Below, one piece after another: positions 1-64,000 of a DNA stretch of 64,000 nucleotides; the stretch's first letter is position 1; each line of letters begins with the position of its first letter. The notes under the pieces were generated by a model. It saw only the letters and a list, made by a program, of their open reading frames with translations. It searched no databases and had not been told where the DNA came from. A program made the translations under genes and the position numbers. Source of the DNA: Meghimatium bilineatum. Taxonomy: Eukaryota > Mollusca > Gastropoda > Stylommatophora > Philomycidae. The stretch covers positions 37,549,129 through 37,613,128 of the forward strand of contig CM067315.1 in assembly GCA_034231615.1 (NCBI GenBank). Direction: 5' to 3'.

Positions 1-3
1 ACG

Positions 4-4
<1 letters not shown>

Positions 5-86
<82 letters not shown>
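5..86. repeat. (CTAA)n microsatellite
   Basis: An uninterrupted tetranucleotide run of CTAA/AACT, about 20 copies, at the window edge. It directly abuts the 3' end of the coding relic on the minus strand, so it could be a tail-derived microsatellite. It may continue beyond the window start. Confidence 0.97.
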
Positions 87-500
87 GGTCCATCGTCTTC
101 TTGGTCTTCATCTTCTTCTCTATCCTGGCACTCTGCCCTTTAGAATCAGCCTTTCGATACACTAATCTTGTTTTAAGTATCCAAAATACTGTAGCTTCCT
201 TGTTATGATAGTATTTAGAAGCCACCCTTCGTTTTGTTTCCGTAATTTCAAAATTATCTCGACGCCGATGCAAATCAGCATCATTAGCAAGTCGTGTTTG
301 TCTCTATTGAAGAGTTTCTTGATCAATTCTTTGCATCTCTCTTTTAATTCTATGTCTATGCTCTGCAACATTTGCGGCACGAATTCGCACGGCTGACAAT
401 TGACTTTGACGCCTCAACCATCTAGCTTTTCGCTCTTTTGTTTTTTGACGCTTTCTTGAGATTAGATCGTCTTCATCTATCGTCGCACAGGAATTCCGTG
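87..500 (-). pseudogene. Arg-rich coding relic, Helitron N-terminal-like
   Basis: On the minus strand one frame reads through about 135 codons with a single TAG (near 318). The product is strongly basic with an iterated pattern of the kind RxxR-(A/L)N: it includes ERKARWLRRQSQLSAVRIR, RQTRLANDADLHRRRDNF and RRVASKYYHNKEA. Arginine-rich modules of this sort, repeated every 20 or so residues, are known at the N-terminus of Helitron Rep/helicase proteins in animals. No Rep HUH motif or helicase domain is visible, because the sequence ends in the CTAA run. It could instead be another basic N-terminal region; the in-frame stop says it is decayed. Confidence 0.4.
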
Positions 501-1346
501 ACGTAAATATGCTATTTATAGAGCGTTCTGGAGATGACAGAACATGGCTATTATATGACAGATATAGTATCGTGTGGCTCGTTCTTCAACCTGATCATCA
601 CGTGTTCACCTTAAATCCTGCTTCCAAATAACGACAGTCGCTGTATACCAATCGTCTGTCTTCGTGTATGTAATAAATATGCGGCTGAGAAGCAACTATA
701 TTACTCTACATTTACTTGGAAAATCTACTAGAAAAATATGATTATGTATTTTCGAATCAACTTTTTGATTTTTTTGTGAACTCTTATATGTCTAATATTT
801 GTACATTCACCATCAACTATTAATATATTACTGCATATCAATTTCCATCTGCTCAAAGAGACTTCGCAACTGTAATTTTCCTGTAGTCATTTCATTTAAA
901 CAAAGAGCATTATTGTTATTCGTCGTGAACTTCCTGCCAGCTACTATCATTTCCTGCTTCCATGGTTACAAACATGCCTGTGCACTATCATTACACAATA
1001 TCTACCTGCCCGACATAAAATAACACCACTTCCTGTGTGTTACTTCTATTAGGTGTAGAACTATTATCACTACTTGAATACTGCTCGCATTTTATTGTAT
1101 ATGCGTTGCTGGAAATCTTTACCTTTCATATGAATTAAAACAGTGGTGCATTAATAATATAATATTGAATCATTAAGGAGTTATCATTTTTTTAAATCAT
1201 AATGGGTTTGAACTATGTCTGCACAAATGGCACCCACTCGCAACTTGAATCTACACCTTTTCCATCTTCGACCACACGGGATCTTTACATAATATGCGAT
1301 TGTAATTATAGACAAGTGTTTTCGAACGCTTTATTGTTCTACCCAA

Positions 1347-1349
<3 letters not shown>
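501..1349. other. Unassigned AT-rich stretch
   Basis: No gene, RNA or repeat that I can support. Short open frames here show no recognisable domain and no codon bias obvious by eye. Confidence 0.6.

Positions 1350-1403
<54 letters not shown>
1350..1403. repeat. (TA)n microsatellite
   Basis: About 27 uninterrupted TA dinucleotides. Confidence 0.97.
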
Positions 1404-1406
<3 letters not shown>

Positions 1407-1420
1407 TGAAATTCTCTAGA

Positions 1421-1500
1421 TTCCATTACATCCACCATCACGTTCATCTACAGAAGAAGAATGTACAGCTCCTATCATTACATCCACCGTCAAGTTCATG
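1421..1500. repeat. Dispersed repeat, copy 1
   Basis: A segment beginning TTCCATTACATCCACCATCA, followed by a GTACAGCTCCTATCATTACA block, recurs at about 11217-11280 with few differences. A weaker match (AAGAATGTAAAGCTCT) lies near 18570. The copy here also has an internal partial duplication (TTACATCCACC twice, about 51 bp apart). The family is not recognised. Confidence 0.7.
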
Positions 1501-1685
1501 CATTGAGTATCATTGTACTCAATATGTTAGAGTAAAAATCAGTCTTGTCCGAAGCGTTGAACTAGCAGGTACAAATTATGTAGTTGAATTATTGCCCGTC
1601 CGGCGAGAGGGACAAGTTCTGAAGGTTTTTGGCATCGCTTTGTATTCGTGAAGCGAAAATTTGAGTGTTCCATCGTGTAAAATAA

Positions 1686-1830
1686 TTGTTTGACAGATAG
1701 CGATAGATATTGACACAACCTGTCAATTATGTAATCTCAACCTGCAGATATAGAATAATTGCTGAATAGATAGTGATGTGTACTGACACAACCTGTCAAT
1801 CATGAAACCTGCAGATGTAGAATATAGAGA
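1686..1830. repeat. Two-copy tandem duplication, about 67 bp
   Basis: The block containing GACACAACCTGTCAAT and CCTGCAGAT occurs twice in succession with small changes. Confidence 0.75.
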
Positions 1831-2416
1831 CGTTATCTAGAATGAGATGACAGACACATTTTCTCTGTTCATTCTCCTGGATTTGAGATGTATTCTCCGT
1901 CTCTTATTTGATGCTGGATATTTTCCACGTAAGATTGTGAGAAGTGGGCATTCTTTACATAATATAGTGTCTGCAGTTAGGGAAAGACAAAGGGGTCATT
2001 CTTGTGTTTCAAGAGCAGGCGAGTTTTGTTGGCGGAGCCAGATTTCAACAGTCATAAGCTGTTGTTAGTCAAAATATGACAACTCACATTGTTAGTTAGT
2101 TTGTTTTTTTAAATCTAGTATTATTGTCAAGTAGAGGAACAATGCAAATAATTATTCAATGACGTTAGCTTATGTATCTTTTCAACACAACATCAGATGT
2201 TTTCAATGGCTCATGCTGAAAAATAACTATTGTGTTGATTTGCTGGATTGTTCCTTTGTTACGCGATGATTCTCAATATGTTATGATGACAAATTTGATG
2301 ATCAGATCAATCGAAACTTGAATTGGAGGTTTATATCTCTTAACCATATGATATAATCAGTTCTAAACTCTACTCGATATTGTTCTATTGGTGTATCTTA
2401 ATTACTTGTTGGAAAG
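1831..2416. other. Unassigned stretch
   Basis: Nothing supported; a short open plus-strand frame (1847-2068) has no recognisable features. Confidence 0.5.
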
Positions 2417-2806
2417 TTGGAGAAACATGATCAGTCAGTTCCTCTTTTGCCCAGTTTGGCACATAAGGCGGATGTTATAGTTATAAATGCCTGTCCGTCA
2501 GTTGCCAGGGAATGCACGTCTTGTGCATTTATGCCTGTTGATTTTAATTCATTCATTAATGTTCTTCTGAACGTTGTTTTTGGTCTTCCCTGTTGTCTTT
2601 CCCGTCTGGTGTCCACATGAAGGCTTGTCGTGGAATTCTGTCTTCCTTCATTCTAAGTATGTGGCCGATGTATGTCCAGCTACGTTTTCTGATGATGTTC
2701 GTCACATATTCTTGTTTTATCTCCTCTCTTAGTATGTCGTTTGATTTGAAGTCCTTCCAATTATGACGTGATGCATGGTGATCAATAATTTTGCTTTTAA
2801 ACATAC
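2417..2806 (-). mobile_element. LINE ORF2 C-terminal relic (lineage L-C)
   Basis: Minus-strand translation gives a post-reverse-transcriptase LINE tail: RSWTYIGHILRMKEDRIPRQ, FMWTPDGK, then after a frameshift GRPKTTFRRTLMNELKSTGI and SALCAKLGK. The pattern W-(I/T)-GHxxRM...RxPRQAxxWxPxGK...RGRPKTTWRR is a known C-terminal signature of ORF2 in one animal LINE lineage. Only the 3' end remains, 5' truncated and frameshifted, so it is dead. A second copy is at 50910-51125 on the plus strand. It borders the 33-bp array at 2807. Confidence 0.85.
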
Positions 2807-2968
2807 GACCATCAACACATATTCCAGTATGTTGAATACCATGAAGACATATTCCAGTATGTTGAATACCATCAACACATATTCTAGTATGTGAATACCA
2901 TCAGCACATATTCTAGTATGTTGAATACCATGAAGACATATTCCAGTATATTGAATACAATTAACACA
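2807..2968. repeat. 33-bp minisatellite, about 5 copies
   Basis: Unit includes ACACATATTCCAGTATGTTG and AATACCAT; one unit lost a base. It starts exactly where the L-C relic becomes unrecognisable. Confidence 0.9.
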
Positions 2969-3066
2969 TATCAAAAATGTGAATGTCTAGTACAACAATT
3001 TTAAAAGACCTTCCTGAATTTATGAAAAGGGCTGCAGATAAGTTATTTCAACATTAAGGACTGGAA

Positions 3067-3084
3067 GTGGGGGAGGGGGGGGGT
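3067..3084. repeat. G-rich tract
   Basis: A run of nearly pure G (GGGGGAGGGGGGGGG) on the plus strand. Confidence 0.9.
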
Positions 3085-3194
3085 TCTGAATACAAATGAC
3101 ATCTTTTGACACGCTGAGAGAGGGGGGATGAAAGAAGTTGACATTAGCATTACAGTTTATTATACACACATCAAATAGTTTTTTAAACATGTTT

Positions 3195-3302
3195 TTAAAT
3201 GTAAGACACATCATGTAAGACACACCATGTAAGACACATCATGTAAGACACACCATGTAAGACACATCATGTAAGACACATCATGTAAGACACATCATGT
3301 AA
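3195..3302. repeat. 14-bp minisatellite, about 7 copies
   Basis: Unit ATGTAAGACACATC, with some copies ACACC in place of ACATC. Confidence 0.93.
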
Positions 3303-3636
3303 TATTTTCTTTCCTTTTCTGCTAAACAAATCTTAGCTTTCGTCTAATGATTAAACTTTTTTGACAAAATTAATCAGGTGTGGGTACTTTCAACATAATT
3401 ATCTCAACAGTTGTTGACAAAGGATTGGGTGTGAAAAACAGCGTCAAATAATTGCTGAATTTATTTTTTACAGCACCAATGGCAATTTCAGAACTGTGAG
3501 AAGATCATTTGTAAGAGTTCTAAGGAGAATTAGCAAGCTGAAAGATTTCGACACTAGATTCTGTGCCCTGAGTACAGTAAAGTGTTGTCTCTGATTCTTT
3601 ATTCAACAAGCTCGGTGGATGTAGTTTTTATTTTAT
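3303..3636. other. Unassigned stretch
   Basis: Nothing supported. Confidence 0.5.
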
Positions 3637-4077
3637 CTCCCTGGCGTTCTATCCTAGACATGAATGTATTAATCTCCCTGGCATTCTATCCTAGACATGA
3701 ATGTATTAATCTCCCTGGCGTTCTATCATAGACATGAATGTATTAATCTCCCTGGCGTTCTATCCTAGACATGAATGTATTAATCTCCCTGGCGTTCTAT
3801 CCTAGACATGAATGTATTAATCTCCCTGGCGTTCTATCCTAGACATGAATGTATTAATCTCCCTGGAGTTCTATCCTAGACATGAATGTATTAATCTCCC
3901 TGGTGTTCTATCCTAGACATGAATGTATTAATCTCCCTGGCGTTCTATCCTAGACCTGAATATATTAATCTCCCTGGCGTTCTATCCTAGACCTGAATAT
4001 ATTAATCTCCCTGGCGTTCTATCCTAGACCTGAATATATTAATCTCCCTGGCGTTCTATCCTAGGCCTGAATGTATT
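3637..4077. repeat. 37-bp minisatellite, about 12 copies
   Basis: Unit starts CTCCCTGGCGTTCTATCCTA and ends GAATGTATTAAT. The last four units share GACCTGAATATA in place of GACATGAATGTA, showing local homogenisation at the 3' end. Confidence 0.96.
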
Positions 4078-5045
4078 GAGGCAAACCTGTACTCGATATA
4101 TACGACATAACAGTAAAGGCATGTCACCGTCATTCATTTTGGCTGGTATCACTGATCCAATTGTAATTATTCACTATGTGTAGCTGCCAATAGAAATCGC
4201 GGAACAATAAAAGTTCCACCAATTGTGTTAGCAGTCTTAAGACTCTTGATTGTGTAGAAAGTTGTGAGTATATATAATCTGTGATTCAATTCACAAATAA
4301 ATGTATAAAAAAACGACTGTAAAATGTCAAGTGTCTTACGGTTAGGTGTCTTTTTTTTTTATTGAAGCGGTAGATAGAGATGCAGTTTGCTTGTTCAACA
4401 TAAAAAGAAACTTCATTTATAGAAACACGATGAGAAGCCACTTCCTTGGTAAGCATATTGTTTTATATAGATCAATATGAATATATCTACACATACTACA
4501 GCAAAACAAATAGATGAAAACAAACTGCCAGGTTGGACATTCTCTGGAGCTACATTATTCGTTTCCTGTTGAGACATTTCCTGCTAAACGTGACAGTTAA
4601 ACAACATTGTAATTGTCGAAACTGAAGTGTTCTTTGTTTTCACAATCCTGTCAATTCGCAAGATGTGGTCCGTTTACCGCAATTTGTTATGTTTACAGTT
4701 TGACGTCACATTTAATCTCAGGATGCCATTTTATTTTGCAATCCCCGGGGTTGCGAGCTTTCACTCTTTTTTTCCGAAGGATGTCATTTAAAGGCTACAT
4801 TATTTATGCTCAAACGACTGGTGGGTCAATGTAGTTAGTTTAGCAGTTAGTTCTATAGTTATCCAGGAAACGGAAAAAAGGTCCTGACGACTGTCACTAG
4901 CATTCAGACTGGTGAAAGGAGCGAGTGTACAATACGAGTACTGCTGTTCAAAACAGGTTGCGTAACACCGTTGAATTATCCACAATCTGGCTATGACGAC
5001 CACATCTCAGTCGTCGTGGTTGTCAGGTGCCGCACCAACCTGCGT
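4078..5045. other. Unassigned stretch
   Basis: No supported feature. Open frames on both strands (4613-4834 plus, 4800-5003 minus) are short and unrecognised. Confidence 0.5.
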
Positions 5046-5357
5046 ATGCGGCCATGTGTCTCCACAGCTCTGTATTTCTAGTATCCTGTATGTGGCCATG
5101 TGTCTCCACAGCTCTCTATTTTTAGTATCTTGTATGTGGCCATGTGTCTCCACAGCTCTGTATTTCTAGTATCTTGTATGTGGCCATGTGTCTCCACAAC
5201 TCTGTATTTCTAGTATCTTGTATGTGGCCATGTGTCTCCACAGCTCTGTATTTCTAGTATCTTGTATGTGGCCATGTGTCTCCACAGCTCTGTATTTCTA
5301 GTATCTTGTATGTGGCCATGTGTCTCCACAACTCTGTATTTTTATTATCTTGTATGT
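5046..5357. repeat. 44-bp minisatellite, about 7 copies
   Basis: Unit begins GTGGCCATGTGTCTCCACAG and continues CTCTGTATTTCTAGTATCTT. Confidence 0.96.
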
Positions 5358-5744
5358 GGATCGTTGCTGACTCATGTTCTGGTCATGATGTCAACTATCT
5401 AATATTTTCTCACACTATATTCTTGGATCTCTATTCTCTTCAATCTTAGAATATTCTAATTATGTTCTCTAGACCTCTCTATCTTTTACTGTGTCCAGTA
5501 AAACTGATCGTATACAGGGCCGTGCCGTGCTATGATGCAGAGGAGTGGCCGCATCAGGCGGCACCAATCAAACTATCATTTCGGGGGCGGTAATTCGAAG
5601 AAAAAAAACAGTTAAGAGGGCGGAATTTTGAATACCTGCATTATATACTGGTCTCATTATATACTAAGAAAATCTACCGCAGAGTACTAATAGTATATAT
5701 ACCACTGCCGAAGTCGGATATGTTGGGGTACTCGCACAAATAAA
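5358..5744. other. Unassigned stretch with GC-rich island
   Basis: Mostly AT-rich; positions about 5515-5595 are unusually GC-rich (GGCCGTGCCGTGC, GGCCGCATCAGGCGGCACC). This may be a remnant of a dispersed element; no coding signal supported. Confidence 0.4.
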
Positions 5745-6556
5745 TTTACGATATAACACACCCCCACCTTCTTATTTAAACTGCATCATGTTCGATATAA
5801 CACACCCCCACCTTCTTATTTAAACTGCATCATGTTCGATATAACGCACCCACCTTCTTATTTAGACTGCATCATGTTCGATATAACGCACCCACCTTCT
5901 CATTTAAACTGCATCATGTTCAATATAACGCACCCACCTTCTCATTTAAACTGCATCATGTTCAATATAACGCACCCACTTTCTTATTTTAACTGCATCA
6001 TCTTCGATATAACGCACCCACCTTCTCATTTAAACTGCATCATGTTCGATATAACGCACCCACTTTCTTATTTAAACTGCATCATCTTCGATATAACGCA
6101 CCCACCTTCTTATTTAAACTGCATCATGTTCGATATAACGTACCAACGTCTTATTTAAACTGCATCATCTTCGATATAACGCACCCACCTTCTAATTTAG
6201 ACTGCATCATGTTCGATATAACGCACCCACCTTTTCATTTAGACTGCATCATGTTCGATATAACGCACCGACCTTCTTATTTAAACTGCATCATGTTCGA
6301 TATAACGCACCCACCTTCTTATTTAAACTGCATCATGTTCGATATAACGCACCCACCTTCTTATTTAAACTGCATCATGTTCGATATAACGCACCCACCT
6401 TCTTATTTAAACTGCATCATGTTCGATATAACGCACCCACCTTTTCATTTAGACTGCATCATGTTCGATATAACGCACCCACCTTCTTATTTAGACTGCA
6501 TCATGTTCGATATAACGCACCCACCTTCTAATTTAGACTGCATCATGTTCAATATA
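5745..6556. repeat. 42-bp minisatellite, about 19 copies
   Basis: Unit begins TTCGATATAACGCACCCACC and continues TTCTTATTTAAACTGCATCA. The unit is 14 codons long, so plus-strand frames stay open for over 100 codons in two stretches (5832-6158, 6209-6565). Substitutions fall at all codon positions, so I treat these as non-coding. Confidence 0.97.
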
Positions 6557-6741
6557 TTAACATGATCACATTGTCGTGAGAGATGCAGCTGCAGTCTTAT
6601 AACGGACTCCCTACAATATAAATCATGGGATTCACCTCTTAGTACTTGATTTTCTTCCTGTGTAATTTGTCCTGTGTTAGAAAGCAGCATGGTGCCTGTT
6701 AAGAGTATTGTCCAATGTATATACTTACTAAAAGTCAAAAT
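6557..6741 (-). pseudogene. Possible secreted-protein exon split by a LINE
   Basis: If the L-A insertion and one copy of its target duplication are removed, the ATG at 7646-7648 (minus strand) joins this segment in one frame of about 65 codons, until it meets the 42-bp array. The N-terminus would have a hydrophobic stretch (WTILLTGTMLL) like a signal peptide, followed by an acidic segment (GQITQEENQVL) and two cysteines. No family is recognised. The open frame may be chance, and no good splice donor is obvious before the array. Confidence 0.25.
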
Positions 6742-6752
6742 ATATTCTCCAT
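6742..6752. repeat. Target-site duplication of L-A insertion, left
   Basis: ATATTCTCCAT, identical to 7638-7648. Confidence 0.85.
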
Positions 6753-7637
6753 CATCATCAGCAGATGCCGTCTCCGCAATGAAGGTTGGCTGAAACATAT
6801 CTCCAACATCTCCTGTCTCTTGTTTTGGTGGTGCACTCTACTAGACTGTTACCTGTCAATCTTGTCATGTTATTCTCCCACTTGTATCTCTGTCTACCTC
6901 TTGTTCGCTTCCCTTTGACTTTACCCTCAAGTAAGGTCTTCAATAAGGTGTCATGTCTTTTAATGTGTCCAAAATATTTTATTTGCCTGATATTTATTTT
7001 TCTTACTAATTATTTCTTCATATTAAATGTCTTTAGCACCTCTTTATTTGTTTTCTTCTCTTTCCATGATGTTCTCCCTATTCTTCTATATACCCACATC
7101 TCAAAGGCATCAATTTTGTCTTCTAAATGTTTATTTAGTGTCCATGTTTCTGAGCCATACATTATTATAGAATAGATATAGCATTTTATAATTCATATTT
7201 TTAACTTGTTTGTAATGTGTTTAGATATTAATAATTTCCTCATGTCATTGAAGGTACTTTTGGCCATTCCTATTCTCCGTTTAACTTCTGTTTCACATCT
7301 GCCATCATTAGTGACTATGTGCCCAATATTTGATGTTTTACTTGTTGTTGTTTCTCTCCATGTATGTTTATGTTTAGCCCCTGTTCTTCTGTGTCTTTGC
7401 TGATTATCATGGTTTTTGTTTTTTTTCATATTTATATACAGTCCATATTCATTACTTGATTTATTGACTTGATCTATTAGTCTTTGTAGTTCATGTTCAC
7501 TTTCCGCCAAAAGAACAGTGTCATCTGCATATCTAATGTTGTTTATTATTTTCCTATTGATTTTGAGTCCTCGAATTTCTTCTATATTTTTAAAGATATT
7601 CTCTGTGTAGATATTAAATAGGCTTGGTGATATAATA
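6753..7637 (-). mobile_element. 5'-truncated LINE L-A with RT motif
   Basis: Flanked by an identical 11-bp duplication. Read on the minus strand it starts inside the reverse transcriptase at ISPSLFNIYTENIF, then has the catalytic YADD box (IRYADDTVLLAESEHELQR) and the downstream GLYINMKK and HIVTNDGR motifs. After frameshifts come IKYFGHIKRHDTLL, KGKRTRGRQRYKWE and the end SANLHCGDG. It terminates in a short ATGATGATG-like tail. RT copies RNA into DNA at the target site; this copy lacks the endonuclease and most of the RT and is frameshifted, so it cannot act. Three other copies in the window share the same 3' end and orientation. Confidence 0.92.
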
Positions 7638-7648
7638 ATATTCTCCAT
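7638..7648. repeat. Target-site duplication of L-A insertion, right
   Basis: ATATTCTCCAT, identical to 6742-6752. It contains the ATG (minus strand) that seems to start the LINE reading frame, so that start codon belongs to the host flank. Confidence 0.85.
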
Positions 7649-7726
7649 GAATCTTAAAGGTGCAAGTGAGAACCAGACATGACAGCACGATCAACAACAC
7701 GAGACATAAACAAAATGCAAACAGCT

Positions 7727-7834
7727 TGTCAACTACGCATGGTGAGCACATCTGTCAATAACGTTCGGTGAAGCACATGTGTTAACTACGCACAGTGAAG
7801 CACATGTGTCAACTACGCACAGTGAAGCACATAT
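7727..7834. repeat. 27-bp minisatellite, about 4 copies
   Basis: Unit AACTACGCACAGTGAAGCAC followed by ATGTGTC; the first two copies are diverged. Confidence 0.85.
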
Positions 7835-8299
7835 GAATGGAATATTAATCATAGAAATTAAAATCTTCTTTCTCTAAATCATGCTGGTTGTGACCCTGCA
7901 CTCCTATTGTTGGAGCGCTATCTATGGTGATCAAGTCATTTGCCTTATGGTCACAATGTCGTCAGCTTTATCTCAGACAGCCACGGTGTGCTTGCAGTTG
8001 CTTTTTCTGGGACATCCCTATTGATTATCTTTTTCTATAGCAAAGTGCTATATACCCTGAGAGATTCCTTCCATTTGTAGATTACTGTTCTGTTGAGAAA
8101 CATTGCCGCCATGATGCACTGTTGACATTGAAGAGACAGTGTAAGATTGGACCTTTTCAATATGTAACAAGGCAACAATAACTTGCAAAGATTATACTGC
8201 TGGGAAATATTCAGTGCGAAAGGAGGCGTGTTGGTGATTGAAACTCTTGATTTTATATCATTGGAAGGTTTTGGCATAGATGTTTTCATACTATTCCTT
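7835..8299. other. Unassigned stretch
   Basis: Nothing supported. Confidence 0.5.
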
Positions 8300-9090
8300 G
8301 TAGCAACAGAAATGATATGTCTACGTAGAATCTTCGAAGTAACAATGAAAGATAAAATGAGAAACTAAAACATCAGAAGACTAACAAACACAATGTCAAT
8401 CCTGGATTACATTAGAACACTAACAAACACAATGTCAATCCTGGATTACATTAGAACACTAACAAACACAATGTCAATCCTGGATTACATTAGAACACTA
8501 ACAAACACAATGTCAATCCTGGATTACATCAGAAGACTAACAAACACAATGTCAATCCTGGATTACATCAGAACACTAACACATAAAATGTCAATCCTGG
8601 ATTACATCAGAAGACCAACAAACACAATGTCAATCCTGGATTACATCAGAAGACTAACAAACACAATGTCAATCCTGGATAACACCAGAAGACTAACAAA
8701 CACAATGTCAATCCTGGATTACATCAGAAGACTAACACATAAAATGTCAATCCTGGATTACATCAGAAGACTAACAAACACAATGTCAATCCTGGATAAC
8801 ACCAGAAGACTAACAAACACAATGTCAATACTGGATTACATCAGAAGATAACTGATTAAGTGTTATCGTATGCATCTCAAATACCATCAGACAGTGTCCC
8901 TCAAAAAGCATTACTATGCAGGTACGATGATTACATAGCCAGGGGCAGACAACGCAAACTATGGAATACAGAAATTAAAGAGTCAACGAAAACCAACATA
9001 TATGAAACACACAAAAAGCCATCTCCAGAGAACTCTTCTACTCCTGATACTGCAAGGCACAAAGTGGTATAAAGCGACAAGAAAGAAAAA
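8300..9090 (+). mobile_element. LINE L-D 3' end interrupted by its own minisatellite
   Basis: The left part translates as EMICLRRIFEVT and NIRRLTNTMSILDYIR, the right part as SYASQIPSDSVPQKALLCRY, RGRQRKLWNTEIKES and ETHKKPSPENSSTP. These match, in order, the L-D copy at 59290-59790 (MACxRSILGIS, DIRQRTGTDPILEYIKR, RLPSDSIPQQPMLHRY, PRKRWTTEIKE). Between them lies the 39-bp array at 8369-8851, whose 13-residue unit is the LTNTMSILDYIRR segment. The element is 5' truncated and non-functional. Confidence 0.88.
8369..8851. repeat. 39-bp minisatellite inside LINE L-D, about 12 copies
   Basis: Unit includes ACACAATGTCAATCCTGGAT and TACATCAGAAGACTAACAA. It encodes MSILDYIRRLTNT in the LINE frame without stops. 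Unit subtypes (AACACCAGAAG; ACACATAAAATG) recur in the same order twice near the 3' half, suggesting duplication of multi-unit blocks. Confidence 0.95.
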
Positions 9091-9191
9091 GATTCCGTAT
9101 AACTGAGGATATTGTCGTTTAGCGGGATATTTTTGTCTGGCTGGCTCCAACGTGTCAGCACAACGGCTCTAACGGGTTACGGTTTTTATTA
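9091..9191. other. Short spacer
   Basis: Nothing supported. Confidence 0.4.
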
Positions 9192-9194
9192 ATG

Positions 9195-9412
9195 TTAAAA
9201 TATTCCTATCCAACTGTCTATTATCGATTGTTAAAATATTCCTATCTTATTGTCTATTATCGATTGTTAAAATATTCCTATCCAACTGTCTATTATCGAT
9301 TGTTAAAATATTCCTATCCAACTGTCTATTATCGATTGTTAAAATATTCCTATCCAACTGTCTATTATCGATTGTTAAAATATTACTATCTTATTGTCTA
9401 TTATCGATTGAA
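9195..9412. repeat. 36-bp minisatellite, about 6 copies
   Basis: Unit TTAAAATATTCCTATCCAAC then TGTCTATTATCGATTG. Confidence 0.95.
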
Positions 9413-9797
9413 ATTTTCGTTTCTGATTAAAGGTATAACAATATACTATATAATATACTAAATAATAAGCGAGTAATAGACATACGAACATGGCTACTCT
9501 ATCGAAACAGACAAATCTGACATACTCATGTGCTTAGGGACTGTCTGCTTAAAATATTTAAAGGAGTATGAATCAGTATCTCCCTAGAGGACTGGGGACT
9601 TGCTTGAAGATTAGAACAACCACCAGAGACATAATATATACATGAACAAAAACTAATTAATCACGCGGAACTGAGCCGTTAAAGTCGGATAGATCTCCTG
9701 GGACGGGGTTCGAAGCATCTGCGGACTACTTTTACCGGCTTGCGATGATGATAACATTTGTATACACCATGGATAGGGGATTTCCTTAACATAAGCT
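9413..9797. other. Unassigned stretch
   Basis: Contains a GGGGTTCGAAGC box near 9706 that resembles a tRNA B box, but no convincing A box; not called as a SINE. Confidence 0.4.
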
Positions 9798-9799
9798 GT

Positions 9800-10108
9800 T
9801 CGATTTGTGTTCAAAATGTCCTGGATAAAAATTCGATTTGTGTTCAAAATGTCCTGGATAAAAATTCGATTTGTGTTCAAAATGTCCTGGATAAAAATTC
9901 GATTTGTGTTCAAAATGTCCTGGATAAAAATTCGATTTGTGTTCAAAATGTCCTGGATAAAAATTCGATTTGTGTTCAAAATGTCCTGAATAAAAATTCG
10001 ATTTGTGTTCACAATGTCCTGGATAAAAATTCGATTTGTGTTCAAAATGTCCTGGATAAAAATCCGATTTGTGTTCAAAATGTCCTGGATAAAAATCCGA
10101 TTCGCGTC
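9800..10108. repeat. 33-bp minisatellite, about 9 copies
   Basis: Unit ATTCGATTTGTGTTCAAAAT then GTCCTGGATAAAA. Very uniform; the last two units share ATCCGATT. Open in several frames because the unit is 11 codons; treated as non-coding. Confidence 0.97.
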
Positions 10109-11216
10109 GTTTTGTTTACGAAATGGATTTATTTCTAAGATTCCTGTGGATTATCGTTTTGAGCGACGGAGTTACGTGCTATGAGTAGTACTGTCTGAAG
10201 ACGGCGTGCTGCTTCTTTGAGAATTACGGAGCACATATAGGAAACCAAATACAGTGAAGTCAATCATCTACGACTTTTCAATCCTTTTTTTTGAACTTTT
10301 ATGCACAACGTATAACTCAAGATTTATATATACAAGGATAGCATTTGTGTATCTTTGCAGAAGTCTATGAGCATCTAGATTAATTCTATAATCTTAGGCT
10401 GGGCAGTTAGTTAAGGATCTATCTTGTGTTTAGTTTCTACAATCTCTCTGTCTGATAAGTTCCAATGGTGAATTACCACCTGCATCAAGAACTGAGAGAA
10501 TTTTCTTTTAGCTGAACCTTCTTGCTAATCTTCTTGCTTTAGGTTTACGTAATTCTGATTTTCTAGCTTCTGATTTTCTTGTTACAGAACTTTTTGTTAC
10601 CGAAATTCTTGTTACCGAACTTCTTGAATCTCGTTAATTAAATTGAATTATGTCAAACACACAAGTGTCGAGCTTCACAATACGGGTTTTTTTGTCCCGA
10701 TCTTATAGTTGTGTTAAGTTTTCTGGAGTGGTTCTGACTGATGGCAATGTTCAAATATACCCACACTTAGTTATGTAATAACCTCCCTCGTGTACCGCCA
10801 GGATCCGAAGTGGGAGCGAAGAATATTAACGCTGTCGTCTTCTATGTATTTCCTAGGAGATTTGTGTGTATGTTGTGTGTGAAGTAGAGTTGCCAGGTAT
10901 GGGAAATTGGTAATAACAAATTTCTGGTAAAATATTTTCTTAAAACGCCAAACTCCTACCATTTAATACATTTTCAAAGTTACCAGCTTTTTTTAACAAA
11001 CACATAAAATAAGGATTACCAGAACATAAATTTCATGGCGAGTGATATTTTAAAACGTTTAAATTATTTTATATTTGGCCACCAAATGGTCATAATATGG
11101 CAGCCTTGCCAAGGGTTTGGTTTTCCCCACTCCATAATAGCCGCTGTTAAGAATGCTATTGGTGGTCAATAATTGAATAAGTGGAATCAACTCTTCTATC
11201 TGCATCATATCTCGGG
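10109..11216. other. Unassigned stretch with a possible decayed element F
   Basis: At about 10805-10860 the order CGAAGTGGGAGCGAAGAATA then GTCTTCTATG resembles the start of element F (37389). The rest, including a small CTTGTTACCGAA repeat near 10580-10625, is unassigned. Confidence 0.4.
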
Positions 11217-11280
11217 ATTCCATTACATCCACCATCAAGTTCATCTACAGTAGAAGATTGTACAGCTCCTATCATTACAC
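11217..11280. repeat. Dispersed repeat, copy 2
   Basis: Matches 1421-1490: ATTCCATTACATCCACCATC, TTCATCTACAG, TTGTACAGCTCCTATCATTA. Confidence 0.7.
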
Positions 11281-11469
11281 AGTCTATATCAACATTGAGT
11301 CAAATAAACATCGTGGATTTACAAATATTATTCTCGTAGACGTTCCCATAACAAAATAATCACAGAGAAATAGCGAACTGAAGCTGAGTATAAAAGTTGT
11401 CATAATGAATGAGTGACCAACTGGTTCTCTCTGTGTTTTATCCAACATCCTGTAACAGAGACCGCTGAT

Positions 11470-11762
11470 ACAAGTAGTATTGTGTCATGTACTGTCCACT
11501 TTTTATACAAGTAGTATTGTGTCATGTACTGTCCACTGCTTATACAAGTAGTATTGTGTCATGTACTGTCCACTGTTTATACAAGTAGTATTGTGTCATG
11601 TACTGTCCACTGCTTATACAAGTAGTATTGTGTCATGTACTGTCCACTGCTTATACAAGTAGTATTGTGTTATGTACTGTCCACTGTTTATACAAGTAGT
11701 ATTGTGTCATGTACTGTCCACTGTTTATACAAGTAGTATTGTGTCATGTGCTGTCTATAGAC
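11470..11762. repeat. 37-bp minisatellite, about 8 copies
   Basis: Unit ACAAGTAGTATTGTGTCATG then TACTGTCCACTGTTTAT, alternating CTGTTTAT and CTGCTTAT variants. Confidence 0.96.
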
Positions 11763-12434
11763 AAATCGTGTACAACTCATAGTTACATTTCCATTTTATA
11801 GATGTCTGATAATATCAGTTGGGACACCATCGTTCAACAGCCATAAATAATGTCATAGGCCAGACATTTGTTCAGGTTTTATTCTTGTTACTGTACAATG
11901 GTATCGATATTTAGTGCCCTCTCTTATTTGCTTGTCAGTCCTGGGGACTTCACAGTCTTTGTTCACTCGACAGCTTCGATACAGAGTTGTTGGTTGTGCA
12001 ATGTATGCGTTATAGGGTTCCAACAAAGCTTTGCAAAACATTATAGGAAACAAATAAGTGAAGGAATGAAATGTAAAGTTCTCCATTATGACCGACCATT
12101 GTGAGATAACAATTGTGGTGGAACATGAATGCTTGTTATAAAGATTTGTCTTTCTGTTGGATAAACACTGGATTTTGAAATCAACAACAGAAGATTTGAA
12201 ATCTGATGAACTCTGATGAAACGTCTGAATTTTTGTAGAACACCTTGCATGGTTGCTTCCGGATCTACCGTCAGATGAAAGAATATATGACATGAAGAAG
12301 TCACGGAAATTATGCTTGAATATACATAGAGAAATTGTTAGGGTATTCTATTCAGGATGGAACCACTAACCCATAATTTTTTTACTGTAGTTTTTTTAGG
12401 CAATATAAATATGTTCAGTAGTTTGGCATTGCTT
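11763..12434. other. Unassigned stretch
   Basis: A 146-codon open minus-strand frame (11853-12293) shows no recognisable domain; I do not call it a gene. Confidence 0.4.
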
Positions 12435-12535
12435 TCTGAGCGGTCCGGATGCATAATTGCCTGTGACGGAATTAGAACCCGGTACTTTTGACCGTCACAG
12501 ACGCGTTCTGTACCACGCCGCCACAGAGGTGGATA
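12435..12535 (-). mobile_element. tRNA-related SINE head or tRNA pseudogene
   Basis: On the minus strand, CGTGGTACAGAACGCG fits the pol III A box (TRGYnnARnnG) and, about 40 bp later, CGGGTTCTAATTCCG fits the B box (GGTTCGAnnCC). The spacing suits a tRNA-type promoter. The short repeated GTCTGTGACGG / CCGTCACAGG could form a stem. No clean cloverleaf is claimed. Confidence 0.55.
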
Positions 12536-12737
12536 CATATAGAAAGACAAAGAATAGGAGAGTAAATGCAGAAATCTAAAATCAGATAGCACAAGGTGAG
12601 ACAGACCTGCTGGAAGTTGAATCACAGACATATCTTTGCAGCAACATATATAGAGATATGTGAAACAGACAATAAAATCAGGATAACAATCATGTCAGCA
12701 TACATATCCAAACCATACATGTTTTTATCTCTTCAGT

Positions 12738-13022
12738 ATTGAGAGCAATGATTATAAACTATTGAGATAAATATTATAAACTATTGAGAGCAATAATTAT
12801 AAACTACTGAGAGCAATGATTATAAACTATTGAGAGTAATGATTATAAACTAATTGAGTAATGATTATAAACTATTGAGAGTATGATTATAAACTATTGA
12901 AAGCAATGATTATAAACTATTGAGAGTAATGATTATAAACTATTTGAGTAATGATTATAAACTATTGAGAGTAATGATTGTAAACTATTGAGAGTAATGA
13001 TTATAAACTATTGACAGTTATG
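12738..13022. repeat. 23-bp minisatellite, about 12 copies
   Basis: Unit TATTGAGAGTAATGATTATA then AAC, with one- to two-base indels in several copies. Confidence 0.93.
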
Positions 13023-13224
13023 ATTATGAACAATGCAAGAGGAAACTATTTCATTAGAAATTTTATAGAAATTAGATGAAATTAAAACAACTACAAAATA
13101 ATGGTATTTAAATTCAATGTTACATGGAAACATGGAAACTAACAAAAAGAACAAGAAAACTTCACTTGATGCCTGTCTGGTATAAGAATGTGAGTGCTCT
13201 GTATGACATCAATAATGATTAACT

Positions 13225-13380
13225 GAGGAAAGGAATTAAACACCAGCAGAATATCTCAGGCAGCTGTAAACCATAAAATAAACATTCCGTACTGTGGACT
13301 ACTTTGTGTTAATGTTAATGGGCCCGGAGTGTGAGAACAAAGGCAGCAGAACAAGAAACACCAACAGAAATAAGGATTAA
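13225..13380 (+). mobile_element. Decayed element F
   Basis: The blocks AGCTGTAAACCAT, CATTCCGTACTGTGGACTAC and GAGTGTGAGAACAAAGGCAG line up in order with the 3' half of element F at 37389-37668 (CATTCCGTTCTCCGGACTAC, GAGTTTGAGAACGAACGCAG). Confidence 0.55.
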
Positions 13381-14205
13381 TAAAACGACGCGGATATAAA
13401 TTCGACGTTCATTAACAAACCCAAAATAACGTATTGTCAGACAGACTTTGTTCTGGAATGCAAAGTGGGAAAAAAAAATAAGAAGACAAACCTGGAAGAA
13501 AGGTTAAATACAGATATGACAACGATGGTTATAAAATGGAACCAACTAAAAGTAATAGGACAAGATTGAAGAGGACATATGTTCTGGACGGAGCTGAAAT
13601 TTGAATAGCTATATTATTGAGGAATGTTCTAAAACATTTAGTTTCAAATGTGCTTAATGAAGTTAATTATATGAAACATAGAATTTGAGTTAAAAATCAT
13701 CTTTCCTGTCCATTAGAAAATCTCACGAGGAAATAAGAACTTAAAGTCTGGAAACATGTTTTAACGTTTGAAACATTACAACTAAATGCACTGCATAATT
13801 ACCCACAAAAATGGCCATCAATTTAGATACATTCAACCCACTCTAAAAATGTTTTTTTCCTTGCCGTAAATATGACAAAGAAATTTGTGTGAAATACTTT
13901 GAAACGATATACACAAGGGACACATATTTATAATAAAAACTATTCTCAATTACATTATATTCGGTACATTTGTAATGCTCAACCCAACAGAGTTTTATAC
14001 TTAGTAGATTTGACTGACTTTTCCGTCTCTACAAGTCTGTGGATCCTGGGGGATTTTCTGAAACGTTAGTTTGTATTCAGTTTATTTTGTACACTTTAGG
14101 GCACACTAAAAGTTTGACACAAAAAAATAATAATAAGTGGAATATTCATAACAAATGAAAATAAATTGGCATAACGTTGTTGAAGATACAGTGCGCACAT
14201 GTTTG
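13381..14205. other. Unassigned AT-rich stretch
   Basis: Nothing supported. Confidence 0.5.
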
Positions 14206-14310
14206 GAGTGTACTTGGATACACACTGCTTAATATTTTCATACATTATAATTGGAGACACTAATGTATTAGCTCGGTAGTTGGAAATACAAGTTATGATG
14301 TTTTGAATGT
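14206..14310. repeat. Degenerate edge of the 60-bp array
   Basis: Fragments such as TACTTGGATACA and TTGGAGACACTAATGT resemble the unit, which suggests decayed outer copies. Confidence 0.5.
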
Positions 14311-16146
14311 ACTTGGAGACATCATTGTTGGAACACTAGAATCATCTTGCAAGTAAATGTCTCATATAGAACTCGGAGACATCATTGTTGGAACACTAGA
14401 GTCATCTTGCAAGTAAAAGTCTCATAGAGAACTCGGAGACATCATTGTTGGAACACTAGAATCATCTTGCAAGTAAATGTCTCATACAGAACTCGGAGAC
14501 ATCATTGTTGGAACACTAGAATCATCTTGCAAGTAAAAGTCTCATAGAGAACTTGCAGACATCATTGTTGGAACACTAGAATCATCTTGCAAGTAAATGT
14601 CTCATAGAGAACTTGGAGACATCATTGTTGGAACACTAGAATCATCTTGCAAGTAAATGTCTCATAGAGAACTTGGAGACATCATTGTTGGAACACTAGA
14701 ATCATCTTGCAAGTAAATGTCTCATAGAGAACTCGGAGACATCATAGTTGGAACACTAGAATCATCTTGCAAGTAAAAGTCTCATAGAAAACTTGGAGAC
14801 ATCATTGTTGGAACACTAGAATCATCTTGCAAGTAAATGACTCATAGAGAACTCGGAGACATCATTGTTGGAACACTAGAATCATCTTGCAAGTAAATGT
14901 CTCATAGAGAACTTGGAGACATAATTGTTGGAACACTAGAATCATCTTGCAAGTAAATGTCTCTTAGAGAACTTGGAGACATCATTGTTGGAACACTAGA
15001 ATCATCTTGCAAGTAAATGTCTAAGAGAGAACTTGGAGACATCATTGTTGGAACACTAGAATCATCTTGCAAGTAAATGTCTCTTAGAGAACTTGGAGAC
15101 ATCATTGTTGGAACACTAGAATCATCTTGCAAGTAAATGACTCATAGAGAACTCGGAGACATCATTGTTGGAACACTAGAATCATCTTGCAAGTAAAAGT
15201 CTCATAGAGAACTTGGAGACATCATTGTTGGAACACTAGAATCATCTTGCAAGTAAATGTCTAAGAGAGAACTTGGAGACATCATTGTTGGAACACTAGA
15301 ATCATCTTGCAAGTAAATGTCTCTTAGAGAACTTGGAGACATCATTGTTGGAACACTAGAATCATCTTGCAAGTAAATGACTCATAGAGAACTTGGAGAC
15401 ATCATTGTTGGAACACTAGAATCATCTTGCAAGTAAATGTCTAAGAGAGAACTTGGAGACATCATTGTTGGAACACTAGAATCATCTTGCAAGTAAATGT
15501 CTCTTAGAGAACTTGGAGACATCATTGTTGGAACACTAGAATCATCTTGCAAGTAAATGACTCATAGAGAACTCGGAGACATAATTGTTGGAACACTAGA
15601 ATCATCTTGCAAGTAAATGACTCATAGAGAACTTGGAGACATCATTGTTGGAACACTAGAATCATCTTGCAAGTAAATGTCTAAGAGAGAACTTGGAGAC
15701 ATCATTGTTGGAACACTAGAATCATCTTGCAAGTAAATGTCTCTTAGAGAACTTGGAGACATCATTGTTGGAACACTAGAATCATCTTGCAAGTAAATGA
15801 CTCATAGAGAACTTGGAGACATCATTGTTGGAACACTAGAATCATCTTGCAAGTAAATGTCTCATAGAGAACTTGGAGACATCATTGTTGGAACACTAGA
15901 ATCATCTTGCAAGTAAATGTCTAAGAGAGAACTTGGAAACATAATTGTTGGAACACTAGAATCATCTTGCAAGTAAATGTCTCATCGAGAACTTGAAAAC
16001 ATCATTGTTGGAACACTAGAATCATCTTGCAAGTAAATGTCTCATAGAGAACTTGGAAACATCATTGTTGGAACACTAGAATCATCTTCCAAGTAAATGT
16101 CTCATAGAGAACTTGGAAACATCATTGTTGGAACACTAGAATCATC
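14311..16146. repeat. 60-bp satellite array, about 30 copies
   Basis: Unit carries GGAGACATCATTGTTGGAAC, ACTAGAATCATCTTGCAAGT and a variable junction AAATGTCTCATAGAGAACTT. Length is strictly 60 bp throughout. Three junction types (CTAAGAG, CTCTTAG, and ACTCATAG after AATG) occur in this order three times between 15241 and 15840, a 180-bp higher-order repeat. The last units (from 15901) share GGAAAC in place of GGAGAC. Two or three units carry ATAATTG. Confidence 0.98.
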
Positions 16147-16205
16147 CTGAATGCATTCTCAGATAATAGCTGTATGGACCTTGATATTTATTTTGCATCA
16201 GAAGT

Positions 16206-16292
16206 TCTTATCAGCAATGTACTAACAGCATAGCAAAGATAAGGGGCACCAGAAGATCTTATCAGCAATGTACTAACAAAATAGCAAAGATG
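16206..16292. repeat. Two-copy duplication
   Basis: TTATCAGCAATGTACTAACA with AATAGCAAAGAT(A/G)AGGG occurs twice, about 51 bp apart. Confidence 0.8.
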
Positions 16293-17379
16293 AGGGACGC
16301 ACTCTTGTTTCTATATATGCCTCATTGCGTGTAGATATTTACCAGATTGTTTGTTAGTTTGTTTCTGACGATGCCCAGGTACTACTAGCAACTTGCTCTT
16401 ATTTCCAATGAGCAGTTGGGTGATGTCTCAGAGTTTTCCTTAATACCCTGGAGACTTCGACTTAATTTGATGTCCGCTGAAGAAGACAGACTCGGAGAGG
16501 GGGTCTATGTTACAAAATGAGCTGGTATGCTGTCTGACTAACTCACAGTGCATCTGTTCTCCGACGAGGCGCTTCGCAGCTGGCATAAACTTCCCCATGC
16601 TGGCATATACTTCCCCATGCTGGCATATACTTCCCCATGAAGGAGGATGTTTCAAGTTCACTATCGGTCCCTAGGTCTGATACCTAATCTCTTCTACATG
16701 TGCCGTGTTGGGCAACGATAAACGTCGAATTAAACTATGATTGCCAAGATTCCGTAAACGAGGTAGCAGCGCTGCCAAAAACGTCCGGAGTCTGGGATTT
16801 AACCAGTGCCTCATGCACTCGCCTCGTCTGCTCTGCGTGTGATTTTTTTCCAATTCATCGCTAAGTACGGACTGTGTTGTGACTCCTCGCCATTGTGTTT
16901 ATCACCCACAGAAATGTGTTGATTTTGCGTATCTCAGACGAGTAGCTTCGCAGCCGGCGAACAATTATCTTGCAAGAAAGTCGATACTATTTCCCTGTGT
17001 CATTGGGTACTCAACCAAATTCTCTCTTTATGATTTTTTGTTAATACAACCGTTACAGTCTAGTTAAACAAATGTTATCTCGTCCTCAAAGACAATGGCT
17101 TGCACACCGTGTACGTTGCACACAACCTCCAGAATTTGAGTCACAACACTGCTTCGGGAAAAGAGATTCACCAATATGCGTTTCCCGACATTTTTGTTCG
17201 AAGCGTTTCCTTAGTGCAACGTGGAGCAAAATTCAAATCTTGTTTTTGTTTTGTTTTTTTTAAAACACCTTGGACTATATACTCAAATTAGTGTGACATT
17301 GAATAACACAGGCCAAATCACCATTTTAAAGTTGATATTCTAGGCAATGGAGCAATATCAATTTATACGCGAGTTTGAA
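16293..17379. other. Unassigned stretch
   Basis: Contains three tandem copies of GCTGGCATATACTTCCCCAT at about 16578-16639. The GACGAG(T/G)(A/C)GCTTCGCAGC motif near 16565 and 16938 is repeated at a distance. No gene supported. Confidence 0.5.
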
Positions 17380-17853
17380 CGCTAGGATGTTATATTGAGC
17401 CAATCCTTATTTAAGGAAGTGAAGCATGGACAGTACACAAAAGTACCCAATATTAGCTGGAAGCAATTGATATGTGGTTTTTAAGAAGAATGATGAAAAT
17501 TCTATGAAATGCCAAGAAAAATAATGTAGAAGTTCTCAGAAATGCTGGAGTAAAACGAGAATTATAGCAACAAAAACAAAAAAAGAAGCAGACAACCAAG
17601 ATTTTTAGGGCATGTTATAAAAGAAAGTTCTTTAAATAAAGTTTATGAGAAAAGTAAAACGTGAACATTTAGTAACCACCGAAAAGATCAAGGGGAGAAG
17701 AGACAGAGAAAAACAACGAGATAAAGTTCTAGATGGGTTGTCACTGTGGCACAGAAACAAGTCACCAACTGAACTTATTAACAACACAAGAGACAGAGAG
17801 TTGTGTGGGAACATGATCGCCTACGCCACTCGTCAGGGCACTTAATTGATTGA
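17380..17853 (+). mobile_element. LINE L-B 3' end relic
   Basis: After several frameshifts the translation ends in an open stretch: REHLVTTEKIKGRRDREKQR, DKVLDGLSLWHR, SPTELINNTRDREL and MIAYATRQGT. This pattern (LVTTGKIEGKRxRGRQREK-(I/F)LD) is a known ORF2 C-terminus of a widespread animal LINE. The 3' tail is TTGATTGAT, as in other L-B copies here. Truncated and inactive. Confidence 0.88.
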
Positions 17854-17910
17854 TAGCGTCACGATATATACACCATGCCTCCTACTTTGAATTCATTCTC
17901 ACTATTTCAA

Positions 17911-18130
17911 AATTATGGTGAGATGTTTGTTAACGGACCACATTGAGCGGAGCCGTTTGTTAACGGACCACATAGTGCGGAGATGTTTGTTATCAGACCA
18001 CATTGGGGTGAGACGTTTGCTATCGGAACACATTGTGGTGAGACGTTTGTTATCGGACCACATTGTGGTGAGACGTTTGTTATCGGACCACATTGTGGTG
18101 AGACGTTTGTTATCGGACCACATTGTTTTG
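17911..18130. repeat. 30-bp minisatellite, about 7 copies
   Basis: Unit GAGACGTTTGTTATCGGACC then ACATTGTGGT. The 3' copies are nearly identical and the 5' ones diverged. The 10-codon unit keeps frames open on both strands. Confidence 0.95.
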
Positions 18131-19514
18131 ACTGTTTGTGTACTCTCGATCATGAGGAATACTTTGACCGATCGATATCATGCTAGACAATTCGAATTCC
18201 GTTGTCATTTTAGCTGTTCATTTGAACGAACCTGAACTCTAGTGTGTACTATAGACGTTCCTACATCGTAGCAACTTCTACCCAAAGCGGGGCATCGACA
18301 TTGACCGTCTCTCCAATGCATCCGTATTTCATCTCTCCGAACCAGAATGCCTTGAGTCCTTGTGTGCGATAGGGTTCCTGGCTGTGTCGGTTAAGAAAAA
18401 CTAGAGATATTGTTTCTATTTTTAATATGAATTATTATTCCATCTATAGCCACAGACATGACCCAAAAGTGTTAGTAACATAGCATTAGCAGCGTATGTC
18501 TGTTTTCGGGGTGCACCACGAAGAGGTACTTGTAAGATCTTAGTTATTTGCTAACCCTGAGAATCACACAAGAAGAATGTAAAGCTCTCTACATCCCACC
18601 ATACAGTCAGGTTTTCCTCTTATGAATGTCCCACAACTCTTCGTCTATATAATTGCATTCCTATCCACTCTGAGAAGGAAGCTTCTTCCCAAAGCAGTGC
18701 ACACCATTGAGAATTGGAAATTCCTGGTATAAAATAAAGCTGTGGAGAAACCCTAATTGCAAACAAGGATATAAGAGCTCTATTACACAATTCCTGTGCA
18801 TAGGAAACATAATTGGATGAGAATTTGCAGACTTGGTCAATTTCACTTGAATAGGCAGGCCGGATCGATTCTTATTGTGTGGTATGTGGCTAGATGCATG
18901 TCCTTTTAGTCCTACATAAATCCAAGTTCTGCTTCCAGAACATGGACACCATGTGCAATAAAACACTTTTAGATCAGCCTGGCAGACTAAAACAATATTG
19001 GCGGGCAGACTGGCCCTCGGGCCGTATTTTACCAATTCTAGTATGTATGAACGAACAACAGCTGTTCCGCCTCTTATAAATTGGTCTAACCAAAATTATT
19101 ATAGAAAAAAAATCCTGAAGGACGAGTCCCCGTATTTATTTATTCCAAACGAGGAATAATAATATACCAGAATAGCCTAACTGTGACATTATTCCTTCTT
19201 TGCTAATGTCCCCTCAATCATTCTCAACCTGTCCGGTGTGATCTCTCATGAGAGTTCTGTATATTCTTCTCAACACTTTAACGTCATTAAGACTTTTTGT
19301 CATGTTCGTTTAACTTATTATCTAGCAACTTAGACTTATATTTCGTGTCGGTAAGCCGATGGATGCTCTGTTTCTACATTGTCTTCAGATATATAACGCT
19401 AACACAGGAAAATTCTTACCGCAGTAAAGAGTTAAATATCCAGAACTAACTTTAAACCAGCGATAAACTAACGTATTACATCTGTCGACAATCTGTAAGG
19501 GTTTGTTCAGTCTA
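18131..19514. other. Unassigned stretch
   Basis: The longest open frame is on the minus strand (18661-19035, 124 codons) with several Cys and His but no domain I recognise. Near 18565-18600 there is a weak match to the dispersed repeat of 1421. Confidence 0.45.
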
Positions 19515-19705
19515 TTATCTATCGTCTTTCTCCAGGTGGTTTGTGATCCACTCTTACGGTTAAGCTTAGGTGTGATTGGAGCTCGAGTTTGCGTTCTAAA
19601 GCCAGATGTGTGGCCTCGGCTGTGCTATGACCGTGTCTGTTCAGGATGTCCCTGAAATTTTCTATCCATCTTTTCCGTGGTCTTCCTCTGGCTACACAGT
19701 ATGTT
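19515..19705 (-). mobile_element. LINE L-D-like C-terminal relic
   Basis: Minus-strand translation: RGRPRKRWIENFRDILNRHG, TAEATHLALERKLEL and KPPGERR followed by TAG, then an ATAGATAATAG tail. It matches the C-terminus at 31235-31435 (SRKRCTDNIKTILNKHDY, TRATRLALRHRI, KTPPGDR). Open over about 60 codons, but 5' truncated. Confidence 0.8.
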
Positions 19706-19769
19706 CAGTTTCAGAGTTTAAACATAGTTATACCGTTAATTTCTCAACTGTCTCATCAGTGGATCACCA

Positions 19770-20072
19770 CAATAATCAATCCTATCAAACACCACAACCC
19801 AACATATTGTGGACATATCAACACTACAACCTAACATATTGTGGACATATCACCACTACAACCTAACATATTGTGGACATATCAACACTACAACCTAACA
19901 TATTGTGGACATATCACCACTACAACCTAACATATTGTGGACATATCAACACTACAACCTAACATATTGTGGACATATCAACACTACAACCTAACATAGT
20001 GTGGACATATCACCACTACAACCTAACATATTATGGACATATCAACACTACAACCTAACATAGTGTGGACAC
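19770..20072. repeat. 32-bp minisatellite, about 8 copies
   Basis: Unit GTGGACATATCAACACTACA then ACCTAACATATT, with CACCAC and CAACAC variants. Confidence 0.95.
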
Positions 20073-20165
20073 ATATAGACAGCGTGACCGATCGGCAGTA
20101 TGGTAGTATTGTCGAAAGCCACGATAAAAAGACACCGCACGTTAGAAAAATGAATAATTATAGCT

Positions 20166-20370
20166 AAGTTTCTAGGAAAGAGGGCGACAGACATACCACG
20201 GAGGGTAAGTTTCTAGGAAATAGAACAACAGACAGACGAAGGCGAGTAACTTTCTAGGAAAGAGAACAACAGACAGCCCATGGAGGGTAGGTTTTTAGGA
20301 AAGAGAACAACAGACAGAAAAAGGAGGGTAAGTTTCTAGGAAAGACAACAACAGGCAAACCAAGACTGCG
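20166..20370. repeat. 41-bp minisatellite, 5 copies
   Basis: Unit AAGTTTCTAGGAAAGAGAAC then AACAGACAGA...GGAGGGT, spaced exactly 41 bp. Confidence 0.93.
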
Positions 20371-20536
20371 ATCGACGCAGGATATCAAAGACCTGAGTAT
20401 GACACTAGAAAAGGCTGGACAGCTTACACGGAACCTGGAGACTTCCAAAGTAGCAGTAAGGACAATATTCTGCAAAAGGCACACATAGAATGACAGCATG
20501 AACATATTAATAATAGAAAGAATCCTTGCTGATACT

Positions 20537-20715
20537 ATGGGTTGCTTCCGTTCATGATGACATCTCAGAATATGAGTTACGTCCGCTCATGATGACATCT
20601 CAGAATATGAGTTATTCCGCTCATGATAACATCTCAGAATATGGGTTACCTTCGCTCATGACAACATCTCAGAATATGGGTTACTTCCGCTCATGATGAC
20701 ATCTCAGAATATGTA
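20537..20715. repeat. 35-bp minisatellite, 5 copies
   Basis: Unit TTCCGCTCATGATGACATCT then CAGAATATGGGTTAC. Confidence 0.92.
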
Positions 20716-20976
20716 AACTTGCCGTTTCCAATAAAGACCTTCCAACAGAAATTAGTATGACCCCATTCTCTACGTTTTTATCGTTGAAGACACCGCTTTC
20801 GGTTGGTCACTATTTACATACTTGGAATCCCATGCCAAAAATAACAAAGGCGGCTCTAATTATATAAATAGTGACAAAACGAAAGCCAAACAATGGTTTT
20901 CATTCGCTAAGGTGACAATTCTAGATATCAAGTCTTGCTGGAGACGATCGTGCAACAAAAGAGGCACATACAATTG
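20716..20976. other. Unassigned stretch
   Basis: Nothing supported. Confidence 0.4.
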
Positions 20977-21066
20977 ATCATATAAGATCGATATACCATA
21001 TTTCATACAAGATCGATATACCATATTTCATACAAGATCGATATATCATATTTCATACAAGATATC
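20977..21066. repeat. 25-bp minisatellite, about 3 copies
   Basis: Unit TACAAGATCGATATACCATA then TTTCA. Confidence 0.9.
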
Positions 21067-21294
21067 CCAGATGTTTTTGTAATCTACACAAAACACAAAC
21101 GTCTCTGAGACCGAAACAAGTCAACTTTATTGATTATTATATGGGATTTCATTAGTTGAATTCGTTATTCCGTTAAGATGGTCAATTATTGATGATATCC
21201 AATATAGCCATCTCTTTGCTGGATCCAAATCTGAACTTTAGAAACTCACCTCAAATTTGGAAGACGTTAGTTAGAAATATGACATGTAAATTCA

Positions 21295-21665
21295 GCATCA
21301 TTAAGTGCTGTCTGCGCAATGAAGGATGGCAGCAACAGACTTGAAGCTTCCAACTGAACTTCTTCAATTCTGAACTGTCTCTTGTCTTGGTGGTGCACTC
21401 TGTTAGACTGTAATCTATTCATCTCGCGATGTTACTCTCTCACTTGTATCTTTACTTCCCTCTTGCACGAAATTCCCACGACTTTACCCTCAAATAAGGT
21501 CTTCAATAAAATGTTATGTCTTTTAATATGCCCGAAATTTGTATTTGTTTGATCTTTATTTCTTCTAATAATTCTTTCTTCGCACGAAGTGTTGTTAGAA
21601 TCTCTTTATTAGTTTTATTATTTGTCAATGATACTCTACCTATTCTTCTTTATATCCACATCGTG
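21295..21665 (-). mobile_element. LINE L-A 3' end, copy 2
   Basis: The plus strand begins with GCATCATTAAGTGCTGTCTG CGCAATGAAGG and aligns block by block with the L-A 3' end at 6753 (TCTCTTGT, TTGGTGGTGCACTCT, AAGGTCTTCAATAA, CATGTCTTTTAAT). Heavily diverged and 5' truncated at about 21665, where L-E sequence starts on the opposite strand. Confidence 0.82.
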
Positions 21666-21669
21666 GAGA

Positions 21670-22180
21670 TTAGAATTGAAATTAGCATTACTAAATCAAA
21701 GATATTGGTGACTAGTGACACCAAGCAAGATCTAACGAATATCCAGTTAAATGGTCACAAACGACGAAGTTACCACCTTCAAATATCTCGGGTCCAAAAT
21801 ATGGGATCATGGCACTTGAGAAAATGAGATTAAGCTAAGACTAAAGATGGTGATGGCTGTAGTGACAAGGTTGAATATGATTTGGAAAAGTAAGATCAGT
21901 ATTACAGTAAACATCAACCATTTTAGATCACTAGTGCTAAGTATACTTTTATACACATCTCAAAGCTGGACACTCAATGCAGACACGGAAAGAAGGATGC
22001 ATGCTTTTGAAAACAAGTGCTACAGATTTTTGTTAAAAATTAGTTATATTGAACACAAGACTCATGTATTTGTCCAGCAGCAAATAAATAAACTTGCAGA
22101 TTATCAAGAACCAATGCATGAGGTTGTGTGTGGTTTTCACCAATGGCCCATCAGACAAACCACCCATGCAACCTAATTGT
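21670..22180 (+). mobile_element. LINE L-E post-RT relic
   Basis: Translation in two frames gives KSKILVTSDTKQDLTNIQLN, then RLNMIWKSKISITV, FRSLVLSILLYTSQSWTLNA, ERRMHAFENKCYRFLLKISY and IEHKTHVFVQQQINKLADYQ. This is the region after the RT catalytic core in a LINE ORF2 (pattern SLVxSILLYGCESWTL...RRIQAFENKCYRxLLxISY). There are at least one frameshift and several lost residues. It runs into the dispersed repeat at 22130. Confidence 0.88.
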
Positions 22181-22275
22181 TTAGTAGATTACATGTCGTT
22201 ATATTGAGGCTCTCTTATGGAAGCTTTGTAACATGTCATCTATACAATTATAGAGCCCCCCCCCCCCCGATTATA
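22128..22275. repeat. Dispersed repeat (copy also at 28525), polyC end
   Basis: CACCAATGGC(C/A)CA(T/C)(C/T)AGACAAAC, CACCCATGCAAC, TTAGTAGAT, TTATATTGAGG and CATCTATACAATTATA are shared with 28525-28665. This copy ends in a run of C (22256-22268). It may be the 3' end of L-E. Confidence 0.75.
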
Positions 22276-22751
22276 AGGCTCCGTAATAAGCATTGCATTA
22301 AACTGAAAGCTGAAGTCTCTTGGGTATGAAAGAAACCGCAGAAAACCACCCCACTGCGTATAGGAAGTAAGAGCTAATCGCTCGCAAATCTTGGGGTTCT
22401 CATACAAACAAACATCAAGAACCAATTTTCGCAGTGGTGAAACAGCGTAAACTGGTTTGATTTTGACACGCAACTAGATACGTCCAATTTTCTTGTATTA
22501 TTTTGTATGGAACAGTCGAGAGTAAAAGGAGAAGAGGCGACACGAAGAAAAATCTGGATTGATACGTGCTAAAATTGTTCGAAACATCAGCTCTGAGGTG
22601 AATGTGGAGCAAGATGTCCATGCGATTTTTTTGGCACATCTTAGGGCAATGCTTCTGATCAATTTTGACGGACCGTTGCGGGCGCCGCAAATGCTAAACA
22701 TGTTCTTATGTAGTGCAATGGATTTAGGAAATCAGATCATGATATTTATTG
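22276..22751. other. Unassigned stretch
   Basis: Minus-strand frames covering about 22240-22700 are open in pieces but show no recognised motif. Confidence 0.4.
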
Positions 22752-22945
22752 CTAGGAAACGCTAAATTGCACGTAATCTCCTGTGTTAGGAAACGCTAAA
22801 TTGCGCGTAATCTCTGGTGCTAGGAAACGCTAAATTGCACGTAATCTCCGGTGTTAGGAAACGCTAAATTGCACGTAATCTCCGGTGTTAGGAAACGCTA
22901 AATTGCACGTAATCTCCGGTGCTAGGAAACGCTAAATTGAGTGTT
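22752..22945. repeat. 34-bp minisatellite, about 6 copies
   Basis: Unit TAGGAAACGCTAAATTGCAC then GTAATCTCCGGTGT. Confidence 0.95.
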
Positions 22946-24096
22946 ACCTCCTTCATTTTAATGGCTTACTCATGAAAAGGTCACACAGAAATTGTCAATT
23001 AAATTTAGGAATTGTCCAACGGAAACGAGGAAAGAGGCTTTTACTGTTTTATTAGATAAAGTCCCCTCCAAAATCCCCCATCCACAAGTGTTACGATCAG
23101 TATGTTTATTATTTATTGTTATTGAGCATTTTTATAGTCGTAGCTCTGATATAACCACGTGTGACGAATATCTGTGGATAAAAGTACGTACCCCATCATA
23201 AGAGGCTCGCTTTACTTAAACATTACCATAACAATAAACATTCCATTTTCTCTTATCCCATGTTGATATGTTTTGGTGGGCAACTGTTTATGTTTCTATG
23301 TGTCTGTTTCCTAACGGTCTAATACACTTCATTGAACGTAATTATTGTCTTGTAGTGCGTGTTGTTATAGCCACCAACCGGTAAAATACATATCACAGCA
23401 GTTTCCACTTAATGATCAATGCAAAGTGATTACTGTTTAAGTGCAGAACCAAGGGTGATTTCAGGATCGGTACTTTAAAGAGAGTCTCCGACGAGATATT
23501 CAATATGTATGTGTTCTCTGTCCAACATGAGATTAAATAGGCTCAAGCATTGAGATAGCACTGTTTTTGATATAACATCCATCCATCACTAAGCTGCCTG
23601 TTTTGTTACATTGGCTGGAATAAATGGGCGCTACTTGAGAGAACTATTTACATTACAACGTGAAGGTAGTATACCTGTGGGAAGTTGCTAATGCAAACTC
23701 AAACTTATATGCGGTCAGATTTTGTAAGTTTATGTCATCAAAACTTTGTAAAGACGAGAAAAATCATTTTCCTTATATAGAAATAGTTCACAATGAGAAA
23801 TACTTAGCTTCAAATGAGTTATGAGTATTTTTCTCTTTTCTCTCCGCGAGCATGATTCCGGTATAGGAAAAACTCAACAGTAGAGTTGGGCTCAGGCTGG
23901 GATCACCGGTAACTAGAAGATTGTCTCGAGCAAACAATGCTTTAGTTCAGATTTCCTTGAAACGTTTTTCGTTCCCTTTGCACAGAACGCTGTCCTGTTA
24001 CCGCAAACCAACGAACAGCATAGACATAATGAAAAACATAACATAAAACTGCTTCTTTGTATTCTGCTGGTAGGTTTTCTAGTTTTGATAGTCCTG
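22946..24096. other. Unassigned stretch
   Basis: Nothing supported over 1.1 kb. Confidence 0.5.
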
Positions 24097-24611
24097 TGCT
24101 GAAATTGATGTTTTACTACAATCATGAAATTGATGTTTTAATACTATCATGAAATTGATGTTTTAATACTATCATGAAATTGATGTTTTAATACTATCAA
24201 TGAAATTGATGTTTTAATACTATCAATGAAATTGATGTTTTAATACAATCATGAAATTGATGTTTTAATACTATCAATGAAATTGATGTTTTAATACAAT
24301 CATGAAATTGATTTTTTAATACTATCAATGAAATTGATGTTTTAATACAATCATGAAATTGATGTTTTAATACAATCATGAAATTGATGTTTTAATACAA
24401 TCATGAAATTGATGTTTTAATACTATCAATGAAATTGATGTTTTAATACAATCATGAAATTGATGTTTTAATACTATCAATGAAATTGATGTTTTAATAC
24501 TATCAATGAAATTGATGTTTTAATACAATCATGAAATTGATGTTTTAATACAATCATGAAATTGATGTTTTAGTACTATCAATGAAATTGATGTTTTAAT
24601 ACTATCAATGA
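24097..24611. repeat. 25/26-bp minisatellite, about 20 copies
   Basis: Unit ATGAAATTGATGTTTTAATA then CTATCA or CAATC. Two subtypes, 26 bp (CTATCA) and 25 bp (CAATC), are interspersed. Confidence 0.96.
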
Positions 24612-25350
24612 ATGATCGTGAAGAAGATATTTATAATGTATTTTTTAACTGTCTACGAAAAATCTTTGAAATATCCATGTAATAATATGGTTATTAATAA
24701 TGGCTATTTTAAAAGAAACAGCATAGCTTGCAAGATCAAACTGACGGATATAGTATTACAAAAGGTGCACCAATTAAGATATTTAGGTACAATGATTATA
24801 ACAGAAGGAAGAAGTTCAGCAGAAATCAGAAGCAGAATAGGGCAGGCACACAAAAAAACATTTAGAAAAATGAAAAACATATTGTGTATATGACCTTGTC
24901 ATTAGAGGTGAGGAAGAGAGTTCTGTAATGCTATATAACTCATATACTAACATATGGATGCGAGTCATGGACAATAAAGAAATAAGAAATTGGAAAATTA
25001 GAGGCAATAGAGATGTGCTTCTACGAAAGAATGCTGAGAATACAATGGACTGCCAGAAAAACTAATGTGGAGGTGTTGAAAGAGTCAAATGCGAGACGAA
25101 GCTTAGTCAATAATATAAGAAAATGACAATCTTCATTTTGTGGCCACGTTATGAGATAAGGAGGATTGGAGAACATAGCCACAACAAGCAAGTTTGAGGG
25201 CAACAGAGACAGAAGGCGACAACGTGAGAAAATATTAGACAGTTTAACAACCTGGCACGACAGGGAAGCAACAACGATTCTGATCTATAATACTGGAGAC
25301 AGAGCTGTGGAGCGCAGTGATCGCCTACGCCAGCCGGCATGACACCTGAT
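24612..25350 (+). mobile_element. LINE L-B 3' portion
   Basis: The most complete L-B copy here. Translation: DIVLQKVHQLRYLGTMIITE, SSAEIRSRIGQAHKKTF and MKNILCI, then after a frameshift LTYGCESWTIKK, GKLEAIEMCFYERMLRIQW, TARKTNVEVLKE, then GGLENIATTSKFEGNRDRRR and REKILDSLTTWHDR. It covers the end of RT thumb and the C-terminal tail. The 5' end lies at the edge of the 25/26-bp array, whose last unit runs straight into it. Frameshifts and stops make it inactive. Tail near 25345 is a short TGATGATTG. Confidence 0.9.
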
Positions 25351-25584
25351 GATTGTGACGAAAATTCTTTTGACATAGTCAAGGGAAATTTTTTTTTACA
25401 TTCTCGTCAACACATATAGACGGAAAACATACTCCTACATTGAAAACACGAAACCGTGAAGTAGATCTGAATGAGAGCTAAATAAATAATGCAGACCAAA
25501 TGTGAAAGGTGGAAGAATGTGCGTTCTTTTTATCGTTCACAGCGAGAAAATATGGTGAAATATTCAAAACCTACAGGAAATTGT

Positions 25585-27353
25585 GTCAAGTTGTACTGAA
25601 GGACATCAATATTCTGATGTGAGTCAAGTTGTACTGAAAGATACAAATATTCTGATGTCAGTCAAATTGTATTGAAAGATACAAATATTCTGATGTCAGT
25701 CAAATTGTATTGAAAGATACAAATATTCTGATGTCAGTCAAATTGTACTGAAAGATACAAATATTCTGATGTCAGTCAAATTGTATTGAAAGATACAAAT
25801 ATTCTGATGTGAGTCAAGTTGTACTGAAAGATACACATATTCTGATGTCAGTCAAATTGTATTGAAAGATACAAATATTCTGATGTCAGTCAAATTGTAC
25901 TGAAAGATACAAATATTCTGATGTCAGTCAAATTGTATTGAAAGATACAAATATTCTGATGTGAGTCAAGTTGTACTGAAAGATACACATATTCTGATGT
26001 CAGTCAAATTGTATTGAAAGATACAAATATTCTGATGTGAGTCAAGTTGTACTGAAAGATACAAATATTCTGATGTCAGTCAAATTGTACTGAAAGATAC
26101 AAATATTCTGATGTGAGTCAAGTTGTACTGAAAGATACAAATATTCTGATGTCAGTCAAATTGTATTGAAAGATACAAATATTCTGATGTGAGTCAAGAT
26201 GTACTGAAAGATACAAATATTCTGATGTCAGTCAAATTGTATTGAAAGATACAAATATTCTGATGTCAGTCAAATTGTACTGAAAGATACAAATATTCTG
26301 ATGTCAGTCAAATTGTATTGAAAGATACAAATATTCTGATGTGAGTCAAGTTGTACTGAAAGATACAAATATTCTGATGTCAGTCAAATTGTACTGAAAG
26401 ATACAAATATTCTGATGTCAGTCAAATTGTACTGAAAGATACAAATATTCTGATGTCAGTCAAATTGTACTGAAAGATACAAATATTCTGATGTCAGTCA
26501 AATTGTACTGAAAGATACAAATATTCTGATGTCAGTCAAATTGTATTGAAAGATACACATATTCTGATGTGAGTCAAATTGTACTGAAAGATACAAATAT
26601 TCTGATGTGAGTCAAATTGTACTGAAAGATACACATATTCTGATGTGAGTCAAGATGTACTGAAAGATACAAATATTCTGATGTGAGTCAAATTGTACTG
26701 AAAGATACACATATTCTGATGTGAGTCAAATTGTATTGAAAGATACAAATATTCTGATGTGAGTCAAGATGTACTGAAAGATACAAATATTCTGATGTGA
26801 GTCAAGATGTACTGAAAGATACAAATATTCTGATGTGAGTCAAGATGTATTGAAAGATACAAATATTCTGATGTGAGTCAAGATGTACTGAAAGATACAA
26901 ATATTCTGATGTGAGTCAAGATGTACTGAAAGATACAAATATTCTGATGTGAGTCAAGATGTACTGAAAGATACAAATATTCTGATGTGAGTCAAGATGT
27001 ACTGAAAGATACAAATATTCTGATGTGAGTCAAGATGTATTGAAAGATACAAATATTCTGATGTGAGTCAAGATGTACTGAAAGATACAAATATTCTGAT
27101 GTGAGTCAAGATGTACTGAAAGATACAAATATTCTGATGTGAGTCAAGATGTACTGAAAGATACAAATATTCTGATGTCAGTCAAGATGTACTGAAAGAT
27201 ACAAATATTCTGATGTGAGTCAAGATGTACTGAAAGATACAAATATTCTGATGTGAGTCAAGATGTACTGAAAGATACAAATATTCTGATGTGAGTCAAG
27301 ATGTACTGAAAGATACAAATATTCTGATGTCAGTCAAGATGTACTGAAAGATA
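25585..27353. repeat. 38-bp minisatellite, about 46 copies
   Basis: Unit AGTCAAATTGTACTGAAAGA then TACAAATATTCTGATGTC. The 5' half mostly has TCAAATTGTA and GTCAGT, the 3' half TCAAGATGTA and GTGAGT, with mixed units in between. The array is one of the two largest in the window. Confidence 0.98.
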
Positions 27354-27478
27354 TCCGATGTATATAGATATAGAATTAAAATTTTCTTTAAATATCCAAA
27401 TTTACAATGAAATAATACGAGATAAAAGGTTTTATTTCAATATAAAAAAAGGATATGCAAAGTTGTCTCTAACGATAA

Positions 27479-27818
27479 TACAAGTACAAGAAATGTAATG
27501 TGAACAGTAAATGAAATAAACACAAGTACCAGAAATGTAATGTGAACAGTAAATGAAATAAACACAAGTACCAGAAATGTAATGTGAACAGTAAATGAAA
27601 TAAAAACAAGTACCAGAAATGTAATGTGAACAGTAAATGAAATAAACACAAGTACCAGAAATGTAATGTGAACAGTAAATGAAATAAAAACAAGTACCAG
27701 AAATGTAATGTGAACAGTAAATGAAATAAACACAAGTACCAGAAATGTAATGTGAACAGTAAATGAAATAAACACAAGTACCAGAAATGTAATGTGAACA
27801 GTAAATGAAATAAACAGA
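27479..27818. repeat. 42-bp minisatellite, 8 copies
   Basis: Unit ACACAAGTACCAGAAATGTA then ATGTGAACAGTAAATGAAAT. Two AAACAAG variants alternate with ACACAAG. All three minus-strand frames stay open for 100 or more codons, which is a product of unit length, not evidence of a gene. Confidence 0.97.
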
Positions 27819-28524
27819 AAAAAAAGGAATATATATTGAGAGTTTATACGGTGCATTGACGTCAGGCTGTATATGTGATACCGACATAACATCATATGTG
27901 GCGCTAAAACTATCCACATTCTAACATGAACAATATAATGAGAGACATCATCAATCAAATAGTGAAACAATTAGAAGGAACGAGAGTATAGTTTCCTGTA
28001 CAAGATGCTGAAATGTATCGCGAGACTGGTAGAAGAGACCTTGCGGTGATAATGAGGTAGACAGGCGCTGAAGTATAATTTGTTAATGAGAAGAGACAAA
28101 GAAATGAAAATGATGGAACATATTAACACAAGAGAAGGAATGATTTGTGTGAGAAACTGCCAGCTCGCAAATAAAACAACTCGAGAGAAAAGATATTTAA
28201 AGAACGATTTAACAAATATGTAACAGTAATAAGCTAAAGAATGTGCATCACTTTTATCTGCGTCTTTGCCTCTTCTCAAAATCCTTCTGACCTGCAGGAT
28301 GTAGTCTGGAGAACGACTGTGCCATGTTTGATGGATTAGATCCAATAGATCTCATTTCGTTTTATCAATTGTCTATTTGTTACAACAACAAGCTATATTT
28401 TATTTTGCGCTACCCCGACCCCCCCCCCCCCAGCCCCAGCTTCATTTCTCACCCAGAGATCTATATTTTGCGTGTGAAAACATTCCATAAACAAATTCAG
28501 ATAAATCTGATAGTGTTAATACGC
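27819..28524. other. Unassigned stretch with polyC tract
   Basis: A run of C lies at about 28420-28431. A 124-codon minus-strand frame (27971-28345) has hydrophobic stretches but no recognisable family. Confidence 0.45.
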
Positions 28525-28665
28525 ATGCGGTTGCGTCTGTGGGTCTCACCAATGGCACACTAGACAAACCACCCATGCAACAGAAAACCTTAGTAGATGA
28601 CATGCCGTTATATTGAGGTTATCTTCTTATAGAAGTTTCATGACAATTCATCTATACAATTATGC
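28525..28665. repeat. Dispersed repeat, copy 2
   Basis: Aligned with 22128-22275: CACCAATGGCACA, AGACAAACCACCCATGCAAC, TTAGTAGATGACAT, TTATATTGAGG, TCATCTATACAATTAT. Confidence 0.75.
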
Positions 28666-29512
28666 ATCTCGTGCTTTTATATTGTTGCTGCAATGTACTT
28701 TTATGTTTTCTCTGTTGTTGGGAGGGAACGAGGGATGTATTCCGCAGCTAGGGAGGAGGAAACTGACAGCATTGATTTTTCCTGTGGCTGAGACCCATCA
28801 TAGAGGCACAGTGACTCAGGACGTGACAATGTTTTGACTTGAACATTTGGTTGCATGTCTTGAGCAATAGAGAAGTTCGGCATAACCAGTAGTCAATTGG
28901 TGGCGGGGAATGGGGACAGTGAACCCTATCTTGGCAGCAGTGGCTGAGAGCAGTGCATAGGTTGAAACCTACCTTCCTGGAGGTGTGATAGTTATTCTCT
29001 GACTCTAGCCCGTGGTGGGCCGAAAATCCACACTTCCCAGCAAAATAATGTCATTTTAATAGTGTTAAGTCAAAGGGCATGAGCCTATGGATAGCTGAAT
29101 CAGCAACCGACAATACTAATATGCTACACATAAATATTGAAAGTCATCTAAATTTCAGCGTAGTTGCCATTCTTCATTGATTAACACAGAATCTTGGCTC
29201 AAAAGTAATCACGTTTCCAAGAGGCTCTTGAATTTACCAGCAACTTCAATTAATTCAGCAATTTTTTTCAGTTCACTCTCAGATACAATGTTAAAAACAT
29301 TTAAACAACTGTAACTACACGAATGTCAAATGATTAAAAGAAATTGTTCACCCGACTCATTGTGAATTAATTGGTTATTGTTTGTAAGTTGACATCGTTG
29401 TATAATGTCAGATCCATAGAATCTGTTCGTCACAGCATATGTCAAAAGTATGCACATGTAGGGTTATTGTAGCACGAAGATTCTATAGATCACAAATGCT
29501 TCACAGTTTGTA
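28666..29512. other. Unassigned stretch
   Basis: Near 28945-28985 the motifs GTGGCTGAGAGCAG and ATAGGTTGAAACCTA faintly resemble A and B boxes but are too close together; not called. The rest holds nothing supported. Confidence 0.4.
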
Positions 29513-29782
29513 TAAATGTCGGTTCTATCACAGATCACGTGCCTACCACTTTTGATTGTTTCCCTTTGCTGTGGTACAGACAAATGAAATTTACCTATTA
29601 CTTAACGTTAACGTTAACCTAACCCCAGTCTGTTCACACCCACACAACTCTCCTAAACCTAACCCTAAATAAATTAATATTTAAATAAACAAATAAATAA
29701 ATACCCGTTGTCTGAAAACATATAGCCAAGGGAAATAATCAAAATAAGTAAGCACGTGATCTTGGATAGATCCGAAATGTCT
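29513..29782. mobile_element. Foldback/MITE-like element 1
   Basis: The left arm (29515-29568: AATGTCGGTTCTAT, AGATCACGTGC, TTTTGATTGTTTCCCTT) is the inverted copy of the right arm (29728-29780: AAGGGAAATAATCAAAA, GCACGTGATCT, ATAGATCCGAAATGT). The core has GTTAACGTTAACCTAACCCC and CCTAAACCTAACCCTAAA, telomere-like CCTAAC units, and AT-rich ends. No coding capacity, so any transposition would be in trans. Confidence 0.7.
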
Positions 29783-30779
29783 ATTAGTACCACATTTAAT
29801 ACGGAGTTCCTCTAATTGCGGCTAGAAATTTTATAAATCGTACTGTCCATCTTCAGCAGGCGTTCATGAAACAGCTTCATCGCGTCTATTTTATCGTCTT
29901 TAACCCTCTGTCTATAGTTGCGAACCGGTAAGTATCTCGTTACCACGTAGGCGTATGTGTCAATTAAAATACCTGTCACCCACAAAGTTTAAATTACCTA
30001 TTGATGCCATCATTCACACTGATACAGTTCATGTTGGATACTTCGAAGAGTGGATTGGGATCCCGACACAATAAAACCCTTAGTAAATAAAGTCCCATGG
30101 TTCCATTTTAGGGGGAGTGTAACGATCTCAAATCGTAGAATGGTAGAATGGGATGGACTAGAGGCGATGGGAGAAAGCGCTCCCTCTCGGGAAAGATCAG
30201 AAGAACTTGTAATCAGCAACTTATTGGGACACCAAGCTTTACACTTTTAGATGGCTGACGGAACGGCAAGCAGAGAATATCTGGAAATGCCCCCAGTGCT
30301 ATGAAGTTGTTAATCACGATTCATTCAAGAGTACTTAGCAATAATAAGGCGGAAATGTGTTTCAGATCGCAACGGCTCCCGTGTCGACGCAGCCTTAAAT
30401 CGGTACCGGATTAATCCGGGAAGTAAAGACTGCGAGAAAGAGGAGATGGCTACCTCCCTCATTTGCAGAGCCTCTGAAATGTGAGATCGCTAACATCTCA
30501 CACCCCTACGGCATTAATAAATGTTATGGGTTACTTTACTTTTACTACTACCTAGCAATATGCGAAAAATACTTAGTGTTCACTGAGTCCAGGACACATC
30601 CTGAGAGTGCCTAGCAATATACGAAAATTACCTATTATTCATTAAGTCTAGAAAACATCCTGAAAGTGCATAGCAATAGCACTTATTGATATAAAAACAA
30701 ATTCAATTAACAATAATTACACTTGATGAACGTACTTCAGTCCCAAAAGATTATGATTTGTTACTTACCCAGTGAATAT
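29783..30779. other. Unassigned stretch
   Basis: A plus-strand frame at 30050-30250 is open but unrecognised. A perfect 8-bp hairpin (TGTGAGAT / ATCTCACA) is at about 30480-30502. No other feature supported. Confidence 0.4.
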
Positions 30780-31440
30780 TTTTCACAGCTAAAAAATGTG
30801 CACGCAAAGAGTTCAAATACCAAGGAAGCAAAGGAAGTGTCTTCACAGAGGGCGGAATACTCGATAGAGAGATAGAAACAAGATGTCAAAGGGTAAATAA
30901 TGTGACTTACCAGGTGTCACCTTTGCTATTGAACCCAAAAATCAACATGGAAGTAAAGAAACAAATGATTAAGAGAATCTTTATACCAACACTATGTTAT
31001 CAATGACAGACTTGGCAACTGACATCTACACATAAGAGAACATTCAAGGCTTTCGAAATTAAATGTCTCAGGAAGGCTACTGGAGTCACCAGACTCGACA
31101 AAATACGAAGTGAGAACATCAGAAAGATAATAGGTATAACATCATGCATCGAATATATAGAGAAACAGCAGATAAAATTGTGTGGGCATCTTATGAGGAT
31201 GAACGATCGGCTTGCTATAAGAGACTATAACAAAGATGGAATCAGGATACAGAGCCAATGGCAGATCTAGGAAAAGATGCACAGACAACATCAAGACCAT
31301 CCTGAATAAACATGACTACATCTCAACCAGAGCAACACGTCTGGCTCTGAGACACAGAATACATGTCCTTCATAAACCCCTAAACTCAACAGCAAGGGTG
31401 GGAGCTACGAAAACACCACCTGGGGATAGATAAAAGACTC
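30780..31440 (+). mobile_element. LINE L-D 3' portion
   Basis: Largely one readable translation with few stops: EFKYQGSKGSVFTEGGILDR, IETRCQRVNNVTYQVSPLLL, QMIKRIFIPTLCYQ, FKAFEIKCLRKATGVTRLDK, ENIRKIIGITSCIEYIEKQQ, IKLCGHLMRMND and SRKRCTDNIKTILNKHDY, ending KTPPGDR then TAG. This is the RT-thumb and C-terminal tail of an ORF2. The 3' tail is GGATAGATAAA. 5' truncated, stops present. Confidence 0.9.
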
Positions 31441-32223
31441 AAAATTAATAAAAATTATTTATATCTATACCTGTGGTTTTGGAACATCGCATTTTCATCC
31501 ATGAATTTCTCAGCTATTAGTATCAAATGTAGCTCCAAACATGACAAGCTTAACAAAATCAAAGCAGACTTGAAAAATCTCATTAAAGAATGTAACCTGA
31601 TCTTGTCCTTATATTAATAAATCAATAATGTTCTATGACAAAGCTACATATAAGCATATGTTTTTTAAGAACCGGGTTATAAGATCGTATATAATGCGGA
31701 GGATGTGGGAGATTCGTGTGTACAACCCCCCCCCCCCACAACCCCCCCTCCCCCGTTCCACCCACGACTTTTAAGAAAGTAGATCAAGAAATTTTATAAT
31801 GTACTCAGAAAAATTTGAAAATCTGGCAACCCTGCTCGCCTTTCATCTTTTTTTTCCAGGAAAGGATCAGTAAGATTACCACGCCCACGAGTTGATTCAT
31901 CTTCTTTTTTGTTTAGGTAAAACCATTTCTTGGAGTCACAGTAAGAGTCATGGTGGATACAAGTGCCGATTGGCGAAATTTAACTGAAATGTGGAAATAA
32001 CGTGGCGCAATAAATGCAAAATGTTGCCCACCACTTGTCTCTGAGCTATGACTGCAGGTTATAATCAGCTCACACCAGACACATCCATAGGTGCTCAGAT
32101 CTCAGTCTACAAGAATCCATCAGAGTGACGGCGTTGACAGTTCAAGCTCGATGCTGATTCAATCAGTATCTTCATACATCAATTATGTTTCTCATTACGG
32201 TCTGTTCTGAATTATCAACTAGT
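31441..32223. other. Unassigned stretch with C-rich tract
   Basis: C-rich tract at about 31726-31755. No gene supported. Confidence 0.5.
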
Positions 32224-32803
32224 CTCACACAGTCTTGAGAGCGACCATGTTTCACACACTCTTGTGATGGACCATGATTTAGGCAGTCTTGAGAGCGACC
32301 ATGTTTCACACACTCTTGTGATGGACCATGATTTAGGCAGTCTTGAGAGCGACCATGTTTCACACAGTCTTGTGATGGACCATGATTCAGGCAGTCTTGA
32401 GAGCGACCATGTTTCACACAGTCTTGTGATGGACCATGATTCAGGCAGTCTTGAGAGCGGCCATGTTTCACACAGTCTTGTGATGGACCATGATTCAGGC
32501 AGTCTTGAGAGCGACCATGTTTCACACAGTCTTGTGATGGACCATGATTCAGGTAGTCTTGAGAGCGACCATGTTTCACACAGTCTTGTGATGGACCATG
32601 ATTCAGGTAGACTTGAGAGCGACCATGTTTCACACAGTCTTGTGATGGACCATGATTCAGGTAGTCTTGAGAGCGACCATGTTTCACACAGTCTTGTGAT
32701 GGACCATGATTCAGGCAATCTTGAGAGCGACTATTTTTCACACAGTCTTGTGATGGACCATGATTCAGGCAATCTTGAGAGGGACCATGTTTCACACAGT
32801 CTT
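32224..32803. repeat. 54-bp minisatellite (27-bp dimer), about 11 copies
   Basis: Each 54-bp unit has two related 27-bp halves: one with GAGCGACCATGTTTCACACA, the other with GATGGACCATGATTCAGGCA, each ending GTCTTG. In one plus frame each unit encodes DHVSHSLVMDHDSGSLES. It passes into LINE L-G at its right end, where the same frame continues as HVSHSLIDK. Frames on both strands are open through the array (up to about 200 codons); treated as non-coding. Confidence 0.96.
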
Positions 32804-32995
32804 ATAGACAAATAATGGAGGGCATGGCACCTGAGCGGAAGAGGAAAGGCAGACCAAGAAGACGATGGACTGATGACATTTAAGATAACATGAATACGTC
32901 GTTGGAAAATGCAAGCCGCATGACGCAAGACAGAGAGAGGTTCAGAGAGTTCAGTGGGAAGACAATGTTCTGGAAAGAATATATCACATAACACA
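32804..32995 (+). mobile_element. LINE L-G C-terminal relic
   Basis: Translation from the array edge: QIMEGMAPERKRKGRPRRRW, TDDI, one stop, then NMNTSLENASRMTQDRERFR. The KQIMEGxAPGKRKRGRPRRRWxDDI pattern is a known LINE ORF2 C-terminus; in relatives it is preceded by a GHVSR...D(R/K)LVKQ segment, which resembles the repeat unit. One in-frame stop; truncated. Confidence 0.85.
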
Positions 32996-33075
32996 CACCT
33001 GTAAACACCTTAGCTCTGTATGCCTCGTAGCAGCCCCCCCCCTCCTCATTTCTTCTAAAGTAAACCCTCTTATGT

Positions 33076-33313
33076 TCCTCTTTCTCTCTTTATCTCTCTC
33101 TCTCTCTCCTTCTCTCTCTCTTTCTCTCTCTTTCTCTCTCTCCTCTCTTTCTCTCTCTTTATCTTTCTTTATCTCTCTTTCTCTCTCTTTTTTCTCTCTC
33201 TTTATCTCTCTCTTTCCTTCTCTCTCTTTTTCTCTCTCTTTCTCTTACTCTCTCTCCTCTCTTCCTTTCGCCCTTTCTCTTTCTCTCTCTCCTCTCTTTT
33301 TCTCTCTATTTCT
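33076..33313. repeat. Polypyrimidine (CT-rich) tract
   Basis: About 240 bp of CTCTCTTTCTCTCT with occasional A, C or G. A polyC run lies just before it (33032-33041). Confidence 0.97.
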
Positions 33314-33335
33314 TTATATATATATATATATATAG
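33314..33335. repeat. (TA)n microsatellite
   Basis: About 10 TA repeats directly after the polypyrimidine tract. Confidence 0.95.
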
Positions 33336-33560
33336 TCAACTCTGTGATTTATTTATGAGGTGACACTTTCTAGGACTTATTTTGTTAATGTAATTTCAGA
33401 TCTCATAATTCTGTGAGAGATGATGTTTCTTATCTATCGTCGTCCTTGGGTGACTCATGTATTATCATCTTTATATACTCGTATATATATATATAGCTAG
33501 CTTATGTTACTACCTTTATCTTCTTCTATATGTAATCATGTATGTGTCAATATATACCTC

Positions 33561-34671
33561 TATATTTGTTCTTTCCACTTTCTCTCTAGATTTGTCTATA
33601 TTTGTTCTTTCCACTTTCTCTCTAGATTTGTCTATATTTGTTCTTTCCACTTTCTCTCTAGATTTGTCTATATTTGTTCTTTCCACTTTCTCTCTAGATT
33701 TGTCTATATTTGTTATTTCCACTTTCTCTCTAGATTTGTCTATATTTGTTCTTTCCACTTTCTCTCTAGATTTGTCTATATTTGTTCTTTCCACTTTCTC
33801 TCTAGATTTGTCTATATTTGTTCTTTCCACTTTCTCTCTAGATTTGTCTATATTTGTTCTTTCCACTTTCTCTCTAGATTTGTCTATATTTGTTCTTTCC
33901 ACTTTCTCTCTAGATTTGTCTATATTTGTTCTTTCCACTTTCTCTCTAGATTTGTCTATATTTGTTCTTTCCACTTTCTCTCTAGATTTGTCTATATTTG
34001 TTCTTACCACTTTCTCTCTAGATTTGTCTATATTTGTTCTTTCCACTTTCTCTCTAGATTTTCCTATTTTTGTTCTTTCCACTTTCTCTCTAGATTTGTC
34101 TATATTTGTTCTTTCCACTTTCTCTCTAGATTTTCCTATTTTTGTTCTTTCCACTTTCTCTCTAGATTTGTCTATATTTGTTCTTTCCACTTTCTCTCTA
34201 GATTTGTCTATATTTGTTCTTACCACGTTCTCTCTAGATTTGTCTATATTTGTTCTTTCCACTTTCTCTCTAGATTTGTCTATTTTTGTTCTTTCCACTT
34301 TCTCTCTAGATTTGTCTATATTTATTCTTTCCACTTTCTCTCTAGATTTGTCTATATTTGTTCTTTCCACTTTCTCTCTAGATTTGTCTATATTTGTTCT
34401 TTCCACTTTCTCTCTAGATTTGTCTATATTTGTTCTTACCACGTTCTCTCTAGATTTGTCTATATTTGTTCTTTCCACTTTCTCTCTAGATTTGTCTATA
34501 TTTGTTCTTTCCACTTTCTCTCTAGATTTGTCTATATTTATTCTTTCCACTTTCTCTCTAGATTTGTCTATATTTGTTCTTTCCACTTTCTCTCTAGATT
34601 TGTCTATATTTGTTCTTTCCACTTTCTCTCTAGATTTGTCTATATTTGTTCTTTCCACTTTCTCTCTAGAT
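33561..34671. repeat. 36-bp minisatellite, about 31 copies
   Basis: Unit TATATTTGTTCTTTCCACTT then TCTCTCTAGATTTGTC. A marker unit (TTACCACGTTCTC) occurs at about 34220 and 34436, 216 bp (six units) apart, and a second marker (TTTATTCTTTCC) follows each copy. Another marker (TTTTCCTATTTTTG) repeats 72 bp apart. Two plus frames and one minus frame stay open for 380-416 codons because the unit is 12 codons without a stop. Not a gene. Confidence 0.98.
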
Positions 34672-34689
34672 CGCTAAGATTCTTGTCAC

Positions 34690-34906
34690 TATTTGATGAC
34701 AAAGTCTGTGAGATTCAATGTTTGATGACAAAGTCTGTGAGATTCAATGTTTGATGACAAAACCTGTTAGATTCAATGTTTGATGACAAAGCCTGTGAGA
34801 TTCAATGTTTGATGACAAAGCCTGTGAGATTCAATACTTGCCAATGTTTGATGACAAAGCCTGTGAGATTCAATGTTTGATGACAAAGCCTGTGAGATTC
34901 AATGAC
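34690..34906. repeat. 29-bp minisatellite, about 7 copies
   Basis: Unit TTTGATGACAAAGCCTGTGA then GATTCAATG, with one 12-bp insertion (ACTTGCCAATG) in the fifth copy. Confidence 0.95.
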
Positions 34907-35175
34907 AAGAGACCACACACTCCAATATTTTACTCCCACGCTTCTGGAGAGAAACCCATTACCCAAACTCCCAATTTTTTTATGACATTGTCCTGTCACC
35001 TCCAGTTAGTGTTGTCGTTTCATGGACACGTTTTTTCCGGTCAGTGTTTGTGAGGTGTGTGTTTTTCCGGACAGTGTTCGTGAGGAGTGTGTTTTTCTGT
35101 TGTCCGATTAGCAATCTATGAATGTCATAGAGGCAACAGATGAGCATCAAAATCGATACCTCTATATAACGTATT
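34907..35175. other. Short unassigned stretch
   Basis: GTGTTTTTCCGGACAGTGTTCG-like blocks repeat twice near 35030-35100; otherwise nothing. Confidence 0.4.
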
Positions 35176-35512
35176 TTTACTTTGGTCTTTACGCGTGCAT
35201 GGGACAAACAGTAATGTAACTTATGTTTATTTTGGTCTTTACGCGTGCATGGGACAAACAGTAATGTAACTTATGTTTATTTTGGTCTTTACGCGTGCAT
35301 GGGACAAACAGTAATGTAACTTATGTTTATTTTGGTCTTTACGCGTGCATGGGACAAACCATAATGTACTTATGTTTATTTTGGTCTTTACATATGCATG
35401 GGACAAACTGCAATGTAACTTATTTTTATTTTGGTCTTTTCATGTGCATATAACAAACAGTAATGTAACATACGTTTATTTTGGTCTTTACACTTGTATG
35501 GGACAAACCATG
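35176..35512. repeat. 50-bp minisatellite, about 7 copies
   Basis: Unit GCGTGCATGGGACAAACAGT, AATGTAACTTATG, TTTATTTTGGTCTTTAC. The first three copies are identical and the later ones diverged. Confidence 0.96.
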
Positions 35513-35744
35513 CAAGATGATTCCAGATTCTTAGATATAGTCGAGGGGATGGGAGGAACGGAAATAGAAGCGCACAAACGGGGTTCATAAAGAATAAAGA
35601 AATGCCTCAATTGTACTAAGTATTCCTGCCGAGATTACCATTCATAGTACCTAGCTCTGTAGCGTCACGTGATAGTCCTCAATTATCTCAGAAGAAATAC
35701 ACTTGTAAACAGGACTTTACTACACGAGATGGAACACGTAACAT

Positions 35745-36022
35745 TTACAATACATTCTCTAAACACTAATGTCAATACACATTCATCAAACACTGATGTC
35801 AATACATAATATATGAACACTGATGCTAATACACATTCTTGAAACATCGATGCAGATACACATTATCTAAATACCGATGTCAATACACATTAACTAAACA
35901 CGATGCCAATACACATTCATCAAACACTGATGTCAATACGTATTCTTTGTACGTTGATGCAAATACATATTATCTAAACAATGATGTCAGTACACATTCT
36001 TCAAACATCGATGCAAATACAA
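35745..36022. repeat. About 28-bp degenerate minisatellite, about 10 copies
   Basis: Unit AACACTGATGTCAATACACA then TTCATCAA, with many substitutions and indels; older than its neighbours. Confidence 0.85.
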
Positions 36023-36067
36023 AGATTCGAAATTATGTTATGTGTATCAATGAAGAAATGTGGTTCA

Positions 36068-36197
36068 ATGATGTTATGTGTATCATTGAAGATATGTGTA
36101 TCATTGAAGATATGTGTATCATTGAAGCTATGTGTATCATTGAAGCTATGTGTATCATTGAAGATATGTGTATCATTGAAGCTATGTGTATCATTCT
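36068..36197. repeat. 18-bp minisatellite, about 7 copies
   Basis: Unit TATCATTGAAGATATGTG, with GAAGCTATG variants. Confidence 0.95.
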
Positions 36198-36424
36198 TGG
36201 AAAAATCAGAAATAGTGCAGGCGCGTTTCTTGCTGGATTATCCTACTTTATTTATAGAGCGGAGAAATTTCATGTCAATCCGTACCTACGCATCGGCATC
36301 ACACACGAACCATCCACTACGCTGGGAAGCATCACAAGAAGCAGATTAAAAAGAAAGCATTCATGAACTGGCAGAAGATGTTAAAGAACAGAGAAGCGCA
36401 TTAGGTTATAGACCATAAGGACTC

Positions 36425-36740
36425 ATCATCGTCATCATGTGCCGTCTCCGCAACGAAAGTTGTCTGCAACAGATCTCCAACATCCCCTGTCTCTTATTTT
36501 GGTGGTGCACTCTACTAGACTGTAACCTGTCCATCTTGTGATGTTACTCTCCCACTTGTATCTCTGTCTACCTCTTGTTCTCTTCCCTTTGACTTTACTT
36601 TCTAGTAAGGTCTTCAATAATGTGTCATGTCTTTTAATAATGTCCAAAATATTTTATTTGCTTGATCTTTATTTCTCTTACTAATTCTTTCTTCATATTA
36701 AATGTTTTTAGAACCTTTGTTTTTTCTCTTTTCTATTCAT
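36425..36740 (-). mobile_element. LINE L-A 3' end, copy 3
   Basis: Minus-strand translation: RHDTLLKTLLESKVKGKRTR, GRQRYKWESNITRWTGYSLV and RGCWRSVADNFRCGDGT, an intact C-terminal block close to that at 6753. On the plus strand it starts after ACTCATCATCGTCATCATG, the ATG-rich tail. A weak AGGACT duplication may flank it. 5' truncated. Confidence 0.88.
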
Positions 36741-36829
36741 GAGGACTAGTGGGAAAGTCAATCTATCAACTTCCATGCTAATGATAATAATATTTAATAG
36801 GAAATTGGACAATGTTATTACAGCGCAAA

Positions 36830-37230
36830 TAGACTCAGAGATCCAAATTCTAGTCAGTGAGAATGCCTAGGATGGGGATGTTGTTGTCCACAGTGATGGA
36901 CCCATGGTTCGGCACGTACTTGGGCATTCATATCTCAATCAGAGTGAAGGGCATAAAGGAAGAAAGTGAAGTTTTCAGTATAACAACTACAAGTATCACG
37001 TTGGATGTAATAATGGGGTCCAGAGAAATAACACAACTACAAGTATCACGTTGGAAGTAATAATGGGGTCCAGAGAAATAACACAACTAGAGACTCGCAG
37101 CGCTACGTGGACCTGTTTTCTCACTGACTGTGAGCCTGTTTAGAAAGATTCAGTCGAGTTATCTACACCATCAGTTAATTGAGTCGATAGAGAAGAGTAC
37201 GGTGAAGAGATTAACTCGTCATTTTGTGTT
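36830..37230 (+). mobile_element. LINE RNase H domain relic (lineage L-H)
   Basis: Translation gives RVKGIKEESEVFSITTTSIT, then after a frameshift SLFRKIQSSYLHHQ and IESIEKSTVKRLT. It matches the RNase H domain of a known animal LINE type, with the pattern VxExSxAFxVTTSSMTMEV...DSMSMLRKIQ...IESI. RNase H removes RNA from the RNA-DNA hybrid. A 50-bp segment (ACAACTACAAGTATCACGTT...) is duplicated in tandem at 36984-37090 inside the domain. Inactive. Confidence 0.7.
36984..37090. repeat. 50-bp tandem duplication inside LINE relic
   Basis: ACAACTACAAGTATCACGTT, GTAATAATGGGGTCCAGAGA repeated with one or two changes; just over two copies. Confidence 0.92.
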
Positions 37231-37375
37231 CTTTCTATTTTCCTGTTGGAAGAATATTTTTCGCATGATCATGTTAGTCTCCTCACAGAATTGTCTAAAC
37301 ATTTCTTCTCTGTTGTTACTTGCCCTTAGCCAAAAATTGTTATACGACGTTCTGGAGTCTAAGTTAAATAATTAT

Positions 37376-37388
37376 AAATATGTAGAAT
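37376..37388. repeat. Target-site duplication of element F, left
   Basis: AAATATGTAGAAT, identical to 37669-37681. Confidence 0.9.
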
Positions 37389-37668
37389 CGCCCGTGTGTT
37401 GCCTGGCCCGAAAGGGGAGCAAAGAATAGCAACACTGTTTATCTTCCACGCATGTCGTAAAAGGCGACTAAGGAGGTTATGGGATGGAGTTGGCTGTCCC
37501 ATCCCATATAGGGTCAGTGACCCAAAGCCAAGCTTAAGACGGATGTGTCAGGCCGAAAGGCGCAGATATCACAGCAATGCTGTAAACCATGACACGGCGC
37601 ATTCCGTTCTCCGGACTACATCCTGTTAATCTGCAGGAGTTTGAGAACGAACGCAGAAGAAGAAGAAG
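37389..37668 (+). mobile_element. Element F, SINE-like or LINE 3' end, longest copy
   Basis: A 280-bp insertion bounded by identical 13-bp duplications. It begins CGCCCGTGTGTTGCCTGGCC, contains TGTCGTAAAAGGCGACTAAG, GGCTGTCCCATCCCAT, GTCAGGCCGAAAGGCGCAGA and CTCCGGACTACATCCTG, and ends GAGAACGAACGC then a (GAA)n tail. No protein is encoded. Other copies are at 57140, 60632 and, decayed, 13225 and 63005. The GAA tail resembles that of the RNase H LINE ending at 43781, so that LINE may have mobilised it. I see no clear tRNA A/B boxes. Confidence 0.88.
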
Positions 37669-37681
37669 AAATATGTAGAAT
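37669..37681. repeat. Target-site duplication of element F, right
   Basis: AAATATGTAGAAT, overlapping the last A of the GAA tail. Confidence 0.9.
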
Positions 37682-37689
37682 ATATTTAT

Positions 37690-38700
37690 TGGCAGTATAT
37701 TTCGTTGCTCCAGTGTTTTCTAAATATGTGAACACGAACACCAAAACTGCACTATTTAAAACGATCATTATGCCATCACTATGCTACCAATGTCAAACAT
37801 GGACTAGTGTTGTTAGTACAACATAATTCAAAAGAGAACTTGTTACAACCGAAATTACTTGTCTACGTAAAATCCTCGAAGTAACAATCAGAAATGGAAA
37901 CATCAGAAGGCTAACAAAACAAACGCAATGCAAATCCTGGATTATGTCAGACGGCAATATATTAATTTGTTTTCAAATGCTTCCAGATTACCATTAGTGT
38001 CCCTCAAAACAGGCAGTACTATACAGACATGATGTTTAAAAACCAGGGGCAGACCATGCAAACAATGGATTACAGAAATAAAGGAGTCAACGAAAACAAA
38101 CATATATGAACCACACCAAAAAAGCCATCTCCAGATAACTTCTACCCCTGGTGCTGCAAGGTACAAAGCTATCTCCAGACAACTTCTACCCCTGGTACTG
38201 CAAGGTAAAAAGCCATCTACAGACAACTTCTACCCATGGTGCTGCAAGATACAAAGCCATCTCCAGAGAACTTCTACCCCTGGTGCTGCAAGACACAAAC
38301 CCATCTCCAGAAAACTTCTACCCCTGGTGCTTCAAGGTACAAAGCCATCTCAAGACAACTTCTACCCCTCGTGCTGCAAGGAACAAAGCCATCTCCAAAG
38401 AACCTCTATCCCTGGTGCTGCAAGGTACAAAGCCATCTCCAGAGAAGTTCTACCCCTGGTGCTGCAAGGTTCAAAGCCATCTCCAGAGAAGTTCTACCCC
38501 TGGTGCTGCCAGGCACAAAGCCATCTCCAAAGAACTTCTACCCCTTGTGCTGCCAGGTACAAAGCCATCTCCAAAGAACTTCTACCCCTGGTGCTGCCAG
38601 GCACAAAGCCATCTCCAAAGAACTTCTACCCCTGGTGCTGCCAGGCACAAAGGCGCATAAAGCAAACAGAAGAAAGAAAGAAGAATATATTTTTTAAATT
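37690..38700 (+). mobile_element. LINE L-D 3' end expanded by a 44-bp minisatellite
   Basis: Translation: LFKTIIMPSLCYQCQTWTS, then ITCLRKILEVTIRNGNIRRL, QILDYVRRQ (with frameshifts) and GADHANNGLQK. It aligns with L-D at 8300 and 59290. After YMNHTKKA the last 44 bp of the LINE are amplified (38127-38651). At the far end the LINE resumes with GCACAAAGGCGCATAAAGCA, matching 9058 onwards (GCACAAAGTGGTATAAAGCG). Inactive. Confidence 0.87.
38127..38651. repeat. 44-bp minisatellite inside LINE L-D, about 12 copies
   Basis: Unit AAAGCCATCTCCAGAGAACT, TCTACCCCTGGTGCTGCAAG, GTAC. In the L-D copy at 8300-9090 the same segment is present once (AAAGCCATCTCCAGAGAACT at 9016). Unit ends change from GCAAGGTAC to GCCAGGCAC toward the 3' side. 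The 44-bp unit rotates the frame, so three plus frames are open in turn. Confidence 0.95.
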
Positions 38701-39239
38701 GTACCAGATTTATGAACATCTGTGTGTAATTGATTTATCCTCGATGCCAGTGTGGCGTTGTTAAAGTTAATATCGTTCTTGTAATGTTAACAACTGCAAT
38801 AAAACCTTAGATTTTCCTTCACTAAGGAAACAACTAACATAAATATGAAATTCTTCATGCTTGAACAACCATACATAATTGGAGGCAACTGAATAATATT
38901 TCACTATTGCAGATATCGATAAGCGTGATTTTTCGGGCATGCGCAAGCAAGGTGAAAGACATTTTTAAAATGAATATTCAAGAAGAATGAGCAAAAGGTG
39001 TGAGATATTGAATTGGAAAATATGAATACATTGAATTGAGTAGTGTCAAGCAGAAGCACCGATAGAGTAACAATATCAACTGCATAATAGTTCTATGGGC
39101 ATGCAAAATAAATAGATTTGACGTGCGAGCAGATAAAAGTATCACAACAATAAAACAAGTACAATATCATGTTTAATATCTCTTTTGTGTGTTATTATAT
39201 GCGTTGCGTCGTTATGTATATTATGTGCAGGCTATATTT
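38701..39239. other. Unassigned stretch
   Basis: Nothing supported. Confidence 0.5.
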
Positions 39240-40387
39240 GCGCTACTTCAGCTGAGCGAAAAGAAACTTGAATACAACCTACAACTAAACATCGACTTCA
39301 CCAACCAAGAAAAGGCATTTGACAAAATTTACAGATAAATACTGTGGGTAATATTGGAAGACTATGGAGTACAAGGATAATTAGTAGACAACATGAGAGC
39401 TTTATACAAAAACTGCCAAAGCGTAATCAGAATTACTGAGGGCACAATAGACCCATTTGAAATAAAAACAGGAGATAGACATGGCTGCGTACTATCACCA
39501 CTTCTGTTTTTAACATACACGGAAATGATAACTAAAGAAGCAGACCCAAGAAACAAATTCACCCCTGCAGAAACATCAAATGAAGATCACAGCTCACTCA
39601 ATTTGCAATTTCCAGCTTATCAATGTTTAATATACGAATCTGAAAACGAATTACAACTGCACACACACACACTTGCTCCATATAACCTGCGAACAACAAC
39701 ATGAAACTAAACAAATCTAAAACATAGACTATGAAGATAAGCAGAACACTAGGCCAGTTAAATGTATCTGATATTTGTACAGAACTAAAGCAAGTCACAG
39801 AGTTTAAATACGCGGGAAGCATATTTGCGGAGGATGAAAAACTCGACAGAGAGATTGAAAAAAGTTCCAAAAAGCCAATGTTGTGAATTACCAGCTGTCG
39901 CCAATACGTAAACACCCATCAATCTGCATGGCTACAAAACAACAATTGATAAACAGTATTTTTATACCAACTCTTTTTTACCAATGTCAAACATGGCCCT
40001 TGACAGAGACACTAGTGAAAAAGATCACAGTTGCGAAATGAGATGTTTGTGAAAAGTTATAAATGTCACGAGAAGAGACCGCCGGAGAAATGAAGATATT
40101 AGGAAAGACGCAAAGACTATCTCAAGTCAAGACTACATTGATAGGCAGCAAACCAGATGGTTTGATCACGTCATGAGAATCTTCGCAACCAGCTCTTCGT
40201 TCATACATCAGCAGAAGACCAGTTTACAAGGCACGAGGAAGACCAAGAACTAGATGGGTAATCAAAGAAACATTAAACAGACATGGCTTAACATGGCAAA
40301 TGAAAACTCAAATGACCAAAGACAAACACTCCGAATTCCCCCTACGACGCTTAGCGGCACAAGTGGAAATGACAATAGATAGATAGA
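39240..40387 (+). mobile_element. LINE L-D with RT palm relic, longest copy
   Basis: Contains RT motif A region FTNQEKAFDKI, then DNMRALYKNCQSVIRITEGT, PFEIKTGDRHGCVLSPLLF (motif B, QG changed to HG), a deletion where YADD should lie before ESENELQLH, TEFKYAGS-like sequence, INSIFIPTLFYQCQTWP, and the C-terminus ARGRPRTRWVIKETLNRHGL ending in TIDR and an (ATAG)n tail. In family members the first motif-A residue is Asp (DQEKAFD); here it is Asn. Motif C is lost. Clearly dead, 5' truncated. Confidence 0.9.
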
Positions 40388-41340
40388 TGATTTACGTCCG
40401 CGATGAAGACCGTTTGCTGGATACGTATGTGATATGACTGTTCTTATGCCTTCATCTTAGCAAATCTCATCGAGGAAACGCACTGTCTTCGAGATTGCGC
40501 TTACGTACGGCCCAGTATCTGAATAATTAACCCTGGTCAGACCTATTCACATCGAAGCACGAGCAATATCTTCACTAATCAGGTCTCGTCCAAAGTTTCT
40601 CAATATTTTCCTGCAGTGGCAACAGATTCCAGAAATAGCTGTCATTTCCAGGATCCAGAAAGACCTCACCTATCAATGTGGTACTTGTTTAGCGCAGTGT
40701 ATGATGTAGTATGAGGCAAATGGTTGAAAAGTAGTCTCGAAAAAGTATATAAACACACGATGTGAAATGACCATAGAGAATGTGGCACAGAATCAGAATC
40801 AATGAAGACATTCTGCAAGTAAAAATTCCACAAAGAGGACATACCTAGCTAATTCTAATATACTGCCGTGCTTATACTATATTGGAATAAAGACTCTTAA
40901 GTGAAATAAGTGTGTCGAATCCGCGAGTACAGGGTTTAATGAACCGTATGACTACACAAAACCAGCTCCCTGGCATCGGTAAGTTGCATTTGAGGTAGAC
41001 GTAATCAACCAAATTCAAAATTCATGCTTAACGCTTATCGTCTCTCCAACCCATTCTTTGAAACTGTCAACAGTGGACATATTTAAGCTTGCAACATTCA
41101 AGGGCATATTGAATGTTAAACCGTCAAGGAAAAGAGCGAGTTATACATTCGTTGCCTAGCAAAATATGTCACAATTTAGGGAAGCTAACCCGAATTAAAA
41201 GCATGTCGAAAACAGATTTGTTAGACTTACATGGCGCAAAATGACTAGTAGCAAAGAATAGGTGACCCTCTCCAGTGGAAATGATACACAAATTCTGGAC
41301 TACTACGGCAGAACGATCGCAGAAGAGGTAGATATACCAG
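40388..41340. other. Unassigned stretch
   Basis: Nothing supported over about 950 bp. Confidence 0.5.
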
Positions 41341-41344
41341 TTTC

Positions 41345-41572
41345 CACCTGAATAAAAGTCAAATACCTTCATAAATCCGTGGCCACTTGAACACAAGTCA
41401 AATATTTTCATACACCAGCGGCTACATGAACACAAGTAAAATGCCTTCATAAATCCGAGCCATCTGAACACCAAGTCAAATACCTTTATAAACCCGCGGT
41501 CACCTGAACACTAAGTCAAATACCCTCATAAACCCGCGGCCACCTGAACACTAAGTCAAATACCCTCATAAT
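41345..41572. repeat. About 40-bp minisatellite, about 5-6 copies
   Basis: Unit AAGTCAAATACCCTCATAAA, CCCGCGGCCACCTGAACACT; the 5' copies are more diverged. Confidence 0.92.
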
Positions 41573-41698
41573 CATGTCACTGAGATCCCCTGACAAAGAG
41601 AGTTATAGAGAAAATAAACGACTAAACGTAGATAAATAACTTATAGAGAATGCAAGAGGATATTAGAAGTGAATGGTAGGATCGAAGACAGATGATAA

Positions 41699-41787
41699 AA
41701 GTGTGGATGAAAGTGTAGATGAAAGTATAGATGAAAGTATAGATGAAAGTATAGATGAAAGTATAGATGAAAGTATAGATGAAAGCT
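41699..41787. repeat. 12-bp minisatellite, about 7 copies
   Basis: Unit GTATAGATGAAA; first copies GTGTGGATGAAA and GTGTAGATGAAA. Confidence 0.96.
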
Positions 41788-42246
41788 ATTGATGTGATAT
41801 GTAAAGTAAATAAATATAGCACGAGAAGAGGAGAAAACAAAATGTGAAAATAACAGCAATAAGAATTCATCTATTTTATCAGATTATTAAGTTTTCCCTG
41901 ACATTGTTGATTATATCTCTAGGAGCAACGAAGATTTGATTGACAGCATTGAAACAACAAAACTGTCAATGTAATAGATATTAGGACCTGTGATCAGAGA
42001 TAATGATTTGCTTTGAATTTGCAATCCAGAAAATTAGAGAAACTTTTTTTCTAGAAGACATTGATAATGATATATGCATATGGCTTGTGGGCAGAGGGAA
42101 CGTTTCAATGACTTTCTCAAAGCTTCTCTACACAGATTCTTCGTCGACAATATCTTCTAGAAAAAAATTCATAGGCACAGAAAAAAATCTGATGTTCCAT
42201 AGGGCAAAACAACAAGCACACTGATTTCCAATTCTGAATATACGTG
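41788..42246. other. Unassigned stretch
   Basis: Nothing supported. Confidence 0.5.
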
Positions 42247-42893
42247 TACAACATGTGCCAGGGGATTATGTGACAGATATACAACATGTGCCAGGGGATT
42301 ATGTGACAGATATACAACATATTGCAAGAAATTATGTGACAGATATACATGTGCCAGGTGATTATGTGACAGATATACAACATGTGCCAGGGGATTCTGT
42401 GACAGATATACAACATGTGCCAGGGGATTATGTGACAGATATACAACATGTGCCAGGGGATTATGTGACAGATATACAACATGTGCCAGGGGATTATGTG
42501 ACAAATATACAACATGTGCCAGGGGATTATGTGACAGATATACAACATGTGCCAGGGTATTATGTGACAGATATACAACATGTGCCAGGGGATTATGTGA
42601 CAGATATACAACATATTGCAAGAGATTATGTGACAGATATACATGTGCCAGGGGATTATGTGACAGATATACAACATGTTGCAGGAGATTATGTGACAGA
42701 TATACAACATGTGCCAGGGGATTATGTGACAGATATACAACATATTGCAAGAGATTATGTGACAGATATACAACATATTGCAAGAGATTATGTGACAGAT
42801 ATACAACATATTGCAAGAGATTATGTGACAGATATACATGTGCCAGGGGATTATGTGACAGATATACAACATGTGCCAGGGGATTCTGTGACG
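42247..42893. repeat. 33-bp minisatellite with three unit types, about 20 copies
   Basis: Unit AACATGTGCCAGGGGATTAT, GTGACAGATATAC. Three types: GTGCCAGGGG (33 bp), ATTGCAAGAG (33 bp) and a 27-bp type lacking the leading ACAAC block. The 27-bp type always follows ATTGCAAGAG, giving a recurring composite. One plus frame (QHVPGDYVTDI per unit) is open for 227 codons; both minus and plus frames are open, so I do not call a gene. Confidence 0.97.
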
Positions 42894-42899
42894 GAAGTT

Positions 42900-43093
42900 G
42901 ATAATTTATACATCATACACACCAAAGAGATTAAATGATGCGTCTCAGACTTCTCATCATCGTTGCATACACCAGAGCGATGCACACAGCACACAAATAA
43001 GATGTTTGTCATCAACCACGCACACACCAAAGAGATGCAACAAAACTGAGACGTCTGTCAGCATATCCACACACACCAGAGAGATTAAAGAAC
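42900..43093. repeat. Degenerate CACACACCAAAGAGAT repeat
   Basis: CACACCAAAGAGATTAAA, ACACCAGAGCGATGCA, CACACCAAAGAGATGCAA and CACACCAGAGAGATTAAA recur about every 50-65 bp. Confidence 0.65.
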
Positions 43094-43105
43094 ACAAGTC
43101 TGAAA
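43094..43105. repeat. Target-site duplication of RNase H LINE, left
   Basis: ACAAGTCTGAAA, identical to 43782-43793. Confidence 0.88.
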
Positions 43106-43781
43106 TAATTATGATACAGAAATCCAGGCAATTAGTGTGGCAGCTAAAAAACTGCTGAACTCCAACTCTGACCTACAGCCTGTGGTATTCCTGATAGATG
43201 CAAGGTCAGTGCTTCAAGCTCTCCAGTCTGAAAAACTAACAGACTTGAAAAAACTACTTAGCGAATTGTCTTACCAGTATAGGGTAACCATGCAGTGGAT
43301 ACCTTTTCACTGTGGAATACCAGGAAATGAAAAAGCAGACCAACTGGCTAAGGAAGGTGATGCCGAGGACCAACCAGATATACCAATCACCTACCATCAG
43401 AAAAAACAGATGATCAGGTCAATAAGAAAGCTACAAACACCAATACAAGGTGACTATCACATTATGAACAGATCAGAACAAGTTATAATTCTACGTCTCA
43501 GAACAGGACACAACCGACTCCGCAGTCACATGTATACAAAGTTCAAGATTGGCAAAACAGCCATGTGTACATGTGGACAGGCAGCACAGAGTGCCAAACA
43601 TATACTTCAAGAGTGTTCTGAGCATGAAACGCTGAGGCAGACATATTGGCCAGAGGAAACAACACTGGAATCAAAACTCTATGGGACACTGTATGAACTA
43701 CAAAAGACAGTGAGTTTTATTAAGGAGACAGAATTACAGATATAGACATGTTTCAAGTGAACGAAAGAAGAAGAAGAAGAA
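43106..43781 (+). mobile_element. Young 5'-truncated LINE with RNase H (lineage L-I)
   Basis: A 676-bp insertion flanked by identical 12-bp duplications and ending in a (GAA)n tail (43762-43781). It carries only the terminal RNase H and Cys-His part of ORF2. The unbroken reading frame, intact duplications and intact tail indicate a recent insertion. It lies in a degenerate repeat between the 33-bp array and the region of the MULE element. Confidence 0.92.
43107..43745 (+). CDS. RNase H and CCHC C-terminal part of LINE ORF2
   Basis: Open from the insertion junction to TAG at 43743-43745, about 212 codons; there is no own start, since the 5' part was lost on insertion (the first ATG in frame is not the family start). 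The RNase H fold shows YDTEIQAISV (catalytic Glu), VVFLIDARSVLQAL (catalytic Asp) and WIPFHCGIPGNEKADQLAKE (His and last Asp); the first catalytic Asp (TDGS) is missing. Then LRTGHNRLRSHMY and the zinc-binding CTCGQAAQSAKHILQEC (C-x-C...H...C). In such LINEs the RNase H digests template RNA during reverse transcription. Without RT and endonuclease it should be inert. Confidence 0.9.
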   Translation, partial: NYDTEIQAISVAAKKLLNSNSDLQPVVFLIDARSVLQALQSEKLTDLKKLLSELSYQYRVTMQWIPFHCGIPGNEKADQLAKEGDAEDQPDIPITYHQKKQMIRSIRKLQTPIQGDYHIMNRSEQVIILRLRTGHNRLRSHMYTKFKIGKTAMCTCGQAAQSAKHILQECSEHETLRQTYWPEETTLESKLYGTLYELQKTVSFIKETELQI

Positions 43782-43793
43782 ACAAGTCTGAAA
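43782..43793. repeat. Target-site duplication of RNase H LINE, right
   Basis: ACAAGTCTGAAA directly after the GAA tail. Confidence 0.88.
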
Positions 43794-44029
43794 ATGAAGT
43801 TACCATCACCTGCGAGAAAATGCTATAATTATCTTTAAAAATGTTCCAAAAGCGAATATTTTTTCATAAAAAAAAACGAAAAGGATTGATTTCACTACTA
43901 CTCAGGTTTCCCACTGTGCACTGCGTGCCACTCAACTAAGTAACCCGTCGCGTGTTGAGAGTACAATTCATGGAATCTAAGCTCATAGTTTCAGAGGATA
44001 ATTTCCTGGGATCTATGAACTGATTAACA

Positions 44030-44118
44030 TTTCAAACAAGACGTCACGAATTGGATTTGAATCTGCGACCTCTTGAGTGCAAGACAAACGACTTAACTAC
44101 TACGCCATGAGTCCCAAA
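44030..44118 (-). mobile_element. tRNA-derived SINE head or tRNA pseudogene
   Basis: Minus strand reads GGGACTCATGGCGTAGTAGT, TAAGTCGTTTGTCTTGCACT, CAAGAGGTCGCAGATTCAAA, TCC. TGGCGTAGTAGTTAAG fits a tRNA A box and AGATTCAAATCC a B box, with tRNA-like spacing. Such heads are typical of tRNA-derived SINEs. The body is not defined. Confidence 0.65.
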
Positions 44119-44176
44119 TATTACAATCTAGTATATACGAATGATAATAAATCTAATAGTTTTAATTAGTACCTTT

Positions 44177-44237
44177 AAAAAACTCATCCAGTATAAAACT
44201 CAACCAGTATAAAACGCATCCTGTATAAAACTCATCA
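44177..44237. repeat. 18-bp repeat, 3-4 copies
   Basis: ACTCATCCAGTATAAA, ACTCAACCAGTATAAA, ACGCATCCTGTATAAA. Confidence 0.85.
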
Positions 44238-44385
44238 CCACTTTATCGCAGGGTACAGAATACCCACTGCCAAGTGTCATGAAGTCGATTAGGTTGCAGT
44301 ATAATGACTTGTATTCGTTTCTATAAATCGATACTCATTAGATCCATATTTTACAATGCTGCGTGAGGAATCGATACGGTAACCG

Positions 44386-44705
44386 GACAAAATATTCTAA
44401 GACAAAATATTCCCAGACAAAATATTCCCAGACAAAATATTCCAGACAAAATATTCCAGACAGAATATAGCAGACAAAATATTTCCAGACAAAATATTCC
44501 CAGAAAAAATATTCCCAGACAAAATATACCAGACAAAATATTCCCAGACAAAATATTCCCAGACAAAATATTCCCAGACAAAATATTCCCAGACTAAATA
44601 TTCCAGACAAAATATTCCAGACAAAATATTCCCAGACAGAATATTCCCAGACTAAATATTCCAGACAAAATATTCCAGAAAAAATATTCCCAGACAAAAT
44701 ATTCC
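44386..44705. repeat. About 16-bp subterminal array, left arm
   Basis: AGACAAAATATTCCC units of 13-17 bp, about 20 copies, with slight length changes. Confidence 0.93.
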
Positions 44706-44971
44706 TAAATAGCCAAAAATTAGGTAAAAAATTATAGTAATAGTAACATAGACAAATTGGTGAAGTAATTTCAGACAATCTCCTAGGAGATACGGCAGGT
44801 TTTATGCAAACATAAGATGTAAACATAGTATAACATCTTGTATACAAACATTCCGTGGAGAGATATGGAGTGACTATGGCTGTGAAAATAACACCTTTAT
44901 TGTTCAAAGTATTGTGTTTCCACAAACTAGAAAAGTCAAATAACAAACATAGGCTGGACTCAGGGATTCAA

Positions 44972-45428
44972 TCAATTGCATACGATCTGTTCAATGTAGA
45001 AATCTTCAAAGTAATCAATTAGAAAATCCAGATCTGAGAAACTATCAATACAGAAGAGTTGTTCGAAAACAGTAATGACATCGGTTTCCGGTACGAATGC
45101 CAAAGCCATCAGTTGTTTGGCTTTGACTGAATAATTTTCATCAAAGATGTACAGCGCCGTTTTACCCTGAGACTAGTTTTCGCCAAACATTCTGTCCAAA
45201 GTGAAAATAACGTCCTGATACTTGAGCTTGTGGAAATGCACATTCAAAAGCTTTAATTGCAGCTAATTCGAAATCAGTAACTATTGAAGATGGAGCTGAA
45301 TTTCCGTTACTTCCCAGTTCTATGATATGCTGAAACAGGCGGCGGTACATTACTTCACTACGACCAGACAACATTGCATATACACATGGGATTATTTGAC
45401 CATCCTCAAATGCATGGATCGAATACAA
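44972..45428 (-). pseudogene. MULE transposase segment, frameshifted
   Basis: The minus strand encodes YSIHAFEDGQIIPCVYAMLS, YRRLFQHIIEL, PSSIVTDFELAAIKAFECAF and GRYFHFGQNVWRKL, then a stop. In another frame it goes on as ALYIFDENYSVKAKQLMALA, FVPETDVITVFEQLF and LDFLIDYFEDFYIEQIV. This matches the conserved MULE transposase core: the second catalytic Asp (VTDFE), the CxxH-like FHxxQNVWR, and ALAFVPxxDVxxxFExL...YFEDTYI. The first catalytic Asp (DGTF region) is replaced by arm sequence. Cut-and-paste transposase, inactive here by truncation and a frameshift near 45162. Confidence 0.85.
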
Positions 45429-45689
45429 TTGATTGAATCCCTGAGTCCAGCCTATGTTTGTTATTTGACTTTTCTAGTTTGTGGAAACACAATACTTTGA
45501 ACAATAAAGGTGTTATTTTCACAACCTTAGTCACTCCATATCTCTCCACGGTATGTTTGTATACAAGATGTCATACTAGGTTTACATCTTATGTTTGCAT
45601 AAAACCTGCCATATCTCCTAGGAGATTGTCTGAAATTACTTCACCAATTTGTCTATGTTACTATTACTATAACTTTTTACCTAATTTTT

Positions 45690-45880
45690 GGCTATGTAGG
45701 AATATTTTGTCTGGGAATATTTTGTCTGGTATATTTTATCTGGGAATATTTTATCTGGAATATTTTGTCTTGGGATATTTAGTCTCGGTATATCTTGTTT
45801 ATGGATATTTTGTCTTGGGGATATTTTGTCTGGTATATTTTGTCCGGTATATTTTGTCTGGGAATATTTTGTCATGGAAC
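45690..45880. repeat. About 16-bp subterminal array, right arm
   Basis: ATATTTTGTCTGGGA units, reverse complements of the left-arm array, about 11 copies. Confidence 0.93.
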
Positions 45881-46078
45881 CAATTTACTCTGGACAGTCC
45901 ATAGATGCTCCGGTCTCATATCCACGTGACCATCTACAGTACTGTAAGACCTCTGCACAGAATTAATTAAGACTTCATTCGTTACGCTGTTGATCATTGA
46001 TTATACTAAATAATTGCTCATGATCTGTGTTGCTTGACAACTTTGTTATATTTCATATATAAGCCTACTATAGACATC

Positions 46079-46645
46079 ACCGGTGTATCATGTACACCAC
46101 GGTATATCATGTACACCACGGTATATCATGTACACCACGGTATATCATGTACACCACGGTATATCATGGACATCACGGTATATCATGTACACCACGGTAT
46201 ATCATGTACATCACGGTATATCATGGACACCACGGTATATCATGTACACCACGGTATATCATGTACATCACGGTATATCATGGACACCACGGTATATCAT
46301 GGACACCACGGTATATCATGGACATCACGGTATATCATGGACACCACGGTGTATCATGGACATCACGGTATATCAAGGACACAACGTAATATCATGGACA
46401 CCACGGTGTATCATGGACATCACGGTATATCATGGACATCACGGTATATCATGGACACAACGTAATATCATGGACACCACGGTGTATCGTGAACACCACG
46501 GTGTATCATGGACACCACTTAATATCATGGACACCACGGTATATCATGGACAGCATGGTATATCATGGAGACCACGTAATATCATGGACACCACGGTATA
46601 TCATGGACATCATTGTATATCATGGACACTATGATATATCATAAG
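46079..46645. repeat. 19-bp minisatellite, about 29 copies
   Basis: Unit GGTATATCATGGACACCAC. The 5' units have TGTACACC, the middle TGGACATC, the 3' units CGTAATATC variants. Three plus frames are open in parallel for 99-183 codons; treated as non-coding. Confidence 0.97.
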
Positions 46646-46654
46646 TAAGAGCAA

Positions 46655-46965
46655 ATCATAAAATAAAGATGTAAAAAGATAAATCTTCATACCAACATTG
46701 TATTATAAACGTCAGACATAGGCACTAACTAAAGAACAAGAGAGAAAGTTAACTACCTCGTACTTGTGAAATGAGATGTCTAAGAAAAAGCATGCGAGAA
46801 AACCATGTACAGTGACAAACTAAGAGATTACTCAAACTGTTAGAACACATTAAGTGGTGAGCTATAGTGTGAAACAGATAATGAAGTAGTTTGGACACTT
46901 AATGATAATTACCTCTATTGGCCAACAGCAAGAGCATACAATATGAGAATGTAAACTCCAAGTGG
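46655..46965 (+). mobile_element. Strongly decayed LINE relic, L-D-like
   Basis: Short matches in shifting frames: IFIPTLYY, EMRCLRKSMREN, QIMK-FGHLMI. The order corresponds to the L-D thumb (IFIPTLCYQ, EIKCLRK, KLCGHLMR). Weak, but three blocks in order make chance unlikely. Confidence 0.5.
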
Positions 46966-47089
46966 CAGTTGTAGACCAAGAAGTGAAGGAGTTACCTTCG
47001 GTTTGAGGAGTCACACTATTACTGCGTATCAAACGAAAAACTTGTTATAACCGGTAAACCGATCGTTATTCAATCCTGATACGCTTAAA

Positions 47090-47690
47090 CATCATCAAAT
47101 GCCGTCTCCGAAACGAAGGTTGGCTCCAACGGAACTCCGGCATCTTCTGTCTCATGCCTTCTGTTAAATTGTAACCTCTGTCCATTTCGTGATGGTTATC
47201 TCCCACTTCTATCTCTGTTTACCTCTTGCTCGCCTCCCCTCGACTTTAACCTCAAGTAAGGTATTCAACAAGGTGTCATGTCTTTAAATGTGTCCAAAAT
47301 ATTTTATTTGCCTGATCTTCATTTCTGTCTTCATATTAACTACTGTTTTTAGCACCTCTTTATTTGTTTTCTTCTCTTTCCATGATGTTCTCCCTATTCT
47401 TCTATATATCCACATCCCAAATGCATCAATTCTGTCTTCTAATTATGTGCTTATTGTCCATGTTTCTGAGCCATGCATTAATATACAATAGATGTAGCAT
47501 TTATAATTCTCATTTTTAGCTTGTCTGTAACTTTATTTAGATGTTAATATGTTCCTCATGTCATTGAAAGTACTTTTAGCCATTTCTATTCTCAATTTAA
47601 CTTTGTTTTTATATCTGCCATCATTTGTGATTATGTGTCCAAGATATTGATAATTTTCTACATGTTGTAGTCTCCATTTTCCCCTTGGGA
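47090..47690 (-). mobile_element. LINE L-A 3' portion, copy 4
   Basis: From the tail (CATCATCAAATGCCGTCTCC on the plus strand) it parallels 6753-7380. Minus-strand peptide HIITNDGRYKNKVKLRIEMA, KSTFNDMRNILTSK matches HIVTNDGRCETEVKRRIGMA at 7193-7648. Frameshifted and 5' truncated where the 43-bp array starts. Confidence 0.88.
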
Positions 47691-48057
47691 ATAACAACGA
47701 AGGAATTGCAATGAAGACAGCAGTTTCCTCGGGAATAACAATGAAAGTATTGCAAGAAAGACCAAAGTTGCCTTGAAAGTAACAATGAAAGAATTGCAAA
47801 AAACAACAAAATTATCTTGAAAATAACAATGAATGCATTGCAATAAAAGACCAAAGTTATCTTGAAAATAACAATTTAAGAACTGCAAAAATGACCAAAG
47901 TGATCTTGAAAATAACAATTTAAGAACTGCAAAAATGACCAAAGTGATCTTGAAAATAACAATGAAAGAATTGCAAAAAGGACCAAAATATTCTTGAAAT
48001 TAACAATGAAATAATTGCAAAAAGACCAAAGTTATCTTGGGAATAACAATGCAAGAA
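47690..48057. repeat. About 43-bp minisatellite, about 8 copies
   Basis: Unit GACCAAAGTTATCTTGAAAA, TAACAATGAAAGAATTGCAA, AAA. It starts at the 5' break of the L-A copy. Confidence 0.93.
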
Positions 48058-48179
48058 ATGAATTATATCAAACAGATAGGACAAGTACAGAAACTAATTG
48101 AAATGGCATGTTTTTGTATTGATGAACATAGGGGCTCAGAACATATCGCCAGTCATGATATGTACAGGTTTTGACTATC

Positions 48180-48400
48180 CCTATGAAGACGACGATAATA
48201 CGTATGGTGTGATCATGATGATAGTGGTAATGAGGATGATGATGATGATAATGCTGACCATGGTTGATGATAATTGAAGAAAAAACGCATGGTTGGTTAT
48301 TCTGATGGTAATAGTGAAGATGTTTCTACTGACAATCATGATGACAGTTGTAGCGATGACGATAGTGGTTCATGATGATGACGTTGATAATAACATCTTG
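48180..48400. repeat. GATGAT-rich cryptically simple sequence
   Basis: Irregular GATGATGATGATAATG and GATAGTGG mixtures. Confidence 0.75.
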
Positions 48401-48587
48401 TGTTATGCTAATATTTACACCTAACAGCCGCTAAGAGCTGACAATGGTATCACTGATGTGAACCCGAAACAAAAAGCGCATTTTTGTAGTATTGCCAACT
48501 ACACTCTGCCAAAAAATATAAGTCAGCTATGCTCTTTCATTCGTTATATCGAGTGTGAGTTATTTTTGAAATCACTTCGGGCAAAGT

Positions 48588-49036
48588 CAAAAGTCACGTA
48601 AACTGAACTGTTGAATGAAGTCAAACGTCATGTAAATGAAATGTTGGACGTAGTCAAACGTCATGAAAATGAATTGTTGGACGAGGTCAAACGTCATGGT
48701 AAACTGAATTGTCGGACGATGTCAAACGTCATGTAAACTGAGCTGTTGGACGATGTCAAACGTCATGTAAACTGAGCTGTTGGACGAGGTCAAACGTCAT
48801 GTAAACTGAGCTGTTGGACGATGTCAAACGTCATGTAAACTGAGCTGTTGGACGAGGTCAAACGTCATGTAAACTGAGCTGTCGGACGAAGTCAAAAGTC
48901 GTGTAAACTGAATTGTTGGACGAGGTCAAACGTCATGTAAACTGAGCTGTCGGACGAAGTGAAACGTCATGTAAATGAATTGTCGGACGAAGTAAAACGT
49001 CATGTAAATGAATTGTCGGACGAAGTCAAATCTCAT
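48588..49036. repeat. 34-bp minisatellite, about 13 copies
   Basis: Unit GTCAAACGTCATGTAAACTG, AGCTGTTGGACGAG. GACGAT and GACGAG units alternate in the middle, giving a 68-bp pattern. Confidence 0.96.
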
Positions 49037-49046
49037 TATAAGTTAA

Positions 49047-49132
<86 letters not shown>
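49047..49132. repeat. (TA)n microsatellite, about 43 repeats
   Basis: Uninterrupted TA dinucleotides, able to extrude as a cruciform. Confidence 0.98.
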
Positions 49133-49137
<5 letters not shown>

Positions 49138-49221
49138 TTATGAGTTGGCGGACTGGATTTAGCGTATTAAGTGTGATTGGAGGTCAGAAAGCTTATTTTC
49201 ATTTCTTTGCTACAAGTGCTT

Positions 49222-49452
49222 TTTTGTGAGCTCGGAGTCCAGCGCTACTGGTAGTATTTTCTGAGTCCAGCGCTACAAGTACCGTTTTCTGAGCTCTGAG
49301 TCCAGCGCTACAAGTTCCGTTTTCTGAACTCTGAGTCAAGCCCCACAAGTTCCGTTTTCTGAGCTCTGAGTCAAACCTTACAAGTACCGCTTTCTGAGCT
49401 CTGAGTCCAGCGCTACAAGTACCGCTTTCTGAGCTCTGAGTCCAGCGTTAAA
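49222..49452. repeat. 35-bp minisatellite, about 6 copies
   Basis: Unit TTTCTGAGCTCTGAGTCCAG, CGCTACAAGTACCGC. Confidence 0.94.
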
Positions 49453-49812
49453 ATTTTCTATTAATCTTGCGGATCATAGAAAATATTTTTTGGGGACAGA
49501 TTGGGCCCGCTGTTGTATTTTGCCCACCAATGTTCTAGATAAATAAAAACGTAAACAAATTTTAAACATATATTCAGCATGTAGGTATTGTATTTGATGT
49601 TTTATTAACATAATCATTCTCTTCTTTACAAGAACTACGTTTCTCTCTAATCACGAGTGTTACATGTTACATAAAATGTGCGTTTTTAACACTTTATCAT
49701 TGGTATAGCATTGCCCTTGCACACAAGAAGTGTGTTTCTGTCAATCTAAGTACTTGTGTCTGATTCAACATGATGTTAGATCACTCCTGTAGATGCGTAT
49801 TGGAGTTGGGAG
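49453..49812. other. Unassigned stretch
   Basis: Nothing supported. Confidence 0.5.
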
Positions 49813-50066
49813 GGTTCTTGTCTGAAACGCGTGCCTACATATTTCATTATTTTCCTTAGCTTTGTTTATCAGTTTTTGTTTATTATTTATAAAATTAAAT
49901 ATAAATGTTTTTAGGGTTAGGGTTATTTTTGTGAAACACAACTCTCTTAACTCTAATCCTAACCCCAAAATTAATATTTTTATCAATTATTTATTCATTT
50001 TTTATATACGATTTAGATTAATTATTCCTAAAATAAGCAAGCAGGCACGCGTTTCAGACAAGAACC
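49813..50066. mobile_element. Foldback/MITE-like element 2
   Basis: A 254-bp inverted repeat. The left end GGTTCTTGTCTGAAACGCGT, GCCT is the exact inverted copy of the right end AGGC, ACGCGTTTCAGACAAGAACC. The arms continue inward as AT-rich inverted sequence to a centre with TTAGGGTTAGGGTTA on one side and TAATCCTAACCCC on the other. The loop contains ACAACTCTCTTAA, also seen in foldback 1 (ACAACTCTCCTAA). No coding capacity. Confidence 0.82.
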
Positions 50067-50488
50067 GTTTGAAGTAAAGTTTAAACCCCCTTTCTTTAGT
50101 AATCTAGAACATAACATTTAGTACATCTCGCACATCCACGCTTTATGGATTTCCCATATAAACAAAATTACCAAAAAAAACGAAGTTATTAACTGGTGTT
50201 TGAAGCAAAATTACTTCAAAATGAAGTGATTAACTTATGATGTAAGCAAAACTACAGCAAAATGAGGGGAAACTCATGATAATTTTTTTGTTTTGTATTT
50301 TAACTCCCTCCTCATTTACAAATCCGTATCTCTGCCCAGCCTTAGAACCTTATAGTCGGTGTCACATACTGCATATATTGTTTACGACAGCAATGAATGA
50401 ATGTTACATTGCATGTACAAGCAGCCCGTTCAAATAATACAGTGTCACGATGCGTTTGTAAGGAAATGTATAGCTGAAAGCTAGTCCT
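50067..50488. other. Unassigned stretch
   Basis: Nothing supported. Confidence 0.5.
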
Positions 50489-50652
50489 TTTTCAAATTTG
50501 TTTTCTATTTTCAAATGTATTTTCTATTTTCAAATGTGTTTTCTATGTTAAAATGTGTTTTCTTTTTTCAAATTTGTTGTTTTCTATGTTAAAATAATGT
50601 CTTTTTCTTTCAAGTATGTTTTATATTTTAAAATGTGTTATCTATATTGAAA
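50489..50652. repeat. About 19-bp degenerate minisatellite, about 8 copies
   Basis: TTTTCTATTTTCAAATGTG units with indels. Confidence 0.85.
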
Positions 50653-50909
50653 TGAGTAGATTTCTGATTGGGAATTCGTTAAATGTTAGAGTCTTCATCA
50701 CTGCAACTAACACGAATAACCATACTTGCTCCGGTTTCTTTCTAACATCAGAAGTTCTTACCATCACTGCACACACAATAGAGTTGACGAGGCTCCCTAA
50801 TGGTATTCCTTCTTGTAAGCTTGTCGCTTGTGCTGTTTCTTTATTTGATTATACACACACCAACTCTCCAGCCTACTTTGACTATTTTCATCACATAACA
50901 ATTGTATAA
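50653..50909. other. Short unassigned stretch
   Basis: A plus-strand frame open to 50909 has no recognised domain. Confidence 0.4.
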
Positions 50910-51125
50910 GCCTTCATGCGGACACCAGACGGGAAAGAACACAGGGAAGACCAAAAACAACGCTCAGAACTTTTATGAATGAACTAAAATCAACAGGCAT
51001 AAATGCACAAAGACCTGCAATCCTTGGCAACTGATCGACAGGTATGGAGAACTATGACATCCGCCCTATATGCTAAACAAGGAACTACCTGAACAATTGT
51101 ATAATAATTGTATAATAATTGTATA
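50910..51125 (+). mobile_element. LINE L-C C-terminal relic, copy 2
   Basis: Pieces FMRTPDGKEHREDQKQRS, QSLATDRQVWRTMTSALYAK, QGTT match the minus-strand copy at 2417 (FMWTPDGK, SLATDGQAFITITSALCAK). It ends in a tail of three TAATTGTATAA-like units (51093-51127). Frameshifted, 5' truncated. Confidence 0.82.
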
Positions 51126-51254
51126 ACTTGTACTCTTGACTTTCGTATTTATTGTTTGTTGGTCGTTAGACGGAGTCGACAAAAGCAAATTAAACGCAAC
51201 TGGAACGCAGATGATGATGGTGACTGACATGTATGATTACTGCTAGACTAATGC

Positions 51255-51467
51255 GTGTCTAAAATAAAGCTGCTCTTGCTTCTACAACCTGAACATGTGT
51301 GGGAGAAATTTGTGGACGAATAGCTGCTCTTGACTTCTACAACCTGAACATGTGTGGGAGAGTCTTTGGGTATTATGATGCTCTTGATTAAGCTGCTCTT
51401 GATTAAGCTGCTCTTGATTAACCGCTCTTGATTAAGCTGCTCTTGGTTAACCTGCTCTTGATTAAGC
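51255..51467. repeat. 54-bp duplication then 15-bp minisatellite
   Basis: CTTCTACAACCTGAACATGT, GTGGGAGA occurs twice (51277, 51335). It is followed by TGCTCTTGATTAAGC units of 15 bp (51380-51467, about 6 copies). Confidence 0.88.
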
Positions 51468-51640
51468 TGCTTTTGCCGTCAACACTTTGAACATATGTGG
51501 GAGGAATCTGTGGACAAAGAGCTGCTTTTGCCGTCCACACTTTGAACATGTGTGGGAGGAATCTCTGGACAACGAGTTGCTTTTGCCGTCCACACTTTGA
51601 ACATGTGTGGGATGAATCTGTGGACAGCGAGCTGCTTTTG
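51468..51640. repeat. 55-bp minisatellite, about 3 copies
   Basis: Unit GCTGCTTTTGCCGTCCACAC, TTTGAACATGTGTGGGAGGA, ATCTGTGGAC. Its TGAACATGTGTGGGAG block is shared with the preceding 54-bp duplication, so the two arrays are related. Confidence 0.93.
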
Positions 51641-51945
51641 CTTGTCTTCTAGAAGAGGTCTAGCTGCGGCTTGTCTAGATTTCTCTGCACAAGTCCAGAG
51701 CCTACGATGCCGTCGAGTCTGTCTTGAAACAAACTCTCCCATGAGCTAACGTCTACATTGATGTCAGTTAGTGATGTTTCAATATAAAGGTAAAGCTAGA
51801 ACCCATGGCAGCAACCTGCCGTCGGGGATGAAGATAACTCTTCATGTACTAAGCCGCAGCAACTATTAGGTGAGGTAGCCAGTTCTTTACCTCCACTAAC
51901 ACATGCGTCAAGTACTCATTAGCAGCTGATTCGACTCGAGACAAC
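51641..51945. other. Unassigned stretch
   Basis: Nothing supported. Confidence 0.4.
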
Positions 51946-51949
51946 GCAA

Positions 51950-52045
51950 CCCGGACTTTTTTTTGGTCCAGTCGTGGTTTCAAACCTAGACCCGCTGTAA
52001 CCCGGTGACAGTAAGCAAGTTCACCATCACCTATGCGCTCCTCAG
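51950..52045 (-). mobile_element. tRNA-related SINE head
   Basis: Minus strand: GCGCATAGGTGATGGTGAAC, TTGCTTACTGTCACCGGGTT, then CTAGGTTTGAAACCACGAC. TAGGTGATGGTGAAC fits the A box loosely and GGTTTGAAACC the B box. Confidence 0.5.
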
Positions 52046-52487
52046 TGATTTTTCAAGCCTGTCTTTAAAACTCTCTTCGGACATAAAGTCTTGTGGAAGC
52101 CAGTATGGAGTTCTCCATCTAGCTGTTTTTTGTGTCAGATATCTCCCGTCTGTTAACGATAGTACGGGAAATGTATTTGTCCTACAGGCAATCAGTTTGA
52201 TGTATTTCTTCATAAATAAAAGGTCATCAAATTAGTTGGTTGTATTTATTCATAAATAAAAGATCATAAATTCTAAAAAAGTGAGAATCGTTAGCTTGAC
52301 TGACATATATCTATCTGTTTATTATCATATCACTGGCCCTTTGCTCTTCATAATTTCATAGTGTCTTTTTAGATGTGTTTGGTTTCATGTATTGTTCGTA
52401 GGTCGTATGGGGTAGATGTGTGCGTGTGTCGCTGTAAGTCCTCTTCAGACTCATATATTAAACTTATCATCTGCAAATAGCACATCT
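52046..52487. other. Unassigned stretch
   Basis: ATTTCTTCATAAATAAAAG(G/A)TCAT occurs twice (52204, 52247); otherwise nothing. Confidence 0.4.
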
Positions 52488-52750
52488 TTTAGTGAGCTGT
52501 GTGCTTCATTTGTTTTCTATGTGCTTTTAGTGAGCTGTGTGCTTCATTTGTTTTCTATGTGCTTTTATTGAGCTGTGTGCTTCATTTGTTTTCTATGTGC
52601 TTTTATTGAGCTGTGTGCTTCATTTGTTTTCTATGTGCTTTTAGTGAGCTGTGTGCTTCATTTGTTTTCTATGTGCTTTTATTGAGCTGTGTGCTTCATT
52701 TGTTTTCTATGTGCTTTTAGTGAGCTGTGTGCTTCATTTGTTTTCTATGC
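52488..52750. repeat. 38-bp minisatellite, about 7 copies
   Basis: Unit TTTTAGTGAGCTGTGTGCTT, CATTTGTTTTCTATGTGC, with TATTGAG variants alternating. Confidence 0.96.
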
Positions 52751-53040
52751 AATGATGGATTCCTTTCGTGGATCTTCTTCAATTATTATGTCCATGAATG
52801 TTAAAAACAGAATTAGTAATTGTGCGCAGTCGTGTCTGAAATCTGTTTTTAATTACAAATGGGGTGTCTGTTGTGTCCTCTGTTGTTCTGCGTATGCTTT
52901 GACAATATGTATATGAAGCTCTTACAGTGTCAAGTAATTGTCAATGTATCCCATAGTCCTTCGTAGTAGCCACAAATTGCTTATGTCAGCTCTGTCTTTT
53001 CTTGATTCATGAAGTTTATGTATAGTTTTTAGTCACATTA
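52751..53040 (-). mobile_element. LINE RT relic, L-D-like
   Basis: Minus-strand pieces: FMNQEKTE (motif A, normally F-x-D-Q-E-K-A-F-D), TMGYIDNYLTL, then FKTDFRHDCAQ (motif B, normally GxRQGCVLSP), LILFLTFMDIIIEEDPRKE. The order and spacing match L-D at 39290-39560. Many frameshifts and stops; dead. Confidence 0.65.
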
Positions 53041-53627
53041 AAGTTTCTTTTCGCTTAGTTGCCGTAGCGAAAAAATTGCATCCGTGCATCCCATATCTTT
53101 CATGAAACCAAATCGCGTCTCATATAGTAAGGGTTCTGTTATGGTCTTATTCTCTGCTCTATTAATATTGCATATATCTTTCCGATGAGGCCAAGTAGAG
53201 ATATGCCGGTTTGACTGATATCTACGTTATAATATCACAGCTGGTATCAAATGACAGGTCTAAAATTGCAGAGAAAAAGATACAGAAGTAATAACGTTCG
53301 TTTAACTGCGATTATATGAAAGCCTGGCCAGATTTAGTTTTCATCCTCTGTTTGCTGAACTAAGTCCTATCGTAGCGGGATTGTTTTGACTCGACGGGGA
53401 ATAATTGTAATAACAAGGAATTTATTTAAAAGATATGCGGTCTTCTCCTCTCTGTTCGTTCTCAATAATCTAGCTAGAATTCTCGGTGTGAATTCACTGA
53501 ACAGCTTGGGAACATTGTACAATCTGTCTATGATAATCATTAAAAGATTATATTGCTGTAAAACTGTATGAAAATAGTACTTAGACCACAGGTAATGTAG
53601 TCTTATTGGACGATGGCTAACAAACTG
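53041..53627. other. Unassigned stretch
   Basis: Nothing supported. Confidence 0.5.
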
Positions 53628-54772
53628 TCACTGGATAGTGCAAACGTGACAAAATATAGGCAATGCACAGGACATAATCGACGTTTCTATCAAAAGGCCT
53701 TCATCAAGATGACATGTTCGTAGAGCCCTCTGTGAGCTGACTAATTCTAATGTCATAGTCACCGCATTGATCTCCATAGTCATACTACTCGTAGTCACAA
53801 CAAAAGCTTCACTCTCTTCCCCAACACCTTTCCTTGCACGCTGAGCTGTGAAGGTCCACACACTAAGAACATGCCTAACCACCAATCCATCTGTGTATAT
53901 AATCGCATCCCCTTCACCGGAGTTCTCATTGACAAACGAGCACCTCAGCCTTCACCGCCACTTGCCCCCATTCATTGCCTGCCCTATCAAGTGTTATTAT
54001 AAAATGAAAAAAAAAATTCAATCCATGGGTGGACTCCATCCTGCTACTGCAACTACATCCTGCAACCTACACACTCTTTGTATGATTATCCTCTGTCCAT
54101 CCCATCCACGAATTTCCTCTCTTCAGTCTAGTACTTTTGACTTTAAGAATTTCAAGATGCAAAAAAATTTTCTTTATCCGCATTTATTTAATGGTACTCC
54201 CTTGCACGGCAATACTGTATTCTATGTTCTGCCGTTAGACAGTCGAGCAAGTATGGCATAGCACGTACCGATATGTCCCTTGTATGTCCCAGAATAAACA
54301 GTATAGCTGCAGTCTGTAATTTGTCCAGTCTTGCCACCTGAGTCTGTAATTTGTCCAGTCTTGCCACCTGAGTCTGTAATTTGTCCAGTCGTGCCTCCTG
54401 AGTCTGTAATTTGTCCAGTCGTGCCACATTAGTCTGGCTGAGTCTCAGGGTTACCAGTACATACTTCACCACTGCCAGCACTAATCCCTGGTACACAAGA
54501 GAAAGTAACTTATGCCCAAACTATGCACCAGCCATAATCTTCATTGCTGCCAGTCCTTTACTTGCCTTTGTGATGGCATGGTCTACATTCTCATCATTAC
54601 TAGACCTTGGCCCTAGTGCAGAGCTCTTGTATACTATCACTGAGTTACAGCGTGCCAGGTTTAAAACCACGTTCGGACTCAAAAATATCCAGGTCCTGAC
54701 TTCTCGCAGTTCCTCCAGTAGAATCAGCTGTAAACGGGCACCTAACGAATGGATTGGGTAAGGCAAACACAA
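53628..54772 (-). mobile_element. LINE L-H: RT end and RNase H relic
   Basis: Minus-strand order: ITKASKGLAAMKIMAGA (end of RT), YQGLVLAVVKYVLVTLRLSQ, NVARLDKLQ repeated, AAILFILGHTRDISVRAMPY, LLDCLTAEHRIQYCRAREYH, then TDGLVVRHVLSVWTFTAQRA, GVGEESEAFVVTTSSMTMEI and NAVTMTLELVSSQ. This is the RT-thumb to RNase H part of a known LINE type; TDG and the Glu of MTMEI are catalytic RNase H residues. A region of about 300 bp between the two (53886-54188) is not readable. Frameshifts make it inactive. Confidence 0.85.
54305..54432. repeat. 36-bp in-frame expansion inside LINE L-H, about 4 copies
   Basis: Unit (plus) AGTCTGTAATTTGTCCAGTC, TTGCCACCTG. On the minus strand it encodes VARLDKLQTQ-like repeats in the LINE frame; relatives have this segment once before the ILG motif. 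Confidence 0.93.
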
Positions 54773-56133
54773 ATCGGAAGAAAACTAACCATCATGCCTA
54801 ATAGTTGTTGCTGCTTAGTACATAAGAGTTACCTTCATCCCCGAAGGCAGGTTAATGCCACGTTACCCACCTTCAAATATCATTAATTAAACATTTAATA
54901 CGTTTCTTGTTTAAACTATGACATAAATACTCTCTTCACTATATTGTTTTATTTGTTGTAACAATCTAGAGTTTTGTGAGTTTTATCCAGTCATCGTAGA
55001 ATCGTCATGTGCTAAAAATGATCGTTTCTGGAGCAACCAGACTTTAATATCAATAACATTTTTATAGAATTTTGTTTCAATTTTCAAACTATGCTACAGA
55101 TAAAAAAAACACACAAAAACAATAACTTTATATGGTCGTATTAATATCTTCAACGTCTATCTCTGTAACAGCAAGACATTGTGTCCATGTTTGAACAATA
55201 AGGACAAGAAAAATCAATTGCAAGCATTGGCATTCACGAAATGTTTAATGAAACACAAACATCCCGGTCTCATGTTCACTTAAGTTCTTAGATTTCTCTC
55301 ATGAGTTGAGTCGCAGACACTATTTACGCTGTATTTCTTAGAACCAACTTTCGTACACATTGGATCCTAAAATGAACGACTTACGAAGAACACACAATTG
55401 ACACAATATAGGCTACAATGTGAGGTTGAGTTTTATTCACGTTTAGTATAAATGGTGGAGTCGAATTAGAATTCTAGTCATTGTAGAACTAACAATCCAT
55501 CACAGTGGTGGAATGCAAGGTGCTTTACAAGGATCAGTGACCAGGTTTCTACTGAACAAAAAGCTAACATAATTAAACGGAACGAAATTCAGATAAAAAC
55601 TCATATACCGACACAGCCAAAGTTCTACGCGTTTGGCGATGAGAGCCCCCGACCACTCGATATGCGAACTACACACTGAGTGAGGGATGGATGACCTGTG
55701 CGTTGCACGCAAATCGCTAGAGCGGTATCCTTATTTACAACTTTTTAAATCTCCGAGTCACGGAAGCTCAGTATATTAAAATATGAAATTTTAAAAGTTC
55801 GACTGTCGTCGCGAGATTTGGTCAGTGACCCCTGTATTGAACCGAATGCAACACAAGTACTGAAATGGTTAGGGGAAATGAGAAAGAAAGATATTTAAAA
55901 TTTAAGAAGAAAAAAATACTGCTCAGAACTTATGAAGTATAAACTAAACGAAACAAATAGAGTAATCTTCAATTCCATGGAAGCGTACTTGAAAGCCTTG
56001 TGTTGGACTCTATAGGAAAAAACATAGGCACAAGATGTGGGAAATGAATGCTGAAACATAAACGGAGGCAAAATAACTTAAACTAGTAGTACAATTCAAT
56101 CAGAAATACTCTAAAATTTATGAACAGAAAATT
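54773..56133. other. Unassigned stretch with a possible LINE relic
   Basis: At about 55960-56110 a plus frame includes FHGSVLESLVLDSIGKNI and a later MNRKLNQHTL, which faintly resembles the F-x-YLGS-x-x-x-x-x-G part of LINE thumbs. Not strong enough to call. The rest holds nothing supported. Confidence 0.3.
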
Positions 56134-56226
56134 AAATCAACATACCCTACAAATAATCAACAATAAAATCAACATACCCTACAAATAATCAACAATAAAA
56201 TCAACATACCCTACAAATAATCAAAA
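56134..56226. repeat. 32-bp minisatellite, about 3 copies
   Basis: Unit AAAATCAACATACCCTACAA, ATAATCAACAAT. Confidence 0.95.
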
Positions 56227-56641
56227 AACCTTTAAATTCACTAAATCTACAAAAGTCGTGGAAATAATATTAGACATAACAAAATAAGATGGCACAAACA
56301 CATAAATCACAGGAAAAACGAAAGTATAAAACGGTTAACACATGTTAAGATAGATAATATGAAACACATGGGGAACATCAGTTGAAATAACTTTCAAATA
56401 TTTTTTTAAATAAATCTTGTGTATGGAGAAGCGGGGGGGGGGGGTGTAATTCAATACTAAGCTTTGTTTCACCATATCTGCAGATTGCAGAGCAAAATCG
56501 CTAGAAGCGTTGGGCAGTAGCACTTGCTATCTTAACCCAACTCAAACACTTTGTAGAAAAGAAATGAACATTTTATTAAAATACATAAGCATTCAATTCA
56601 CTATTTCATCAAGTCTTCACAATAGATATTAATAACAAATT
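56227..56641. other. Unassigned stretch with polyG tract
   Basis: A run of G lies at about 56434-56444. No gene supported. Confidence 0.5.
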
Positions 56642-56990
56642 GAAGCTAATCTATCAATCAATTGCCATGCCGAGTGGCGTAGGCGATCATGTTTCTCCAC
56701 CACTCTCTGTCTCTTGTGTTGTCAATAAGCTCGGTTGGTGAGCTCCTACCATGCCACAATTCTAGTCCATCTAGTAACTATTCTCTGTCGTCCTCTATCT
56801 CTTCTCCCCTTGATATTTCCAGTGTTTATTAAGTGTTCAAGCTGTGTTCTTCTCAGCACATACCCTAGAAACCGTGACTGTCTGCCCCTAATGTTTGATA
56901 TTGTTGATCTATTTACGCCAGCATCAATGAGAACCTCTGCATTAGTTTTCTTAGCTGTCCATAATATCTAATTTTCCTAAGTCTGCCAGT
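56642..56990 (-). mobile_element. LINE L-B 3' end, minus copy
   Basis: Minus translation: LELWHGRSSPTELIDNTRDR, EWWRNMIAYATRHGN, then tail TTGATTGAT; upstream, after frameshifts, DISRGEEIEDDRE. Closely matches L-B at 17380. 5' truncated. Confidence 0.87.
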
Positions 56991-57139
56991 GTCCGAATGT
57001 TCGAGGTTGGAATTTTAATTGACTCACATTTGATGGACTTTCCTAATGGAACCGGCATATTAACTAAGTCGTGTCGAAACATGAAGCTAATAAATAATTT
57101 TAAGAAACCCACAAGATAGAGATACAAATATGAATCGAA

Positions 57140-57390
57140 CAACACCGTAAAAAACGGCAACACTATTTACTTTTCATGCACGTCGTAAGAGGGTACTAAG
57201 GAGGTTAGTGGGTGGGATTGGCTGTCCCATCCCATCAAAGTCAGTCAAAAGCATGCTGATGTCAGATGTACCAGACCGAAAGGCGCAGATATCAAAGCAC
57301 AGCTGTAAAGCACAACGCAGTCCGTTCCCCGGACTACATCCTGGTATGTTGCAGGAGTTTGAGAACGAACGCAGAAAAAGTAGAAGAATA
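57140..57390 (+). mobile_element. Element F, copy 2
   Basis: Aligned with 37389-37668: ACGGCAACACTATTTACTTT, GCACGTCGTAAGAGGGTACT, TTGGCTGTCCCATCCCATC, GACCGAAAGGCGCAGATATC, CCGGACTACATCCTG, GAGTTTGAGAACGAACGCAG and an AAAGTAGAAGAA tail. No secure target-site duplication found. Confidence 0.87.
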
Positions 57391-58239
57391 TTAAACAGCA
57401 GGAAACATAATTGTTCAACTACTCAGAAACAAAACATATGGGCCAGTCTCATCATTATGGGTATTGTCTAAATCACTGGTTCCAGTTTTGAAATTGTACG
57501 AAAATATGAAAACAAACTGACCCACACACAAATTATCTTAAATGGTATTCATTGATGGTTCAGGAACTAACGACGGAAGATTGGGGCAGGTGTTATAATA
57601 AAATGTCATATTAAAAATCCATTTTTCCTTTATATTTTTAGGAAATTTTCATATTGTGTTCATTGTTTGATCGTCCATATTGGATATCGCAAATTAATAG
57701 TAGCACAGTGGAACCCTATCAGCGCATAGGCGAATTGGAGTTCTATAATGCTATAATATATTGAACCAATTTCGTTTTACGGATGAACTGTAAATAAAAA
57801 ATATGAACTGAAGGCTAACGAGCTTAGTCTTAGAAATTTATAGAAGCCTTTAGTATATTTGAGAAGAAGGATGAAGGTAACAAAATTAATGTAGACGTTC
57901 TCTGAGATTCTGAAGTAAAAATACAAATTATAACAACAATTAGAGGCGCACATTTATCATCCTCCCTTAATAGTAGAGATTTTTTCAATATCTTTTAGCT
58001 GTTATAATCATTATTTATACAATCATTTTGCAACGACGCCTTATTATGTTTTCAATAAACTGGGTAAATGAGTTTAATTAGATATACAATCCTAAAGAGT
58101 TAAGAGATAGAGGGGCTTTAGAAATGATTAAAATATCCTCCCTCATAGGTAAATACAAGATGATGGCGTTGATTAGTATAAAATAAATAATATTGCTGGT
58201 AAACTATTCCATCAGGGAAAGTTGTATTTAATTGTCAAA
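57391..58239. other. Mostly unassigned; possible L-B relic
   Basis: At about 57830-57960 the blocks AGAAGAAGGATGAAGGTAAC and AATGTAGACGTTCTC recall the L-B segment RRMLRIPWTARKTNVDVL. Heavily decayed. Confidence 0.4.
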
Positions 58240-58565
58240 AGAGAAAAAAGAATGATGAAAATTCCATGGACAGAAAAGAAACTAATGTAGAATTCCTCAG
58301 AGATGCTAGAGTAAAAAAAGATAAATTATAACAACAGAAGAAGATAGTCAAGATATTTAGGACATGTGGTGAAGAAAAGTGAAACTTGAACATTTAGTAA
58401 CCTCCTGAGATATCAAGGGGAGAAGAGACAGAGAAAAACTTTTGCTGGGTTATCACTGTGGCATAAAAAGATGCCACCAATTGAACATATTTACAACACA
58501 AGAGACAGAGAGTTGTGAAGCAGCATGATCGCCTGCGCCATTCAGCATGGCACTTAATTGATTGA
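58240..58565 (+). mobile_element. LINE L-B 3' end, frameshifted
   Basis: Peptide pieces: NDENSMDRKETNVEFLRDAR, EISRGEETEKN, QHKRQRVVKQHDRLRHSAWH, with tail TTAATTGATTGA. The order matches L-B. At least three frameshifts. Confidence 0.82.
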
Positions 58566-59289
58566 AAATCGGAATAGCAAATCTTTTACACAATGTTCTC
58601 TCAAGTCCCTACCCCCCCCCCCTTCCCCACACTCCCGTACCCATCTTGAAGTCTTATGTACGGATCTCTAGGAACTAAATCTCATGCTAATGACTTTGTC
58701 TTAGAAAATGAAGCTACACTATTTGCCCAAACATAACAGTAGCCTGTAACCACACAAGACTACCACGTGATTATCTAAGATTTCATATTTTTCCCTCTAA
58801 AAACACTGATGCCTATGATATTCCTGTATAAACAGTCTCCTGCCAAATAGATTCCTCTTAGACCGTAATTTGCCTCAAAGTGTTTACCATGATAATTAAC
58901 TGAAAATTGCGTAAAGGTCGGTGTATCTTTTTTCTAACTAAAACTACGCTACTTGTATTTCCACAGGAATATTCTTTGTCCATATTAAGTTATGAATATA
59001 AACCAAAAGGTACTGTTATGCAATTTTTTTTAATGTGAATAATTCAGATCAATTCTCTGAAGCCCACGTTAAAAAAATTAATTGTGAAATTAGACTTCTA
59101 AAAAGCTAATATTTAATGTGATGTTTTCCTATTCGAGGTTTTAGCTGTCACCGGAAAAACCTCCATTTAACTACGAGCACATTGAGTTCTCACTGTCGGA
59201 TTGCTAATCCTGTCGCATTGTTGTATCGGGAAAACCTCACCTGGCTACTCTGGGTTCTCTAATTAACACATACATTAATGAGTCAACTT
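58566..59289. other. Unassigned stretch
   Basis: A polyC run is at about 58609-58621. GGAAAAACCTCCATTTAACT and GGGAAAACCTCACCTGGCTA (59153, 59228) form a two-copy diverged repeat. No gene supported. Confidence 0.4.
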
Positions 59290-59790
59290 ATTCCAGGGAA
59301 AATGACACCAATCTTCAGAAACAAAAGTGTAGAAGTAAACACCAAAATAAAACTATTAAAAACGATTATTATGCCAACGCTGTGCTACCAAAGCCAAACA
59401 TGGACAACGACAGCACAAGACAAACGTAAACTAGTGACAGCTGAAATGGCATGCTAACGCAGTATCCTAGGAATATCGCTAAGAGACAGAGTGAGCAATG
59501 AAGACATTAGGCAAAGAACCGGCACCGATCCAATCTTAGAATACATTAAAAGACAACAGATAAAATGGTTTGCACACATCAACAGACTACCATCAGACAG
59601 CATACCACAGCAACCTATGCTACACAGATACACTGAAAGCCGACCTGGAGACCGACCACGAAAACGATGGACCACTGAAATAAAAGAGACGACAAATTCA
59701 ACAATATACTCAACACACACGAGGATCATCGCCAGAAAACTCTTCTACCCCTGACACTGAAAGTCAACAAAGGGTTTAGCGAATAGATAG
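59290..59790 (+). mobile_element. LINE L-D C-terminal portion, best preserved
   Basis: Nearly continuous translation: LLKTIIMPTLCYQSQTWTTT, RKLVTAEMAC (one stop), SILGISLRDRVSNEDIRQRT, GTDPILEYIKRQQIKWFAHI, RLPSDSIPQQPMLHRYTESR, PGDRPRKRWTTEIKETTNST, IARKLFYP then TGA, and an ATAGATAGATAA tail. It serves as the unexpanded reference for the two L-D copies that carry minisatellites. 5' truncated. Confidence 0.92.
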
Positions 59791-60149
59791 ATAAAGCTAA
59801 TATATGGCAACCCTGTCACTAACCAACTCAGTAGATACTAGAAAACATGAGTTGTTCCCAACATGTCCCTCACAGTACATTATTATTGATATTCTTATTT
59901 TCTTGTAGGTTCAGCATTGATTATTAAATATGATATTATCGATGTGTCAATGAAGCGGCGCTCAATTCACTTCTCAAGCTCATCTCAAGCAGTAATAATA
60001 AGTGAGACAGCTGAACAACTGTATAACAATAACGATAATACAACAAAGTCGATCAGTTACAATGAACGCACGGACTAGAAGATAATATGATTGTCTCTCA
60101 TTTTATTACGCGTTACTATGACAATACTCGTGTATACGTACATCATTGA
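59791..60149. other. Unassigned stretch
   Basis: Nothing supported. Confidence 0.5.
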
Positions 60150-60620
60150 TAAGTTGAATATCTCTACAGTGGAATGTCTGCCGTCTAATGTTTATGTGAT
60201 AGTGTGAATATTTTAAGTTCAATATCTCTACAGTGGAATGTCTGCCGTCTAATGTTTATGTGATAGTGTGAATATTTTAAGTTGAATATTTCTACAGTGG
60301 AATGTCTGCCGTCTAATGTTTATGTGATAGTGTGAATATTTTAAGTTGAATATCTCTACAGTGGAATGTCTGCCGTCTAATGTTTATGTGATAGTGTGAA
60401 TATTTTAAGTTGAATATCTCTACAGTGGAATGTCTGCCGTCTAATGTTTATGTGATAGTGTGAATATTTAAAGTTGAATATCTCTACAGTGGAATGTCTG
60501 CCGTCTAATGTTTATGTGATAGTGTGAATATTTAAAGTTGAAAATCTCTACAGTGGAATGTCTGCCGTCTAATGTTTATGTGATAGTGTGAATATTTTAA
60601 GTTGCAAATCTCTACAGTTG
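60150..60620. repeat. 64-bp minisatellite, about 7-8 copies
   Basis: Unit AAGTTGAATATCTCTACAGT, GGAATGTCTGCCGTCTAATG, TTTATGTGATAGTGTGAATA, TTTT. Very uniform. The last unit is split by an element F insertion; it resumes at 60793. Confidence 0.96.
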
Positions 60621-60631
60621 AATGTCTGTCG
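60621..60631. repeat. Target-site duplication of element F copy 3, left
   Basis: AATGTCTGTCG; the right copy at 60793-60803 is AATGTCTATCG (one difference). Confidence 0.8.
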
Positions 60632-60792
60632 CCTCCGCCGAAGACGGATATGTCAGGCCATTGGCGCAAATAAAACGGCGACACAACGCATTTCCATTCT
60701 CTGGACTACATCCTGCTGGAAATATAGTTGGACTATTGTCCTGTTACAAGAGATATCCAGCGGGAGATTGAGAATGAACGCTGACGAAGAAG
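60632..60792 (+). mobile_element. Element F, copy 3, inside a minisatellite
   Basis: 5'-truncated copy starting in CCTCCGCCGAAGACGGATAT, with GTCAGGCCATTGGCGCAAAT, CTCTGGACTACATCCTG, GAGATTGAGAATGAACGC and a GACGAAGAAG tail. It interrupts the 64-bp array: unit sequence GTCTAATGTTTATGTGATA continues after it. Confidence 0.85.
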
Positions 60793-60803
60793 AATGTCTA
60801 TCG

Positions 60804-61519
60804 TCTAATGTTTATGTGATATTGCAATTATTTTTAAATTTTTTTACTGTTTTCCCTGTTTATTCAGTCTCACTTGTATTTACTTCAAAAGACCTTAAGG
60901 GTGAAACTGTCGTGTATATTATTTGTATTTTTTTTCATTCCCATACACTATAGTCTTGTACGTACACTGTAAGCCTGATCGACCTTGGTTAATTACTTTG
61001 TTAAGCAAGGGGTGTTTATGGTATCGGAGTGGGGGTAGTACCTTTAATGTTGAGAGTATCATACTTCTATAGAGTAGTTTTCACATCCTTGGTCCCAACC
61101 TGACGCTCAGCTCTCAAATGTGGCCCCAAGTAGTTGCCAACTTGTGACAGCGGCCATACCACAGTAACGGCTTTAACAGGCCGGCCGAGTCAGGTGAGGG
61201 TCATCGAGGTTTTCCGACCCTGAGGTAAACACAAGTCATGTCTGTCCAAGCATACGAAACCTGTATATGGTGAAAAGCGAGAATGAAACGTCTGATGTTC
61301 AACGGGCTGGAAGGCACTTCCCAGCACAGCGAGGTGGAACACAAAGGGCTTTATGAGACTCGTAGAACACTTTGGTCATTCACTGCATCCAAGTACATCT
61401 CCAGTCGTCTTAATGTAGTTTTCCACAACACAATTTTGGATCAGGAAGAGAGTGTGATGGTCGACGAATGACGTACATCTTCCACACTTTAAACAACAAC
61501 ATTCAGCGCTGACGTCATT
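60804..61519. other. Unassigned stretch
   Basis: After the last partial 64-bp unit (to about 60830) nothing is supported. The 61130-61500 part has higher GC and a 62-codon open frame (61283-61471) of unknown nature. Confidence 0.4.
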
Positions 61520-61960
61520 CATCGTCAACGTTATAACGAGTTCTGAGGCGATGGGAAAGTGTCACACCAGAAATTGTGGAATTAAGAGAAAAATTTGACA
61601 TACCATCAACAAATCAAGAAGTATGGACTGTAATCGGACACATGTCACGGAAAAAAGGTCTTGGTATGGATAACATTCCATCAGACATCTACAAAATAGG
61701 AGATACGGTCATTGTCCAAAAACTTACCAAGATTTGTGTTAAGTGCTGGAACTCAGGAACCCTGACTCAAAACCTGAATGAGGACTCAATTTTTACTTAT
61801 TTAAACCTATATAAAGGCAAGGGAAATAGACAGTCATGTGAGAAGCAAGAGGGTTATCTTTGCTATCCATAGCTGGAAAAATATTAGCTCGTGTAATGCT
61901 AAGCTATGACCTACCTCTAGTAAAGGCCTGTGTACAAGAAGTAAACAAGACCTGGCATGC
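61520..61960 (+). mobile_element. LINE RT N-terminal relic
   Basis: Translation: RRWESVTPEIVELREKFDIP, GHMSRKKGLGMDNIPSDIYK, LTKICVKCWNSGTLTQNLNE, then after a frameshift at about 61845 GLSLLSIAGKILARVMLSYD. This is the start of a LINE reverse transcriptase: KKAxGxDxIPAEIYK, CWxxGxLPQDLxD, YKxKGxxxxCxNYRGISLLS. It ends before the catalytic palm. The only fragment in the window from this part of RT. Confidence 0.9.
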
Positions 61961-62039
61961 TGATTTTTTTTATTATTTCCGATAATTTCGGATATTATTT
62001 TTTTAAATTTTTTTTTTAATTTGACTCCAAGTATATAAA
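61961..62039. other. T-rich segment
   Basis: Poly-T-rich run leading into the TCTA microsatellite. Confidence 0.6.
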
Positions 62040-62217
<178 letters not shown>

Positions 62218-62478
62218 ATGACGTTGTGGTCATTGTTTGTCTTACGGCGTCAGAGGTAGATGAGTTCTCTGTGTCATCGGCATGTTCGCAGATGAGTGTC
62301 TTGACCTCAGCAGCCAATTTCACAGGACTGTGTTCTCTCTACTCTCTATTGAGTGTAATGACAGTTTTGACTGCCTCTTGTAAGACAGTAGGAATAGGTA
62401 TCCATTTCTCGCCAGGAGTTATGCCTTCATGTGCGCAAATCTTTTTAAAATTATCCTCACCACAACCAATCCACGATT
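62218..62478 (-). pseudogene. Unrecognised coding-like relic
   Basis: On the minus strand about 87 codons read with one TAG (near 62339): IGCGEDNFKKICAHEGITPG, EKWIPIPTVLQEAVKTVITL, then EHSPVKLAAEVKTLICEHAD, DTENSSTSDAVRQTMTTTSL. Composition is balanced, with mixed charged and aliphatic residues, unlike the repeat-derived frames. No family recognised. It is followed by the (GATA)n run, so it may be the 3' end of a retroelement, or a host exon relic. Confidence 0.4.
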
Positions 62479-62700
62479 TGTCTTTCTTGAGCCTCATTTA
62501 ACTCTTTCAACACCTCTACATTAGTTTTTCTGGCAGTCCATGGTATTCTCATCATTCTTCTATAGAACATCATCTCTTTTGCCTCTAATTTCCCACTTTC
62601 CAGTTTATTTATTGTCCAAGACTCACATCCATATGTTAGTATAGGAGTTATATTGCACTGCAGAACTCTCTTTCTCACCTGTAATGACAAGGTCATATTA
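62470..62700 (-). mobile_element. LINE L-B middle segment, minus copy
   Basis: One open stretch: QVRKRVLQCNITPILTYGCE, SWTINKLESGKLEAKEMMFY, RRMMRIPWTARKTNVEVLKE, LNEAQERQIVD. The same block occurs at 24893-25080. Lacks both the RT core and the C-terminal end. Confidence 0.88.
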
Positions 62701-63194
62701 CAAAATCTATTTTTCCTACAAGAATATTACATTAGTTTCATTAAATTTTGTTATTGGAGATTTTTAATTAAAAAAAATATGCATCTCTTTATTATAATTT
62801 CTTGAATAAATTCTTCTATTTTCATATTAAAACTGGTAGTTTTCTCTCTTTGAATTCACATTTTAATAGGTATTGTTCTGAAAAGGTGATGTAGAAATAA
62901 CAGCAACAATAGCAGAATAAATAAAAGCAAAACGGAAAATATAAATATAGACACAAAATGGTTTCAATATCACATTTCAATAACTCTCTAGTGTAACAAG
63001 TATTCGTGAGCGCAGCAAAAAAATAGCAGCACTATTATCTGTCATGGATGTAATAAGAGGAGACATGGAAGATTAGAGGAGATACAGCAGCAATAAAACA
63101 GTTTTCTTATGTATTGGAAATGTAAAATACGAATAATGTCAATTGTGAAACAGTTTTAAGAATAGGAATAGGTTTAACATCTTGTCCTCCGTGC
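62701..63194. other. Mostly unassigned, possible element F relic
   Basis: About 63005-63085: GAGCGCAGCAAAAAAATAGC, AGCACTATTATCTGTCATGG recalls the element F start (GGAGCAAAGAATAGCAACAC, TGTTTATCTTCCACGCATG). The rest is AT-rich with nothing supported. Confidence 0.4.
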
Positions 63195-63530
63195 AAAGAA
63201 CGCAAAATAAATGCATATGAACAGAAACGTACACCATCAATATTCATTCACAATAAACAACAACAAAATGTCAACAAGGTTGAATATCTCGTGTCAACCA
63301 TTAACATCACAAGAGATTGCTCAGCAGTGATCAGAGAGATGGTTTAGCAATGACATTACAAAAGACTTCACGGATGAAAAATCTATGACAAATAGTAAAC
63401 AGAAATATAAAGTTACAACTATTCAGTAGATTTAATTTCCAATTGTAACACATGCTTGTGTGACTGTGACATGAGCATTGACAACCACAGTTTATGGACA
63501 TGAAGTCGAAGTAAAATACTATAGATTGGT
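63195..63530 (+). mobile_element. LINE thumb relic (lineage L-J)
   Basis: Translation: TPSIFIHNKQQQNVNKVEYL, VSTINITRDCSAVIREMV, then with frameshifts LQKTSRMKNL and NIKLQLFSRF. This matches the post-catalytic RT pattern I-x-x-Q-x-x-x-x-V-x-x-F-x-YLGSxIN...GDCSAEI(R/K)xRI. Several stops. Confidence 0.65.
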
Positions 63531-63815
63531 CTATATTATATTTATAATATAGGTCGATCTTATATTATAGGTCGATCTTATATTATATTTGTAGATTGGT
63601 ATATATTATATTTACCGATTGGTCTATATTATAGGCTATTTATATATTGGTCTATATTATAGGCTATTTATATATTGGTCTATATTATATGCTATTTATA
63701 TATTGGTCTATATTATAGGCTATTTATATATTGGTCTATATTACAGACTATTTATATATTGGTCTATATTATAGGATATTTATATATTGGTCTATATTAT
63801 AGGCTATTTATAGAT
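63530..63815. repeat. 28-bp minisatellite with degenerate 5' part
   Basis: Unit TATTGGTCTATATTATAGGC, TATTTATA, about 6-7 good copies from about 63620; upstream AGGTCGATCTTATATTAT units are related but rearranged. Confidence 0.92.
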
Positions 63816-64000
63816 ATATCTATATTATGGACAAGAAAACTATCCAGAGCCTGTAAAAATCTCAACGTATGAGTAGAATGGTTTCTAAAACGATAACACT
63901 TGCCAGCTGGCATATTTTGGATATATAAAAAGACTTCATTTGAAATAAAGTGCTATACCAAGATAAGTGTCGCTGCAAGAGATCCAACAAGGACAACTAT
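63816..64000. other. Window end
   Basis: Nothing supported. Confidence 0.4.

Follow-up and report, generated by a model that had tools for sequence, protein, structure and literature searches.

Minisatellite beginnings are hard to study, since each is usually a single event. The window analyzed here, a 64,000-bp AT-rich stretch (GC 36.6%) of Meghimatium bilineatum contig CM067315.1 (C18; positions 37,549,129-37,613,128), carries two copies of one LINE, A and B, in which different segments of the 3′ end have become minisatellites. This raised the questions of whether the two arrays arose independently, whether the 3′ end of this LINE is prone to such expansion elsewhere in the genome (we searched the 1.61-Gb assembly in 32 contigs), and which process best accounts for it.

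Two expanded segments of one LINE

Three LINE ends of this family lie in the window, and each array was collapsed to one unit before the three were aligned. Their features are the following:

37722..38120, + strand: LINE copy A, a 5′-truncated remnant of the ORF2 C-terminus with a broken frame (blastn/tblastn to copies B and C; collapsed alignment)
37900-37943, + strand: 39-bp-type segment of copy A, single, 44 bp long (collapsed alignment)
38121..38652, + strand: tandem array of copy A, 12.1 copies of a 44-bp unit, 90% matches (TRF; unit analysis)
38649..38690, + strand: LINE 3′ UTR of copy A behind the array, with an AAGAAAG-rich tail (sequence; alignment to B and C)
8297..8369, + strand: LINE copy B, section ahead of its array (blastn of 8297-8409 to 37839-37944, 72%)
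8370..8852, + strand: tandem array of copy B, 12.4 copies of a 39-bp unit that has the direct repeat ACATCAGAAGA at its ends (TRF)
8853..9092, + strand: rest of copy B to its 3′ tail (blastn of 8793-9064 to 37895-38168, 77%)
9015-9060, + strand: 46-bp segment of copy B, present once (unit analysis)
59344..59796, + strand: copy C, a more distant relative with both segments single (blastn of 59531-59796 to B, 70%; tblastn; alignment)

Decay is evident in all three copies from stops and frame shifts in translation, and the upstream edge of copy A is where genome matches to the query 37690-38120 begin, at query position 33 or close by. An earlier note on this DNA had described about 12 copies of a 44-bp segment in copy A with the LINE resuming behind them, and had described the copy at 8300-9090 as single for that segment with a different one expanded. 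TRF and the unit analysis bear out both descriptions, placing 12.1 copies at 38121-38652 followed by the LINE 3′ end at 38649-38690, and finding the 46 bp once and the 39-bp unit 12.4 times in copy B. In the alignment, the segment arrayed in A is present once in B and C, and that arrayed in B is present once in A and C. The two sister insertions therefore gained their arrays independently, as the note had proposed, with different segments expanded, each single in the other copy, and no common arrayed ancestor; the distance of about 200 bp that it gave between the two segments agrees with our figure of ~180-220 bp in element coordinates.

The note had further called the segment expanded in copy A the last 44 bp of the LINE, a description that needed amending as to length and extent. 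The ancestral segment is 46 bp long, as in copy B, a CT dinucleotide being absent from 12 of 12 copy A units, and it comprises the end of ORF2 and the first part of the 3′ UTR; a further ~20-25 bp of UTR and the tail follow behind the array. Translation of B and C places the ORF2 stop TGA inside the segment; in copy A the last base of this former stop is G in all 12 units (TGG in ten, TCG in one and TTG in one). At five positions of the copy A array, 90% or more of the units depart from the LINE consensus; the losses of CT and of the stop are among these changes. Part of the copy's decay thus preceded the birth of the array. The same CT deletion is fixed in an array elsewhere in the genome (L061), CTCT being an easy place for losing two bases. 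With a unit that is one LINE segment and LINE sequence flanking it on both sides, the copy A array makes a strong case for a transposon-derived minisatellite, and does not represent a new kind; its TRF identity of 90% falls below the 95% filter of the human catalogue, which is a rule of that catalogue and not a biological criterion. We also considered a hairpin in the unit as a cause and rejected it, as either unit, on either strand, folded as DNA no better than shuffled sequences did (z 0.45 to 1.41).

Minisatellites are dense in this window. TRF identified 60 tandem-repeat clusters, 56 of them with a best period of at least 10 (55 by a smallest-good-period rule), and these cover 28% of the window vs 11% of the flanks of 39 LINE copies elsewhere. 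From this local density, finding an array in two of three LINE ends has a P of 0.13-0.34, varying with the definition of an array; the window by itself thus does not mark the LINE 3′ end as special. The partial last copies of 45 window arrays, examined for the signature of direct repeats, had broad remainders, neither blunt nor clearly short-repeat-like.

Several other elements of the window were noted along the way. Rfam and tRNA scans of the window gave no matches, and a search of viral contigs for relatives yielded nothing. Pfam yielded no family that we regard as credible for the C-terminal piece of the LINE: the match to Toxin_YhaV (E 2.7e-4) scores 21.5 bits against a model cut-off of 35 bits and was taken as chance. 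The RVT_1 match at 7193-7690 belongs to another LINE copy, and the LINE under study was read at its C-terminal end only. At 20165-20364, 4.9 copies of a 41-bp unit translate with GKRTTDRPRR-like stretches and continue into LINE-like coding sequence, and possibly represent the expanded ORF2 end of a different LINE. A 44/88-bp-unit array (47683-48057) begins at the boundary of another LINE's fragment, which lies on the minus strand (47090-47677) and to which stretches at 6756-7361, 36424-36742 and 21375-21662 are related. Lastly, an inverted pair (44338-44967 and 45437-45904) has near-equal translations on opposite strands, with an array in each whose unit is GACAAAATATTCCCA or a close complement.

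Recurrence at the same two junctions

To identify sister copies, we used the LINE ahead of the copy A array (37690-38120) as a query and scored the best 40 of 5,884 first-look candidates, copy A included; the 39 others, picked in this way by similarity to copy A, were read. The earlier note had allowed that the segment might be tandem in every copy of this LINE. Instead, it was not tandem in 36 of the 39 sister copies read, and was tandem in L047 (six units), L013 (two units) and L011 (two units, a diverged dimer found by alignment with no TRF call). Most of the segment is absent from L016, L029 and L042, and part of it seemingly from L018. The consensus of 35 sister copies (without L047, L013, L011 and L017) carries the 46-bp segment once, such that the source element of this transposon-derived minisatellite is single-copy for it; 31 of these 35 copies aligned well enough for unit-variant scoring. 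The 39-bp segment was unbroken in 39 of 39 sister copies, a count from a query that spans this segment and so disfavors copies arrayed there. L017 has two LINE 3′-end pieces in immediate tail-to-head succession; the second (1370-1600) may be a tandem insertion, and the arrangement differs from that of the 46-bp tandem copies.

Searching with the array itself, we scored the best 40 of 370 candidates, places being chosen by similarity to the copy A array, and obtained 62 matches at 36 places, copy A and L047 included. We read 30 of the 34 further places, and every one of them was an array of the 46-bp segment, with a period of 46 in 23 and of 43-47 in seven; the array places at C9:6.05, C16:4.47, C1:134.4 and C22:4.06 Mb enter the position test only. 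A LINE body match was present upstream of the array in 28 of the 30 (merely 35-40 bp in L057 and L058), and no such match was found upstream of L079 and L081. By eye, most of the 30 arrays run on into the LINE 3′ UTR. Classical satellite DNA has arrays that extend over many kilobases; here, array sizes ranged from 5 to about 59 units in the pieces read, while the array at C4:37.6 Mb has at least 76 units in a 3.5-kb piece, with matches spanning about 8.9 kb. An internal deletion in L087 (544-548) joins about element position 287 directly to a 46-bp-type array.

Haber and Louis reportedly put forward a direct-repeat model of minisatellite origin. Of the exact direct repeats spaced 20-70 bp apart in the 470-bp 3′ consensus of this LINE, the 12-bp ACATCAGAAGAC at a spacing of 39 is the longest; it forms the ends of the copy B 39-bp array and is already present in the unexpanded LINE consensus. 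The 39-bp array therefore fits this model, having a pre-existing flanking direct repeat of 5-20 bp, and the 46-bp segment does not, as its unit ends have only AAAG in common, one of 126 runs of at least 4 bp in the same consensus. Homology length is thus no explanation for the recurrence of the 46-bp array, given that the homology is merely 4 bp and that the 125 other runs of this minimum length do not recur. Accordingly, the suggestion in the earlier note that breakpoints cluster at short direct repeats applies to the 39-bp unit, and barely to the 46-bp unit.

The junction of copy B also recurs: L082 carries a 39-bp-type array as a 41-bp unit with the same junction. In L068, a 33-bp unit occurs twice within the 39-bp stretch, which makes it a 33-bp and not a 39-bp duplication. 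Both hot segments are expanded in the one LINE copy of L082 (1-259 and 430-897), where the 39-bp-type array runs past the fetched end. We surveyed array units across the window, the 39 sister copies and the 30 array loci, and found a LINE-like match in 43 of 223 array entries, of which 35 corresponded to the 46-bp segment, three to the 39-bp stretch (copy B in the window, L082 and L068), and five to short weak matches taken as chance; the count is biased toward the 46-bp segment, because the 30 loci were collected with the 46-bp array query and the sister query disfavors arrays inside it. The idea of a prone 3′ end is supported by arrays that recur at the same two element positions elsewhere in the genome, and not by the window counts, which alone fit local density.

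Age, descent and chromosomal place of the arrays

We estimated the timing of array birth for 34 arrays, leaving out CpG positions and treating a substitution as fixed when it was present in at least 90% of units. No substitution was common to 90% of units in 16 of the 34 arrays, and unit divergence was nearly star-like in 10 (R 0.70-1.04), including L084, L057, L072, L047 and the dimer L011 (R about 1); the lack of common substitutions suggests that these arrays existed near insertion. In 11 arrays, copy A, L061 and the dimer L013 among them, more than 30% of the unit divergence was fixed. Births thus seem to span much of the copies' life, with the timing estimates lowered by turnover within arrays.

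To compare descent, we used the LINE bodies of 23 arrayed and 36 single copies, each with at least 190 bp. Distances were 0.189 among arrayed vs 0.131 among single copies, the latter being closer together partly because they were picked as best matches. The nearest neighbor was itself arrayed for 6 of the 23 arrayed copies (null 8.6), and the tree, which is star-like, required 17 changes between the arrayed and single states (null 18.4); an AU test did not reject one arrayed clade (p 0.17). One LINE-body column separated the arrayed copies at p 0.0007 (permutation P 0.04). Twelve unit variants occurred in at least four arrays, two of which differed from single copies at p 0.020-0.025, uncorrected. 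The variant 33A>G was present in 6 of 34 arrays vs 0 of 31 single copies (p 0.025, uncorrected), and 46T>C in 4 of 34 vs 12 of 31. Upstream of the unit, a (CA)4-like variant was carried by 8 of 33 arrayed vs 0 of 36 single copies (post hoc, p 0.0017), or by 6 of 33 in its strict form (p 0.009), and the six comparable carriers among the eight had slightly more common derived sites (-0.038 vs -0.023). These data hint at, and are compatible with, one inherited dimer in part of the family. Locus-specific founders are also visible: the unit is 41 bp in L082 vs 39 bp in the window, and four of about six substitutions in the dimer L013 are common to both units. At many array loci, the first unit is unlike the remaining units.

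Arrayed and single copies differed in where they lie, contig ends being provisionally taken here as chromosome ends. The array places had a median distance of 4.2 Mb from a contig end, with 20 of 34 within 5 Mb, while the single copies had a median of 19.8 Mb, with 2 of 36 within 5 Mb (Mann-Whitney p 1.2e-8; 2.9e-7 by relative position) and no departure from a uniform distribution along contigs (KS p 0.35). For the three tandem copies that came from the sister query, and so were selected independently of their arrays, the distance is 17.6 Mb (L011), 7.4 Mb (L047) and 2.2 Mb (L013); for copy A it is 6.7 Mb. Tandem repeats in general followed a similar gradient, covering 27% of the flanks of 12 loci within 5 Mb of a contig end vs 6% for 23 loci at 15 Mb or more (Spearman -0.51, p 8e-5, 55 loci; -0.42, p 0.011, for the 36 single copies). 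When the 19 tandem loci were taken by themselves, no gradient was seen (Spearman -0.09); for single copies it weakened when relative position replaced distance (-0.23, p 0.17). Array size, for which the copy numbers of two long arrays are estimates, was weakly related to contig-end distance (Spearman -0.22 to -0.28, p 0.11-0.21, 34 arrays). Unit divergence relative to age rose weakly with distance (Spearman 0.35, p 0.045), and plain unit divergence displayed no trend (p 0.30).

How the arrays may arise, and what they resemble

The account that we consider rather probable combines fixed weak points in the sequence with DNA-level expansion that varies with position on the chromosome; we prefer it to template jumping by the LINE. 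The starting point would be a dead, 5′-truncated LINE copy in which a minisatellite grows in place. Two recurrent seeds would lie in the 3′ 470 bp, namely the 39-bp segment with its 12-bp repeat and the 46-bp segment round the ORF2 stop with its AAAG. Slippage or misaligned repair joining one end of a segment to the other would yield a dimer, which unequal exchange or repair synthesis would then lengthen into an array, and such exchange or repair would be strongest near chromosome ends. We infer that most dimers formed independently, locus by locus, and that their growth was driven by repair or recombination near chromosome ends. The effect of place argues against a purely inherited array and also against template jumping, which the earlier note had suggested alongside slippage, as closeness to contig ends marks the arrayed copies and not the single ones. 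An inherited dimer in part of the family, or slippage at insertion, still draws some support from the weak homology at the 46-bp junction, from the early arrays and from the few common markers.

Inheritance would mean that one or a few active source elements carried the 46-bp segment at least twice, and that their tandem offspring later grew near chromosome ends. The same junction at every locus with just AAAG as homology is what one birth predicts, and the 16 arrays without fixed substitutions, the R of about 1 in the dimer L011, the confinement of the (CA)4-like variant and of 33A>G to arrayed copies, the slight excess of common derived sites in carriers of the former, and the CT deletion common to the copy A array and L061 point the same way. 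Nevertheless, we regard inheritance as fairly unlikely: the LINE body gives no clustering of arrayed copies, most unit variants are no commoner in arrays than in single copies, inserted arrays would be expected where single copies lie, contrary to the positions observed, and the 39-bp arrays of the window and L082 need a separate birth anyway. In target-primed reverse transcription, the 3′ end of a LINE is copied first. The 46-bp segment sits in this part, bordered by an A-run of variable length, so that the cDNA might slip from AAAG to AAAG and recopy the segment, giving arrays that are multi-copy from birth; the star-like arrays L072, L084 and L057, which date from near insertion, agree with such slippage. 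We hold it to be improbable, because it predicts neither the dependence on chromosomal position nor the late-born arrays (copy A, L061 and L013), and because the 39-bp segment, ~250-290 bp from the 3′ end, recurs too; although 16 of the 34 arrays look early, arrays made at insertion would be independent of place.

A combined process, in which some new copies gain two or more units of the ORF2-stop segment on insertion and recombination near chromosome ends decides which of these seeds become long arrays, seems to us quite doubtful. The 3′ end of the LINE would then encode its own tandem expansion (3 of the 39 sister copies read are tandem), and the LINE, if this is true, would continually provide chromosome ends with satellite seeds. 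Finally, minisatellites might arise anywhere in such regions and strike LINE copies by chance, with no cause specific to the LINE. The 55 window arrays and the two arrayed LINE ends out of three, as frequent as local density predicts, are in keeping with this, but chance would be expected to spread arrays over the 470 bp, while the clearly LINE-like units came from the same two stretches only (35 and three of 223 entries, a query-biased count); we therefore view chance as very improbable.

The favored account, place-dependent expansion from fixed weak points, finds partial parallels in several known systems. The cited part of a human catalogue describes transposon-derived minisatellites as born inside individual TE copies by local expansion, with hot regions in AluS and LTR12, no genomic hotspot, direct repeats of 5-20 bp (most often 7 bp) on the flanks of 300 of the 7,276, and only 6% fitting known mechanisms (PMC3389668; Ahmed and Liang, 2012); compared with this description, two junctions recur here in one LINE family and the arrays lie near contig ends. 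Like the chicken HinfI (SCR1) satellite, which derives from the 3′ UTR and partial ORF2 of CR1, and the common cetacean satellite, from the 3′ end of L1, as outlined in PMC9659126, the present arrays have the ORF2 end and 3′ UTR of a LINE as their repeat unit; unlike the satellite families named there, they number dozens, are mostly short, and mostly have the LINE attached. Human VNTRs are reported to be enriched over the terminal 5 Mb of chromosome arms, most strongly when GC-rich (Linthorst, 2020; PMC7608644). Judging from the portion cited, the enrichment toward ends is alike, while the window here is AT-rich and the contrast falls within one LINE family. Tandem repeats in the 3′ UTR of Lathyrus Ogre elements are described as satellite seeds that the elements commonly carry (PMC7004042), and as far as that description goes, the similarity lies in retrotransposon-borne short arrays as starting material for satellites and the difference in the single-copy consensus of our LINE. 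The telomeric retrotransposons FoTeR (Fusarium) and MoTeR carry VNTRs, those of FoTeR at the 5′ end, upstream of the ORF, according to the cited part of PMC12857005; they too are LINE-type elements with tandem repeats inside copies near chromosome ends, whereas single copies of the present LINE are spread along contigs. Among the titles and abstract openings of open-licence papers, we found no paper on recurrent arrays at fixed LINE junctions near chromosome ends.

In this LINE family, the same few hundred bases lie at many places (5,884 first-look candidates) with an outcome that can be scored at each, which amounts to a set of parallel tests of minisatellite birth. Two separate causes are suggested by these first results: where in the sequence a segment lies (the two junctions, one of which is the strongest direct repeat) and where on the chromosome the copy lies (near its ends). 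A full count of copies would yield birth rates per junction and per region, and would thereby test both the direct-repeat model and the role of chromosome ends.
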